NCBI GenBank assembly: GCA_938084845.1
Contig: CALKEB010000046.1
Coordinates: 1-64,000 of the forward strand
Length of the DNA stretch: 64,000 nucleotides
From: an uncultured Polaribacter sp.
GTDB taxonomy: Bacteria > Bacteroidota > Bacteroidia > Flavobacteriales > Flavobacteriaceae
Direction: 5' to 3'
Shown here: piece by piece, positions 1-64,000 of the stretch
Layout: every line of letters begins with the position of its first letter
Numbering within the stretch: the stretch's first letter is position 1
The notes under the pieces: generated by a model
What the model saw: only the letters and a program-made list of their open reading frames with translations
What the model was told of the DNA's origin: nothing
Database searches by the model: none
Translations under genes and position numbers: made by a program

Positions 1-106
1 AACAGACCCTTGTGATTAAATATTATTAATAGAATTTTAAACAAAAAAAAATTTTAAAATATTTTTGTTATCTTTACAACTAATAAAATTTTAAATTAAA
101 TAAATT

Positions 107-631
107 ATGAAAAAAGTATTATTAGTATTAGCGGTTGTAACTTTATCAATTACTCAATCATTTGCACAAGACTCAAAAGGGTATTTAGGTGTTTCTATTG
201 GATTAGCAGCTCCAACAGGTGATTTAGCTGATGTAGTTGATTCAGGATTAGAGCTTGGTTTAATTAATGCAGGTTACCGTTTTACTGAAACTTGGGGTGC
301 AACATTAAATTGGGGTGCAAGTGGCCACGTTACTTCTGATGATGATGACATTACTGTTGGAGTAGGTTACTTGGGTATAGGTCCTATGATTTCTTTTGGA
401 GGTCTTGATATTAAACCACAATATGCTTTTGTTTCAGCGGTTGTAGAAGGTTATGGAGAAAAAGTTACGGAAGATGCTAACGGATTTATTTTAGGAGCAA
501 CTTATAATTTTCCTTTAGGAGGAAATTGGGGCGTTTCTGCTAATGCAGATTACTTAAGCTTTAAAGGTGAGGATTCTGATGATTCTGAAAGTATTTTTAA
601 ATTATCTGTAGGTTTAAAATATAACTTCTAA
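107..631 (+). CDS. Outer membrane beta-barrel (porin-like) protein
   Basis: 174 aa, signal peptide (MKKVLLVLAVVTLSITQSFAQ), Gly/aromatic-alternating beta-strand pattern, C-terminal LSVGLKYNF typical of OMP barrels. Confidence 0.8.
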   Translation: MKKVLLVLAVVTLSITQSFAQDSKGYLGVSIGLAAPTGDLADVVDSGLELGLINAGYRFTETWGATLNWGASGHVTSDDDDITVGVGYLGIGPMISFGGLDIKPQYAFVSAVVEGYGEKVTEDANGFILGATYNFPLGGNWGVSANADYLSFKGEDSDDSESIFKLSVGLKYNF

Positions 632-677
632 AATGCAGTAATTAATTTAAATAACTTCTTTTTAAAATAGTATAATC

Positions 678-706
678 AACCCATTCAGCAATGTTTGGGT
701 TTTTTT
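678..706 (+). terminator. Rho-independent terminator downstream of the OMP gene
   Basis: AACCCA(ttcagcaatgtt)TGGGTT followed by a T-run. Confidence 0.65.
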
Positions 707-945
707 ATGCTTGATAAAGTCTGCAATTATTATGTAAGTATTTAACGTATAATAAATATTGTTAATGCGTAGTAACTGTCTTAAATGAATTCAAACTGTT
801 AAGTTATTTCAAGAAGTGAATATTTTATAATGTAGGAAATGCACGAAATGAAGCCTAAAAAACAACTTTATTTTTACGTTATTTTTTTTTTGAATATTAA
901 ATTAAAACTACCTAACAGTACATAAATCGTACAAATTATAATAAA

Positions 946-987
946 ATAAAACCTCAACTCGCTTATTATTAGCTTATTGAGGTTTTT
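946..987. terminator. Terminator-like hairpin adjacent to tRNA-Cys
   Basis: AAAACCTCAA ... TTGAGGTTTTTT inverted repeat with A/T tracts on both sides. Confidence 0.6.
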
Positions 988-992
988 TAAAG

Positions 993-1063
993 AGGTGTCT
1001 AGCGGATTCGAACCGCTGTACATGGTTTTGCAAACCATTGCCTAGCCACTCGGCCAAGACACC
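993..1063 (-). tRNA. tRNA-Cys (anticodon GCA)
   Basis: Reverse complement GGTGTCT...ggtTTGCAAAacc...GCGGTTCGAATCCGC..AGACACC-T: acceptor stem, TPsiC arm, GCA anticodon and U73 discriminator expected for Cys. Confidence 0.93.
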
Positions 1064-1166
1064 TTTATATTATTGGATTGCAAATTTACGTAAATTTATA
1101 AAGCTTGCAAGTGTTTTTTGTTTAGATTATATTCTAAAAAACAAAAATATTAAGAAAGGTGGACTA

Positions 1167-1523
1167 TTATCTTTTTTTAGTTAAAACAACAACAACCTCT
1201 TCTACATTACCACCAATGGGTGGATTTATTTTAGAAACAGCAACCGTTGCTTTTCGAAGCAATTTTATTTCTTTAAAAAAACGATTCAAAATTCTTTGTG
1301 CTACTTCTTCTAAAAGCTTAGACCTAACATTCATCTCCTCTTTTACAATATGGTTTAAATGAACATAATCTACAGTATCAGACAAGTCATCTGTTCTAGA
1401 AGATTTTTTTAAATTGGCTTTAACCTCTACGTCTACTCGATACCAAGACCCTATTTTTGCTTCCTCTTCTAGGCATCCATGATAGGCGTATACTTTTATA
1501 TTATTTACTTTTATTATTCCCAT
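1167..1523 (-). CDS. folB: Dihydroneopterin aldolase
   Basis: 118 aa; IKVNNIKVYAYHGCLEEEAKIGSWYRVDVEV and DTVDYVHL motifs typical of FolB. Confidence 0.88.
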   Translation of the reverse strand: MGIIKVNNIKVYAYHGCLEEEAKIGSWYRVDVEVKANLKKSSRTDDLSDTVDYVHLNHIVKEEMNVRSKLLEEVAQRILNRFFKEIKLLRKATVAVSKINPPIGGNVEEVVVVLTKKR

Positions 1524-1952
1524 TTAAGCTTCTTTATTAGATTCATCATCTATTTTTTCCCACATTTTATCTGTATTTAAACGAAAAGAGCCTAAATACT
1601 CAAAACTGCATTGTTCTGGTGCTATGATAGATAAAAATGGTTCATTGTTTTTATTATTGTACAAATGATAATTTTCACCAAAAATAGGTTCAAAACTAAA
1701 CTTGGCATTGTAGATTAGATCATTGTATTCAAACTTTTCCATTAAAGCCTCATACTCTTTTTTAACTTCGTCAAACTTAGATTTAAGTTGTTTATTTACA
1801 CGTTGTATTCCATCATTTTTCCAACTTGCGGTATTTAATGGTTTTATAACGGGAGAACTAGCAGAGGTACCATAAGGTTTTAAAGAAGCATCATACTGGT
1901 TTGTCTCTTCATTAAAAACAACTAAATCTGGTTTTTTACTTTTTTTATTCAT
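1524..1952 (-). CDS. DUF2452-like conserved hypothetical protein
   Basis: 142 aa; PDLVVFNEETNQYDASLKPYGTSASSPVIKP resembles Bacteroidota DUF2452 proteins; abuts folB. Confidence 0.6.
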   Translation of the reverse strand: MNKKSKKPDLVVFNEETNQYDASLKPYGTSASSPVIKPLNTASWKNDGIQRVNKQLKSKFDEVKKEYEALMEKFEYNDLIYNAKFSFEPIFGENYHLYNNKNNEPFLSIIAPEQCSFEYLGSFRLNTDKMWEKIDDESNKEA

Positions 1953-1969
1953 AAAAAATAAATTCTATA

Positions 1970-2353
1970 CTACACAGCGTTATTTACTTCTATCCAATGT
2001 TGATTTGGATCTTGAAAATAAATTTGAAACACACCATCTTTTCTAACGTAGTCTTTATTCTCTGAGTCTATCCAATCAGAATACATAATTCCTAAATGAT
2101 CTAAATGTTTTATAAAACCTTTTAAGTTTGCTGTAGACAAAGCAAAATGATCTGCTTTGATTGTTTTTAATTCAAATTTAGGCCTATAAATTAGATGTAA
2201 CTGTATTTTTCCATTCAATTGCAACCATCTTGTTTTAGAATTCGATGCAGTATTCTTAATTTCTTTAAACCCAAAAACAGTGGTATAAAAAGCAACAGAC
2301 TGCTCTACATCTAAAACCGATAATGCCAAATGATTCAGAAAAAAATCTTGCAT
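1970..2353 (-). CDS. VOC/glyoxalase-family protein
   Basis: 127 aa; LNHLALSVLDVEQSVAFYTTVFGF...YFQDPNQHWIEV fold signature. Confidence 0.85.
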   Translation of the reverse strand: MQDFFLNHLALSVLDVEQSVAFYTTVFGFKEIKNTASNSKTRWLQLNGKIQLHLIYRPKFELKTIKADHFALSTANLKGFIKHLDHLGIMYSDWIDSENKDYVRKDGVFQIYFQDPNQHWIEVNNAV

Positions 2354-2376
2354 TTTTATTATTTATACTAAGAAAA

Positions 2377-2384
2377 CAAAAATA
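2377..2384 (-). promoter_or_regulatory. Bacteroidota -7 promoter element (TAnnTTTG) for VOC-DUF2452-folB
   Basis: Reverse complement TATTTTTG, about 24 nt upstream of the ATG. Confidence 0.5.
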
Positions 2385-2411
2385 CGACAAAAAAAAGAGG
2401 ACTTAGAAGAT

Positions 2412-2627
2412 CTAACTCGTGAAAAAATCAAAAACATTGCTAATAGCACTGGTTTTTGTTTTATAAAACTCAGTATGCGTACATTTTTGACACGTAACAC
2501 TTGTAAACTTTTGATTTTGAATATCAAAAATTTTAGATAATGTTCCGCCAGTTGCTCTCATTTCTCCTAATTTGTAAGAAGTGTGATGACATTTTGGACA
2601 ACTGTAATTTTGAATATGTTTGCTCAT
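2412..2627 (-). CDS. Zinc-ribbon nucleic-acid-binding-like small protein (DUF2082-like)
   Basis: 71 aa with CPKCHH and CQKCTH zinc-ribbon pairs. Confidence 0.65.
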   Translation of the reverse strand: MSKHIQNYSCPKCHHTSYKLGEMRATGGTLSKIFDIQNQKFTSVTCQKCTHTEFYKTKTSAISNVFDFFTS

Positions 2628-2822
2628 AATAAGATACGTTAAAAGTATTAGAAGTTGAATTTTAAATCTCGGTGTAAGATAACAAAATTAAATCTATAAA
2701 TATCTTTAAGAAATCAAGGCAAATTAAAAATAGTTAGGTTACTTCATCTTTAGTCCTTAAAAATAGAATTTCAACAACTATTTTATGTAATTTTGTTTTA
2801 AATATACCGATAATTTAGCATC

Positions 2823-4511
2823 ATGTCTGAAGAGAATAAAGCACTTAATTTTTTAGAACATATCATAGAAGATGATTTAGCAAATGGGTTGCCAAAACAA
2901 AATCTCCGTTTTCGTTTTCCACCTGAACCTAATGGATATTTGCATATTGGGCATACCAAAGCCATAGGGATTAGTTTTGGATTAGGGCAAAAATACAACG
3001 CCCCTGTAAATTTACGTTTTGATGATACCAACCCTGCAAAAGAAGAACAAGAATATGTAGATGCGATTAAAGAAGATATTTCTTGGTTAGGTTACCAATG
3101 GGAAAACGAATGTTATTCATCTGATTATTTTCAGCAATTGTATGATTGGACTATTTTATTAATTAAGGATGGAAAAGCTTACGTAGATTCTCAATCTTCT
3201 GAAGAAATGCGCAACCAAAAAGGGACTCCAACTGAAGAAGGTACAAATAGTCCTTATAGAGATAGATCTGTAAATGAAAATATAGACTTATTTCAAGGAA
3301 TGAAAGCTGGTAAATTTAAGGAGGGTGAGCATGTTTTGCGTGCTAAAATAGACATGAAAAGTCCAAATATGTTAATGAGAGATCCATTAATGTATCGTAT
3401 TTTATACAAAGAACATCATAGAACAGGTAATGATTGGTGTATTTACCCTATGTACGACTGGACCCATGGTGAGAGTGATTACATAGAACAAATTTCGCAT
3501 TCATTATGTTCTTTAGAGTTTAAGCCTCATAGAGAATTGTATGAATGGTTTGTAGACAACGTGTATGAGTTTAGTAAGTCTAAATATCCTAACGCGCCCA
3601 AGCAAAGAGAATTTTCTCGTTTAAACCTTAGTTATACCATTATGAGTAAACGCAAGTTGCTAAAGCTCGTAGAAGAAGGTATTGTTAAAGGTTGGGATGA
3701 TCCTAGAATGCCTACAATATCTGGACTCAGAAGACGTGGTTATACCCCTGAGGCTATTCGAAGTTTTATAGAAACAGTAGGGGTTTCTAAGCGAGAAAAT
3801 ATAATTGATGTTGCCTTATTAGAATTTAAAATAAGAGAAGATTTAAATAAAACTGCAAAAAGAGTCATGGGGGTCCTAGATCCTGTTAAGGTAGTCATCA
3901 CCAATTACCCTGAAGACAAAACAGAACTTTTAGACGCAAGCTATAACGATTATGAAGAAGGTTTTGGCAGCAGAACAGTCCCTTTTTCTAGAGAAATTTA
4001 TATTGAACGAGAAGACTTTAGAGAAGAGGCTAATAAAAAGTTCTTCCGATTAAAATTGGGTAAAGAAGTACGTTTAAAAAATGCCTACTTTATTACTGCC
4101 AACAGTTGCACTAAAGACGAAAATGGTGAAATTACTGAAATTCAATGTACTTATGACCCACATACAAAATCTGGGAGTGGCACTCCAGAAAGTATGCGAA
4201 AAGTAAAAGGAACCATTCATTGGGTATCTACAAAACACGCAATCAAAGCAGAAGTAAGAGCTTATGATCGTTTGTTTTTAGACGAAGCACCAGATGCTCA
4301 TAAAGATAAAGAGTATATGGAATTGTTAAACCCTGATTCTCTACAAATAATACAAGCATATCTAGAGCCTAGTTTGGCGTCTGCAAAAGTTGGGGAACGT
4401 TTTCAATTTCAAAGATTAGGTTACTTTAATGTAGATAATGATTCAAAACCTGAAGCTTTGGTGTTTAATAAAATTGTAGGCTTAAGAGACAGCTGGGCAA
4501 AGAAAGGATAA
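2823..4511 (+). CDS. glnS: Glutamine--tRNA ligase
   Basis: 562 aa; RFPPEPNGYLHIGHTKA (HIGH) and TIMSKRKL (KMSKS-like) class I aaRS motifs. Confidence 0.97.
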   Translation: MSEENKALNFLEHIIEDDLANGLPKQNLRFRFPPEPNGYLHIGHTKAIGISFGLGQKYNAPVNLRFDDTNPAKEEQEYVDAIKEDISWLGYQWENECYSSDYFQQLYDWTILLIKDGKAYVDSQSSEEMRNQKGTPTEEGTNSPYRDRSVNENIDLFQGMKAGKFKEGEHVLRAKIDMKSPNMLMRDPLMYRILYKEHHRTGNDWCIYPMYDWTHGESDYIEQISHSLCSLEFKPHRELYEWFVDNVYEFSKSKYPNAPKQREFSRLNLSYTIMSKRKLLKLVEEGIVKGWDDPRMPTISGLRRRGYTPEAIRSFIETVGVSKRENIIDVALLEFKIREDLNKTAKRVMGVLDPVKVVITNYPEDKTELLDASYNDYEEGFGSRTVPFSREIYIEREDFREEANKKFFRLKLGKEVRLKNAYFITANSCTKDENGEITEIQCTYDPHTKSGSGTPESMRKVKGTIHWVSTKHAIKAEVRAYDRLFLDEAPDAHKDKEYMELLNPDSLQIIQAYLEPSLASAKVGERFQFQRLGYFNVDNDSKPEALVFNKIVGLRDSWAKKG

Positions 4512-4595
4512 AACGATTAGTTTTTCAAGAATAAGAGTATAAGTCTAAAAACAATAAAATAAAACGTGTCTTCTCTTAGCTATTAACCAAAACAA

Positions 4596-7220
4596 TTATC
4601 TTGCAAAACGATAGGTGGCTTTTATTAAAAAGGTATCACTTGCCGGTTCTTGAAATACTTGATTAGACACACTATCTAATAATTCATTGGCAGGGTCTAC
4701 ACTCCCTACAGAACCTCTTGCCCAAACAAAAAACAACTCAGAACCAGGAATATACTCCCACCTTGCTACCAAATTGGTTTGTAATTGCACAAACGAAAAA
4801 TCTGGATTCGAAAAGCTGTAATCAATAATACCATCTGTATTTTCGTCTATTAAAAAAGTATCGTTTTGAGTATTGATTTGATTGGCATTATATATAGAAA
4901 TTCTATCGTTAATACTTGCAGCTGTAGGATTAACTATATAATTTAAGTTGGTAAAACGCCCTTTCGAAATAAAAGGTTGTCCATAAAATTGTAGCGATAT
5001 ATTGGGTGTAAAACTATAATTTAAACGCAAAGTAGTCGTTAAAGTTTGGTTTTGTATTCTACCCAAAATATACCTTGCATTATTATTAAAATTAGTTTCA
5101 GTTACATATTGTGTAGCATCATATAAGTTGGCATACTCTACATTTAAAGAAAGACTTAACGCATCGAAAGGTTGGTAATTGGTACGTATGGTAAACCGGT
5201 CTCTAGTCGTAACATTTTCTTGGCTATGCCTGTTAGAATAACCTAGGGTAAAACTAAACATTTTACTATTATCAGAATTTAAAAACAGATAGGTAAAGCC
5301 CGTATTTGGTCTTCTAAATCGTGGGCCACCTCTTAAAAAGAAATTGTCATAAAAGTTAGCACTTAAACCATACCCCGTTCTTATAGACCAATTATTAATC
5401 AAATTAATACGCCCATTAAGCTCAAAACGCGTTCTGTTTAAATTTCCTTGAAAATCATAGAAGGTAGATTGCTCAAAACTTACTTGTGCATTTCTATAGT
5501 TCTTTGTAGGTACTTGCCATAAGTAATTTAAATTTCCAAACTGAATGATTTCGTCTGTACGTCTTAAAAAACCAACATCATTTAACTCCAATTCTGGAGA
5601 GCGCCAAATTGCACCTGCATTAAAACGCCAATTACCACCCCCGTTTTTACCTATTTCTACTCTACCTCCAGATCCTGTTAAAGAGGTTTTGTTAGGGTCT
5701 ATAGATACATGAGTTGCATCTACTCTTTGAAAATTGTGTCTTAGCGTGTTTTGTGTTTGTGTAATAGCCTCTTTACTCCCTAGTACATGACTCATAATAA
5801 TGTTTCCGTCTAGATAATATGCTCTATTGTTCCAATTATGCAGAAAATCGACACCTCCTGTATAGGCTGCTTTGTGTAACTCATTAAAATCTCCATTTAG
5901 ATGCCTATTTGTGGCTGTAAAAATTCCACCAATAAAAGAGTTTCTTTGGTTAAAGTCCTTTTGTATACGAGTAACAAAATAATTGGTTAAAGGAGCCACA
6001 ATTTCTTTTCTAGTGTCATTGTTTGCAGATCTAATTTCTGCAAACTCATTACCAGTAACGCTTTCTAAAACACCAATAGACCAGCCGTTTTTTGTTTTAC
6101 CAGAAAATTTTGCAGCACCTAAAATTCGGGTATTTTGCGGCTCGTTAGCAAATTCTCCTTCCGCCAAATTGGCACTTCTGTAGGGATTTCTTCCAATTCT
6201 TCTACTATAAAAAAGGTTGTCACTACCGTTTGCAAACTCATAATCGAAAATATTACTGTTTTCTACAAAAAACGGACGTTGTTCTCTAAAAAATATTTGA
6301 AACCCATCTAGAGCAATGGCTCCAGGATCTGCCTCTACTTGGCCAAAATCTGGGTTTACCGTTAAATCTAACGTTAAATCGTTCGTTATTCCAATTTTTG
6401 CATCTAAACCCGCATTAAACTTAAAGTCACTTCCTGTTCTAAAAGGGTTGCCAGCCTCTGCAGGGTAAGTATCATATTGGGTAACTGTAAAAGGCTGAAT
6501 CTCTACTTGCTTCTGCGCTTTTAAATCTTTTAAGCCATGTAACTCTCCTGCTTCACTAATAAACCCTGCCTGATTATTTGGTATTCGTTGCCAAAGCGAT
6601 CTTTCTTGTAATCTAAAAATGGTTCTAATAATGTTAAACCCCCAAACTTGCTCTTTGGCTTTCCCAAATCGTAATTGACTAAAAGGAATTTTCATTTCTG
6701 CTGTCCAACCTTTGTCATCTACTTTTGCATCTGTATACCAGATAGGATTCCAACTGTCATCCCAATTCTCACCATTTTGAGAGGCAAATTCTTCTCCTTT
6801 AACACCAGCTGCAGTGGTGGTAAACACAAAAGCTGTTCGTTTATCGTCATAACTATCTATAAGTACATTAATACGGTCTCCTGCAAAACCATCTCTTCTA
6901 CTTAAACGTTGTTGAATTAATTCTGGCTCGTCATCCCATGCACGTAAAGCAATGTATAAATATTTATCATCATACATAATTTTAAACATGCTTTGGTAGG
7001 CAGGTGGCGTACCTTCGTCTGGATCTTTTTCTGTAAAACCTGAAGACCATGGTACCACATTCCAAGCTTTATCTGAAACATCACCATCTATAACAGGAAC
7101 ATCTTCTAATTTTTTTGTAGTATAAATTCGTTTTGAAACCTTTGTTACAGTAGCCTCTTGAGCTTGTATCTCTGAATAGAAAATTAAAAAAAAAGAAATA
7201 AAAAACAGAAATAATCTCAT
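4596..7220 (-). CDS. DUF5916 outer-membrane protein with N-terminal CBM9-like domain
   Basis: 874 aa; signal peptide, PVIDGDVSDKAW..., GWTAEMKIPFSQLRF, long barrel-like C-terminus ending in FLIKATYRFAR. Confidence 0.8.
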   Translation of the reverse strand: MRLFLFFISFFLIFYSEIQAQEATVTKVSKRIYTTKKLEDVPVIDGDVSDKAWNVVPWSSGFTEKDPDEGTPPAYQSMFKIMYDDKYLYIALRAWDDEPELIQQRLSRRDGFAGDRINVLIDSYDDKRTAFVFTTTAAGVKGEEFASQNGENWDDSWNPIWYTDAKVDDKGWTAEMKIPFSQLRFGKAKEQVWGFNIIRTIFRLQERSLWQRIPNNQAGFISEAGELHGLKDLKAQKQVEIQPFTVTQYDTYPAEAGNPFRTGSDFKFNAGLDAKIGITNDLTLDLTVNPDFGQVEADPGAIALDGFQIFFREQRPFFVENSNIFDYEFANGSDNLFYSRRIGRNPYRSANLAEGEFANEPQNTRILGAAKFSGKTKNGWSIGVLESVTGNEFAEIRSANNDTRKEIVAPLTNYFVTRIQKDFNQRNSFIGGIFTATNRHLNGDFNELHKAAYTGGVDFLHNWNNRAYYLDGNIIMSHVLGSKEAITQTQNTLRHNFQRVDATHVSIDPNKTSLTGSGGRVEIGKNGGGNWRFNAGAIWRSPELELNDVGFLRRTDEIIQFGNLNYLWQVPTKNYRNAQVSFEQSTFYDFQGNLNRTRFELNGRINLINNWSIRTGYGLSANFYDNFFLRGGPRFRRPNTGFTYLFLNSDNSKMFSFTLGYSNRHSQENVTTRDRFTIRTNYQPFDALSLSLNVEYANLYDATQYVTETNFNNNARYILGRIQNQTLTTTLRLNYSFTPNISLQFYGQPFISKGRFTNLNYIVNPTAASINDRISIYNANQINTQNDTFLIDENTDGIIDYSFSNPDFSFVQLQTNLVARWEYIPGSELFFVWARGSVGSVDPANELLDSVSNQVFQEPASDTFLIKATYRFAR

Positions 7221-7278
7221 AACGAGTTGTGCAATTTTTATGATGAAAACAGAACAGCATCAGCCATTAGTAATGGTG

Positions 7279-7286
7279 CAAAAATA
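7279..7286 (-). promoter_or_regulatory. -7 element (TATTTTTG) upstream of the DUF5916 gene
   Basis: Reverse complement TAnnTTTG match. Confidence 0.4.
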
Positions 7287-7370
7287 CTTTTCTATTTTCT
7301 TAAGTTTATGTTAATTATTTAAAGAATAATTTAAAAAAAAAGAATGGGTAAAAAATATATTAAAGTGCTA

Positions 7371-7401
7371 TTTGTCAATCAAATAAATCTACTTACATTT
7401 G
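7371..7401 (+). promoter_or_regulatory. Bacteroidota-type housekeeping promoter for rplM-rpsI
   Basis: TTTG - 19 nt - TACATTTG (exact -33 TTTG and -7 TAnnTTTG with canonical spacing). Confidence 0.8.
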
Positions 7402-7458
7402 CACTCCTTTTTTAAGGAAAAAAATAATTTTTAATAAACAAAAACTAAAAGTGTAATT

Positions 7459-7914
7459 ATGAACACATTAAGTTACAAAACAGTGTCAGCAAACGCAGCT
7501 ACCGTAAATAAGGAGTGGGTTTTAGTTGATGCGGACGGGCAAACGTTGGGTCGTCTAGCTTCTAAAATAGCAAAGCTAATTAGAGGTAAATACAAACCAA
7601 ATTATACTCCTCACGTAGATTGTGGAGATAACGTGGTTGTGATCAACGCAGAAAAAATAGTACTAACTGGAAACAAAATGAGACACAAATCTTACATTCG
7701 TCATACAGGATATCCAGGAGGTCAAAGATCGTTAACTGCAACAGAAATGTTTGAGAAAGATCCTACACGATTAATCGAAAAAGCAGTAAAAGGAATGTTA
7801 CCTAAAAATACATTAGGAAGTGCATTATATAGAAACTTGTATGTATACGCAGGTGGTGAGCATAAACATGCTGGACAAGAACCAAAAGCTATTAACCTTA
7901 ACGATTATAAATAA
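7459..7914 (+). CDS. rplM: 50S ribosomal protein L13
   Basis: 151 aa; WVLVDADGQTLGRLASKIA, KMLPKN-like motif. Confidence 0.97.
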   Translation: MNTLSYKTVSANAATVNKEWVLVDADGQTLGRLASKIAKLIRGKYKPNYTPHVDCGDNVVVINAEKIVLTGNKMRHKSYIRHTGYPGGQRSLTATEMFEKDPTRLIEKAVKGMLPKNTLGSALYRNLYVYAGGEHKHAGQEPKAINLNDYK

Positions 7915-8300
7915 TGAATACAGTACACAAAATCGGTAGAAGAAAAACAGCTGTTGCTCGTATTTATCTTTCAGAAGGTAAGGGTAATATTACTGTAAAT
8001 AAAAAAGACTACAAAAGCTATTTTACAACAGGTACTTTACAATATAAAGTAGAACAACCTTTAATGTTAACAGAAAACTTAACATCTTATGATATTAAAG
8101 TTAATGTTTATGGTGGTGGTGTAACTGGGCAAGCAGAAGCAATTCGTTTGGCAATTACTAGAGCTTTAGTTTCTATTAATGAAGAATATAGAACAGTCTT
8201 AAAACCAGAAGGATTATTAACGAGAGACCCTAGAATGGTTGAACGTAAGAAATTTGGTCAGAAAAAAGCACGTAAAAAATTCCAATTCTCGAAACGTTAA
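7914..8300 (+). CDS. rpsI: 30S ribosomal protein S9
   Basis: 128 aa; IGRRKTAVARIYL ... C-terminal KKARKKFQFSKR. Confidence 0.97.
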   Translation: MNTVHKIGRRKTAVARIYLSEGKGNITVNKKDYKSYFTTGTLQYKVEQPLMLTENLTSYDIKVNVYGGGVTGQAEAIRLAITRALVSINEEYRTVLKPEGLLTRDPRMVERKKFGQKKARKKFQFSKR

Positions 8301-8305
8301 TAGAT

Positions 8306-8419
8306 TTGCAGCATTTATACTGCACTCTATTTTCTTTGAGAACTGTTATTATTACAAATAATTAATTTTAAACAGTTTAGTATCTAAATAATTAAGACTC
8401 TAAAGACTACTTAATTATT
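8306..8419 (+). promoter_or_regulatory. Structured 5' leader/intercistronic region upstream of rpsB
   Basis: Successive inverted repeats TGCAG/CTGCA, AACTGTT/AACAGTT and AATAATTAAG/CTTAATTATT. Confidence 0.45.
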
Positions 8420-8453
8420 GATTTCAAAACAGAAAGTAAACACATTTTTAAAA

Positions 8454-9293
8454 ATGGCAAACATAAACATACAAGAATTATTAGATAGTGGTGTACATTT
8501 TGGACACTTAACTAGAAAATGGGATCCTAACATGGCTCCATATATCTATACAGAAAGAAATGGTGTACACATCATTGATTTGTATAAGACAGCAGCTAAA
8601 ATAGAAGAAACTTCAGAAGCACTTAAAAAAATTGCAAATTCTGGACGTAAAATTTTATTTGTAGCTACCAAAAAACAAGCAAAAGACATCGTTGCAGAAA
8701 AAGCGAAGAACATTAACATGCCTTACATTACTGAAAGATGGCCTGGAGGAATGTTAACTAACTTTGTAACTATTAGAAAAGCTGTTAAAAAAATGGCTTC
8801 TATTGATAGAATGAAACAAGATGGTTCTTTTGATGCATTGTCTAAAAGAGAAAAATTACAAATTAACCGTCAACGAGAAAAACTAGAAAAGAATTTAGGT
8901 TCTATTTCTGATATGACTCGTTTGCCTGGTGCTCTATTTGTAATTGACATTAAAAAAGAACACATTGCTGTAGCTGAAGCTCAGAAATTAAACATTCCTA
9001 TTTTTGCAATGGTAGATACAAACTCTGATCCAAGGTTAGTAGATTATGTAATTCCTGCCAATGATGATGCTTCTAAATCTATAGACAAAGTATTATCTTA
9101 TGTTTCTGATGCAGTTGCTGAAGGATTGTCTGAAAGAAAAGCTGACAAAGAAAAAGTAAAAGAAGCAAAAGCGCCAAAAGCTGAGAAAGCTCCTGCAAAA
9201 GAAGCGGATACTAAAGCAGTAGAAAAAGCTACTGAAGTAAAAGCAGAAGCAGTAGAAGCAAAGGCTGAGCAAAAAACTGAAGAAAAAAAATAA
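8454..9293 (+). CDS. rpsB: 30S ribosomal protein S2
   Basis: MANINIQELLDSGVHFGHLTRKWDPNM; ORF-track start at 8418 is a TTG, ATG at 8454 matches the S2 N-terminus. Confidence 0.96.
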   Translation: MANINIQELLDSGVHFGHLTRKWDPNMAPYIYTERNGVHIIDLYKTAAKIEETSEALKKIANSGRKILFVATKKQAKDIVAEKAKNINMPYITERWPGGMLTNFVTIRKAVKKMASIDRMKQDGSFDALSKREKLQINRQREKLEKNLGSISDMTRLPGALFVIDIKKEHIAVAEAQKLNIPIFAMVDTNSDPRLVDYVIPANDDASKSIDKVLSYVSDAVAEGLSERKADKEKVKEAKAPKAEKAPAKEADTKAVEKATEVKAEAVEAKAEQKTEEKK

Positions 9294-9319
9294 GTTTAAC
9301 TTTTAAATTATAACATAAC

Positions 9320-10291
9320 ATGGGAACAGTAAAAGTTAGTGCTGCTGATGTTAAAAAATTAAGAGAAGCTACTGGAGCTGGAATGATGGACTGTAAAAAG
9401 GCATTAGTTGAAGCAGGTGGTGATTTTGATCAAGCAATTGACGTTTTACGTAAAAAAGGTCAGAAAATTGCAGCAAAAAGAGCAGATAGAGAATCTACTG
9501 AAGGTGTTGCTGTAACAAGAATAAACGATGACAAAACTTTAGGTGTTGCTATTGTTTTAGCTTGTGAAACTGATTTTGTGGGTAAAAACGAGAAATTTGT
9601 TGCCTTAGGTGGTGAATTTGCAGATATTGCCTTAAACTGCGATAGTAAAGAAGCATTCTTAGCTGCAGATTTTGGCGGAATGACTGTTGCTGATAAATTA
9701 GTAGAACAAACTGGTGTTATTGGTGAAAAATTAGAAATTACTGCTTTTGAAAAGGTGGAAGCTGCTTATGTGGGTGCTTATACACACATTGGGAAAATTG
9801 CTGCTGTTGTAGGTTTGTCTGCTGTAGTAGATAATGCAGAAACTTTAGCAAAAGATGTAGCTATGCAGGTAGCTTCTATGGGAGCAACTACATTATCTTA
9901 CAAAGATTTTGATCCTGCTTACGTAGCTGCTGAAACAGAAGCTAGAATTGCAGTAATTGAAAAAGATAATATAGAGTTAGCTAGATTGGGTAAAACATTA
10001 AAGAATGTACCTCAATTTATTTCTATGTCTCAGTTAACTCCAGAAGTTTTAGCTCAAGCAGAAGCTGATGCAAAAGCACAATTAGCTGCTGAAGGAAAAC
10101 CAGAACAAATTTGGGATAGAATTTTACCAGGAAAAATGGAAAGATTTATTGCTGATAATACGACTCTAGATATGGAACAGTGTTTATTAGACCAAACATT
10201 CATAAAAGATGAAAAGAAAAATGTTGCTCAGTATGTAAATACCTATGGCGATATTAGTGTAGCATCTTTTAAAAGAGTTACTTTAGGATAA
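9320..10291 (+). CDS. tsf: Elongation factor Ts
   Basis: 323 aa; VKKLREATGAGMMDCKKAL, ACETDFVGKNEKF. Confidence 0.97.
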   Translation: MGTVKVSAADVKKLREATGAGMMDCKKALVEAGGDFDQAIDVLRKKGQKIAAKRADRESTEGVAVTRINDDKTLGVAIVLACETDFVGKNEKFVALGGEFADIALNCDSKEAFLAADFGGMTVADKLVEQTGVIGEKLEITAFEKVEAAYVGAYTHIGKIAAVVGLSAVVDNAETLAKDVAMQVASMGATTLSYKDFDPAYVAAETEARIAVIEKDNIELARLGKTLKNVPQFISMSQLTPEVLAQAEADAKAQLAAEGKPEQIWDRILPGKMERFIADNTTLDMEQCLLDQTFIKDEKKNVAQYVNTYGDISVASFKRVTLG

Positions 10292-10306
10292 TTTTATCTT
10301 TAGCAT

Positions 10307-10339
10307 AAAAAAAGCCTCGCAAATTGCGAGGCTTTTTTA
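10307..10339 (+). terminator. Rho-independent terminator after tsf
   Basis: AAAAAGCCTCGCAAATTGCGAGGCTTTTTT. Confidence 0.9.
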
Positions 10340-10349
10340 GTTTATACAA

Positions 10350-10715
10350 TTACTGCGCTGACTTCCACGCGTCATAACCTCCTAAGACATTTATAGCTTT
10401 AAATCCTTTAGACGTTAAAATTTTTACTGCTTTTAAACTTCTGTTGCCACTTCTGCAATACACATAAATGGTTTTTTCTGAATCAAATTTTTTAGCCACT
10501 TGTGCTGTAAAATCACTTTCAAAATAATTCGAGAATTTAGCTCCCTTGATATACCCTTGTTCAATTTCTTTGGGTGTTCTAACATCTAAGAGCTGTAATT
10601 CTTTTTTTAATATTAATACCTCTAAATCTTTGGTAGTAATAGATGAAGAGTTCTCTTGAGAACTACAGTTCCAAAACATCATACTAACCACTACTACTAG
10701 TATATATTTTTGCAT
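10350..10715 (-). CDS. Rhodanese-like lipoprotein
   Basis: 121 aa; lipobox MMFWNCSS, active-site loop YCRSGNRS. Confidence 0.85.
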   Translation of the reverse strand: MQKYILVVVVSMMFWNCSSQENSSSITTKDLEVLILKKELQLLDVRTPKEIEQGYIKGAKFSNYFESDFTAQVAKKFDSEKTIYVYCRSGNRSLKAVKILTSKGFKAINVLGGYDAWKSAQ

Positions 10716-10716
10716 C

Positions 10717-12123
10717 CTATTTTAATGTTGATGGGCAAACTGCAGCAGTTCTTTCTATTGTTGTTTTCTTTATAGCACCATAACCGCCTGCAACATCTAC
10801 AACATTATGAAACCCTCTGGCTTTTAGAATAGACGCTGCAATTACAGATCGGTATCCGCCTGCACAATGAATGTAGAAGGTTTCTTTTTTTGGAAACGAT
10901 GAAACATAGTCATTTAAAAAATCTAAAGGAGTACTCTCTGCTACTTTTATATGTTCACTTGCATATTCTCCTGGTTTTCTTACATCAAAAACAGGTACAT
11001 TATTGTTTATCTTATCGGAAAGTTCTTCTGCAGAAATAGAAAGTAAAGTATCTACTTCTTTACCAGATTTTTGCCAAGTATTGAAACCACCCTCTAAAAA
11101 CCCTAACACGTTATCAAAACCTACTCGAGATAATCTTGTAATAACTTCTTCTTCTCTTCCTTCTTTAGATACTAGTACAATAGGCTGTTTTATATCTTTG
11201 ATTAATGCGCCAACCCAAGGTGCAAAACCACCATCTATTCCTATAAAAATTGATTGTGGTATAAATCCGTTTATAAATTCCGTTTGATGCCTAACATCTA
11301 AAATTACAGCTCCAGTTTCATTGGCTACTGACTCAAACTCTTCTACTTTTAATGGTTTTATAGAAGTTTCTATAACACTTTCTATATCTGTATAGCCTTC
11401 TTTATTTAATTTTACGTTTAATGGAAAATAGGCAGGTGGTGGCAACAACCCATCTGTGACCTCTTTTACAAAATCGGCTTTAGACATGTCTGCTCTTAGG
11501 GCATAATTGGTTTTCTTTTGATTGCCAATAGTACCTACTGTTTCTTTGCTTAGATTTTTACCACAAGCAGAACCAGCACCATGTGCAGGATATACAATTA
11601 CATCATCTTCGAGTGTCATTACTTTATGACGCAAACTATCAAACAAAAAACCTGCTAAATCGGTTTCTGTAATATTCCCTTTTTGTGCCAAATCTGGCCT
11701 ACCAACATCCCCTAAAAAGAGGGTGTCTCCACTAAAAATTGCATGGTCTTTACCCTGGTTGTCTTTAAGCAAGTAGCAAGTACTTTCCATAGTGTGACCT
11801 GGAGTATGCAGAGCAGTAATGGTAATATCTCCTAATTGAAAAACTTGATGGTCTTTTGCAATTAGTGAATTAAAATTAGTTTTAGCTGTTGGCCCATATA
11901 CAATAGTTGCCCCTGTTTTTTCTGATAAGGTAACGTGTCCGCTAACAAAATCGGCATGGAAATGGGTTTCAAAAATGTACTTTATTTTTGCATCGTCTGC
12001 AGCTGCTTTATCTATATATTGCTGTACTTCTCGTAAAGGATCAATAATAGCTACTTCGCCATTACTTTCTATATAATACGCGCCTTGTGCAAGGCATCCT
12101 GTATAAATTTGTTCTATTTTCAA
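10717..12123 (-). CDS. MBL-fold hydrolase with two rhodanese domains (CstB-like persulfide dioxygenase/sulfurtransferase)
   Basis: 468 aa; THFHADFVSGH and HTPGHT metallo-beta-lactamase motifs, central rhodanese lacking the Cys (VSKEGREEE), C-terminal rhodanese with HCAGGYRS. Confidence 0.82.
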   Translation of the reverse strand: MKIEQIYTGCLAQGAYYIESNGEVAIIDPLREVQQYIDKAAADDAKIKYIFETHFHADFVSGHVTLSEKTGATIVYGPTAKTNFNSLIAKDHQVFQLGDITITALHTPGHTMESTCYLLKDNQGKDHAIFSGDTLFLGDVGRPDLAQKGNITETDLAGFLFDSLRHKVMTLEDDVIVYPAHGAGSACGKNLSKETVGTIGNQKKTNYALRADMSKADFVKEVTDGLLPPPAYFPLNVKLNKEGYTDIESVIETSIKPLKVEEFESVANETGAVILDVRHQTEFINGFIPQSIFIGIDGGFAPWVGALIKDIKQPIVLVSKEGREEEVITRLSRVGFDNVLGFLEGGFNTWQKSGKEVDTLLSISAEELSDKINNNVPVFDVRKPGEYASEHIKVAESTPLDFLNDYVSSFPKKETFYIHCAGGYRSVIAASILKARGFHNVVDVAGGYGAIKKTTIERTAAVCPSTLK

Positions 12124-12174
12124 TGTGATTTAATTTTATAGTTATCTACTTAAAGTGCTGTTATACCTTGTTAT

Positions 12175-13902
12175 TTAATTATAAGATTGGTGAATGTATT
12201 TTGCGAATTTTTCTTGATGTTTTCGGTCTCCTGTTTTATAATACTTTACTGCTTGATTTGCTCTCATGAAAAAATGGTGAATGTCTATAATTTCTAAAAA
12301 TCCACTTTTAAATAAATCGTCTCGTACAGGTCCTTTTACACCCGCAAAATAAAAAGTAACTCCTTTCTTTTTATAATATCGTACCCGTTCTTTTAGCATT
12401 TCTACCCCTGTACTATCTACTCTGTTGATACTTTCTGCATCTAAAACAATTAATTTTAACGCAGTTCCTTTTTTTAAGGTCATCTCTTCCAAATTATCTC
12501 TAAAATAACTAGCATTTGCATAAAATAACTGCGCATCAAAACGAAATACTAAAATATCATCTTCTAAAACAACTTCTTCAAAACGATTTTTATTTCGATA
12601 GAAATTAGAGTTAGGCACCTTCCCTAATTCGGTAACATAAGGCTTAGAAGTTCTATAAATCAAGACGATTAAAGAGAACCCTACACCTTCTATAATTCCG
12701 TACTCAATTCCTAAACACAGTGTGGCTATAAATGTAGAGACCATTAACCAAAAATCTAATTTGTTAACACGCCATAAATACGAAGCTTCTTTTACATTAA
12801 TAAGGTTAAAAACAGCAACTATAATAATGGCCGCTAATACTGTTTTAGGCAAATAATAAAATAAAGGAGTTAAAAATAGAAGGGTAATAACCACCATTAG
12901 AACAGAAATTAAAGATGCCATTCCTGTTTTAGCCCCACTCTCTGCATTAATTGCAGATCTGGAAAAACTAGATGTTGATGGGTATGCTTTAAAAAAAGAA
13001 CCAAAAATATTACTTAACCCTAATGCGATAAGTTCTTGGTTAGGACGTATTCTATATTCATCTTGTTTGGCTTCTAATGACTTTCCAATAGAAATAGTTT
13101 CTAAAAAACCAACCATAACTAGGGTTAACGCAATGGGTAAAAGTTCTTTTATTTGATCTAACTCAAATTCAGGTACCCCAAAAAAAGGCAATCCAGACGG
13201 AATTTCTTTTACAATAGCAACATCATTAAATGAAGTTCCAAAAAACTTCATAATTAAAATACCTAGTATAACCACTAGTAACGCACTTGGTAACTTTTTA
13301 TTTATCATTCTTAAAATTATAATAAGAACAACTGATGCCAAACCAATAACAGTAGTGTGGAGATTAAAAGTAGAGAACTGTTTCCAAATGTCTAAAATAA
13401 TGTATTGAATTTGGTCACTCTGAAAAAAATCTACTCCAAATAAATTTCTAAATTGATTTAAGCCAATAATTAAGGCAACAGCAGAAGTAAAGCCTGTAAT
13501 AACAGGTTTTGATAAAAAATTAACAATAAAACCTAAGCTAAAAATACCTAATAGAAACTGAATAACCCCTACTAATAAAGCTAACAAAATAGCTATAGAA
13601 ATATAACTTTCAGAGCCTGCTAATGCTAACGTAGAAACACCCGTTGCTACAATTAAAGAATCCATAGCCACAGGCCCTATGGCTACTTGCCTAGAAGAAC
13701 CAAAAATGGCATAAAGTATCTGCGGCACTAAAGCACAATACAACCCATAAATTGGAGGCAACCCTGCGATAAGTGCATAAGCAATACCTTGGGGTATTAA
13801 AACAATACCAACTGTAATCCCCGCTATTAAATCTCCTTTAAATAATGAAGGTTTATAGTTAGGTAACCACTCTAATATTGGTAAGATTTTTTTAATATTC
13901 AT
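12175..13902 (-). CDS. SulP-family anion permease with STAS domain
   Basis: 575 aa; GDLIAGITVGIVLIPQGIAYALIAGLPPIYGLY and C-terminal STAS VDSTGVEML. Confidence 0.93.
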   Translation of the reverse strand: MNIKKILPILEWLPNYKPSLFKGDLIAGITVGIVLIPQGIAYALIAGLPPIYGLYCALVPQILYAIFGSSRQVAIGPVAMDSLIVATGVSTLALAGSESYISIAILLALLVGVIQFLLGIFSLGFIVNFLSKPVITGFTSAVALIIGLNQFRNLFGVDFFQSDQIQYIILDIWKQFSTFNLHTTVIGLASVVLIIILRMINKKLPSALLVVILGILIMKFFGTSFNDVAIVKEIPSGLPFFGVPEFELDQIKELLPIALTLVMVGFLETISIGKSLEAKQDEYRIRPNQELIALGLSNIFGSFFKAYPSTSSFSRSAINAESGAKTGMASLISVLMVVITLLFLTPLFYYLPKTVLAAIIIVAVFNLINVKEASYLWRVNKLDFWLMVSTFIATLCLGIEYGIIEGVGFSLIVLIYRTSKPYVTELGKVPNSNFYRNKNRFEEVVLEDDILVFRFDAQLFYANASYFRDNLEEMTLKKGTALKLIVLDAESINRVDSTGVEMLKERVRYYKKKGVTFYFAGVKGPVRDDLFKSGFLEIIDIHHFFMRANQAVKYYKTGDRKHQEKFAKYIHQSYN

Positions 13903-13927
13903 TTCAAAAAAAATACTCTTAATAGTT

Positions 13928-14950
13928 TTAAAATAATTCTCCTGGGCTTCTTCCTTTTGTTCTTCCTAAATGTTGGTACGCTAACGCTGTAACTTCCCTA
14001 CCTCTTGGAGTTCTCATTATAAATCCTTGCTGAATTAAAAAGGGTTCATAGACTTCCTCTATGGTCTCTGTATTTTCTGAAACAGCAGTAGCTATGGTAC
14101 TTATACCAACTGGCCCTCCCTTAAATTTATCAATAATTGTTATTAAAATCTTATTATCCATCTCATCTAATCCATGTGCATCTACATTAAGGGCTTTTAA
14201 GGCATATTTTGCGATTTGGATGGTAATGTTACCATCTCCTTTTATCTGAGCAAAATCTCTTACCCTACGTAATAAAGCATTTGCTATTCTTGGAGTTCCT
14301 CTACTTCTTCCAGCAATTTCTATCGCAGCTTCCATAGCAATAGGAACAGAGAGTATAGAGGCACTTCTTTGTATAATGGATGTTAATAGTTCTGTAGAGT
14401 AATAATGCAAACGACTACTGATTCCAAAACGGGCTCTCATTGGTGCTGTTAACAAACCAGAACGTGTAGTGGCCCCGATTAAGGTAAATTGCTCTAAATT
14501 AATTTGAACGGTTCTAGCGTTTGGACCAGACTCAATCATAATATCAATTTTATAATCTTCCATAGCAGAATACAAATATTCTTCTACGATTGGACTTAAC
14601 CTATGAATTTCATCTATAAATAAAACATCTCTCTCATCTAAGTTTGTAAGTAGCCCTGCAAGATCTCCTGGTTTATCTAGAACCGGTCCAGAAGTAACTT
14701 TAATCCCTACACCTAGTTCATTTGCTAAAATGTGTGCTAAGGTTGTTTTTCCTAAACCAGGTGGTCCATGAAAAAGTGTATGATCTAAAGCTTCTCCTCT
14801 TTGATTGGCAGCTGCTACAAAAATCTTTAAATTTTCTAATGCTTGATCTTGCCCTGTAAAATCATCAAAAGAGAGTGGACGTAATTTTTTTTCTACATCT
14901 AATTCTTCATTAGAATAATCAGTGTTTTCAGGATTCAAGTTTTCGTTCAT
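13928..14950 (-). CDS. ruvB: Holliday junction branch migration helicase RuvB
   Basis: 340 aa; [46 protein letters not shown]. Confidence 0.97.
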
Positions 14951-14955
14951 AGAAA

Positions 14956-14963
14956 CAAAGATA
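14956..14963 (-). promoter_or_regulatory. -7 element of ruvB (TATCTTTG), probably leaderless
   Basis: Reverse complement TATCTTTG-TTTCT-ATG: start codon 5 nt after TAnnTTTG. Confidence 0.5.
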
Positions 14964-15005
14964 ATGGAAATTAAAAAACCTATTTGTAAGTTTTGTTACA
15001 AAGCA

Positions 15006-15040
15006 AAAAGCCTTTCCAGAATTGGAAAGGCTTTGTCTTT
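15006..15040 (-). terminator. Terminator of the act-cox operon
   Basis: AAAGCCTTTCC(agaatt)GGAAAGGCTTT between coxA and ruvB. Confidence 0.85.
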
Positions 15041-15052
15041 TTTAAATAATAT

Positions 15053-16834
15053 TTATGAGGGCTCTTCGCCTTCTAATAATGGTGTGGTTTGTGGTACAAA
15101 ATCTGCACCATGCAAGTAATCACTATCATCATCATTTGCATCTACACGTTTACTGTAGTCGTAAGCCCATCTATGAACCTCTGGCAATTTACCTGGCCAG
15201 TTACCATGAATATGCTCTACAGGTGTTGTCCATTCTAAAGTGTTAGATTTCCATGGATTTTGAGTTGCTTTTTCTCCCCTGTATATTGAGATGAAATAGT
15301 TGGCCAAGAAAATTATTTGTGCAGCACCCCCAACTAATGCAAAAATGGTAATTACTACATTAATGTCTGCTAAATCGTTAAACATTGGAAAGGCTGTATT
15401 AGAATAATACCTTCTTGGTAAACCTGCTAGTCCAATAAAATGCATTGGCCAAAATACACCATAAGAACAGATTATTGTTATCCAGAAATGCCAATATCCC
15501 ATTTTTTTATTCATCATTCTACCGTACATTTTCGGGAACCAATGATAAATTCCTGCATACATTCCAAATATGGCAGATACCCCCATTACTAGGTGAAAGT
15601 GTGCAACCACAAAATAAGTATCATGAATGTTTATATCTAAAGCAGAATCTCCTAAAACAAGACCCGTTAATCCACCTGTTACAAAAGTAGAAACTAATCC
15701 TATAGAAAATAACATGGCAGGATTTAATTGTAGGTTTCCTTTCCATAAAGTAGTTACATAGTTAAATGCTTTTACTGCAGATGGAATGGCAATTAATAAC
15801 GTCGTAAAGGTAAATACAGATCCTAAGAAAGGATTCATCCCTGAAATAAACATATGGTGCCCCCAAACTATCGTAGATAAAAAGGCAATTGCCATAATAG
15901 ACATTACCATTGCTCTATAACCAAATATTGGTTTTCTAGCATTTGTAGAGATAACTTCTGAGGTAATCCCTAGCGCTGGTAATAAAACAATATAAACCTC
16001 TGGATGTCCTAAAAACCAAAATAAATGTTCGAACAATACAGGAGAACCTCCTTGATAATGTAAAACTTCTCCGGAGATAAATATATCTGATAAATAGAAA
16101 GAAGTTCCAAAACTTCTATCAAACACTAATAATAATGCTGCAGATAATAATACTGGGAAAGAAACAACACCTATAATTGCAGTGATAAAGAATGCCCAAA
16201 TTGTTAATGGCAATCTTGTCATTTTCATTCCTTTTGTTCTTAAATTTAATACGGTAACAATATAATTTAAGGCTCCGATTAAAGATGAAGCAATAAAAAT
16301 AGCCATCGAAACTAACCAAAGTGTCATTCCTGCTCCAGAACCTGGAATTGCTTGTGGTAATGCACTAAGAGGTGGGTAAACTGTCCAACCTGCAGAAGCT
16401 GGTCCAGCCTCCACAAAAAGTGAAATAACCATTATAACACTAGATAAGAAAAACAACCAATAAGAAATCATGTTTAAAAAACCAGATGCCATATCTCTAG
16501 CTCCAATTTGCAATGGAATTAATAAGTTAGAAAATGTACCACTTAAACCAGCAGTTAATACAAAGAATACCATAATAGTTCCATGTATTGTTACTAGTGC
16601 TAAATAAATATCTGGACTCATTACTCCATCTGTTTGATGTCTTCCTAAGAATGCTTCAATAATAGAAAATGAAGTATCTGGCCACGCTAATTGTAAACGA
16701 AATAACATTGACATTAACACGGCAATAATTCCCATAAACATTCCTGTAATTAGGAATTGCTTTGAAATCATTTTGTGATCTTGGCTAAAAATATATTTTG
16801 TTACAAATGTTTCTTTATGATGGTGATCTGACAT
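15053..16834 (-). CDS. coxA: Cytochrome c oxidase subunit I
   Basis: 593 aa; FWFLGHPEVYIVLLPALG, VWGHHMF, HDTYFVVAHFHLVM. Confidence 0.97.
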   Translation of the reverse strand: MSDHHHKETFVTKYIFSQDHKMISKQFLITGMFMGIIAVLMSMLFRLQLAWPDTSFSIIEAFLGRHQTDGVMSPDIYLALVTIHGTIMVFFVLTAGLSGTFSNLLIPLQIGARDMASGFLNMISYWLFFLSSVIMVISLFVEAGPASAGWTVYPPLSALPQAIPGSGAGMTLWLVSMAIFIASSLIGALNYIVTVLNLRTKGMKMTRLPLTIWAFFITAIIGVVSFPVLLSAALLLVFDRSFGTSFYLSDIFISGEVLHYQGGSPVLFEHLFWFLGHPEVYIVLLPALGITSEVISTNARKPIFGYRAMVMSIMAIAFLSTIVWGHHMFISGMNPFLGSVFTFTTLLIAIPSAVKAFNYVTTLWKGNLQLNPAMLFSIGLVSTFVTGGLTGLVLGDSALDINIHDTYFVVAHFHLVMGVSAIFGMYAGIYHWFPKMYGRMMNKKMGYWHFWITIICSYGVFWPMHFIGLAGLPRRYYSNTAFPMFNDLADINVVITIFALVGGAAQIIFLANYFISIYRGEKATQNPWKSNTLEWTTPVEHIHGNWPGKLPEVHRWAYDYSKRVDANDDDSDYLHGADFVPQTTPLLEGEEPS

Positions 16835-16865
16835 AATAATGTGATTTGTAGTATCTTTTAATTAA

Positions 16866-17870
16866 TTATTGAATAACTGTTGCTAACGTTGGTTGTTCAG
16901 AAACCCAAGCTTCATATTCTTCTTGTTCTACAACCGTGATTTTCATTTGCATACTATAGTGAGAGGTTCCACAAATTTTATTACATAGTAATAAGTAATC
17001 AAATTCATAAAAATCTTCTCCTTTTGCTGCTCTGATTTTATTAATTCCTTTTGTTTTTTCTCTTACTTCAGATTGCATTCTCATTTCCTCTGTTGTATAT
17101 TTTGGAGTAAAAGCAAACTCTGTAACCATCCCTGGAACACAATTCATCTGTGCTCTAAAATGGGGCATGTAAGCTGAGTGTAAAACATCTTGAGATCTGA
17201 ACTTAAAATGCACTTTTTTCCCTTTAGGTAAATACAATTCAGTAACTTGTTTATCATCTTGTGCATTAACATCAGACATGTCTACACCCATTGTATTGAT
17301 TCCTTTAATGTAGTTTACATTACCAGCACCTAAGGTATTATCGTCTCCTGCATAACGAGCATGCCAACCCCATTGGTATGCATACACTTCTATAACAACG
17401 GCATCTTCATCTTCAATATCCATTACGTTGTTCCATTGCCATAAACCATAGCCGATTAGTATGACTAAAACAACTGCTGGGATAATAGTCCAAATCATTT
17501 CTAATTTGTGACTGTCTGCATAAAATTTAGCCTTGTTATTTTTATTTCCTCTGTACTTAAAAGTAAAGTAAAAAATTAAAAACTGCATGATAAATTGTAC
17601 AATACCAATTAACCAAAAAGTGATATTAAATAAACGATCATCGTGTTCTCCTTCAATTGAGGCAGACTCAGGTAACATAATCACATTCATTGCAATTAAA
17701 CAGTAAATCATCATGGCATATAAAAACACCATAAAGTATATTGCGTATTTACCTTGCTTTGCGTTGTCTTCATCGTTAGCAATAACACCTCTAAAATCTA
17801 GGATTCTAGTGATTTGCCAAACACTTACACCCATTGCAACACCTATAAAAATATAAAATAGAGCTAGCAT
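16866..17870 (-). CDS. coxB: Cytochrome c oxidase subunit II
   Basis: 334 aa; VYAYQWGWHARYAG, CuA region LLCNKICGTSHYSMQM. Confidence 0.95.
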   Translation of the reverse strand: MLALFYIFIGVAMGVSVWQITRILDFRGVIANDEDNAKQGKYAIYFMVFLYAMMIYCLIAMNVIMLPESASIEGEHDDRLFNITFWLIGIVQFIMQFLIFYFTFKYRGNKNNKAKFYADSHKLEMIWTIIPAVVLVILIGYGLWQWNNVMDIEDEDAVVIEVYAYQWGWHARYAGDDNTLGAGNVNYIKGINTMGVDMSDVNAQDDKQVTELYLPKGKKVHFKFRSQDVLHSAYMPHFRAQMNCVPGMVTEFAFTPKYTTEEMRMQSEVREKTKGINKIRAAKGEDFYEFDYLLLCNKICGTSHYSMQMKITVVEQEEYEAWVSEQPTLATVIQ

Positions 17871-17905
17871 ATATATCTTTTCTTAATTATTTAATTCTTA
17901 ATTTA

Positions 17906-19420
17906 TTAATGATGATTTCCAGAACCTTCTCCTCTATGTTCTATATTATAGTAATGAAAATGTTCACTTTCTTCTAAAAAAGGATTTCCTTTAGGAATAG
18001 GGTTTGCTTTTGCAAAAGCACTAAAAACAGTGTAAATAAATATTCCTAAAAAGAATAATAATGCACTTAATTCAGCAATTCCAAATGACCAAAAAGGACC
18101 AACAGTAGCTGGCATAATCATTACAAAAATATCTATATAATGACCTCCTAAAATTACTATACCTCCAAGTACTACAAACCAAGGAATACTTTTATAATCG
18201 CTATTTAGTAATAATAATACTGGGAAAACAAAATTCATAACAACCATTGCCAAGAACGGTAATTTATATTCATTGAATCGTGCTACGAAATAAGTAGTTT
18301 CTTCAGGAATATCTGCATACCAGATTAACATGAACTGTGCAAACCATAAATACGTCCAGAATACAGAGAAACCAAACATAAACTTAGCTAAATCATGAAT
18401 ATGGCTATCATTAATGCCAGGAATAGCATTTTTTGATCTTAAGTAAATAGTTACAAAAGCAATTACAGTTAATGCACTTACTAATAGACTTGCTAATACA
18501 TACCATCCAAATAATGTAGAGAACCAGTGTGGGTCAAGGCCCATAATCCAATCCCAAGACATCATTGATTCTGTGATCATGAATAAGAATAAAAAGATCA
18601 CTGATGCATTATAGTTTTTCTTATATGTTTTTTGATTATCATTTGCAGTATCTTCTGCAATTGAGTTTTTTCTAATAAACCATCTGTAAGCATTCCAAAT
18701 AGCCAAATACACGATACTTCTAATGGTCCACCCTGGCACATTCATCCACCAAGATTTTCCGTCAACAATAGCGTCATAATTTGGACTAGAAGGATCAAAA
18801 ACGCCTTCTGCCATCCATGGGAACATGTGGTTTACATGCAGCACAGAGGCTGCTAAAACAACAAGAACCATAATTATTGATGTTGGCACTAAATTAGCGG
18901 TAATTGCTTCCATTACTCTAAATAGTACTATTGACCAACCAGATTGTGCAACTCTTTGCCCAGCATAAAATGCCAATACTAATAAGGAAATTCCTAAGAA
19001 AAAGAATAATGCAACATACAATGCAGACCAAGGTTTGTTTTGTAATTGATGAAATGCGTGTTCTAAATGAGAATCATGAGATTCAGCTGATGCATGTGAT
19101 TCAACTGATTCATGAGAATCTTTAGTACTATTATCTGAATGATCATGTGCTGAACCATGATGGTTTGCTGGTGCTTCATGATGAGCTGTCGATGATTCAT
19201 GATGAGCATCATCATGCGAACTCGTTTCATGTGATGTATTTTCATGTGAATCATCATGATTAGAACCATGATCATCACCATGAGAAGATTGATGTGCTAG
19301 AATTTCTTTAGCGTCTTCTATTGAGCTTGGTGCTGAGTAGAAGCTATATCCAATACCTATTAAACCAACAACAGTTAGTATAATAGAGAGTGTTTTTAAT
19401 TTACCTGAGAATTGATACAT
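17906..19420 (-). CDS. actF: Alternative complex III subunit ActF with His-rich insertion
   Basis: 504 aa multi-TM protein in act cluster between cytochrome c and coxB; long His/Asp/Ser segment. Confidence 0.85.
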   Translation of the reverse strand: MYQFSGKLKTLSIILTVVGLIGIGYSFYSAPSSIEDAKEILAHQSSHGDDHGSNHDDSHENTSHETSSHDDAHHESSTAHHEAPANHHGSAHDHSDNSTKDSHESVESHASAESHDSHLEHAFHQLQNKPWSALYVALFFFLGISLLVLAFYAGQRVAQSGWSIVLFRVMEAITANLVPTSIIMVLVVLAASVLHVNHMFPWMAEGVFDPSSPNYDAIVDGKSWWMNVPGWTIRSIVYLAIWNAYRWFIRKNSIAEDTANDNQKTYKKNYNASVIFLFLFMITESMMSWDWIMGLDPHWFSTLFGWYVLASLLVSALTVIAFVTIYLRSKNAIPGINDSHIHDLAKFMFGFSVFWTYLWFAQFMLIWYADIPEETTYFVARFNEYKLPFLAMVVMNFVFPVLLLLNSDYKSIPWFVVLGGIVILGGHYIDIFVMIMPATVGPFWSFGIAELSALLFFLGIFIYTVFSAFAKANPIPKGNPFLEESEHFHYYNIEHRGEGSGNHH

Positions 19421-19446
19421 ATCTTTCGTAATCTATCTTTTTGTAA

Positions 19447-19995
19447 TTATTTTAATAAATCCGCACGTAATTGTTCTACGTAATGAATTATTTGCCAACG
19501 TTCATTATAAGTTAACTGACCAGAGTGAGATCCCATTAAATTTTTACCATGATAAATTACATGATAAATAGAACCTGCTGTAATGTCTCTATCTTTATAA
19601 CTTGGTATTCCTTCAAACTTTTCAGCTTGTGCTAAGTATCCGTTTCCATCACCTTTTTTTCCATGACAAGAAATACAGTAAATAGAATACAATTCTTTTC
19701 CTTTCTCTAGGTTTTCTTCAGTAGCCTCAATAGGATTTTTTAACTCCGCTTTTGCTTTCTCATAACCTTGAGGTGTATCTGGAATATCATATGCAGGATG
19801 ACCACCTCTTGGTATAGTACCAGCAACAGGCTTACTATTTACTGGGTTACCGTTTAAACCATTAGCATCATCTGTATCATAAGGTAAAGATACATACATA
19901 TCTGGCATGTACTCTAATTGAGGTTTTCTTCTGTCATTACAAGATACCATACTTGCAAACACAACTAAAGCAGTAAATAATTTTAAACTTTTCAT
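19447..19995 (-). CDS. actE: Alternative complex III monoheme cytochrome c subunit ActE
   Basis: 182 aa; lipobox MVSCND, CISCHGKKGDGNG heme motif. Confidence 0.88.
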   Translation of the reverse strand: MKSLKLFTALVVFASMVSCNDRRKPQLEYMPDMYVSLPYDTDDANGLNGNPVNSKPVAGTIPRGGHPAYDIPDTPQGYEKAKAELKNPIEATEENLEKGKELYSIYCISCHGKKGDGNGYLAQAEKFEGIPSYKDRDITAGSIYHVIYHGKNLMGSHSGQLTYNERWQIIHYVEQLRADLLK

Positions 19996-20005
19996 TATTT
20001 TTTTA

Positions 20006-20533
20006 TTAGTGCTTATCTACTATATTAATTTCTACAGCTCCTGTCTTTTCTAATAAAGAAGTTAATGCTTCTTCATTATTATGAACTGGTATTTCCATTA
20101 AAAAATGATCATCTGTAGTTCTTGGGTCTGGATTTTCTGCTTTTTTAAATGGCCATATTCTACTTCTCATGTAAAATGTAATTACCATTAAATGCGCTGC
20201 AAAAAACACTGTCAATTCAAACATAATTGGCACAAAGGCTGGCATGTTTTCAAACCATGAAAAACTAGGTTTACCTCCAATGTCTTGTGGCCAATCTTGT
20301 ATCATCATATAGTTTGTCATCCATATAGCGAATGATAAACCTGTGATACCGTAAAAGAAAGCTGTAATTGCTAACTTTGTTGGCGCCAATCCCATAGCTT
20401 TGTCTAATCCATGAACAGGAAAAGGACAAAATACTTCTTCGATATGATGATGTTCTGATTTCACTGCCTTAACAGCATCTAACAACACTTCATCATCATT
20501 GTAAAATGCATGAATAACTTTTGATGACTCCAT
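20006..20533 (-). CDS. actD: Alternative complex III subunit ActD (DUF3341)
   Basis: 175 aa; two TM helices, HIEEVFCPFPVHGLDKAMGL. Confidence 0.9.
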   Translation of the reverse strand: MESSKVIHAFYNDDEVLLDAVKAVKSEHHHIEEVFCPFPVHGLDKAMGLAPTKLAITAFFYGITGLSFAIWMTNYMMIQDWPQDIGGKPSFSWFENMPAFVPIMFELTVFFAAHLMVITFYMRSRIWPFKKAENPDPRTTDDHFLMEIPVHNNEEALTSLLEKTGAVEINIVDKH

Positions 20534-20535
20534 AA

Positions 20536-21996
20536 TTATTCTTTTTTATTGTTATCAGGGTTAACCTCCTTTGATTTAGTCTTAGCTACAATAGATGGCT
20601 TTGTAGGAATACCTTCTGCTCTTCTTTTTTTATAAAATTCTCCAGAAGATTTTAATATTGTTTTTACTTCTGCTTGCGCAATTACAGGGAAAGTTCTAGC
20701 ATATAATAAAAACAACACAAAGAAGAATCCTATAGTACCAATAAAGATACCTACATCTACAAAAGTTGGCTCAAAACGCCACCAAGTAGATGGTAAATGT
20801 CCTTTACTTAATACAATTGCGATAATATCAAAACGCTCAAACCACATTCCGATGTTAATGGCTATAGAGATAATAAATGACCAAATAAAACTTCTTCTTA
20901 TTTTTTTAAACCATAATAATTGTGGAATAAATATGTTAAAGATTAATAATGACCAAAAAGCCCACCAATAAGGTCCTGTTGCAGCACCTACAGATAAATA
21001 TGTGTAATTTTCATATGGAGAACCAGTATACCAAGCAATAAAGAATTCTGTTGCATAAGCTACAGCAACAATACCACCTGTTAGAATGATTACGATATTC
21101 ATATATTCTACGTGTAAACGTGTAATATACTCTTCCATATTTGTTACTTTTCTCATGATTCCTAACAAGGTCTGCACCATTGCAAATCCAGAAAAGATAG
21201 CTCCTGCAACAAAGTAAGGTGGAAAGATTGTAGAGTGCCAACCTGGATTAATAGAGGTAGCAAAGTCCATAGATACAATAGTGTGTACAGATAGCACTAA
21301 TGGCGTTGCTAAACCAGCAAGAACTAAAGAAACTTCTTCAAAACGTTGCCAATCTTTTGCTCTACCAGACCATCCAAAACTTAATAAAGCATATATTTTC
21401 TTTTGAAAAGGTTTCACAGCCCTATCACGTATCATTGCGAAATCTGGTAACAAACCTGTCCACCAAAAAACTAGTGATACAGATAAATATGTTGAAATGG
21501 CAAATACATCCCACAATAATGGAGAGTTAAAGTTTACCCATAACGATCCAAACTGATTTGGTAACGGTAAAACCCAATATGCGTTCCATGGTCTACCCAT
21601 GTGAATAATTGGAAATAAACCTGCCTGAAAAACGGCAAAAATTGTCATGGCTTCTGCAGAACGGTTAATGGCCATTCTCCATTTTTGACGGAATAACAAT
21701 AGTACAGCAGAAATTAATGTTCCTGCATGACCTATACCTACCCACCATACAAAGTTGGTAATATCCCAAGCCCATCCGATGTTCTTGTTTAATCCCCAAA
21801 CTCCAATACCAGTTCCTACTGTATAGAAAATACATCCAAATCCCCAGAGCATTGCTGCTAAAGAAATGTAAAATGCCATGTGCCAGTTTTTATTTGCTTT
21901 ACCTTCTATAGGTTTGGCAATATCTTCGGTAATATCGTGATAACTCTTATCACCTAATACTAAAGGTTCCCTTATGGGTGCTTCGTAATGAGACAT
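20536..21996 (-). CDS. actC: Alternative complex III subunit ActC (NrfD/PsrC family)
   Basis: 486 aa polytopic membrane protein; NrfD-like, act gene order. Confidence 0.93.
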   Translation of the reverse strand: MSHYEAPIREPLVLGDKSYHDITEDIAKPIEGKANKNWHMAFYISLAAMLWGFGCIFYTVGTGIGVWGLNKNIGWAWDITNFVWWVGIGHAGTLISAVLLLFRQKWRMAINRSAEAMTIFAVFQAGLFPIIHMGRPWNAYWVLPLPNQFGSLWVNFNSPLLWDVFAISTYLSVSLVFWWTGLLPDFAMIRDRAVKPFQKKIYALLSFGWSGRAKDWQRFEEVSLVLAGLATPLVLSVHTIVSMDFATSINPGWHSTIFPPYFVAGAIFSGFAMVQTLLGIMRKVTNMEEYITRLHVEYMNIVIILTGGIVAVAYATEFFIAWYTGSPYENYTYLSVGAATGPYWWAFWSLLIFNIFIPQLLWFKKIRRSFIWSFIISIAINIGMWFERFDIIAIVLSKGHLPSTWWRFEPTFVDVGIFIGTIGFFFVLFLLYARTFPVIAQAEVKTILKSSGEFYKKRRAEGIPTKPSIVAKTKSKEVNPDNNKKE

Positions 21997-22016
21997 ATGC
22001 TATATCTTAATTTTAA

Positions 22017-25000
22017 TTACGCTTCGTTAGTGTTCTTTATTTTTACTTGGTAGATTACATTTGGTTTTGTTTGTAAGTAATCTAAAACATTGTACGCTCT
22101 TTTATCTTTAGCTAAAGCGGTTACTTTGTCTTCTTTATTATTTACATCACCAAACACTAGTGATCCTGTTGTACACGCAGATGAACAAGCTGTTTCAAAT
22201 TCATCTGTATTTACAGGTCTACCCTCTTTTTTAGCTTCTAGAATTGTAGCTTGTGTCATTTGAATACACATCGAACATTTCTCCATAACTCCTCTACCAC
22301 GTACTACAACATCTGGATTTAATACCATTTTTCCATACTGATTGTTCATGTTAAAGTCAAATTGGTTGTTGTTTGCATACTCGAACCAGTTAAAACGACG
22401 AACTCTATATGGACAGTTGTTTGCACAATACCTAGTACCAACACATCTGTTATAAGTCATTTGATTTTGACCTTGACGACCATGCGTTGTTGCAGCCACA
22501 GGACAAACTGTTTCACAAGGTGCATGGTTACAATGCTGACACATCATAGGTTGGAAAGTAACTTCTGGATTCTCTGCTTCAGTTTCTAAAGCTTTATAAG
22601 TATCTCCTCTACTTAATCCTAATTCTTTTGCATCTTCTCTAGTTTCTACTGAAGAAGAATAATATCTATCAATACGCAACCAGTGCATATCTCTTCCTAC
22701 TCTTACCTCTCTTTTACCAACAACTGGCACATTATTTTCTGCGTGACAAGCTACAACACAAGCACCACATCCAGTACAAGAAGTTAAATCTATAGATAAG
22801 TTAAAATGATGCCCTAGTTCTCTATTGTGCTCATCCCATAAATCTATGGTATTTGCCTCTACTTCTTGATGGTCATAAGACACATACGCAGGCTTGTTCC
22901 AACCATGGTGATGGTCTTTAGGCTCTACAGTTTTATACTCTTTTAAAGAGGCTACCTTTAAAATATCATGACGTCCTGCAATTGTTTTCTGTACTTGTGT
23001 ACATGCAAACTCATGATAACCAGGAGTCTTCTCTATGGTAAGCCCATATTGAATATTATTACTATTTGTATAAAATGGATAGGCATTAACACCTACTTGC
23101 ATTGCTTCTTTTAAACCAAAAGTTTTTCCAAAACCTAATGCTAATCCAACAGAACCTTTTGCTTGTCCTGGCTGAATTAATACAGGAACTACAGCCTCTA
23201 TACCATTTAATGAAATTTTTGCATAATCTCCATTTATAGCTCCATTATCTTTAACAGGATTTGAAAAACCTAACGCTTTTGCATCTGCAATAGACATGGT
23301 TAAATAATTATCCCAAGAGGTTCTTGTTATTGGATCTGGAAATTCTTGTAACCAAGGATTGTTTGCTTGTCTACCATCTCCTAAACCAGTTTTTGTATAC
23401 AAGTTCAATTCAAAACCACTAGCTTTTTTTGCACCACTAAATAATTCAGCAGCTGCAGATGCTATGGAAACCGTACTTTTAAATGTATCTTGATTTACTA
23501 TACTTCTTTTATAATATCCATTATGTAAAACTGTACTCCAAGAACTACCTTCTAAAATAGTAGTAGATGCATGTGCTTTTAAATACTCATAATAGGTTGT
23601 GGTATTTCCAGACCATTTTAACAATGTATCTTGGAATTGACGTGTATTAAATAATGGCTGTATTGTTGGCTGCATTAAGCCATACGTTACATTATCAAAC
23701 TGAGTGTCTCCCCATGATTCTAAAAAATGAGGTGTTGGTAATGCATAAGTAGAAGCATTTACAGTAGCACTGTCTTCTGTTGATAATGCAACAGATAACG
23801 CTACCTTCTCTAAACCTTCTGCAAAAGCTGTTGCATTGGCTGAAGAATAGATTGGATCTACATTGTGTGTTAATACTCCTGCAATTTTACCAGCCTTCAT
23901 ATCAGAGATCAACTGCGCTACTTCAACATCATTTCCTTGACGAATATTTAATGTATTTGTAGTATCAAAAACGTCACTCTGTAATGCTTCATTTATTGCA
24001 AAAGCAACTAATTGCGCATTTTTATCATTTAAACCCGTTAAAACAACAGATTTATTACCGTTCTTTTTTAATTCAGCAGCCATTTTTTTAACTTCAGCAT
24101 CAACAGGAGTTGATTTAGAAGCCACAGTATTACCTGTAATGGCATTGTATAAATTTAGTAATGCAAAAATCTGATCTGATGGTTTTACTACCACACGCTT
24201 ATCTGCATTTGCGCCAGTTAAAGACATATTGCTCTCAAACTGAACATGGTAAGACATCTCACCAGTTTCTGGCTTTCTTCCGTTTACATAACTTTTCTCA
24301 AACCCTCCATGAAAGTCACTTAAAAAGTCTGCTCCGAAAGAAACAATTGTTTTTGCTTTATTCAAATGGTAATTAGGCAACGCTCTTTTACCATACATTG
24401 CTAACATTGCATCTGCAGCACCAGATTCTGAAACTGAGTCATAAACAACATGTCTTGTATTTGGATATGCTTCAATAAATTCTGCTATAATTTGCTCAGT
24501 AGACGGACTTGCTAATGTACCTGTTAACAGTACAACTGGCTTATTCTGATTCTTAAAACTTGCCAATTGAGCGCCAATTGCGTTATCAGCATCTGCCCAA
24601 GAAATTACTTCACCAGATTTAGAAGGCTCCTTTAACCTTAGTTTTTCATCATATAATGATAAAATAGCCGCCTGAACTCTAGCTGTAGTAGTACCATTTG
24701 CCTCTTTATTTGGCATAATTTGAATTGGACGACCTTCTCTTGTTTTTACCAAAACATTAGCGAAATCATAACCATCTGCCATAGAAGTTGCGTACCAGTC
24801 TGCAACACCTGCAATAATATCATTAGGTTTTACTACGTAAGGAATAGACTTTCTAACTGGTCCTTCACATGCAGCTAAAGAAGCTGCAGCAGTTGTAAAA
24901 CCAACGTACTTTAAAAAATCTCTACGTGAAGTAGAACTATTTTCTAATGTCTCTTTATCACCTAAAAAATCATCAGTAGCAATCTCATCTACAAACTCAT

Positions 25001-25076
25001 TTTTACTTAACGTTTCAACAATAGAACTATCTTTTAGTTCCTCAACACTTTTCCAGTATTTTTTGTTTGAAGCCAT
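22017..25076 (-). CDS. actB: Alternative complex III subunit ActB (TAT-variant molybdopterin-like plus FeS domain)
   Basis: 1019 aa; SRRDFLKYVGFTTAAASLAACEG, ferredoxin motifs CTGCGACVVACHAENN, CQHCNHAPCETVCPV. Confidence 0.93.
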   Translation of the reverse strand: MASNKKYWKSVEELKDSSIVETLSKNEFVDEIATDDFLGDKETLENSSTSRRDFLKYVGFTTAAASLAACEGPVRKSIPYVVKPNDIIAGVADWYATSMADGYDFANVLVKTREGRPIQIMPNKEANGTTTARVQAAILSLYDEKLRLKEPSKSGEVISWADADNAIGAQLASFKNQNKPVVLLTGTLASPSTEQIIAEFIEAYPNTRHVVYDSVSESGAADAMLAMYGKRALPNYHLNKAKTIVSFGADFLSDFHGGFEKSYVNGRKPETGEMSYHVQFESNMSLTGANADKRVVVKPSDQIFALLNLYNAITGNTVASKSTPVDAEVKKMAAELKKNGNKSVVLTGLNDKNAQLVAFAINEALQSDVFDTTNTLNIRQGNDVEVAQLISDMKAGKIAGVLTHNVDPIYSSANATAFAEGLEKVALSVALSTEDSATVNASTYALPTPHFLESWGDTQFDNVTYGLMQPTIQPLFNTRQFQDTLLKWSGNTTTYYEYLKAHASTTILEGSSWSTVLHNGYYKRSIVNQDTFKSTVSIASAAAELFSGAKKASGFELNLYTKTGLGDGRQANNPWLQEFPDPITRTSWDNYLTMSIADAKALGFSNPVKDNGAINGDYAKISLNGIEAVVPVLIQPGQAKGSVGLALGFGKTFGLKEAMQVGVNAYPFYTNSNNIQYGLTIEKTPGYHEFACTQVQKTIAGRHDILKVASLKEYKTVEPKDHHHGWNKPAYVSYDHQEVEANTIDLWDEHNRELGHHFNLSIDLTSCTGCGACVVACHAENNVPVVGKREVRVGRDMHWLRIDRYYSSSVETREDAKELGLSRGDTYKALETEAENPEVTFQPMMCQHCNHAPCETVCPVAATTHGRQGQNQMTYNRCVGTRYCANNCPYRVRRFNWFEYANNNQFDFNMNNQYGKMVLNPDVVVRGRGVMEKCSMCIQMTQATILEAKKEGRPVNTDEFETACSSACTTGSLVFGDVNNKEDKVTALAKDKRAYNVLDYLQTKPNVIYQVKIKNTNEA

Positions 25077-25145
25077 TTACTTTTTGTTATTAGTTTTAGT
25101 CTTTATTTTAAAAATGAATAAAACAAAAACTATCTTTATTTTTTA

Positions 25146-26450
25146 TTAATAGTGGCACTTACCACATTCTAAACCACCTAATTGTGCAATAGTAACTTTA
25201 TCTACATTGTACTTTTCAGCTAATTCTTTGTGAATATTATCATAGTACTCAGTACCTTTTAAATCTACTTTTGTTTCTCTATGACAATTGATACACCACC
25301 CCATTGTTAATGGTGAATACTGACGCATTTCATCATAGGTCTCTACAGGTCCATGACACTTTTGACATTCGATACCACCAACTGTAACATGTTGCGAATG
25401 GTTAAAATATGCAAAATCTGGCAAGTTGTGAATTCTAACCCATTTGATTGGCTTAGTCTTTCCTGTATATTCTAACTCTTCTGGATCCCATCCTGCAGCA
25501 TCATATACTTTTGCAATTTCTTTATCTAACTGTGCTTTTCCGTAAGTAACACCATCCCATTCTACAACAGTTCCCTCAGCAACTTCTGCGATATTTTCGT
25601 GACAATTCATACACACATTTACAGATGGAATACCTGAGTGTTTACTGTGTTTTGCAGAAGAATGACAATACTGACATTCAATTTTATTTTCGCCAGAGTG
25701 AATCTTATGAGAAAACGCGATAGGCTGTAAAGGCATATAACCTTCATTAACCCCTACTTTATACAATGTTCCAAAAACAATGTAAGCACTCATTAATAAT
25801 ACAAATATTGTAGTTAACACATGTAGAAAAGTATTTCCTTTAACACCTAGCCACAGCTCTTGTAAATCTCTCTTTATATTAGATTTGTTTTCAGATTTTT
25901 TACCTTTCAATTCATTTACTTGTTTCAATAAACTAGCAATCATTAAAAAAGCAACAATGATAGCAGCTGCCAATAGATAAATAATCCATTTTGGCGCTCC
26001 ACCAGAACCATCTCCTACAGAAACAGCGGCACCAGCTGTTGCAGCAACTTGCTTCACAGGGTCTCCAACAGTTGTATAATAAAGGATATCATTAATTTGA
26101 CCATCACTTAATTGAGGAAAAGCACTCATTGGTGAACCATTGTACTCTTCATAAATTGCGATAGCATCTTTGTCTCCAGAAGCTCTTAACTCTACATTAT
26201 TTCTAATCCAAGCTAACAACCACTCGTTTTCTCTTCTACCTTCCACACCTCCTAAAGCAGGTCCTACAAGTTTTTTATCTAGCTTATGACAAGATGCACA
26301 AAGCGATTTAAAAAGCTTCCTACCTTCGGCTTGACGAGCAGCGTCAACATCTTGAGAATAAGAGTTTAAACTGATTGAAAAAAGCAGAACAATTGCAAAA
26401 CCCTTAAGGAGTTTATTAACAATTTTACTGTGTAACAATACACTTTTCAT
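25146..26450 (-). CDS. actA: Alternative complex III multiheme cytochrome c subunit ActA
   Basis: 434 aa; six CxxCH motifs: CASCH, CQYCH, CMNCH, CQKCH, CINCH, CGKCH. Confidence 0.92.
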   Translation of the reverse strand: MKSVLLHSKIVNKLLKGFAIVLLFSISLNSYSQDVDAARQAEGRKLFKSLCASCHKLDKKLVGPALGGVEGRRENEWLLAWIRNNVELRASGDKDAIAIYEEYNGSPMSAFPQLSDGQINDILYYTTVGDPVKQVAATAGAAVSVGDGSGGAPKWIIYLLAAAIIVAFLMIASLLKQVNELKGKKSENKSNIKRDLQELWLGVKGNTFLHVLTTIFVLLMSAYIVFGTLYKVGVNEGYMPLQPIAFSHKIHSGENKIECQYCHSSAKHSKHSGIPSVNVCMNCHENIAEVAEGTVVEWDGVTYGKAQLDKEIAKVYDAAGWDPEELEYTGKTKPIKWVRIHNLPDFAYFNHSQHVTVGGIECQKCHGPVETYDEMRQYSPLTMGWCINCHRETKVDLKGTEYYDNIHKELAEKYNVDKVTIAQLGGLECGKCHY

Positions 26451-26512
26451 ATTTACAAATTATTTTAATATCTGTACAAATAGCTCAAAAAAACACTTCC
26501 TGAACTGTTCGA

Positions 26513-26520
26513 CAAAAGTA
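26513..26520 (-). promoter_or_regulatory. -7 element upstream of actA
   Basis: Reverse complement TACTTTTG (TAnnTTTG). Confidence 0.55.
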
Positions 26521-26621
26521 CTACATATTGCTAAATTTTTAAAAAGGAAAAGAATGTTAAATATTAATTTATAACAATTCTAAATAATGGTTTCCTCTAA
26601 AAAAAATAGAAAAGATGTTAT

Positions 26622-26629
26622 TACTTTTG
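26622..26629 (+). promoter_or_regulatory. -7 element upstream of the SPOR protein
   Basis: TACTTTTG (TAnnTTTG). Confidence 0.5.
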
Positions 26630-26644
26630 TGAAAATATTTTTTT

Positions 26645-27004
26645 ATGAAAAAAGCAATATTCTTATTTTTTATTTTTTTGGCAATTAACACCACCTTAAT
26701 TGCTCAGAATAAAACCCATTCTAGTGAAGAAGTAGCCAAACTTATTGCTAAAAAAAGAGCATTTAATAAAGAATATGGTTTTGGGTATTGCATACAATTG
26801 TATTATGGTGATGAAACAAAAGCAAGAGAATTAAAAGATAAATTTGAACTTTTATTTCCAAAAATATTAATAGAATTAGATTACGAGCAACCTTATTGGA
26901 AGGTGCTTATTGGCAAGTATAAAACAAAATTAGAGGCAGATAGAGCAATGCTCATTTATTCAGAGGAATTTTCAGGATTAATTGTTATTCCTCTTGGTAA
27001 ATAA
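26645..27004 (+). CDS. SPOR-domain-like secreted protein
   Basis: 119 aa; signal peptide; GYCIQLYYGDETKARELKDKF...YWKVLIGKYKTKLEADRAM. Confidence 0.75.
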   Translation: MKKAIFLFFIFLAINTTLIAQNKTHSSEEVAKLIAKKRAFNKEYGFGYCIQLYYGDETKARELKDKFELLFPKILIELDYEQPYWKVLIGKYKTKLEADRAMLIYSEEFSGLIVIPLGK

Positions 27005-27009
27005 TAATT

Positions 27010-27046
27010 TTAAAACCCCCAAATTAAAAATTTGGGTTTTTTTTTA
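27010..27046. terminator. Bidirectional terminator between SPOR gene and gapN
   Basis: AAACCCCCAAATTAAAAATTTGGGTTTTTTTTT. Confidence 0.85.
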
Positions 27047-28636
27047 TAAAATATAATCTGTATTGATGAAATTAGACGTTTTCTTATCTAAAAGCTCTTT
27101 TAGTATTGCATTATTGTAAGAAGTATCTTTTGACGCTAAAAAGGTTCTTATTGAAAAAGAACGTAAAGCATCATGTACACTTAATGTAGCAACAGCAGAA
27201 TCTTTACGGCCTGTAAAAGGGTATACATCTGGCCCTCTTTGTGCTGCACTATTTAAGTTTACCCTACACACCAAGTTTACTAAAGAATCGATTAATGGCG
27301 CTAAGGTTTTAACCTCACTTCCAAAAACACTAACCTGTTGTCCGTAATTTGATTCAGCCATATCATCTAAAGGCTCTTGAATATTCTTGAAGGAAACTAT
27401 AGGTATTACTGGTCCAAATTGTTCTTCTTGATATACACGCATCTCTTTAGAGACCGGATATAAAACAGCTGGAAAAATATAGTTTTCACTTGTTTCACCT
27501 CCTTTTTTATTCAAAATTTTTGCTCCTTTTGCAGTAGCATCATCAATCAAATCTTGAATGTATGCAGGTTTTCCTGGTTCTGGTAATGGAGTTAATTTCA
27601 CTTCTTCTTCCCAAGGATTTCCAAACTTTAAAGCATCAACTCGTTCTGCAAATCTCTTGTTAAACTTATCAACTATATGTTCATGAACATACAATACTTT
27701 TAAGGCTGTGCATCGCTGACCATTGAAAGAAGTAGCTCCTGCAATACATTCATTAATAGCTAAATCTAAGTCTGCATCTGGCAAAATAATTCCAGGGTTC
27801 TTCGCTTCTAACCCTAAAACCAAACGCAATCTATTTTTATAAGGATGATTTGCCTGAATTGCATTTGCAGAAGTGCTGTTTCCTATTAAAGCCAAAACAT
27901 CAACCTTACCTGTTTTCATGATTGGAGTGGCTAAAATTCTACCTCTACCATAAATGATGTTTACCACACCTTCTGGAAAACTATTTTGAAATGCCTCTAG
28001 TAAGGGAGACAATAATAATACACCATGTTTTGCAGGTTTAAAAACAGTTGTATTTCCCATTATTAAGGCAGGAATTAATAAGGCAAAGGTTTCATTTAGT
28101 GGATAATTATAAGGCCCTAAACATAAAACAACCCCTAAAGGACCTCTTCTAATGTGCGCGTAAACACCACCGTGTTTTTCGAACTTAGCAGCATCGCGAT
28201 CCATTTGTTTGTAATCTTCAATGGTATCATAGATGTATTCCACAGTTCTATCAAATTCTTTTTCTGAATCTGGAAGTGATTTTCCTATTTCCCACATTAA
28301 AAGTTTAACAACATCGGCTCTTTTGGTTTTCATTTGCTCTACAAATTCTTCCATGCAAGAAATACGGTCTGCTACACTCATGGTAGGCCATAAACCTTGT
28401 CCTTTATTGTATGCTTTATGCGCAGATTGTAAAGACGCTAATGCTTCTTTTTCAGTTAAGTTAGGAATTGAACCTAAAAGTGTTGGTTTATAGTCTTTAG
28501 TAGAGGAAATAGTAGAATAGACTTTAGAAAAGTCTCCTTCCCAAGGAATTAACTCCCCATTTATCAGGTATGTTTTTTGATGAGTTAATGCATTAATTTT
28601 AAATTCTTCTGGTATATTATGAAATCCTTGATCCAT
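27044..28636 (-). CDS. gapN: NADP-dependent glyceraldehyde-3-phosphate dehydrogenase (GapN-type aldehyde dehydrogenase)
   Basis: 530 aa [44 protein letters not shown]. Confidence 0.87.
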
Positions 28637-28638
28637 TT

Positions 28639-28678
28639 TTTGTTTGTTAGGTATATTATTTGTTTGTTAGGTATATTA
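28639..28678. repeat. Perfect 20-bp tandem duplication in the gapN 5' UTR
   Basis: (TTTGTTTGTTAGGTATATTA)x2 directly upstream of the gapN ATG. Confidence 0.95.
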
Positions 28679-28768
28679 AAAGTAACTTTTTTTACTATTA
28701 CAATTTAATAAAAAAAAACTACCTAAAAATAAAATAACGCATTAAAAACGAAATTGATTTCGAAAAAT

Positions 28769-28804
28769 AAAAAATCTGCTAGAAGTATATCTAGCAGATT
28801 TTTA
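28769..28804 (-). terminator. Terminator after ilvC
   Basis: AAAATCTGCTAGA(agtata)TCTAGCAGATTTTT. Confidence 0.92.
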
Positions 28805-28808
28805 CACT

Positions 28809-30281
28809 TTAAGACTTAATCACCTTCATTGCTGTCATTGAAGCTCTTAATTTTTCTCCTACCATTTCTACTGGGTGATTTCTAATAATCTTATTAATTC
28901 TTATCAATTCTTGATTATCAACTCCATTTTCTGTACTAAATGATTTCCCAATTACATTTGTAGAAACAGTTTTCATAAAATCTGCTAGTAAAGGCTTGCA
29001 AGCATGATCAAATAAATAACAACCATATTCTGCAGTATCTGAAATTACACGATTCATTTCATACAATTTTTTACGCGCAATAGTATTTGCAATTAGTGGA
29101 GTTTCGTGTAAAGATTCGTAGTATGCTGAAGCATCTATAATCCCTGATTCTGTCATGGCCTCAAAAGCCAACTCTACTCCTGCCCTTACAAAAGCGACCA
29201 ACAAAGTTCCATGATCAAAATATTCTTGCTCAGAAATTTCTTGCGTTGTATTTTGTTGTTTTTCAAAAGCAGTTTCACCTGTAGCTGCCCTCCATTTAAG
29301 TAGATTTGCATCATCATTTGCCCAATCTTCCATCATGGTCTTAGAAAAATGACCTGTCATAATATCGTCCATGTGTTTTTGGAATAATGGACGCATAATA
29401 CCTTTTAGTTCTTCAGACAATCTAAAAGCCTCTACTTTTGCAGGGTTAGACAATCTGTCCATCATATTTGTAATTCCACCATGCTTTAAAGCTTCTGTTA
29501 CAGTTTCCCAACCATATTGAATTAATTTTGCTGCATATCCAGCATCAATACCTTGTTCTACCATTTTATCAAAAGATAAAATTGCACCTGTTTGCAACAA
29601 ACCACATAAAATAGTTTGCTCTCCCATTAAATCAGATTTTACCTCTGCAACAAAAGAAGATTCTAAAACACCTGCCCTATGACCTCCTGTTCCTACTGCA
29701 TAAGCTTTTGCTTGTGCCCAACCTTTTCCTTCAGGATCATTTTCTGGATGAACCGCTACCAATGTTGGTACTCCAAAACCTCTTTTATACTCCTCTCTAA
29801 CTTCAGAACCAGGACATTTAGGTGCTACCATTATTACGGTTAAGTCTTTACGTATTTTCATACCCTCTTCCACAATATTAAATCCATGAGAGTAAGACAA
29901 GGTTGCTCCTTTCTTCATTAAAGGCATTATGGTTGTTACAACATTAGTATGTTGTTTGTCTGGTGTTAAATTAATAACCAAATCTGCAGTTGGCAACAAC
30001 TCTTCGTAAGTACCTACTACAAACCCGTTTGAAGACGCATTTATAAAGGATTCTCTTTTTTGATCAATTGCGGCTTGTCTTAAAGTATACGAAATGTCTA
30101 AACCAGAATCTCTCATATTTAGACCTTGATTTAAACCTTGTGCGCCACAACCCACAATAACAATTTTCTTTTCTTTTAATGCATTTACACCGTCTTCAAA
30201 TTCTGAAGCGTCCATAAAACGACATTTTCCTAATTGCTCTAATTTTTCTCTTAATGTTAATGTGTTGAAATAATTTGACAT
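28809..30281 (-). CDS. ilvC: Ketol-acid reductoisomerase (class II, long form)
   Basis: 490 aa; [36 protein letters not shown]. Confidence 0.96.
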
Positions 30282-30356
30282 TGTTTCTATTTTTATTTTC
30301 TTTATTTTAGAAAAAGCTTAAAATACTTTAACGTAGCTTTTTCTTTCCTTTATTTT

Positions 30357-30890
30357 TTAATGATTATAATTTTGTAGTAATGTTGAAATTCTCATTTCTT
30401 CTTTAGTAACCGCAATTAATCCCGAACGAGTGTATTGCATAATACCAAAAACACTTAATTTGTTGTAGAGTTCCATGATCTCTTCTTTTTTTCCTGATTT
30501 TTCTAAAACAAAAAAATCTTTATTAACCGTTACAATTCTTGCATTACTTTCTTTAATTATGTTTTGTATTTGGCGTTCTTCAAATAACAATTCTGACTTT
30601 ATTTTAAATAAACCTGAAATTTGATAAATAATATCTTCTAAATTATGGTAGTACGCCTTTATTACCTCTACTTGTTTTTCTATTTGACCAATAATTTTTT
30701 GAATATCTACTTCTGTTACATCAACAACGACAGTAAACTTTGATACCCCCTCAATTTCAGATGGTGAGGTGTTAAGGCTTTCTATATTGATATGTCTTCT
30801 TTGAAAAATTGCTGAAATTCTATTCAACAAACCAATATTATTTTCGGTGTATATAGATACTGTATATAATTGTTTTGTATTACTACTCAT
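30357..30890 (-). CDS. ilvN: Acetolactate synthase small subunit
   Basis: 177 aa; ACT domain YTVSIYTENNIGLLNRISAIFQRRHINIESL. Confidence 0.95.
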   Translation of the reverse strand: MSSNTKQLYTVSIYTENNIGLLNRISAIFQRRHINIESLNTSPSEIEGVSKFTVVVDVTEVDIQKIIGQIEKQVEVIKAYYHNLEDIIYQISGLFKIKSELLFEERQIQNIIKESNARIVTVNKDFFVLEKSGKKEEIMELYNKLSVFGIMQYTRSGLIAVTKEEMRISTLLQNYNH

Positions 30891-30936
30891 TTTATTTGGA
30901 TCGAGGTTAAAAATTAAAATTTAATCTTTTGGTCTT

Positions 30937-32670
30937 TTATTCTAAACGAATATCTGCGACACTTGCTCCAGAAGGTACCATTGGGAATACGTTTCCTTCT
31001 TTCTCTACACAAACTTCTAAAAAATAAGGTGCTTTGCTCTCCATCATTTCTTTTACAGCGTCTTTTAAGTCTGCTCTTTTTACAACTTTTCTTGCTTTTA
31101 AATAATAGCCTTCTGCAATTTTAATAAAATCTGGATTTATCATTTCTGTAGATGCATACCGTTTGTCAAAAAACAACTGTTGCCATTGACGTACCATTCC
31201 TAAAAACTCATTATTTAAAACCACTACTTTTACTGCCGCTTTTTGCTGAAAAATTGTACCTAATTCTTGAATGGTCATTTGGTAACCACCATCTCCAGAA
31301 ATAGAAACAACTTCGCGCTCTGGCGCTGCCATTTTTGCACCAATTGCTGCTGGCAAACCAAAACCCATAGTCCCTAAACCTCCAGAGGTTATATTACTTT
31401 TTGTAATATTAAAATCGGCATATCTACAGGCAATCATTTGGTGCTGACCAACATCTGTTACAATGGCTGCCTCTCCTTTACTTTGTAGGTTAATTTCATG
31501 AATAACCTCTCCCATTGTTAATCCCTCTTTAGTTGGATGGATATCATTTTTAATGACTTTGTGATATTCTATTTCATATAAGTCTTTAAATTGTTGATGC
31601 CATTCTACATGAGAATTTGGATTAATTAAAGGTAAAATAGCTTTGAGGGTAGATTTTGCATCTCCTAGAACTGCCACGTCTGCCTTTACATTTTTATTGA
31701 TTTCTGCAGGATCAATTTCAAAATGAATTACTTTAGCCTGTTTTGCATACTTACTTAAATCTCCGGTAACCCTATCATCAAAACGCATTCCAATAGCAAT
31801 TAACACATCACACTCGTTTGTTAATTTATTAGGTGCATAGTTTCCATGCATCCCAAGCATTCCAACATTTAAATGGTGAGAGGTTGGTATTGCAGAAGCT
31901 CCTAGTATTGTCCAGGCTGCAGGAATTCCTGCTTTTTCAACTAGCGCCTTAAAAACCTCTTCAGCTTCACTTAAAATAACACCCTGCCCCCAAACTATAA
32001 ATGGTTTTTTAGCATTGTTGATTAATTGTGCTGCTTGTTCTAAAGTTCCTGCTTCTGTTTTTGGTATTGGATTGTAACTTCTTATTTTTTCACATCTATC
32101 ATAAACAAAATCAAATTCTTCAAATTGGGCATCTTTTGTAATGTCTACCAATACAGGACCTGGTCTTCCGCTTTTAGCAATAAAAAAGGCCTTTGCTATT
32201 GCCCCAGGTATGTCTGCAGCATTGGTTACTTGACAGTTCCATTTGGTTACTGGCGTAGAAATACCCACAATATCTGTTTCTTGGAAAGCATCTGAACCCA
32301 ATAGGTGAGACGGAACTTGACCCGTAATACAAACCATTGGCGTAGAATCTATTTGTGCATCTGCAATTCCCGTAATTAAATTTGTTGCTCCTGGACCCGA
32401 GGTTGCAATAGCTACCCCTACATCTCCAGAAATTCTTGCAAACCCCTGAGCAGCGTGTGTTGCACCTTGTTCATGACGTGTTAGAACATGATGAATTTTA
32501 TCTTGATATTTATATAATTCATCATAAACTGGCATAATTGCACCACCAGGATACCCATAAATTATCTTTACTCCTTCTTCAATTAAACACCTTACAATAG
32601 CTTCACTTCCAGAAATACGTTCTGTGGCTTTTTGTATTGTATTGCTATTAGCTATGGTTTTTGTTTCCAT
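30937..32670 (-). CDS. ilvB: Acetolactate synthase large subunit
   Basis: 577 aa; GYPGGAIMPVYDEL, RHEQGATHAAQGFAR, TPP-binding GDGGYQM. Confidence 0.96.
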   Translation of the reverse strand: METKTIANSNTIQKATERISGSEAIVRCLIEEGVKIIYGYPGGAIMPVYDELYKYQDKIHHVLTRHEQGATHAAQGFARISGDVGVAIATSGPGATNLITGIADAQIDSTPMVCITGQVPSHLLGSDAFQETDIVGISTPVTKWNCQVTNAADIPGAIAKAFFIAKSGRPGPVLVDITKDAQFEEFDFVYDRCEKIRSYNPIPKTEAGTLEQAAQLINNAKKPFIVWGQGVILSEAEEVFKALVEKAGIPAAWTILGASAIPTSHHLNVGMLGMHGNYAPNKLTNECDVLIAIGMRFDDRVTGDLSKYAKQAKVIHFEIDPAEINKNVKADVAVLGDAKSTLKAILPLINPNSHVEWHQQFKDLYEIEYHKVIKNDIHPTKEGLTMGEVIHEINLQSKGEAAIVTDVGQHQMIACRYADFNITKSNITSGGLGTMGFGLPAAIGAKMAAPEREVVSISGDGGYQMTIQELGTIFQQKAAVKVVVLNNEFLGMVRQWQQLFFDKRYASTEMINPDFIKIAEGYYLKARKVVKRADLKDAVKEMMESKAPYFLEVCVEKEGNVFPMVPSGASVADIRLE

Positions 32671-32691
32671 AATTATTTCTTAAACTTTATT

Positions 32692-34368
32692 TTATAAATC
32701 TGTAACACAACCTTTAGAAGCAGACGCAACTATTTTTGAGTATTTATATAAAATTCCTTTTTTGTGTTTTAAAACTGGAGCAATCCAATTTGCTTTTCTT
32801 TTAGACAACTCTTCTTCTGAAATCAATACATTTATACTGTTATCTTCTGCACTAATTCTAATCTTATCCCCTGTTTCTAATAGTGCTATTACTCCTCCAG
32901 ATTGTGCCTCTGGTGTTATATGACCCACAACAAATCCGTGAGTTCCACCAGAAAAACGACCATCTGTAATTAAAGCGACTGATTTACCTAAACCTGCCCC
33001 CATAATTAATGATGTCGGCTTAAGCATTTCTGGCATTCCAGGCCCTCCTTTTGGACCCACATATCGTATAACAACAACATCTCCTTTTGCTACTTCTCCA
33101 TTTGAAATCCCTGTATTTGCAGCTTGCTCTCCATCATAAACCACAGCTTTTCCCTCAAACAACAACCCCTCATTTCCAGATATTTTAGCAACAGCACCTT
33201 CAGTAGCTAGATTTCCATAAATAATTTGAATATTTCCAGAGGTTTTTAGGGCTTTGTCTTTCGGATAAATAACATCTTGCGCCTCAAATTCCATTGCTTT
33301 AACATCCGCTAAGTTTTCAGCTAAAGTTTTACCTGTAACCGTTAAGCAATCTCCATGTAAATAACCATTATCCAGTAAATATTTCATAATTGCTGGTGTT
33401 CCTCCAACCCCATGAACATCTTCCATAAGGTATTTTCCAGAGGGTTTTAGGTCTGCAATTAAAGGTGTTCTATCTGATACTTTTTGAAAATCTTCTAATG
33501 TAAAATCGATTTCTGCAGCATGTGCAATGGCCAAGAAATGTAAAACTGCATTTGTAGACCCACCCAATGCATTTACTAAAGCAACTGCATTTTCTAACGA
33601 TTTTTTAGAGATAATATCCAATGGTTTTAGATCTAACTCTAACAAGTTTTTAATTGCTAAAGCTGTTCGTTCTGCTTCAGACAATTTATTTGGGTTTTCA
33701 GCGGGAATTGAGGAATTATAAGGTAACGCAAACCCCATACATTCTATAGCAGATGCCATTGTATTTGCTGTATACATACCACCACATGCACCTGCACCTG
33801 GAATCGCTCTTTTTATAATTTCTTTATATTCATTCTCGTCTATTTCTCCAGCTACTTTTTGACCTAAAGCTTCAAAGGCAGAAACTATATTTAACTTTTT
33901 ACCTTTATAATTTCCAGACGCAATAGAACCACCATACATCATGATTGCTGGCCTATTTAAACGTAACATTGCAATAATTGATCCTGGCATATTTTTATCG
34001 CAACCAACAATCGCAACAACGGCATCATAACTTTGAGCATTAATTACAGTTTCTATAGAGTCTGCAATAATATCTCTAGAAACTAAAGAGTAATTCATTC
34101 CAGAAGTTCCCATAGAAATACCATCAGAAACTCCTATAGTATTGAAGCCTAAACCAACCATATTGGCAATTTTACACTCAATCTTAACTTCTTCTTTAAG
34201 TCGATTTAAATGCATATTGCAAGGGTTCCCATCATAACCTGTACTTGCAATACCAACTTGAGCCTTACTCATATCTTCATCAGAAAGACCCACAGCATAA
34301 AGCATTGCTTGAGATGCAGGTTGTGATTGGTCTTGAGTAAGTCTTTTACTATGTTTATTTAACTCCAT
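32692..34368 (-). CDS. ilvD: Dihydroxy-acid dehydratase
   Basis: 558 aa; [37 protein letters not shown]. Confidence 0.96.
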
Positions 34369-34390
34369 TTTACGAAACGATTCTTTTTAA

Positions 34391-34398
34391 CAAAAATA
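34391..34398 (-). promoter_or_regulatory. -7 element of the ilvDBNC operon
   Basis: Reverse complement TATTTTTG about 23 nt upstream of the ilvD ATG. Confidence 0.55.
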
Positions 34399-34612
34399 TT
34401 ACAAAATAGCTACTACGTTAAGAATTATATAATTCCTAAATTTAAATTCACAGCAAATTAAAAACACCTTATTAATTGTATTTCAGTACATTAACTTAAA
34501 ACCAATATGACACCCAATGGTTATATTATTTTTAACACAAAGACATCTTTGTAAAGGATATGATATTTTATTTTTAACAAAAGATCGTTTAAAAATTAAA
34601 AAACTTGATGCT

Positions 34613-35734
34613 TTAAATAATAGTGCTTTGCCCCATATGAATATTTCTAAAATTCATATTACTATCATCTTGGTTTAAAATATAATCGGCTATAAAATCA
34701 CCAACTTTAGAGGTGGAAGTAGATTTTTGGGTTTTTCTTTTAATATCTTGAGTGGTAATACCTAGAGCTAAAGATTTTTGTACTGCCCTTTCTACAGCCT
34801 CTGATTCTTCATGCAACCCTACATATTTTAACAGAAGTGCTGCTGATAATATTGAAGCCAAAGGGTTTGCAATATCTTTTCCTTTCGCCTGAGAATATGC
34901 ACCATGAATTGGTTCAAATAGTCCATTGTTAATTCCTATAGAAGAAGAAGACAAGATACCTATTGAGCCAGACAATGAACTTGCAACATCAGAAATCATA
35001 TCTCCAAATAAGTTTTCAGTAAGAATCACATCAAAATGAGTTGGGTTTAAAATCATTTTCATCGCTGCATTATCTACAAACAAATACTCTAATTCAATGT
35101 CTTTATATTCTTTGGCTATTTCAGTTACAGTTTTACGCCATAATCTAGATGTTTCTAAAACATTGGCTTTGTCTACTAAAGTTACTTTCTTTTTCCTTTT
35201 TTGCGCTGCTTGAAAAGCTAAGTGAGTAACTCTTGCAATTTCTTGTACTGAATATGATGAACTATCAAATGCTGTTTGGCCATCTTGACTGAGTGATTTT
35301 TCTCCGAAATAAATACCTCCTGTCAATTCTCTATAAATTACAAAATCTGCATTTTTAATAACCTCTCTTTTTAAAGGTGAATTTGACAACAGATTATCAT
35401 AAGCCTTAACAGGTCTAATATTACAATACAAACCAAGTGCTTTTCTTAAGTTAAGCAATCCTTGCTCTGGTCTTACTTTGGCTGTTGGATCATTATCGTA
35501 TTTAGGATCACCTACTGCACCAAATAAAATGGCATCTGCATTATTACATATTGCTAACGTTTCTTCTGGAAGCGGGTTTCCTGTTGATTCAATAGCACAA
35601 GAACCTAATTTAGCTTCTTTGTATAAAAATATATGATCATACGCCTCTGCAACTGCATCTAATACTTTAGTAGCTTGCGAAACTACCTCTGGGCCAACTC
35701 CATCACCTGGAATTAATGCAATGTTAAATTTCAT
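34613..35734 (-). CDS. leuB: 3-isopropylmalate dehydrogenase
   Basis: 373 aa; IALIPGDGVGPEVV, ELTGGIYFGEK, HGAYSQAKGKDIANP. Confidence 0.95.
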   Translation of the reverse strand: MKFNIALIPGDGVGPEVVSQATKVLDAVAEAYDHIFLYKEAKLGSCAIESTGNPLPEETLAICNNADAILFGAVGDPKYDNDPTAKVRPEQGLLNLRKALGLYCNIRPVKAYDNLLSNSPLKREVIKNADFVIYRELTGGIYFGEKSLSQDGQTAFDSSSYSVQEIARVTHLAFQAAQKRKKKVTLVDKANVLETSRLWRKTVTEIAKEYKDIELEYLFVDNAAMKMILNPTHFDVILTENLFGDMISDVASSLSGSIGILSSSSIGINNGLFEPIHGAYSQAKGKDIANPLASILSAALLLKYVGLHEESEAVERAVQKSLALGITTQDIKRKTQKSTSTSKVGDFIADYILNQDDSNMNFRNIHMGQSTII

Positions 35735-35758
35735 GGTATACTTTTATGGGGTTATTTT

Positions 35759-36916
35759 TTAAATACTGACCAGTTGATTCATGATAAGATGAATGTCTTT
35801 ATCTTTTACTTCTTTTTGTTGATCTGCTATTTTTAAAAAAGAAAGATACGCTTCATCTAACTGAATTTTTGTCAATTCGTATCCTACTTTTTTTGCTCTA
35901 TATGCTAGCGCAGCTCTTCCACTTCTTGCTGTTAAAACAATAGCACTTTCGGTAACACCCACATCTTCTGGATTCATAATTTCATAGGTTTCTCTATTTT
36001 TTATAACTCCATCTTGATGAATTCCTGAACTATGTGCAAATGCATTTGCGCCCACAATTGCTTTGTTGGGTTGCACTGGCATTCCCATTTTTTCTCTAAC
36101 CATCATACTCGTATCATACAATAGTTTCTTATTGATACTCGTTTCTAGGTTTAGGTATGGATGCTGGCTTAAAATCATAACTACCTCTTCTAATGCAGTA
36201 TTTCCTGCTCGTTCTCCGATTCCGTTTATGGTACATTCTATTTGACGTGCACCGTTTATAACACCTGCAATTGAATTTGCGGTAGCTAAACCTAAATCGT
36301 TATGACAATGGCAAGATAAAGTTACCCTATCTATCCCTTTTACATTTTCTTTTAAATACTTTATTTTTGCTCCATATTCCTCTGGCAGACAGTAGCCTGT
36401 TGTATCTGGGATATTTAACACTGTTGCTCCTGCTTTAATTACTTCTTCACAAACTTTGGCTAAGAATTCATTCTCTGTTCTTCCTGCATCCTCTGCATAA
36501 AACTCTACATCTTCTACAAAACTTTTTGCATAACTAACTGCTTTTACAGCTCTTTCTATTACTTGATCTCTTGTTGCATTAAATTTATATTTTATATGAG
36601 AATCACTTGTTCCAATTCCCGTATGTATTCTAGGATATTTAGCATATTTTAAAGCCTCTGCTGCTACCTTGATGTCGTTTTCTACTGCTCTCGTTAAACC
36701 ACAAACCGTTGCATTTTTTACTATTTTTGTAATTTCATACACAGATTTAAAATCTCCAGGACTAGAAACCGGAAATCCAGCTTCTATAACATTTACGCCT
36801 AATAAGTCTAATCTTTCTGCAATCACTAATTTTTGAGCAGTATCTAACTTGCAACCAGGCACCTGCTCTCCATCTCTTAAGGTTGTATCAAAAATTTGAA
36901 CTTGATTGTCTTGCAT
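35759..36916 (-). CDS. leuA: 2-isopropylmalate synthase
   Basis: [24 protein letters not shown] track begins at 36988, but a TACTTTTG -7 element lies inside that extension, favouring the ATG at 36916. Confidence 0.93.
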
Positions 36917-37045
36917 GATTAAATTAATTGACTTTATATTTAACCAAAAGTATTTAATGAGTTTAAGATAATTAGTTATTTTTACCATTCTGTACGATTT
37001 CTATTATCTTGTTTAATAGTATAAGTAACTACATATCAATTTATT

Positions 37046-38608
37046 ATGATTAAAAAGCTTACATCAGCCAGCCAACAAAACGATGCTTTATTCGTTTTAA
37101 TTAAGTCTTTAACTAAATCTGAAAAAAGACAATTTAACCTTTATGTAGGAAGGTTAGAAGGTAATGTGGATGCCAAATTCTTCTCCTTATTTAAGTTTTT
37201 AGAAAAACTTAAAGTGTATGATGAAAAAGAAATAATTAAAAGTGGAATTGTTTCAAAACAGCAATTGTCTAATTTAAAAGCACATTTATACAAACAAATT
37301 TTAATTAGTCTTCGATTAAACCCAGCTCATAAAAATATTAGAATCTTAATCCGAGAACAATTAGACTTCGCAACAGTCCTTTACCAAAAAGGATTGTATA
37401 AACAAAGTTTAAAATTGCTAGATAAAGCTAAAAATCTAGCCTTAGACAATGAGGAAAAAAACATCGCTTATGAAATAGTAGAATTAGAGAAAATAATTGA
37501 AACACAATATATTACAAGAAGCTTAAGCAACAGAGCAAATCAGCTTTCTTTACAAGCTAAAACCTTAAGTCAACAAAACGTAATTGCAAGTAAACTCTCT
37601 AACCTATCCTTACAAATGTATAGCCATTTATTGCAAAATGGTTATGTTAAGAATAACAAAGAATTAGAATTTATTAATCAATATTTTTACAGTAAACTTC
37701 CAAAATACAACTTTAAAACCTTCGGTTTTAGAGAAAAACTATGGCTATATAAAAGTCACTTGTGGTTTAGTTTCTTAACTCAAGATTTTTTACACAGCTA
37801 CAAGTATGCTAGCCAATGGGTTGCTTTGTTTAAAGAGGATAAAAAATACATTTCACAACATCCTGTATTTTATTTAAAAGGAATAAACTACCTATTAGAG
37901 GCATCATTTTTTGTCAAAAAAATCTCTACATTTAAAAATGAGCTCATTGCTTTTGAAACAGAAATCGAAGAGAAGGTTATCCCTTCTAACATGAATACAG
38001 ATTTATTAATGTTTCAATATTTATATGCAAACAAACTACACTTACATTTTCTAGAAGCTACTTTTTCTGAGGGTGAATACTTAGTTGATATTATAAATTA
38101 TAAGTTAGAAAAATATCAAGACAGGTTAGATAGTCATTATATTGTAATGTTATACTATAAAATTGCTTGTTTGTATTTTGGAATGGGCAAAAACGAATTA
38201 TGTATTGCATACCTAGAAAAAATCATACAATCAAAAAAACTGAGTTCTGCCGAAGATTTACAGTGTTTTGCAAGAATACTTAATCTTATTGCTCATTATG
38301 AATGTGGATTGGATTATGATTTAGAACGACAATTTATAGAAACCTATAAATTTTTATTAAAAATGGAAAACTTACAAGAGGTGCAAAAAATATTTTTAAA
38401 ATCTATTAGAGACTTAAGCAATGTTTTTCCAGGTGAAATAAAAAGTGAATTCAAAAAAATACATAACAAATTAAAAATATTTGAGGACCATCCTTATGAA
38501 AAAAGAGCTTTTTTATATTTAGATATTCTATCCTGGTTAGAAAGTAAAATACAAAACAAACCCATTGCGACCATCATTAAAGAAAAAATAATATATACAA
38601 ATAAATAA
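37046..38608 (+). CDS. Uncharacterised alpha-helical (TPR-like) cytosolic protein
   Basis: 520 aa; no signal peptide; repeated helical pairs with Leu/Lys/Glu spacing. Confidence 0.6.
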   Translation: MIKKLTSASQQNDALFVLIKSLTKSEKRQFNLYVGRLEGNVDAKFFSLFKFLEKLKVYDEKEIIKSGIVSKQQLSNLKAHLYKQILISLRLNPAHKNIRILIREQLDFATVLYQKGLYKQSLKLLDKAKNLALDNEEKNIAYEIVELEKIIETQYITRSLSNRANQLSLQAKTLSQQNVIASKLSNLSLQMYSHLLQNGYVKNNKELEFINQYFYSKLPKYNFKTFGFREKLWLYKSHLWFSFLTQDFLHSYKYASQWVALFKEDKKYISQHPVFYLKGINYLLEASFFVKKISTFKNELIAFETEIEEKVIPSNMNTDLLMFQYLYANKLHLHFLEATFSEGEYLVDIINYKLEKYQDRLDSHYIVMLYYKIACLYFGMGKNELCIAYLEKIIQSKKLSSAEDLQCFARILNLIAHYECGLDYDLERQFIETYKFLLKMENLQEVQKIFLKSIRDLSNVFPGEIKSEFKKIHNKLKIFEDHPYEKRAFLYLDILSWLESKIQNKPIATIIKEKIIYTNK

Positions 38609-38712
38609 TACATAATTTATTTTTAAACCGATCAAATTTTAAGGATAATTCATTAATTAAGTAAATCAGTAAAATATTTAATACTTTCTTACGGTTACAT
38701 TAATAATACTTC

Positions 38713-38720
38713 TATTTTTG
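38713..38720 (+). promoter_or_regulatory. -7 element of the thr operon
   Basis: TATTTTTG (TAnnTTTG) 4 nt before the leader GTG. Confidence 0.6.
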
Positions 38721-38724
38721 TAAC

Positions 38725-38829
38725 GTGAATTTTAACTTAAATTATAAAATAAACTTAAAAGCTACTTATACAGTAGCAATCACCTCATGCGATTCTATTC
38801 GCACTTCAACGACAACAACAACCCTTTAG
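38725..38829 (+). CDS. Putative thr operon leader peptide (attenuator)
   Basis: GTG-initiated 34-codon ORF ending ...AITSCDSIRTSTTTTTL*, five consecutive Thr codons, immediately followed by AACCC/GGGTT hairpin and pyrimidine-rich tract, about 100 nt upstream of thrA. Confidence 0.6.
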   Translation: MNFNLNYKINLKATYTVAITSCDSIRTSTTTTTL

Positions 38830-38926
38830 GGGTTTACTTTTACACATATCATTTCAGGTTACCATCTATTGCTAAAAGCAATTCAATTATTCATAAATAT
38901 TATTTCGTAAATACTTAAAATTAAAG

Positions 38927-41365
38927 ATGAAAGTATTAAAATTTGGAGGTTCATCTGTAGCCAGCTCAAAAAACATTAAACAAGTACTTAGCATTATTTC
39001 TAACACTTCTAAAGAAGAAAAAATAGCAGTTGTAGTTTCTGCATTTGGTAAAACCACCAATAATCTATTAAGTGGGGCAAATAAAGCTTTAGAAAACTTA
39101 GATGATGCTAAAACTATTTTAACATCGATTAAAAAATTACATTTTAACATTATTAATGATGTAATAAAAACCAATCTTGAAGAAGTATCAGAAGAGGTAA
39201 CAATTCTTTTTAGCAAGTTAAACGCCATTTATGAAGGTATTTTTCTTCTTCAAGAATTGTCTGACAAAACCTTGGCTAAAGTTTCTAGTTTTGGAGAAAG
39301 GTTATCTTCTTACATTATTGCAAATGCAGCAAAAGAAAGTTTAAATGCAACTCATAAAGACAGTAGGGAATTAATTATTACCAATGATATTTATCTAAAT
39401 GCACAAGTTAATTTTAAGAAAACAGATGCATTAATTGCTAGCTATTTTAAAAACAATAAGCATCAAATAACGGTGTTAGGTGGTTTTATTTCTTCTAATA
39501 TAGAAAGCGAAATAACTACTTTAGGTAGAGGAGGTTCTGACTTCTCTGCTTCTATTTATGCTGCGGCTCTAAATGCCTCTGAATTACAAATTTGGACAGA
39601 TGTTTCAGGAATGTTTACAGCAAACCCAACTGTAGTAAAACAAGCACATCCTATTCCAGAAATTTCTTACGAAGAAGCTATGGAACTTTCTCATTTTGGA
39701 GCAAAAGTTTTGTATCCACCAACAATACAACCTGCTTTAAGAAAAGATATACCCATAAAAATTAAAAACACATTTTCACCAGAGAATGAAGGTACCTTAA
39801 TTTGTAAAAATCCGCAAAGTAAAAGTGATGTAAAAGGAATTTCACATATTGATGAAATTAGCTTAATTACTTTAGAAGGTGGAGGAATGATTGGTATTCC
39901 TGGTTTTTCAAAACGTTTATTTGAAGCTTTATCATTAGCACAAATAAATGTGATTTTCATTACTCAAGCATCTTCAGAACACTCAATATGCGTAGGTATT
40001 TATGAAGCTGATGCTGAAAAAGCTAAAGAAGTTTTAGATGCAACTTTTAGCATTGAAATAGATCGTAAGAAAATTAAACCTATTAGTATTGAAAACGATT
40101 TGGCAATTATAGCTGTTGTTGGAGAAAGCATGAAAAATTACCAGGGTTTAAGTGGACAAATGTTTAGTACTTTGGGTAAAAACAACGTAAATGTTAGAGC
40201 TATTGCCCAAGGTTCATCAGAAAAAAACATTTCTGCAGTAATTAATAGTTTTGATGCTAAAAAAGCACTAAATATTTTGCACGAACAATTTTTTGAGGAA
40301 CGCACAAAACAACTTAATTTATTTGTAACCGGAGTTGGAAATGTTGGCGAGCGCTTTTTGGCGCAAATACACCAACAGAAGAAATTTTTAAAGGAGAATC
40401 TTAAACTAAATATTAGGGTTATTGGTATTTCTAACTCAAGAAAAATGTTTTTTGATAAATCTGGAATAAACCTAAAAAACTGGAAAGAATTGTTAGCTAA
40501 TGGTGAAGAAACTTCATTAAGCGCTTTTCATGAGCAAGTAAAAAAGCTAAATTTAAGGAATAGTGTTTTTATTGACAATACAGCTAACAAAAGCGTATCT
40601 GAAGTTTATGCCAACTATTTAAAAGATAGTATTTCTGTGGTAACTTGTAATAAAATTGCTTGTGCTTCTAAATTTAGCAATTATAAAAATTTAAAAAACC
40701 TTTCTAAAAAATACAATGCTTCGTTTTTATTTGAAACCAATGTTGGTGCAGGTTTACCTATTATTGACACTTTAAAAAACTTGGTAAATTCAGGAGATCG
40801 CATTCATAAAATACAAGCAGTTTTATCTGGTAGTTTAAACTTTGTTTTTAACAATTTTAATACAGAAACAACTTTTCATGATGTAGTTCTACAAGCTCAA
40901 AAAGAAGGCTATACAGAACCCGATCCTAAAATAGATTTAAGTGGAATTGATGTTGCCAGAAAAATTTTGATTTTAGCACGTGAAAGTGGATATCAACTAG
41001 AATTAGAAGAAATTAAAAACAATGCTTTTTTACCTGAAGAAAGTTTAAAAACTACAAATAATGATGATTTCTATGGTACTTTAACAAAGAATGAAAATCA
41101 TTTTCAACAGATTTATAGTAAAGCTCAAGAAAAAAATTCACGTTTAAAATATGTGGCTGAATTTACAAATGGACAAGCAAATGTTGGACTACAAGAAATT
41201 CCTGAAGATCATACTTTTTATAATTTAGAAGGAAGTGATAATATTGTATTATTTTTCACAGACAGATATCCAGAAAATCCTTTAATCATAAAAGGTGCAG
41301 GTGCAGGTGCAGATGTAACCGCTTCTGGTATTTTTGCAGATGTAATACGAATTGCAAATCAATAA
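38927..41365 (+). CDS. thrA: Bifunctional aspartate kinase/homoserine dehydrogenase I
   Basis: 812 aa; MKVLKFGGSSVA kinase start, GRGGSDFSAS, homoserine dehydrogenase domain SGSLNFVFNNF. Confidence 0.96.
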   Translation: MKVLKFGGSSVASSKNIKQVLSIISNTSKEEKIAVVVSAFGKTTNNLLSGANKALENLDDAKTILTSIKKLHFNIINDVIKTNLEEVSEEVTILFSKLNAIYEGIFLLQELSDKTLAKVSSFGERLSSYIIANAAKESLNATHKDSRELIITNDIYLNAQVNFKKTDALIASYFKNNKHQITVLGGFISSNIESEITTLGRGGSDFSASIYAAALNASELQIWTDVSGMFTANPTVVKQAHPIPEISYEEAMELSHFGAKVLYPPTIQPALRKDIPIKIKNTFSPENEGTLICKNPQSKSDVKGISHIDEISLITLEGGGMIGIPGFSKRLFEALSLAQINVIFITQASSEHSICVGIYEADAEKAKEVLDATFSIEIDRKKIKPISIENDLAIIAVVGESMKNYQGLSGQMFSTLGKNNVNVRAIAQGSSEKNISAVINSFDAKKALNILHEQFFEERTKQLNLFVTGVGNVGERFLAQIHQQKKFLKENLKLNIRVIGISNSRKMFFDKSGINLKNWKELLANGEETSLSAFHEQVKKLNLRNSVFIDNTANKSVSEVYANYLKDSISVVTCNKIACASKFSNYKNLKNLSKKYNASFLFETNVGAGLPIIDTLKNLVNSGDRIHKIQAVLSGSLNFVFNNFNTETTFHDVVLQAQKEGYTEPDPKIDLSGIDVARKILILARESGYQLELEEIKNNAFLPEESLKTTNNDDFYGTLTKNENHFQQIYSKAQEKNSRLKYVAEFTNGQANVGLQEIPEDHTFYNLEGSDNIVLFFTDRYPENPLIIKGAGAGADVTASGIFADVIRIANQ

Positions 41366-41368
41366 AAA

Positions 41369-42298
41369 ATGAACTATTTAAAAGTATTTTCTCCTGCCAC
41401 TGTAGCAAATGTCTGTTGTGGTTTCGACTCTCTTGGTTTTGCTGTTGATACAGTTGGAGATGAAATGACCTTTACCAAAACAGCTAGCAAAGGGGTAAAA
41501 ATTACTAGTATCACTGGAGCAACCTTATCTTATAATGTAGATGAAAATGCAGCAAGTGCAGTAGTTCAAAAAATGTTGATAGCGGCTAAAGCAGATTTTG
41601 GAGTGGAATTGACTATTTCCAAAGGCTATTCTCCTGGAAGTGGACTGGGTAGCTCTGCAGCAAGTGCAGCAGGTGCAGCTTTTGGAACAAATCAATTATT
41701 CGGTAATATTTACTCAAAATTAGAATTGGTAAAGTTTGCCATGTTTGGAGAAGAAGTAGCTTGTGGTTCACAAATTGCAGATAATGTTGCTGCTGCCATT
41801 TATGGAGGTTTTGTCCTTATCAGAAGTTATGCCCCTTTAGAGATTGTAAAGCTACCTGTACCCAAAGAATTAAGATTGGTGGCCATTCATCCTCAAGTAG
41901 AAGTAAAGACTAAAGATGCAAGAGAGGTTTTACCCAAACAAATTGATTTAAAAGATGCTATTACGCAATGGGCAAATGTTGGTGGATTAATTAGTGGTTT
42001 ATATACAAACGATTATAATTTAATTAGCAATTCTCTAGTAGATATTATTGTAGAGCCATATCGTAAAAAACTCATTCCTTATTTTGATGATGTTAAAAAT
42101 GCAGGTTTAAAATCTGGTGCTTTAGGAGCAGGGATTTCTGGCTCAGGGCCAACCATTTTTGCTCTTTGTAAAGGTGATGCAAGCGCAAGTGATGTTCACT
42201 CAGCAATTAATGAAAGCTACAAAAACACAGGTATAGATTATACTTTATTTACCTCAAAAATTAACAACCAAGGAATTAAAATTTTAGAATCTAATTAA
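41369..42298 (+). CDS. thrB: Homoserine kinase
   Basis: 309 aa GHMP kinase; SPGSGLGSSAASAAGAA. Confidence 0.95.
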   Translation: MNYLKVFSPATVANVCCGFDSLGFAVDTVGDEMTFTKTASKGVKITSITGATLSYNVDENAASAVVQKMLIAAKADFGVELTISKGYSPGSGLGSSAASAAGAAFGTNQLFGNIYSKLELVKFAMFGEEVACGSQIADNVAAAIYGGFVLIRSYAPLEIVKLPVPKELRLVAIHPQVEVKTKDAREVLPKQIDLKDAITQWANVGGLISGLYTNDYNLISNSLVDIIVEPYRKKLIPYFDDVKNAGLKSGALGAGISGSGPTIFALCKGDASASDVHSAINESYKNTGIDYTLFTSKINNQGIKILESN

Positions 42299-42299
42299 C

Positions 42300-43583
42300 A
42301 TGCAATATTATAGTTTACACCATAAATCACCCAAAACAAGTTTTAAAAAAGCTGTAATAGAAGGTTTGGCCAAAGACAGAGGAATTTATTTTCCGGAAGA
42401 AATAACACCTTTAGATACTGCATTTATTCAAAATATTTCAAATTACTCCAATCATGAAATTGCCTTTAAAGTTATTCAACAGTTTGTAGGTAATAATATT
42501 CCTGAGCCTGTTTTAAAAGAGATTATAAAAAAAACACTTACTTTCGATTTTCCTATCGAAAAAATTACAGATCAAATTTCATCACTAGAGCTTTTTCATG
42601 GCCCAACAATGGCTTTTAAGGATGTTGGCGCTAAATTTATGGCGCAATGTTTAGAATATTTCAATAAAGATAATGATGAAGAAGTTACGGTTTTAGTGGC
42701 TACTTCTGGTGATACTGGAGGTGCAGTAGCTAATGGCTTTTTAGGCGCAAAAGGTGTAAATGTGGTTATTTTATATCCTTCAGGAAAAGTGAGTGATATT
42801 CAAGAAAAACAACTTACAACTTTAGGTCAAAATATTACAGCTTTAGAAGTAGATGGTGTTTTTGACGATTGCCAAGAGATGGTAAAAACCGCTTTCTTAG
42901 ATGATGAAATTGAAAGAAAATTAACCTCTGCAAATTCAATAAATATTGCAAGATGGCTACCTCAAATGTTTTACTTTTTCTTTGCTTATAAAGCACTACA
43001 TCAAAAAAAGAAGGACCTAGTATTTTCTGTGCCAAGTGGAAATTTTGGTAATATTTGCGCAGGAATCATGGCTCAAAAGTTAGGTTTACCTGTGAAACAT
43101 TTTGTGGCCTCTACCAATGTAAACGATATTGTCCCTAATTATTTAAAAAGTGGTGAGTATACCCCTAAACCATCTAAAGCAACTATTTCTAATGCCATGG
43201 ATGTTGGTAATCCTAGTAACTTTATAAGAATTAGAGAATTGTTTGATAACGATTTACAACAATTAAGAAATTCATTTTCTTCTTATTCTTTTTCTGATGA
43301 TGAAACTAGAGAAAAAATGCAAGATATTTATGATATTTCTGGCTATGTTTCAGATCCTCATGGAGCTGTTGGTTATTTAGGTCTAGAAAAATATGGTTTA
43401 CAAGAAAACGAAATTGGTATCTTTTTAGAAACTGCACATCCTGTTAAATTTCTAGATGTTGTAGAAAGCACCTTACCTGTTCGTGTTGCAATACCAGAGC
43501 AAATTAAGAAGGTAATTGATAAAGAAAAAGTAGCTTTAAAAATTAGTACTTACGAAGATTTAAAATCTTATTTAATGAAATAA
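42300..43583 (+). CDS. thrC: Threonine synthase
   Basis: 427 aa; HGPTMAFKDVGAKFMAQ, VATSGDTGGAVANGF. Confidence 0.96.
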   Translation: MQYYSLHHKSPKTSFKKAVIEGLAKDRGIYFPEEITPLDTAFIQNISNYSNHEIAFKVIQQFVGNNIPEPVLKEIIKKTLTFDFPIEKITDQISSLELFHGPTMAFKDVGAKFMAQCLEYFNKDNDEEVTVLVATSGDTGGAVANGFLGAKGVNVVILYPSGKVSDIQEKQLTTLGQNITALEVDGVFDDCQEMVKTAFLDDEIERKLTSANSINIARWLPQMFYFFFAYKALHQKKKDLVFSVPSGNFGNICAGIMAQKLGLPVKHFVASTNVNDIVPNYLKSGEYTPKPSKATISNAMDVGNPSNFIRIRELFDNDLQQLRNSFSSYSFSDDETREKMQDIYDISGYVSDPHGAVGYLGLEKYGLQENEIGIFLETAHPVKFLDVVESTLPVRVAIPEQIKKVIDKEKVALKISTYEDLKSYLMK

Positions 43584-43588
43584 ACACC

Positions 43589-43792
43589 TTATTTTCTTTG
43601 TTTTGAATTGTAATTTGTTTTTCTGAATATCAGCAGTAAAATACCAAAGTTCATTATTATAGGAATATATTTATGAAGTAAAGGGGTGTCAGTAAAAAAG
43701 CAATAGCTGTAATACCAAAACAATACAAAAGTTATCGCATAAATAATTCTGAGAAGGATTGGCTCTTGGTTAAAAAATTCAAAAATTTTCAT
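43589..43792 (-). CDS. Small two-TM membrane protein
   Basis: 67 aa; two hydrophobic segments, basic C-terminus; 5 nt downstream of pdeM on the same strand. Confidence 0.5.
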   Translation of the reverse strand: MKIFEFFNQEPILLRIIYAITFVLFWYYSYCFFTDTPLLHKYIPIIMNFGILLLIFRKTNYNSKQRK

Positions 43793-43797
43793 AGATC

Positions 43798-44460
43798 TTA
43801 TATTTCGAAAATACCATCATTGGTAAAACAATAGTTTTTACAGTTTTTAGGCGCATTTCTAGTATTTAAACCTGTAAACAAACTAAATGCAGGTAAAATT
43901 AATTGGGTATTAGTTACCTGAAAACAAGGTAATTTTATGTGTTGCTTACCCTTTCCTTTTATAAAAACTCCTGGGTGTGTGTGCCCAGAAATTGTAAAAT
44001 AATCTGTAGAAGGCGTTACAAAATCATGCACAAATTTTAAGCAATTTAACACTAAATCCTTTTTAAAAACTTCGATTTGAAATTGTTCGTAAATCGAGTT
44101 AGAAAACCGATCATGATTTCCTTTAATTAATTGTATAGATAAATTAGAAAATTGAATACGCCAAGTTTTAAACTCATCTAAATCTGAATTGTATTCTGCA
44201 TGAAATAAATCGCCAACTATAATTAAATTCTCTGCTTTAAAATGTAAAATCAGCTGTTTTAATCTTTCTAAATCTCTAGTTAAAACATTCTTAGGGATAG
44301 GAATTCCGCTTTTTTGGAAATGAGCAGATTTACCAATATGCAAATCACTCAGAATTAAACTTTTTTTAGCCTTCCAGTAAATTACACGTTGATTGGTAAG
44401 TTCTAAAACTTCATCATTACACCAAATTGTTTTAGAAATAATAGAAATGTTTTGCATCAT
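43798..44460 (-). CDS. pdeM: Ligase-associated DNA damage response endonuclease PdeM
   Basis: 220 aa metallophosphoesterase; SDLHIGKSAHF, VGDLFHAEY, GNHDR, SGHTHPG. Confidence 0.92.
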   Translation of the reverse strand: MMQNISIISKTIWCNDEVLELTNQRVIYWKAKKSLILSDLHIGKSAHFQKSGIPIPKNVLTRDLERLKQLILHFKAENLIIVGDLFHAEYNSDLDEFKTWRIQFSNLSIQLIKGNHDRFSNSIYEQFQIEVFKKDLVLNCLKFVHDFVTPSTDYFTISGHTHPGVFIKGKGKQHIKLPCFQVTNTQLILPAFSLFTGLNTRNAPKNCKNYCFTNDGIFEI

Positions 44461-46901
44461 TTTAAAGCCTGCTTTTGTATACGCTCTATACGTTTGCTTA
44501 AGTCTTCGTTACTCATTGTACCTCTTAAGCTATCTACTTTTAAAGGAAAGCTCAAAGGTGTAAAATTACTGGCTTTTTTCAAAATAATTTTACTCTTAGA
44601 AATACGTTGAAAAGCCGCTTGTAAACGTACTTTTTCTAGTTCATAATCAAACACTTCATTATAGGCTTGTTTCAGTAAAAGATTAGAAGGTTCATAATCA
44701 TTCAACACTCTAAATAGTAAACCAGATGATGATTGTAAACTTTTATTTGTTTTGCGTTTACCTGGCTGTGTTTGTATTACTAAACCAGCAACTACTGCAA
44801 TATCTCTAAATTTACGTGAAGCCATTTCACTTGCATTAATACTTGCTGTAACATCTTTAATTAAATTTTCTTTAGAAAATATAGCATTCATATTTTCTTC
44901 AGTTAACGGAATTTCTTGATCACTTAACAACTCAAAACCATAATCATTCATGGCAATAGTAAACGTTAATTTCTTAATTTGACTAATTCTGTAAGCAATT
45001 AAAGAAGCCATAATTTCATGCACCAATCTACCCTCAAAAGGATATACAAAAAGATGAAAACCTTCTTTGGTTTCTATCATTTCTATTAAAAATTCGTCAT
45101 GTCTTGGAATATGCGAATTGGTTTCTTGTCTTTTTAATAAAGGATAGAGAAACTTAAGTTCTCGTTCTCTGTTATTTGGTGTTAAAGCATCACTTAGTTT
45201 TAATCGTAAAAAATGAGTTAAACCAGAAGTTAAAGGCAATCTCCCTCCCATCCAACTTGGTGTAATTGCTTTTTTCTTTTTACTCCTTTTTACTAAAACT
45301 GTCATGTCTTTTATTTGTTGAATTTCTAAAACTTTCCCTCCTAAAACAAAAGCATCACCTTTATTTAATTTAGAAATAAAATACTCTTCAACCATACCTA
45401 TATATCCCCCAGAAAAGAATTTTACAAAAAGTATTACTTCACTCACAATCACACCAATATTCATTCTGTGATTCATGGCAATTCTCCTGCTTTTTACTCT
45501 GTAAAACCCATCTTCCTCAAGTACCACTTTATGAAATTCCTCATAGCTTTTTAAAGTATTTCCTCCTTGTGTAATAAAATGAATACACCAATCAAATTCT
45601 TCTTTTGTTAAATAATGAAAGGCGTGAATTTGTTTGATAAACGCATAGGTCTCCTCTGGTTTAAAACCTCCACCAACTGCAAGCGTTACCAAAAATTGCA
45701 CTAAAATATCATAGGTTAAAACATAAGGTTGTCTTGCCTCAATTTCATGTTGTTTTACAGCTTCCTTTACTGCAGCAACCTCTATTAACTGTAAAGAATG
45801 CGTAGGAACAGCATACATTTTAGAGGTTTCAAAAGGTGAATGACCACTTCTACCTGCTCTTTGCATAAAACGTGCAATTCCTTTTGCAGAACCAATTTGA
45901 ATTACACAGTCTACTGGTTTAAAATCTACCCCTAAATCTAATGAAGACGTACACACTACAGCTTTTAACAATCCTTGAGATATGGCTTCTTCAATCCAAT
46001 TACGTTGTACTTTATCTATAGAACCATGATGTACGGCAATTTGCCCAATTAAGTCTGGTTCTTCATCAATAATTATTTGATACCAAAGTTCACTTTGATT
46101 TCTTGTATTTGTAAATATTAAGGTTGTTGTGTTTTCATAAATAATCGGAATTATTTTTGAGCTCATTTGTTTACCCAAATGCCCAGCCCAAGACAATTCT
46201 TCAACTTGATCTGGCAACAAAGAAGTAATCTTAATTTTCTTCTTTTCTTTAGCACGAATCATAGTAGTTTTTACATCATAAGGAATTAGAACTTCTTTAG
46301 CCTCTTCTAAGTTACCTATGGTTGCAGAAATTCCCCAAATTCTTAACTTGGGAGATAAATTTCGAATTCTTGAGATAGCAATTTCTGTTAAAACACCACG
46401 TTTAGAACCCAACAGCTCATGCCACTCATCTACAGCAATACAGGTAACATTTTTAAACCATCGAGCGTTTTTCTTTTGAGAAAATAATAAATGTAAGGTC
46501 TCTGGTGTCGTTAATAAAACGTCTGGCATTAAACGTTCTTGACGTCTTCTATCTTTGGTAGCTGTATCTCCATTTCTTACCTCAACTGCCCAATCTAAAC
46601 CTATTTCATCTACAGCATCATTCATTGCTTTTGCCAAATCTTTGGCCAAAGATCTTAAAGGACTAATCCAAATTAATTTTAATCCTTTTTTATATTTATC
46701 TGGATGATTTAAATAATCGATAACAACTGCTAGAAAAACCGAAAATGTTTTTCCAAATCCAGTTGGAGCTACCACCATTCCACTAAAATTATTTTGATAA
46801 CGTTCCCAAGTTTGCGACTGAAAACTAAAAGGTTCATGCCCTTTTTCTTGCATCCAGTTTTGGATGATTTGATAACCTTGGGTTTGATTAAAGTTGCTCA
46901 A
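44457..46901 (-). CDS. Ligase-associated DNA damage response DEXH box helicase (Lhr-Core type)
   Basis: 814 aa; APTGFGKTFS, VDEWHEL, GRSGHSPFE; adjacent to ligase. Confidence 0.93.
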   Translation of the reverse strand: MSNFNQTQGYQIIQNWMQEKGHEPFSFQSQTWERYQNNFSGMVVAPTGFGKTFSVFLAVVIDYLNHPDKYKKGLKLIWISPLRSLAKDLAKAMNDAVDEIGLDWAVEVRNGDTATKDRRRQERLMPDVLLTTPETLHLLFSQKKNARWFKNVTCIAVDEWHELLGSKRGVLTEIAISRIRNLSPKLRIWGISATIGNLEEAKEVLIPYDVKTTMIRAKEKKKIKITSLLPDQVEELSWAGHLGKQMSSKIIPIIYENTTTLIFTNTRNQSELWYQIIIDEEPDLIGQIAVHHGSIDKVQRNWIEEAISQGLLKAVVCTSSLDLGVDFKPVDCVIQIGSAKGIARFMQRAGRSGHSPFETSKMYAVPTHSLQLIEVAAVKEAVKQHEIEARQPYVLTYDILVQFLVTLAVGGGFKPEETYAFIKQIHAFHYLTKEEFDWCIHFITQGGNTLKSYEEFHKVVLEEDGFYRVKSRRIAMNHRMNIGVIVSEVILFVKFFSGGYIGMVEEYFISKLNKGDAFVLGGKVLEIQQIKDMTVLVKRSKKKKAITPSWMGGRLPLTSGLTHFLRLKLSDALTPNNRERELKFLYPLLKRQETNSHIPRHDEFLIEMIETKEGFHLFVYPFEGRLVHEIMASLIAYRISQIKKLTFTIAMNDYGFELLSDQEIPLTEENMNAIFSKENLIKDVTASINASEMASRKFRDIAVVAGLVIQTQPGKRKTNKSLQSSSGLLFRVLNDYEPSNLLLKQAYNEVFDYELEKVRLQAAFQRISKSKIILKKASNFTPLSFPLKVDSLRGTMSNEDLSKRIERIQKQALK

Positions 46902-46925
46902 AAAATAGTTTTTAGTAGTTGATTT

Positions 46926-48512
46926 TTAATTGGCTTCAATTAATGCTTTTACACTTTCTATAGTGTCAATATCTTTTACAGTTTTATCTTTACGCCAACG
47001 TTTCATTCTTGGAAAACGCACTGCAACACCACTTTTATGACGTTTGCTATACGCAATACCTTCAAAAGCAATTTCGAAAACCAATTCTGGTTTTACAGTT
47101 CTTACTGGCCCAAACTTTTCGATTGCATTTTTATTTACCCACCTAGAAATTTCTGTAATTTCTTTATCTGTTAAGCCTGAATATGCTTTGGCTACTGTTA
47201 CTAATTTATCTTCATTTTGAACTGCAAAGGTATAATCTGTGTATTTAGAACTTCTTCTTCCACTTCCTTTTTGCGCATAAATCATAACTGCATCTATGGT
47301 TAAAGGATCCACTTTCCATTTCCACCACTCTCCTTTTTTACGGCCTACATGATAGTTAGAGGATTTCTTTTTTAGCATTAAACCTTCGCTATTAAAACTT
47401 CTAGCAGCATTTCTTAAATCATCTAATTCATCCCATTTTTTAAATTGAATTACTTCAGATAATTTTAAAATAGTACTTGTATTTTGAGTAAATAGCTCTT
47501 CTAATTTATTTCTTCTTTGCACCATAGATACTTGCCTTAAATCAATTTGATTTTGTTCAAGAATATCATAAATATACAAACCGACAGGTACTTCTTCTAG
47601 TAACTTTTTAGTTACATTTTTACGGTTTAAACGCTTTTGCAAATCGTTAAATAACAGTACTGCACTGTCTTTTATGGCTAAAATTTCGCCATCTATAACA
47701 AAACTTCCTGGTAATTGTGAAACTGCTTCTACAATTTCTGGAAACTGTTGCGTAACCAATTCTTCTCCTCTAGACCAAATAAAAACTTCATCTTCTCTTT
47801 TTATAATTTGACCACGAATACCATCCCATTTATATTCAACCTGCCATTCATTTTCACTACCTAAATCTTGCAATTCTTTTTCTAAAGCATAAGCCAAGCA
47901 GAAAGGATAGGGTTTTGAATTGTCATAATTGATATGTTCACCACTCAATAAATCATCAAAAGAAATAGTGTTAGGTGTCCAGCGCCCAATGATACTATGC
48001 ATTAATTGATTTGCAGCTATACCTGATAATTTTGACAAGGCATTTACCAACGTTTTTTTAGAAACGCCAATTCTAAAACTTCCACCAATTAATTTGTTAA
48101 AGATCAAACGTTCTTGTGCCCTTAAGCCATTCCAAGCTTTTAAAACATATTCTTTTTTCTCAGCATCGGTTGTTGATTTTAGGTTGATGAGTTCATCAAT
48201 CCAAACATGTAAAGGTTTTTCAATTTCATTTTCTGGATTTGGCAATAACAAGGCTAACGTTTCGCCTAAATCGCCTACAGAAGAATAACTTTCTAAAAAG
48301 AGCCATTCAGGTAGTTGGGTAATTTGCATACACCACTCTTTCATTAAGTTCGACTTTACAGGTCTGCTTGGCCTTTTACCAGTAAATAAGGCGATTAACC
48401 ACAACTTATCTTTATCTGGAGCTACTTTAAAATAATTGACTATTGCCTCAATTTTAGCATTGGTTTTATTGGTGATTTCAATAGCGCTTATAAGATTAGA
48501 AAAGTCTTTCAT
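46926..48512 (-). CDS. ATP-dependent DNA ligase
   Basis: 528 aa; nucleotidyltransferase motif EYKWDGIRGQ, FVIDGEI, EGLMLKKKSSNY. Confidence 0.94.
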   Translation of the reverse strand: MKDFSNLISAIEITNKTNAKIEAIVNYFKVAPDKDKLWLIALFTGKRPSRPVKSNLMKEWCMQITQLPEWLFLESYSSVGDLGETLALLLPNPENEIEKPLHVWIDELINLKSTTDAEKKEYVLKAWNGLRAQERLIFNKLIGGSFRIGVSKKTLVNALSKLSGIAANQLMHSIIGRWTPNTISFDDLLSGEHINYDNSKPYPFCLAYALEKELQDLGSENEWQVEYKWDGIRGQIIKREDEVFIWSRGEELVTQQFPEIVEAVSQLPGSFVIDGEILAIKDSAVLLFNDLQKRLNRKNVTKKLLEEVPVGLYIYDILEQNQIDLRQVSMVQRRNKLEELFTQNTSTILKLSEVIQFKKWDELDDLRNAARSFNSEGLMLKKKSSNYHVGRKKGEWWKWKVDPLTIDAVMIYAQKGSGRRSSKYTDYTFAVQNEDKLVTVAKAYSGLTDKEITEISRWVNKNAIEKFGPVRTVKPELVFEIAFEGIAYSKRHKSGVAVRFPRMKRWRKDKTVKDIDTIESVKALIEAN

Positions 48513-49534
48513 TACGAAACAGTTTCAGTTTTTAAGGTGTCTTGTTTAGCCAGTTCATCTTCTCCATATTCTGTTTTTAACTCATACGCTTCAATACCAA
48601 TTTCGTTAAGATATTTAGAAAATACAGCTTGAGATCCGTGGGTTACGTATACTTTTTCTGCTTCTGTGGCTTTCACAGCTTCAAGTAAACCATCCCAATC
48701 TGCATGATCACTCACTGCAAAACCTGCATCTACTCCTTTCCACCTTCTATTTCCACGAATGTGCATCCATCCAGAGCAAATCGCAGTTGCTGCGTTCGGA
48801 ATACGTTTTAACAATTTAGAGCCTAATAATGCTGGTGGTAGTATTACAATTTTATTTTGAATATCTTTTTTATTGAAGTCGGTCGTTATTAAAGAAGATG
48901 CTGGCAATTGATTTCCTGAACTAGAAATAGCGTCGTTTAAATTAGCAATGGCAGAATGCACAAAAATAGCATCTACGTCTTCTACTAATTTCATAATTCT
49001 TTGGGCCTTTCCTAAACTATAGCCTAAAAATACACTTGTTCTGTTGTTTTGCTGATTTTGCAATACCCAATTTTGAAGTTCAGTTTGCAATTCTAACTCC
49101 GTTTTCCATTTATAAACTGGCAATCCAAAAGTACTTTCAGTAATAAACTCGTTACATTTTACAGGTTCAAAAGGCACTGTAATAAAATCTGGTTGGGTTT
49201 TATAATCACCCGAAAACACAATAACATAGCCTTTGTATTCTAAACGAATTTGTGCAGAGCCAATAATATGACCTGCAGGATAAAAGGAAACTTTTACTCC
49301 GTTAATAGTTTTAGGCGCATTATACCCCATACTTTCTATGGAGATATCTTGCCCAATTCTGTGCTTTAAAATTGCTTTAGAATCATTATGACACAGGTAA
49401 TGTTTGTTACCCCATCTTGCATGATCTGCATGCCCATGAGAAATTATTGCATAATCTACAGGATACCATGGATCTAAATAAAATTTACCTGGAATGCAAT
49501 AAATACCTTTTTTTGTATACTTTATAAATTTCAA
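48512..49534 (-). CDS. Ligase-associated DNA damage response exonuclease (MBL/beta-CASP)
   Basis: 340 aa; SHGHADHARWG, FSGDYKTQPD, SDHADWDGL; start codon is TTG. Confidence 0.9.
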   Translation of the reverse strand: MKFIKYTKKGIYCIPGKFYLDPWYPVDYAIISHGHADHARWGNKHYLCHNDSKAILKHRIGQDISIESMGYNAPKTINGVKVSFYPAGHIIGSAQIRLEYKGYVIVFSGDYKTQPDFITVPFEPVKCNEFITESTFGLPVYKWKTELELQTELQNWVLQNQQNNRTSVFLGYSLGKAQRIMKLVEDVDAIFVHSAIANLNDAISSSGNQLPASSLITTDFNKKDIQNKIVILPPALLGSKLLKRIPNAATAICSGWMHIRGNRRWKGVDAGFAVSDHADWDGLLEAVKATEAEKVYVTHGSQAVFSKYLNEIGIEAYELKTEYGEDELAKQDTLKTETVS

Positions 49535-49775
49535 AATTTATAGATTATATTTGATAATATGATTAGACCCAATTTCTGATAATATTAATTGTTAACAAAA
49601 ATAAAAAACTTAAGCCATTCAATTCGATTCTTTAGTTATTTAAAATATTCAAAAAACCGAACAATTCATTGCATATTTAATAATTCTTAAGGTTTGGTTA
49701 AATATTTTTTTTAAAACTAACATCTTGTTTTATTAAGTTATAAAGCTACTGAATTAAAAAAAACATAAAAACAAG

Positions 49776-49788
49776 ATAGTACAGGATA
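49776..49788. promoter_or_regulatory. Shared motif copy 1 (candidate uronate-responsive operator)
   Basis: ATAGTACAGGATA, identical 13-mer at 60090..60102; about 47 nt upstream of SDR ATG. Confidence 0.55.
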
Positions 49789-49834
49789 TTAAAAAACTCA
49801 GATCCGTTTATATTTACTTCTTAAACATTAAAAA

Positions 49835-50662
49835 ATGGGTAAGACAATCGTATTAACAGGTGCAGGAGGTGTACTTTGTAGCACAATGGCAAAAGCACTT
49901 GCAAAACAAAGCAATAAAATTGCTGTTTTAGATTTAAGAAAAGACGCAGCAGATAAAGTTGCTAATGAAATTATTTCAGAGGGAGGAGAAGCAATTGGAG
50001 TTTCTGCAAATGTTTTAGAAAAAGATTCTTTAGAAAAAGCAAAACTGGTTATAAATGAAGCTTTTGGAAAAGTAGACATTTTAGTGAATGGTGCTGGAGG
50101 TAATCACCCTTTAGGAACCACTTCTAATCCGTTTTTTGCTATGGAAGATTTACAAAATGCAACAGAAGGTTTTAAAACTTTTTTCGATTTAGATCCAAAA
50201 GGAATTGAGTTTACATTTAACCTTAATTTTTTAGGTACATTAATCCCTACACAAGTTTTTGCAACAGATATGGTTGGTCGTGAAGGATGCTCTATAGTAA
50301 ATATTTCTTCTATGAATGCATTTACCCCGTTGACAAAAATACCAGCATACAGTGGAGCAAAAGCAGCTATTTCAAACTTTACACAATGGTTAGCAGTGCA
50401 TTTTTCTAAGGTAGGCATTCGTGTAAATGCTTTAGCTCCTGGTTTTTTCTTAACTGATCAAAACCGTACTTTGTTAACAAATGAAGATGGAAGTTTAACG
50501 CAAAGAGGTCAGCAAATAATTGATCAAACACCTATGGGACGTTATGGAACTCCTGATGATTTAATTAGTTCTACCTTATTTTTATGTGATGATGCATCTG
50601 CATTTGTTACAGGAATTGTTATACCAATTGATGGTGGATTTGCAGCATATAGTGGTGTTTAA
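49835..50662 (+). CDS. SDR-family oxidoreductase, probable D-mannonate oxidoreductase (fructuronate reductase)
   Basis: 275 aa; VLTGAGGVLCSTMAKAL, AYSGAKAAISNFTQWLA; operonic with uxuA. Confidence 0.8.
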   Translation: MGKTIVLTGAGGVLCSTMAKALAKQSNKIAVLDLRKDAADKVANEIISEGGEAIGVSANVLEKDSLEKAKLVINEAFGKVDILVNGAGGNHPLGTTSNPFFAMEDLQNATEGFKTFFDLDPKGIEFTFNLNFLGTLIPTQVFATDMVGREGCSIVNISSMNAFTPLTKIPAYSGAKAAISNFTQWLAVHFSKVGIRVNALAPGFFLTDQNRTLLTNEDGSLTQRGQQIIDQTPMGRYGTPDDLISSTLFLCDDASAFVTGIVIPIDGGFAAYSGV

Positions 50663-50692
50663 AAATCACTAATTTTTAAAGAAAAAATAAAA

Positions 50693-51880
50693 ATGATTCA
50701 AAATTTAGAACAAACTTGGCGCTGGTATGGACCAAACGATCCAGTTTCTTTATCAGACATAAAACAATCAGGAGCAACAGGAATTGTTTCTGCTTTACAT
50801 CATATTCCAAATGGAGAGGTTTGGACGGTTGAAGAAATTACTAAAAGAAAAGAAGCTATAAAAAATGTTGGCTTAACTTGGTCTGTAGTTGAATCTGTTC
50901 CAATACATGAGAACATTAAAACGAAGTCTGGTGACTTTCAAAAATATATTGAAAACTACAAACAAACACTTTTAAATTTAGGGGTTTGTGGTATTGATAT
51001 TGTTTGTTATAACTTTATGCCTGTATTAGATTGGACACGTACGAATTTAGATTACGAAGTGTCTGATCAATCAACTGCATTGCGTTTTGAAGCGGCTGCG
51101 TTTGCAGCTTTCGAATTGTATTTGTTAAAAAGACCGGGTGCAGAAAATGAATATTCTGATGATCAAAAGCAAAAAGCGGCTGAATTTATCAAAAATTCAT
51201 CAGAAGAAGAACAAACCAAATTAATCAGAAATATTATTGCTGGTTTGCCAGGTGCAGAAGAAGGATATTCTTTAGATGAATTCAATCAAATATTAGCAAC
51301 GTATAAAAATATAGGTTCTAAAGAATTGAAAGCTAACTTGTTTTCATTCTTATCAGCAATTATTCCAGCTGCAGAACAAGCAGGGGTGCTAATGTGTATT
51401 CATCCAGATGATCCACCATTTCCAATTTTAGGATTGCCAAGAGTAGTTTCTACAGAGCAAGATATTGAAGACATTTACAATGCAGTACAATCACCAAATA
51501 ACGGATTAACATTCTGTACAGGTTCTTTTGGAGTAAGAGATGATAATGATTTGGTAGGAATGGTAGAGCGTTTAGGAGATCGAATTCACTTTATACATTT
51601 GCGTGCTACAAAAAGAGACTCTGAAGGGAATTTTCATGAAGCAGATCATTTAGAAGGAGATGTTGATATGTATGCAGTAATGAAAGCGTTGATTTTAGAG
51701 CAACAAAAAAGAATTGAAGCAGGAAGACAAGATCTAAGAATGCCTTTTAGACCAGATCATGGTCATAAAATGCTAGACGACTTAAAAAAGAAAACAAATC
51801 CAGGATATTCAGGGATAGGACGTTTACGTGGTTTGGCTGAATTAAGAGGCTTAGAACTAGGAATTAGACGTTCATTATAA
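50693..51880 (+). CDS. uxuA: Mannonate dehydratase
   Basis: 395 aa; [46 protein letters not shown]. Confidence 0.96.
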
Positions 51881-51950
51881 ATGGATTAGATTTTAATACT
51901 GAACTTGTTTCAGTATCTAATCAATCAAATTACAATAAAAAACAAAAACT

Positions 51951-52793
51951 ATGGCAACAACTTTCGAAACTAGATATGCTTCAAGTCCGCAAGCAGTAAA
52001 AAAATACAACACACAAGAATTAAGAGACGAGTTTTTAGTTCCAGATTTAATGCAATCAGGGAGTATCAAATGGATATATACACATTATGATAGATATATG
52101 GCTGGTGGAGCAGTACCAACATCAGACGCATTAACTTTAGAAACTATTGACCCTTTAAAAGCGGAATACTTTTTAGAAAGAAGAGAAGTTGGTGTTATAA
52201 ACGCTGGTGGAACAGGAACTATTATTGCTGATGGTCAAGCATATAAAATGTTGCACAAAGATGCTTTATATCTTGGCAAAGGTGTAAAAGAGGTTGTCTT
52301 TAAAAGTGATGATGCTAACAATCCTGCGAAATTTTATATGAATTCGGCACCTGCACATAATGCTTACCCAACAAAACAAGTTACAAAGGCAGAAGCTAAT
52401 AAAATTGAATTAGGTAGTTTAGAAACTGCCAATCATAGAACTGTAAACCAAATGATTATAGGTGGAATTGTAACTACTTGTCAATTACAAATGGGAATGA
52501 CAGAGTTAAAAACAGGTTCTGTTTGGAATACAATGCCAGCTCACGTTCATGATAGAAGAATGGAGATTTATTATTATTTAGATATTCCTCAAGAGCAAGC
52601 TGTTTGTCATTTTATGGGGCAACCTCAAGAAACGCGACACATTTGGATGCAAAATGATGAAGCAATAATTTCTCCACCTTGGTCTATTCATTCAGGTTCA
52701 GGAACTTCAAACTATACTTTTATTTGGGGTATGGCAGGTGAAAATTTAGACTATAATGATATGGATGTAGCAAAAATCACCGATTTAAGATAA
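51951..52793 (+). CDS. kduI: 5-dehydro-4-deoxy-D-glucuronate isomerase
   Basis: 280 aa; LERREVGVINAGGTGTI, WNTMPAHVHDRRMEIYYY. Confidence 0.95.
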   Translation: MATTFETRYASSPQAVKKYNTQELRDEFLVPDLMQSGSIKWIYTHYDRYMAGGAVPTSDALTLETIDPLKAEYFLERREVGVINAGGTGTIIADGQAYKMLHKDALYLGKGVKEVVFKSDDANNPAKFYMNSAPAHNAYPTKQVTKAEANKIELGSLETANHRTVNQMIIGGIVTTCQLQMGMTELKTGSVWNTMPAHVHDRRMEIYYYLDIPQEQAVCHFMGQPQETRHIWMQNDEAIISPPWSIHSGSGTSNYTFIWGMAGENLDYNDMDVAKITDLR

Positions 52794-52797
52794 CAAT

Positions 52798-53592
52798 ATG
52801 TCTCAAACATTATTTGATATTACAGGAAAAGTAGCTCTAGTAACAGGTTCTACACACGGTTTAGGAATGTCTATGGCTATGGGTTTAGGAAAAGCAGGAG
52901 CTACCATTATTGTGAATGGTAATTCATCACAAGAAAAAATAGACAAAGCAGTTAAATTATACAAAGCAGAAGGTATAAATGCTGTGGGTTATAAATTTAA
53001 TGTTGCTGTTGAAGCTCAAGTGATAGAAAGCATCAACAAAATAGAAACTGAAGTTGGTAACATTGATATTTTAGTAAATAATGCTGGAATTATTAAAAGA
53101 ACACCACTTGCAGAAATGGAAGTTGCAGATTTTAAACAAGTCATTGATATTGATTTGGTAAGTCCGTTTGTCGTTTCTAAACATGTTATTAAAGGAATGA
53201 TGGAGCGTAAAGCTGGAAAAATCATTAACATTTGTTCTATGATGAGTGAATTAGGCAGAAATACAGTAGGAGCTTATGCTGCTGCAAAAGGAGGTTTAGT
53301 TATGCTTACCAAGAATATGGCCACAGAATGGGCGCGATTTGGAGTGCAAGTAAACGGAATTGGACCTGGATATTTTGCAACTTCACAAACAGCACCAATT
53401 AGAGTTGACGGTCATCCATTTAACGATTTTATCATAAATAGAACACCTGCAAAGAAATGGGGAGATCCAAATGATCTAGCAGGAGCAGCAGTATTCCTAT
53501 CCTCAAAAGCAAGTGATTTTGTAAACGGACATATTTTATATGTAGATGGAGGAATCTTAGCCACTATTGGAAAACCATCAAATGAAGAATAA
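52798..53592 (+). CDS. kduD: SDR dehydrogenase KduD (2-dehydro-3-deoxy-D-gluconate 5-dehydrogenase type)
   Basis: 264 aa; VTGSTHGLGMSMAMGLGKAGA, next to kduI. Confidence 0.87.
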   Translation: MSQTLFDITGKVALVTGSTHGLGMSMAMGLGKAGATIIVNGNSSQEKIDKAVKLYKAEGINAVGYKFNVAVEAQVIESINKIETEVGNIDILVNNAGIIKRTPLAEMEVADFKQVIDIDLVSPFVVSKHVIKGMMERKAGKIINICSMMSELGRNTVGAYAAAKGGLVMLTKNMATEWARFGVQVNGIGPGYFATSQTAPIRVDGHPFNDFIINRTPAKKWGDPNDLAGAAVFLSSKASDFVNGHILYVDGGILATIGKPSNEE

Positions 53593-53598
53593 CTTTTT

Positions 53599-53625
53599 CC
53601 TGCAAGGTTTCTATAACCTTGTAGG
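53599..53625. repeat. Intergenic palindromic element (11-bp stem, 5-nt loop)
   Basis: CCTGCAAGGTT-TCTAT-AACCTTGTAGG. Confidence 0.85.
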
Positions 53626-53640
53626 TATTTTATACATATT

Positions 53641-54804
53641 ATGAAACGAATAATTATCTGTTGTCTTTTAGCGAGTTTTTTTATCAATTGTGATAAAAAA
53701 TCAGAAATCATTTCAACAGTTAAAGTGAAAAACGATTTATCTCTTGATAGAGAATTTGAAACTGTTGAGGTAGATATTTCTAAAATAGCATCAGAAAAAC
53801 AAGCTAATTTAGTAGTTTTTGATTCAGATGACAACATTGTTACTTCTCAAACTGTAGATACTGATTTAGATGGTAAAAATGATGTTATTTTATTTCAACC
53901 TTCAATAAAAGCAAATGCTACTAGGACATATACCTTATCAATTTCGGATAAAAAACAAGATTCAGTAATTAATTACTGTTATTCTCGATTTGTACCAGAA
54001 AGAACAGACGACTATACTTGGGAAAACAATAGAGTTGCTTTTAGAACTTTTGGCCCAGCAGCGCAAAAAATGGTGGAAGAGGGTGTAAAAGGAGGAACAT
54101 TGTCTAGTGGAATTGATGCTTGGTTAAAACGAGTTGAATATCCTATTATCAATACTTGGTACAAAAGAAACGATATTAAAAAAGGTGCATATCATAAAGA
54201 TCATGGAGAAGGTTTAGATAATTTTCATGTAGGTGTAAGTAGAGGTATTGGAGGTACTGCTGTAAAAGTAGATACATCGTATTATTTTTCTAGAAACTTT
54301 ACATCTTATAAAACTATTACAACTGGACCTTTAAGAACAAGTTTCGTACTAACATATGGTACTTGGGATGCTGCAGGAAAACAAATTGACGAAACTAAAC
54401 AGATATCCTTAGATTATGGTCAAAACTTAACACGTTTTGAAATTGATGTTATGGGAACAGAAACTCTTTCTTCAGGGATTACTTTGCACAACAAAAAAGG
54501 AGTTACCAACCAAAATAATACTAATTTTTGGGTAAGTCATTGGGAAGCTATAGATGATTCAGAAGTAGGTACAGGAATTGTAACCACAAAACCTTATTTT
54601 TCTGAATCTGAAAAATATGTTACATCAAAAAAAGATGAAAGCAATCATTTTTTACATTTAAATGTAGTTGATGAAAAAGTTATTTTTTATAGTGGTTTTG
54701 GATGGAAAAAAAGCAAACAATTTAGCACTCAAGAAGATTGGGAAAATTATTTGACAGATTTCTCTCAAAAATTAAATAATCCTTTAATCGTTACTATAAA
54801 TTAA
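53641..54804 (+). CDS. DUF4861-family lipoprotein
   Basis: 387 aa; lipobox ASFFINCDKK; YHKDHGEGLDNFHVGVSRGIGGTAV; in uronate operon. Confidence 0.75.
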   Translation: MKRIIICCLLASFFINCDKKSEIISTVKVKNDLSLDREFETVEVDISKIASEKQANLVVFDSDDNIVTSQTVDTDLDGKNDVILFQPSIKANATRTYTLSISDKKQDSVINYCYSRFVPERTDDYTWENNRVAFRTFGPAAQKMVEEGVKGGTLSSGIDAWLKRVEYPIINTWYKRNDIKKGAYHKDHGEGLDNFHVGVSRGIGGTAVKVDTSYYFSRNFTSYKTITTGPLRTSFVLTYGTWDAAGKQIDETKQISLDYGQNLTRFEIDVMGTETLSSGITLHNKKGVTNQNNTNFWVSHWEAIDDSEVGTGIVTTKPYFSESEKYVTSKKDESNHFLHLNVVDEKVIFYSGFGWKKSKQFSTQEDWENYLTDFSQKLNNPLIVTIN

Positions 54805-54817
54805 TTAACCATAAATA

Positions 54818-55804
54818 ATGAATAAGCAATACTTTCTTCAATACCTATTTCTACTAACAATTTCTATATTCTTTTTTGGTTGCCAATCAGAATCATCGGT
54901 AAAAACAATACGCTTAGGTCATGCTTTAGACACACAACATCCAGTTCATAAGGCGATGGTTATTTTAGGTGAAGAATTAGAGAAGCAATCACAAGGAAAA
55001 TTAAAATTAAACATTTATCCAAGTGGACAATTAGGTGGTGAAAGAGAATGTTTAGAGTTATTGCAAATAGGTAGTTTGGATATTACTAAAGTTTCTGCAG
55101 CAGTTTTAGAAAACTTTATTCCTGAATATAAAGTATTTAGTGTTCCTTATATGTTTAGAGATAAAAAGCATACTTTTAGTGTTTTTGACAGTGAAATAGG
55201 TGAAAGTTTATTATTGAAAGGTGAAAAATTTAGACTTCGAGGATTAACATTTTATGATGCAGGAAGTAGAAGTTTTTATATGAAAGAGGCACCTATAAAA
55301 TCTCCAACAGACTTAAAAGGAAAAAAAATTAGAGTTCAAAAAAGTAACATGGCTGTAGAAATGGTTAATGATCTTGGAGGTTCTCCTACACCAATTTCTT
55401 GGGGAGAATTATATACTGCTTTACAACAGGGTGTTGTTGATGGAGCTGAAAATAATCCGCCTAGTTTTTATACATCTAAACACTATGAGGTATGTAAATT
55501 TTACTCATTAGACGAACACACTGCTGTACCAGATGTTTTATTGATAGGGACTGATACTTGGAGTCGTTTAAATCAAGAAGAAAAACAATGGGTAAAAAAT
55601 GCGGTAAAAACAAGTACTATAGCGCAAAGAAAATTATGGTCGGATTCAGAAAAAGAATCTTTAGCTGCAGTTAAAAAAGCCGGTGTAAAAATTGTTTATC
55701 CTGATAAAAAACCTTTTGAAGAGCGAACCAAAGGAATTTTAAAAATGTTTGATAATAATGAAGAAATGAAATCTTTAATCACTTCTATAAAAAATCAACA
55801 ATAA
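54818..55804 (+). CDS. TRAP transporter substrate-binding protein (DctP family), lipoprotein
   Basis: 328 aa; lipobox IFFFGCQSE; LGHALDTQHPVHKAM, GVVDGAENNPPSFY. Confidence 0.93.
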   Translation: MNKQYFLQYLFLLTISIFFFGCQSESSVKTIRLGHALDTQHPVHKAMVILGEELEKQSQGKLKLNIYPSGQLGGERECLELLQIGSLDITKVSAAVLENFIPEYKVFSVPYMFRDKKHTFSVFDSEIGESLLLKGEKFRLRGLTFYDAGSRSFYMKEAPIKSPTDLKGKKIRVQKSNMAVEMVNDLGGSPTPISWGELYTALQQGVVDGAENNPPSFYTSKHYEVCKFYSLDEHTAVPDVLLIGTDTWSRLNQEEKQWVKNAVKTSTIAQRKLWSDSEKESLAAVKKAGVKIVYPDKKPFEERTKGILKMFDNNEEMKSLITSIKNQQ

Positions 55805-56274
55805 TGAGAGCAAAAATAGATAGCGTTTTAGAAAAATTAGTTTTACTAATTTTAGTATTAATGTTAGTTAGTGTTGTTTGGCAGGTATTTTCAAGATTTG
55901 TTTTAAGAGCGCCAAGTACCATAACTGATGAAGTATCTAGTTTCTCTTTAATTTGGGTTGGATTATTAGGAGCAGCTTATGCAGCTGGTAAAAATTTACA
56001 TTTAGCAATTGATTTAATTCCTGAAGCTGTTGTTAAAAAAAGTCAAAACTTATTCAATGGAATAGTATTTATATCCATAACTATTTTTGCATTTACAGTA
56101 ATGATTATTGGCGGATTTAGATTAGTGCAACTAAGTTTTCAATTCGGACAAACATCTGCAACCTTAAAAATTCCATTGGGATTTATTTATATGGTAGTCC
56201 CTATTTCAGGAGTTTTAATTTGCTATTACAGCATGGATACATTATTAAACTTAAGAAAATTAAACAAAGCATAA
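55804..56274 (+). CDS. TRAP transporter small permease (DctQ family)
   Basis: 156 aa, four TM helices; VFSRFVLRAPSTITDEVSSFSLIWVGLLGAAYA. Confidence 0.93.
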   Translation: MRAKIDSVLEKLVLLILVLMLVSVVWQVFSRFVLRAPSTITDEVSSFSLIWVGLLGAAYAAGKNLHLAIDLIPEAVVKKSQNLFNGIVFISITIFAFTVMIIGGFRLVQLSFQFGQTSATLKIPLGFIYMVVPISGVLICYYSMDTLLNLRKLNKA

Positions 56275-56277
56275 TTT

Positions 56278-57576
56278 ATGAATTTAGTTGAAGTCCTTAT
56301 TTTAGTTGTTAGTTTTTTAGTTTTCTTATCACTTAGAGTACCAATTGCTATTGCTATTGGTTTGGCAGCCTTATTTACCTTATTAAGTGCAATGCCTTTT
56401 TTACCTTCGGTTACAACATTAGCTCAAAGAATGGCAACCTCTTTAGATAGTTTTACACTTTCTGCAATTCCGTTTTTTATATTGGCAGGACAAGTAATGA
56501 ATCGCGGAGGAATTGCAGTACGACTCATAAATTTTGCTAAAGCTATCGTTGGACCGTTACCTGGAGGTTTAGCGTTTGTAAATATTATTTCTTGTATGTT
56601 ATTTGGAGCAATTTCTGGTTCTGCTGTTGCTGCTGCTTCAGCTATTGGAGGTTTTATGAATCCAATGATGGAAAAAGACGGTTATGATAAATCGTTTAGT
56701 GCAGCAGTTAATATTACAAGTGCAACGACTGGTTTAATCATTCCACCAAGTAACGTTTTAATTGTTTATTCTCTAGCTAGCGGGGGTGTATCAATTGCCG
56801 CACTATTTATTGCAGGTTATGTACCAGGTTTATTAATTGGTTTGGCTTTAATGATTGTAGCTTTAATCTATTCTATCATTAAAAAATACCCAACAGATAA
56901 ATTAGTAGGCTTTAAAGAATTCTTTAAAAGATTTGTTGATGCTTTTCCAAGTTTAATGTTATTAGTAGTTGTAATTGGAGGAATTGTAGCAGGAATTTTC
57001 ACGGCTACAGAGGCATCAGCAATTGCAGTAATTTACACGTTAGTTTTAGGGTTCTTTTACAAAGAAATTACTATTAAGGATATATCACCAATATTATTAG
57101 AAACAATAAAAACTTCAGCAATTGTATTATTGTTAGTCTCTACCTCTATTGCAATGTCTTGGGTAATGAGTTATGAGAATATTCCCCAAGAAATTAGCAA
57201 TACATTATTAGCAATTAGTGATAATCCAATTGTAATTTTAATTATCATCAATTTGATATTATTATTTGTTGGTGTATTTATGGATATGACTCCAGCTGTC
57301 TTAATTTTTACGCCAATATTTTTACCAATCGTAACAGAATTAGGAATGGATCCAATTCACTTTGGTATTATTATGATAATGAACTTATGTATAGGCTTGT
57401 GTACGCCTCCTGTAGGGTCTGTACTCTTTGTAGGTTGTAGTGTGGCTGATTTAAAAATACAACAAGTAATAAGACCATTATTACCTTTGTTCTTGGTAAT
57501 GATAGGAGTATTACTACTTATTACTTATTTTCCAGATTTAACACTTTGGTTACCTAGACAATTTGATTTGTTGTAA
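56278..57576 (+). CDS. TRAP transporter large permease (DctM family)
   Basis: 432 aa; FFILAGQVMNRGGIA, GLIIPPSNVLIVYS, NLCIGLCTPPVGSVLFVGC. Confidence 0.95.
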   Translation: MNLVEVLILVVSFLVFLSLRVPIAIAIGLAALFTLLSAMPFLPSVTTLAQRMATSLDSFTLSAIPFFILAGQVMNRGGIAVRLINFAKAIVGPLPGGLAFVNIISCMLFGAISGSAVAAASAIGGFMNPMMEKDGYDKSFSAAVNITSATTGLIIPPSNVLIVYSLASGGVSIAALFIAGYVPGLLIGLALMIVALIYSIIKKYPTDKLVGFKEFFKRFVDAFPSLMLLVVVIGGIVAGIFTATEASAIAVIYTLVLGFFYKEITIKDISPILLETIKTSAIVLLLVSTSIAMSWVMSYENIPQEISNTLLAISDNPIVILIIINLILLFVGVFMDMTPAVLIFTPIFLPIVTELGMDPIHFGIIMIMNLCIGLCTPPVGSVLFVGCSVADLKIQQVIRPLLPLFLVMIGVLLLITYFPDLTLWLPRQFDLL

Positions 57577-57591
57577 GAATAAGTGGTTAGA

Positions 57592-58560
57592 TTATTTAGT
57601 AAAACTATCCAATATTTTCATTACTTCAACTCCATCATTAATTGTACAAGGGTTTTCAGCTTTTCCTAAAAAATAATTCACAGTTTGTTCTATTAGGGGC
57701 TGTTGAACATGTGGAGGGTTTTCAAATGAAAACACTTCGTTTTTATCTACAGTTTTAAAAAAAACTTCTTCACCATAAAAAGAAAAAGTGATTGTACCCT
57801 TTTCTCCATAAATTTTACACTCGTCTTTTACATCTTTTTCTGATGCAATAAAGTTCCAAATTCCCCTAAATTGAATTCCACTTTCAAATGTCATAATTCC
57901 GTTTACAATATCTGCGACTTTATTATTTTGAGTTGATGATGTGCTAAAACCTTCAGCATTTTTAAGATTACCAAAATAATGTAACATTAAATCTATTTGA
58001 TGAGGAGCAATATCATGAAAATATCCACCTCCAGAAGTTTCTGGTTTTAATCTCCAATTATCATCTGTTTTTGCTATGACATTATTTGTCGTTGACTGTA
58101 AGATAGTGATGTTTACAAAATGTATTTTTCCAATGCTGTTCGTATTTAAGAGTTCCTTAACTTTCTGAAAAGCGGGTAAGTTTCTCCTGTAGTGTGCAAT
58201 TACAATTTTATCATTTTCTTTAACTATTTTTTTTAATTCTTTAGCTTCATTAGCATCTAAAGTCATTGGTTTTTCTAAATACACAAATTTACCAGCAGCC
58301 AAACATTGTTTAGCAATTTGTAAATGTGTAGAGGGTGGAGTTGCAATATAAAGGGCATTTATTTCACAATGGTTAATAATACCATCAATTGTATTATAAA
58401 AAAATGGAACATCGTGTCTCTCTGCAAAGTCTTTGGCCTTTTTTTTATTCCTACGCATCACAGCAACTAATTCTGAGTTGGCTACTTTTTGAAATGCAGG
58501 ACCGCTTTTTACTTCTGCAACATCACCACAACCAATAATTCCCCATTTGATAGTATCCAT
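57592..58560 (-). CDS. Gfo/Idh/MocA-family oxidoreductase
   Basis: 322 aa; WGIIGCGDVAEVKSGPAF, YLEKPMTLDANEA. Confidence 0.92.
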   Translation of the reverse strand: MDTIKWGIIGCGDVAEVKSGPAFQKVANSELVAVMRRNKKKAKDFAERHDVPFFYNTIDGIINHCEINALYIATPPSTHLQIAKQCLAAGKFVYLEKPMTLDANEAKELKKIVKENDKIVIAHYRRNLPAFQKVKELLNTNSIGKIHFVNITILQSTTNNVIAKTDDNWRLKPETSGGGYFHDIAPHQIDLMLHYFGNLKNAEGFSTSSTQNNKVADIVNGIMTFESGIQFRGIWNFIASEKDVKDECKIYGEKGTITFSFYGEEVFFKTVDKNEVFSFENPPHVQQPLIEQTVNYFLGKAENPCTINDGVEVMKILDSFTK

Positions 58561-58563
58561 AAA

Positions 58564-59970
58564 TTATTCTTTGAAATTGAAGTAGTTTTTTGCGTTATTG
58601 TAACAAATATCACTTACAATTTTACCTAAATACTCTTCATCTGCTGGTAATTCTCCATTCTCAACATCAGAACCAATAACATTACATAATATACGCCTAA
58701 AGTATTCATGTCTTGGAAAAGACAAAAAACTTCTAGAATCCGTTAACATACCAACAAAACAAGACAACAAACCTAAATTAGATAACGTATTAATTTGCTT
58801 TTCCATTCCATCTTTTTGGTCTAAAAACCACCAAGCAGCACCATATTGCATTTTTCCTTTTATAGTTCCGTCATTAAAATTTCCAACCATAGTTGCAAAA
58901 ACTTCGCTATCAGCAGGGTTTAAATTGTAAACTATTGTTTTTGTTAATTGATTTGTACTATCTAATTTATTTAATACACCACTTAAAGCTCGAGCTTGCG
59001 AAAAATCACCTATAGAATCAAATCCAGTATCTGGACCAAGTTCATCCAATAATCTTTTGTTGTTATTTCTAATGGCACCTAAGTGAAACTGCTGTGTCCA
59101 GCCAATTTTATGGTACATTTTACAAAGCTCAATAACCGTTTTAAATTTGAAGAAAGCAACTTCATTATCTGTTAAAGATTGATTATTTCTAACCTTAACA
59201 AATAAGGTGTCTATATCATAAATATCTTCTTCAAAGAAATACAATTGTTCAAAACCATGATCAGATAATCTACCACCATTATCATTAAAGAAGTTAATCC
59301 TACTTTCTAAAGCCTTTAATAAATCATTATAAGTATTTATATTAACTTTTGATATGTTTTCAAGTTTGGCTAAATATTTATTATAGGTTTTAGAGTTTTC
59401 AACAGCAAAAGAATTATCTGGTCTAAAAGTAGGAAATGTCTGAACTTTTGAAGCATCTTTTTGTATTGCAATATGATACTCTAAAGAATCTGCAGGGTCA
59501 TCTGTTGTGCATAAGCTTTCTACATTTTGCATTTTTAGTAAGCCATTTGCAGAGTGGGATTTTTGTTGTAAAATGACAGAAGTTTTTTCATAAATTTCTT
59601 CGGCATTTTCAGGACACAAAATTTCATCAATATTAAAGTATGCTTTCAACTCTAAAGACGTCCAATGAAATAATGGATTCTTTAAGGTATATGGAACGAC
59701 CTCTGCCCACTTTAGAAACTTGTCTTTATCAGTTGCATTACCAGTAATGTATTTTTCGTTAATTCCATAAGCACGCATTGCTCTCCATTTATAATGATCG
59801 CCATATAACCAAGCTTGAGTTATATTTTCAAATTGGGTGTCTTTAGCAATTTGTCTAGGAGAAAGGTGATTGTGATAATCGATTATAGGTAACGTTTTTC
59901 CAAAATTATGATATAGATTTTTTGCAAAATCATTTTTTAATAAAAAGTTTTTTGTAAGAAATTGACTCAT
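58564..59970 (-). CDS. uxaC: Glucuronate isomerase
   Basis: 468 aa; PIIDYHNHLSPRQIA, WKWRAMRAYGI-type motif, SFLSFPRHEYFRRILCN. Confidence 0.96.
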   Translation of the reverse strand: MSQFLTKNFLLKNDFAKNLYHNFGKTLPIIDYHNHLSPRQIAKDTQFENITQAWLYGDHYKWRAMRAYGINEKYITGNATDKDKFLKWAEVVPYTLKNPLFHWTSLELKAYFNIDEILCPENAEEIYEKTSVILQQKSHSANGLLKMQNVESLCTTDDPADSLEYHIAIQKDASKVQTFPTFRPDNSFAVENSKTYNKYLAKLENISKVNINTYNDLLKALESRINFFNDNGGRLSDHGFEQLYFFEEDIYDIDTLFVKVRNNQSLTDNEVAFFKFKTVIELCKMYHKIGWTQQFHLGAIRNNNKRLLDELGPDTGFDSIGDFSQARALSGVLNKLDSTNQLTKTIVYNLNPADSEVFATMVGNFNDGTIKGKMQYGAAWWFLDQKDGMEKQINTLSNLGLLSCFVGMLTDSRSFLSFPRHEYFRRILCNVIGSDVENGELPADEEYLGKIVSDICYNNAKNYFNFKE

Positions 59971-60089
59971 TGCATTAATAATAAAGATTTAAAAATTAGA
60001 GGTAAATATACAACGATAAATGGTTAATCTGAGATAATTATAATAATCAAAAGTGAATATAAATAATTTAGAATTACAAATATTTCAGT

Positions 60090-60102
60090 ATAGTACAGGA
60101 TA
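60090..60102. promoter_or_regulatory. Shared motif copy 2 (candidate uronate-responsive operator)
   Basis: ATAGTACAGGATA within AGTATAGTACAGGATACT, between divergent uxaC and susC. Confidence 0.55.
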
Positions 60103-60199
60103 CTCTTAAATTAATATAATATTAACATTGTGCATCTAACGTAATTCTATTTTCTTGCGTTATTGTTCAATTAATTTTATTTTAAATTTAAATTAACAA

Positions 60200-63100
60200 A
60201 TGAAAAAAAATTTTAAAACAAAAAGACCATTATTAACTTTATTCTTTTTTCTTTTAGCTTTTAGTTTTAATATTATAGCTCAAGAAACGATAAAAGGTAC
60301 TGTATCTGATAAAGATGGAAACTTATTACCAGGTGTTAGTGTCTTACAAAAAGGAACAACAAATGGAGTAGGAACTGATTTTGACGGAAACTTCTCTATA
60401 AACTTAACTCTTGGTCAGAAAATATTAGTTTTTTCTTACTTGGGTTTTGAAACTCTGGAAGTACCCATTATCAATAAGAAAAACATTAATATAATACTTA
60501 ATGAGAGTTCAGAAACTTTAAATGAAATAATAATAGTAGGTTATGGTACTCAGAAAAAAGAAAGTGTTGTAGGTGCTATTTCTCAAATAAAGGGAGAGGA
60601 TTTAATGGAAAGAACCTCTGGTATTGCTAATATGGAAGAAGCATTACAAGGAAATCTTCCCGGTGTAACCGCAATTCAAGGTAGTGGAGTTCCTGGAGAA
60701 AACAGTATGAGAATTTTTGTAAGAGGTAGAAGTTCTTGGAATGGAGATGGTGGTCCTCTAATATTAGTAGATGGTATTAAGAGATCAATGACTGACATAG
60801 ACATGAATGATGTAGAAAATATTTCAGTGCTTAAAGATGCATCTGCAACTGCAGTTTTTGGGGTAGAAGGTGCTAATGGAGTAATAATAATAACTACAAA
60901 ACGAGGTAAAATAGGTAAAGCACAACTATCTCTTAGTGTTAATTCTACTATTAAAATGGTTTCTCAATTGCCAGAGAAGTTAGATTCTTATAATGGTTTA
61001 TTAGAGGCAAATAGTGCTATCCTAAGAGGTATGGCTCAATCACCAAATACATGGAATAATTACACCCCATTACCAATTGTAAATAGATATCTTAACCCTT
61101 CTAGTTTAGAACAAAGTTACATTTATCCTAATGTTAATTGGGAAGATGAATTGTTGAAAGATTTTGCACAAGATTATAGAATTAATTTATCTGTTCGAGG
61201 TGGTAATAAAAAAGCTAAATACTTTGGTAGTTTAGCTTACCAAACCGTGAATGATATATTTGATGGGGGAAAATATGATAATGGCAGAGGATATTTAGGT
61301 GAGTATAGATATGATAGATTTAATTTTAGATCCAACATAGATTTTAGCATAACAAATACTACTGAGTTTTCTGTTAGCTTAGGTGGTTTCACAGGTATAA
61401 GAGAAAGTCCAAGTGGTCTAGGTAATGTAACTAACGGACTATATCTAATAGCTCCAACTCTTTATCCTCCAGTATACCCAGATGGAATTTATGGTAATCC
61501 TTTTAGTTATTTTAATGTTTACGTAAACCCAGTTGAATCATTACAAGCAAGGGGTTATGACACGTACAGAACATTTCAAATAAATACCGATTTTATTCTA
61601 AAACAAAAACTAGATTTTATAACTGAAGGTTTGTCATTTAAAGGTCGTTTTTCTTTAGATAATACACAAAGAAGTAGACAAGATTTGAATGATGGAGGTG
61701 TAATTTATAGAGTTTATGATGGAGATCAAGAGACCCTTCTTACACCAGATGTAACAACTAGATTTGGCTATGTGCAAGACCCATGGGGTTTAGAAACTTC
61801 AGAGGTTGAAGAAGGTCAGCGATCACGAAGAATGGTTTATGATTTTTCATTAAACTACAATAGAACTTTTGCAGATAAGCACAACCTGACCGCCTTGTTT
61901 TTAGTTAGAAGACAAGAATCAGCTAGTGGTAGTGGAGGTGTTAATGCTTTTCCAAGATACCGTGAAGATTGGGTAGGAAGGGTTACTTATAATTACGATT
62001 CAAGATATTTTATAGACATAAATGGAGCTTACAACGGATCTGAGCAATATGGCCCAGGTTACAGATTCGATCTATTCCCTTCTATAGCCTTAGGTTGGAC
62101 AATAACAAATGAATCCTTTATGGAAAAAAGTGAAAATTGGTTAAACAATCTTAAAATAAGAGGATCTTATGGACTTGTTGGAGACGACAACTTTCCAACA
62201 GCAGGAGGTAGATGGAGATGGCTTACACAGTGGGAATCTGGATCATCTGCTTATTTAGTTCCAAGTGCTTACGGAGGTAGGTCCCCTTATAATTTTTATA
62301 GAGAAGCTATAGTAGGAAACCCAAATCTTCAATGGGAGGAAGCTATTAAATATAATATTGGTGCAGAATTTTCTTTATTTGACGGTTTAATAAGTGGAGA
62401 GGTAGATTATTTTGCAGAAGATCGTGATAAAATTGTAGTTCTTAATAATAGAACTCAAGCAGATTTAGGAGGGTCTACAGCTCCACCAGCTAACATAGGT
62501 GTTACTGAAGTAAGAGGTTATGAAATTGTTCTTAGTTCAAGTTATACTTTTGACAATGGCTTAAATCTATTTGGTGATTTTAATTTTACTGAAGCGATAG
62601 ATAAAACAATAGTAAGAGATGATCCGTTTTTTACACCTGAGTATCTAAAACAAGCTGGTTACACAATTGGTCAAGGTAGATCTGCTATTCCTGCGGGTAT
62701 TTTAACCAGTTGGGATGATGTTTATATGTCAACACCACAAAATCAAAACCAAAATTTTACTAGAGTTGGGTATTATGATGTTGTAGATTTTGATGGAGAC
62801 GGAGTTTATGATAATAATTTTGATAATGCACCATTTGGATATCCAGAACAACCACAAAGAACGTGGAGTGCTACTTTAGGTGCACGTTACAAGGGTTTTA
62901 GTATTTCAGCTCAATTGTATGGTACTCAGAATGCTTCTAGATTATTCAGTAATCAAACATTTAGTAACTCAACACCTTTAATCTTTACTCAAGATTTAGA
63001 TTACTGGACCGTAGATACTCCAAATAATACAGATACTCAACCCTCATTTGGGGTGGCAGGTGCAACTAACCCAAGAGATAATTGGTTAGATGCCTCTATT

Positions 63101-63319
63101 ACAAGACTTAGAGCAGTTTCTCTAATGTATGATATTCCTAAAAGTACAGCTAAAAAACTTGGATTTCAAAAACTTCAAGTTTTTATAAACGGTAACAATC
63201 TATTTTTATGGTCTGATATGCCAGATGATAGAGAATTTAACAGATCTGGTACTGCTAGATCAAGAGGAGATTATCCTACATTAAAAAGATTTAACATTGG
63301 TTTTAACATGAATTTTTAA
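60200..63319 (+). CDS. SusC/RagA-family TonB-linked outer membrane protein
   Basis: 1039 aa; CarboxypepD_reg-like GTVSDKDGNLLPGVSVLQKGTTNGVGTDFDGNF, plug VDGIKRSMTDIDMNDVENISVLKDASATAVFGVEGANGVIIITTKRG. Confidence 0.97.
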   Translation: MKKNFKTKRPLLTLFFFLLAFSFNIIAQETIKGTVSDKDGNLLPGVSVLQKGTTNGVGTDFDGNFSINLTLGQKILVFSYLGFETLEVPIINKKNINIILNESSETLNEIIIVGYGTQKKESVVGAISQIKGEDLMERTSGIANMEEALQGNLPGVTAIQGSGVPGENSMRIFVRGRSSWNGDGGPLILVDGIKRSMTDIDMNDVENISVLKDASATAVFGVEGANGVIIITTKRGKIGKAQLSLSVNSTIKMVSQLPEKLDSYNGLLEANSAILRGMAQSPNTWNNYTPLPIVNRYLNPSSLEQSYIYPNVNWEDELLKDFAQDYRINLSVRGGNKKAKYFGSLAYQTVNDIFDGGKYDNGRGYLGEYRYDRFNFRSNIDFSITNTTEFSVSLGGFTGIRESPSGLGNVTNGLYLIAPTLYPPVYPDGIYGNPFSYFNVYVNPVESLQARGYDTYRTFQINTDFILKQKLDFITEGLSFKGRFSLDNTQRSRQDLNDGGVIYRVYDGDQETLLTPDVTTRFGYVQDPWGLETSEVEEGQRSRRMVYDFSLNYNRTFADKHNLTALFLVRRQESASGSGGVNAFPRYREDWVGRVTYNYDSRYFIDINGAYNGSEQYGPGYRFDLFPSIALGWTITNESFMEKSENWLNNLKIRGSYGLVGDDNFPTAGGRWRWLTQWESGSSAYLVPSAYGGRSPYNFYREAIVGNPNLQWEEAIKYNIGAEFSLFDGLISGEVDYFAEDRDKIVVLNNRTQADLGGSTAPPANIGVTEVRGYEIVLSSSYTFDNGLNLFGDFNFTEAIDKTIVRDDPFFTPEYLKQAGYTIGQGRSAIPAGILTSWDDVYMSTPQNQNQNFTRVGYYDVVDFDGDGVYDNNFDNAPFGYPEQPQRTWSATLGARYKGFSISAQLYGTQNASRLFSNQTFSNSTPLIFTQDLDYWTVDTPNNTDTQPSFGVAGATNPRDNWLDASITRLRAVSLMYDIPKSTAKKLGFQKLQVFINGNNLFLWSDMPDDREFNRSGTARSRGDYPTLKRFNIGFNMNF

Positions 63320-63329
63320 AAAAATAAAA

Positions 63330-64000
63330 ATGAAAAGCTTTACAAAAAAAATAATAATAATTTTAGGGCTCGTATTTACATTCTCATGCGAGGATTACTT
63401 AGATGTAACACCTGATGCACTTATAACCGAAGAAGATGTGTTTTCTACTTTTAAGAACGCACAGGGATTTGTAGAAGAAATGTATGCATTAGTGGTTTCT
63501 TACGAACAACAAGGACATACCTTTCAAGATTTTCTTTTAGGTGATGATGGATTTGTTGATAGACCTACAAAAGCTAGTGGGGATATTGACGCAGGAAGAT
63601 TTAATGATGTTATTAGAGATAATTTTGTTTACTTAAATAACCATTATAATTCTATTTATGGATCTACAGGAAATAATTCCGCAAATGTTGAAAACAATAA
63701 CTCTTTTAATAAACAAAGACCAGGAGTATATGATGGTAGCTTGCGCGGTATACGTAAAGCTAATATTGTTATTAAAAATGTAGAAGAATTAGATTTAATG
63801 GTAAATGCAACACAAGCAGAGAAAGATGTAATTCTTGGTCAAGCCTACTTTTTTAGAGCGTTTTTTCATAACGAAATTATGAAATTTTGGGGGCGTTACC
63901 CATATGTTGATGCCGTTTTAACAGACGATTTTGAATTACAACGCCCAGAAACTTACAAGGAAGTTGCCTTAAGAGCTAACGATGATTATCAAAGAGCTGT
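63330..64000 (+). CDS. SusD/RagB-family nutrient-binding lipoprotein (partial, runs off window)
   Basis: ATG at 63330: MKSFTKKIIIILGLVFTFSCEDYLDVTPDALITEEDVF...; lipobox Cys and EDYLDVTP typical of SusD. Confidence 0.93.
   Translation, partial: MKSFTKKIIIILGLVFTFSCEDYLDVTPDALITEEDVFSTFKNAQGFVEEMYALVVSYEQQGHTFQDFLLGDDGFVDRPTKASGDIDAGRFNDVIRDNFVYLNNHYNSIYGSTGNNSANVENNNSFNKQRPGVYDGSLRGIRKANIVIKNVEELDLMVNATQAEKDVILGQAYFFRAFFHNEIMKFWGRYPYVDAVLTDDFELQRPETYKEVALRANDDYQRA

Follow-up and report, generated by a model that had tools for sequence, protein, structure and literature searches.

The thrABC operon of this uncultured Polaribacter sp. is preceded by a short open reading frame (ORF) rich in threonine and isoleucine codons, whose stop codon is embedded in a small hairpin. 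Our results suggest, with a probability of roughly 60%, that this element is a ribosome-mediated attenuator of thrABC responding to Thr and Ile, in which closing of the small hairpin (P2) would be followed by factor-assisted termination. The evidence comes from the layout of the locus, from the conservation of the codon run in related genomes, and from a third hairpin (P3) and a linker motif that an earlier note on this DNA had overlooked.

Layout of the leader and its operon

The following features, all on the plus strand, were located in the window, i.e., the whole stretch of 64,000 nucleotides that was analysed:

38713..38720, plus strand: -7 promoter element TATTTTTG, fitting the Bacteroidota sigma-A consensus TAnnTTTG
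38725..38829, plus strand: thrL-like leader ORF of 34 codons, with a GTG start, a Thr/Ile-rich 3' end and a TAG stop in hairpin P2
38761..38777, plus strand: hairpin P1, GCTACT/AGTAGC, 6 bp, inside the ORF (from folding)
38809..38823, plus strand: regulatory codon run ACG ACA ACA ACA ACC, with five Thr codons here and Thr or Ile codons in relatives
38820..38834, plus strand: hairpin P2 AACCCTTTAGGGGTT, AACCC-UUUA-GGGGUU, overlapping the last Thr codon and the stop (from folding and a pattern scan)
38844..38851, plus strand: linker motif ACATATCA, within the almost G-free segment that separates P2 from P3 (from conservation)
38868..38882, plus strand: hairpin P3, AUUGCU-AAA-AGCAAU (from folding and covariation)
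38927..41365, plus strand: thrA, bifunctional aspartate kinase/homoserine dehydrogenase I (NCBIfam NF006959, 1036 bits)
41369..42298, plus strand: thrB, homoserine kinase (NF002288 and TIGR00191)
42300..43583, plus strand: thrC, threonine synthase (TIGR00260)

The leader peptide of 34 amino acids, as read from the window sequence, is MNFNLNYKINLKATYTVAITSCDSIRTSTTTTTL. Its ORF contains five consecutive and four further Thr codons together with three Ile codons, and its 3' end consists of the five Thr codons, one Leu codon and the stop. The Thr-rich ORF reported by the earlier note is therefore real, with exact coordinates and Thr codon counts, and the same accuracy was found for the TAnnTTTG box and for P1 and P2. 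The gap to thrA (38927), given there as about 100 nt, measures 97 nt. Downstream of the leader, the genes are arranged in the order thrA-thrB-thrC, and thrA would be the first gene under leader control. The leader folds better than its shuffled versions (z = -3.8, 0/200). A hairpin at the position of P1 recurs in relatives with differing sequences and peptides (mean z of -1.7 in 54 genus-group leaders and -0.9 in 82 others), and P1 is possibly a pause hairpin.

The promoter element also indicates where the transcript is predicted to begin. In F. psychrophilum, the -7 box is positioned at -12 to -5 (PMC9723704); therefore, the predicted +1 of the leader transcript is the first base of the GTG, at 38725. 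The end of the box lies 4-5 nt before the leader start codon in 78/83 genus-group loci, in contrast to 4/105 of the others, and the usual spacing from box to start outside the genus group is 9-22 nt. The predicted position of the start codon in the Polaribacter/Tenacibaculum group is +1/+2 of the transcript, which would make the leader ORF itself leaderless, a trait that would be specific to this lineage. Leaderless mRNAs represent only 5.5% of the mRNAs in F. psychrophilum (PMC9723704).

Conservation of the putative sensor ORF across Bacteroidota

Within the same GTDB genus (the Polaribacter/Tenacibaculum group), a leader ORF with a Thr/Ile run was found at 29/29 fully covered thrA loci, i.e., those with enough upstream sequence. 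These ORFs have 27-45 codons, occupy the same place and end in a Thr/Ile-rich run followed by ..TL*. In other Flavobacteriaceae genera, a strict pattern requiring both run and hairpin recovers the leader in at least 79/120, and about 15 more of these 120 show it by eye, while no leader is visible within 450 nt upstream of thrA in about 20% of the family genera. Polaribacter, Tenacibaculum, Flavobacterium, Galbibacter, Seonamhaeicola and Cellulophaga are among the named relatives that bear it, and the Thr/Ile-run ORF is also present in several Bacteroidota families besides Flavobacteriaceae. The earlier note had named loss of the Thr run or of its frame in orthologues as evidence against its reading; neither was lost, and run, frame, position and hairpins are kept across the genus, the family and the further families.

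The composition of the run indicates what is being conserved. In 136 non-redundant leaders, codon columns -1 to -6 hold Thr in 58-75/136 and Ile in 20-55/136, in a frame picked to maximise Thr/Ile, the ORFs having been listed separately from start to stop independently of that choice. Over the seven codons ahead of the hairpin, Thr and Ile swap for each other in these leaders, and this interchange therefore points to selection on the amino acid or the tRNA. In addition, ATA accounts for only 6/229 (2.6%) of the Ile codons of the run, 97% being ATT/ATC, whereas its share is 39.6% elsewhere in the leader and 25% in neighbouring genes. Since ATA is decoded by a different tRNA-Ile, its avoidance in the run is what would be expected of a sensor for one Ile tRNA. 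In contrast to the run, the peptide shows little conservation in its 5' half.

The element is associated with thrA as a single copy. A covariance model built from it gave a single strong match (E < 0.01), located at thrA, in each of the same-genus genomes that hold thrA with its upstream region. No strong match was obtained in G020, which has no thrABC-type thrA, in G007, a partial assembly without a thrABC-type hit, or in G012, where the contig is cut at the locus; two marginal matches with E above 0.02 are likely due to chance. The signature formed by the Thr/Ile run and ACCC..GGG has a single occurrence in the Polaribacter genome itself, and CCCTTTAGGGGTT has two other genomic copies, both away from the thr locus and one within an evident coding region. 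This genome also encodes a second aspartate kinase/homoserine dehydrogenase homologue with 40% identity (G000:C16:132591-134996), whose open frame of 1133 aa exceeds thrA in length by about 320 aa.

No Rfam family covers the thr leader element. Nothing in Rfam matches at the locus, where RF00506 (Thr_leader) gave no hit in 38000-39500 at E up to 1; across the genome, RF00506 has sub-threshold matches only, all away from the thr locus, and the sole match of RF01692 (Bacteroid-trp) is on contig C11 and not at thrA. No comparable leader was found at the neighbouring ilvD/leuB gap or at leuA. The leuA-like gene of the window (35759-36988, minus strand) probably has its long-ORF start placed too early, as TACTTTTG followed by an ATG at 36916 looks like the real promoter and start.

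At the level of sequence, the locus presents the arrangement of leader-peptide attenuation, in which codons for the end product cluster in a short ORF immediately before the operon, and comparative genomics shows the ORF, the codon run, the hairpins, the linker and the target operon. The interpretation as a sensor is well supported, and from its codons we infer the dependence on threonine itself.

Hairpins, linker and the proposed output of the element

In the 136 non-redundant leaders, P2 starts with the last Thr codon and either contains the stop or lies next to it, the codon-0 column being partly fixed by the search pattern. It is thus placed so that the position of the ribosome would decide whether it folds. 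Its sequence is nearly invariant in the genus group and reads ACCCC-UUU-GGGG or similar elsewhere, and covariation of the outer pairs is weak, as only the first of them exceeds the shuffle mean (75 vs 60, shuffle maximum 80). In family f22 (L299-L302), the polarity of P2 is flipped (GGG..CCC), giving ACGGG-GUAA-CCCGU with the stop in the loop. The letters are flipped and the position is kept; therefore, the hairpin and its position seem to matter more than its letters. In two of L299-L302, the loop of these flipped hairpins is GNRA-like.

About 32 nt downstream of P2, the compensatory stem mutations that the earlier note had suggested looking for are present in P3. In 30 genus-group relatives, 26 cells are changed on both sides of the stem against 8.7 expected (0/500 shuffles), all of them from P3, and 88.5% of the P2 and P3 cells are paired in the 30 genus-group leaders. 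A structure-guided alignment of 88 leaders agrees on the covariation of P3, being itself fitted to the structure, and the downstream region folds with a mean z of -1.46 (175 leaders). The linker is also conserved: an exact CATATC is present in 29% of the 136 leaders versus 1.3% after shuffling, G represents 2.2% of the linker bases at offsets 8-19, and the motif recurs in several f18 and f35 loci. P3 was also considered as a terminator and ruled out, as its tails are T-poor (11% vs 19% in the control).

The earlier note proposed textbook attenuation, in which P2 alone would be a Rho-independent terminator, and we consider this unlikely. In the window, TACTTTTA comes after P2, and the pattern scan scores the hairpin as terminator-like, compared with 0.0 in shuffles; family-wide, there is a modest T enrichment after P2, with at least five T in the tail window in 42% of the members vs 25% after shuffling. 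However, the stem has only 5-6 bp and an energy of -5.4 kcal/mol here and about -8 elsewhere, whereas this genome's trp and his terminators, which serve as positive controls, have stems of 12-13 bp, about -15 kcal/mol and a T-run. Moreover, most relatives have no U-tract after P2, and families f35 and f22 retain the hairpin with a U-tract that is poor or absent. An intrinsic terminator with a U-tract was therefore not found before thrA. Similarly, no conserved antiterminator pairing was recovered: with the 5' arm of P2 masked, its 3' arm has no other partner that is conserved, and the diagonals of upstream-downstream pairing are weak (best z 4.4) and inseparable from shared ancestry. The thrL-like attenuation of the earlier note is supported in part, by the conserved run, frame and hairpins and by the covariation of P3, whereas its reading of P2 as a terminator finds no such support and RF00506 does not match the locus.

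The attenuator that we favour could work as follows. The transcript would start at or next to the GTG, judging from the promoter spacing, and the ribosome would initiate at its extreme 5' end. When charged tRNA-Thr or tRNA-Ile(GAU) is scarce, the ribosome would stall in the Thr/Ile run, its leading edge would mask the 5' arm of P2 and keep the hairpin from folding, and RNA polymerase would enter thrABC. When both charged tRNAs are plentiful, the ribosome would reach the stop in or just after P2 and leave, and P2 would close, which would be the off state. In the G-poor linker, the polymerase or the naked transcript would then be acted upon, so that fewer transcripts would reach thrA. This last step is proposed because P2 is weak with a poor U-tract and P3 is no terminator. 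By elimination, since the canonical terminator is missing, factor-assisted termination is most likely, either by Rho or by NusA/NusG helping the weak hairpin.

Alternatively, the output could be post-transcriptional, the translation of the leader altering the processing or stability of the mRNA, by cleavage in the AU-rich P2-P3 linker, or the translation of thrA. A conserved single-stranded motif between two hairpins and a P3 structure kept beside an A-rich unstructured stretch would suit such a role, and the leaderless poly-Cys ORFs of mycobacteria act on downstream translation (PMC9031893). Nevertheless, a switch of thrA start accessibility had to be rejected, as masking of P2 by a stalled ribosome leaves its predicted value unchanged (0.522 to 0.514), and we judge a post-transcriptional output improbable, at about the level of the textbook terminator. 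Finally, a Thr-rich stretch arisen by chance, or a small protein serving its own function, would agree with the poor conservation of the 5' half of the peptide but is very hard to reconcile with the single-copy association with thrA and with a run, frame, position and hairpins kept over genera and families while the remaining peptide varies freely, which is the reverse of what is seen in a functional protein.

Returning to attenuation with factor-assisted termination, we tentatively suggest, with rather less confidence than for the attenuator itself, that the element exemplifies a compact, terminator-less attenuator class. In such a class, a leaderless Thr/Ile sensor ORF, a stop in a small hairpin, the CAUAUC linker and a hairpin conserved only in structure would control thrABC either by way of Rho or through a factor dedicated to this task in Bacteroidota.

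Comparison with known systems

Attenuation by amino-acid leader peptides is a long-known kind of control, and Thr/Ile sensing of the thr operon is its textbook case in E. coli; our results indicate that it is widespread in Bacteroidota, where such control has barely been described. Bacteroidota are a phylum without Shine-Dalgarno use, and a leaderless GTG sensor ORF, as predicted here, would make the ribosome start and its coupling to RNA polymerase testable in them. In the Flavobacteriaceae member F. psychrophilum, strong indications of attenuation by leader peptides ahead of amino-acid operons have been reported in general terms, in main-text passages that name no operon, architecture or conservation (PMC9723704). 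We found no description of a thr leader in Bacteroidota in the openly accessible literature, an entry in the supplementary table of PMC9723704 being possible.

The enterobacterial thrL (RF00506) likewise encodes, immediately before thrABC, a short mixed Thr/Ile peptide followed by hairpins, and the inferred signal is the same, Ile acting with Thr as in E. coli. In contrast, the Polaribacter leader has no RF00506 match and no strong U-tract terminator, its hairpin overlaps the last Thr codon and the stop, whereas that of thrL lies downstream, and its ORF is predicted to be leaderless.

Bacteroid-trp RNA (RF01692; PMC2864571) is also a Bacteroidota leader-peptide attenuator and is present in the same genome (L245), but it differs in its Trp codons, in a larger base structure and in a strong terminator after 12/12 leaders inspected. 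The copy in this genome (L245:1501-1615, contig C11) scores 62.9 bits with a strong terminator after it, and its leader ATG lies about 7 nt after the promoter TTTG, making it nearly leaderless. On contig C59, a His leader ORF MKFIQNHHRHFYNCSQAI (L257:1-200), ending in its stop codon, is followed by a strong terminator, AAACCTGTTTGAGCAAATCAAACAGGTTTTTT, upstream of hisG, and it belongs to no Rfam family at gathering score. Leader-peptide sensing is therefore in use in this lineage, as shown by the trp and his leader peptides.

Leaderless poly-cysteine ORFs of mycobacteria (Canestrari 2020, as cited in PMC9031893 and PMC13236596) share a short leaderless ORF, a codon run for one amino acid, a biosynthetic operon and the absence of a classical terminator scheme. 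As portrayed in those citing accounts, they differ in being actinobacterial, in using Cys codons and in having downstream translation as their output. We know of no P2/P3 unit in these mycobacterial attenuators.

Within the same phylum, family f17 (L293-L296) also carries a Thr/Ile-rich short ORF upstream of thrA. In contrast to Flavobacteriaceae, it has a canonical GC-rich terminator with a T-run and no P2-linker-P3 unit. Therefore, a sensor with a canonical terminator and others with a compact unit in its place can be compared directly within Bacteroidota.
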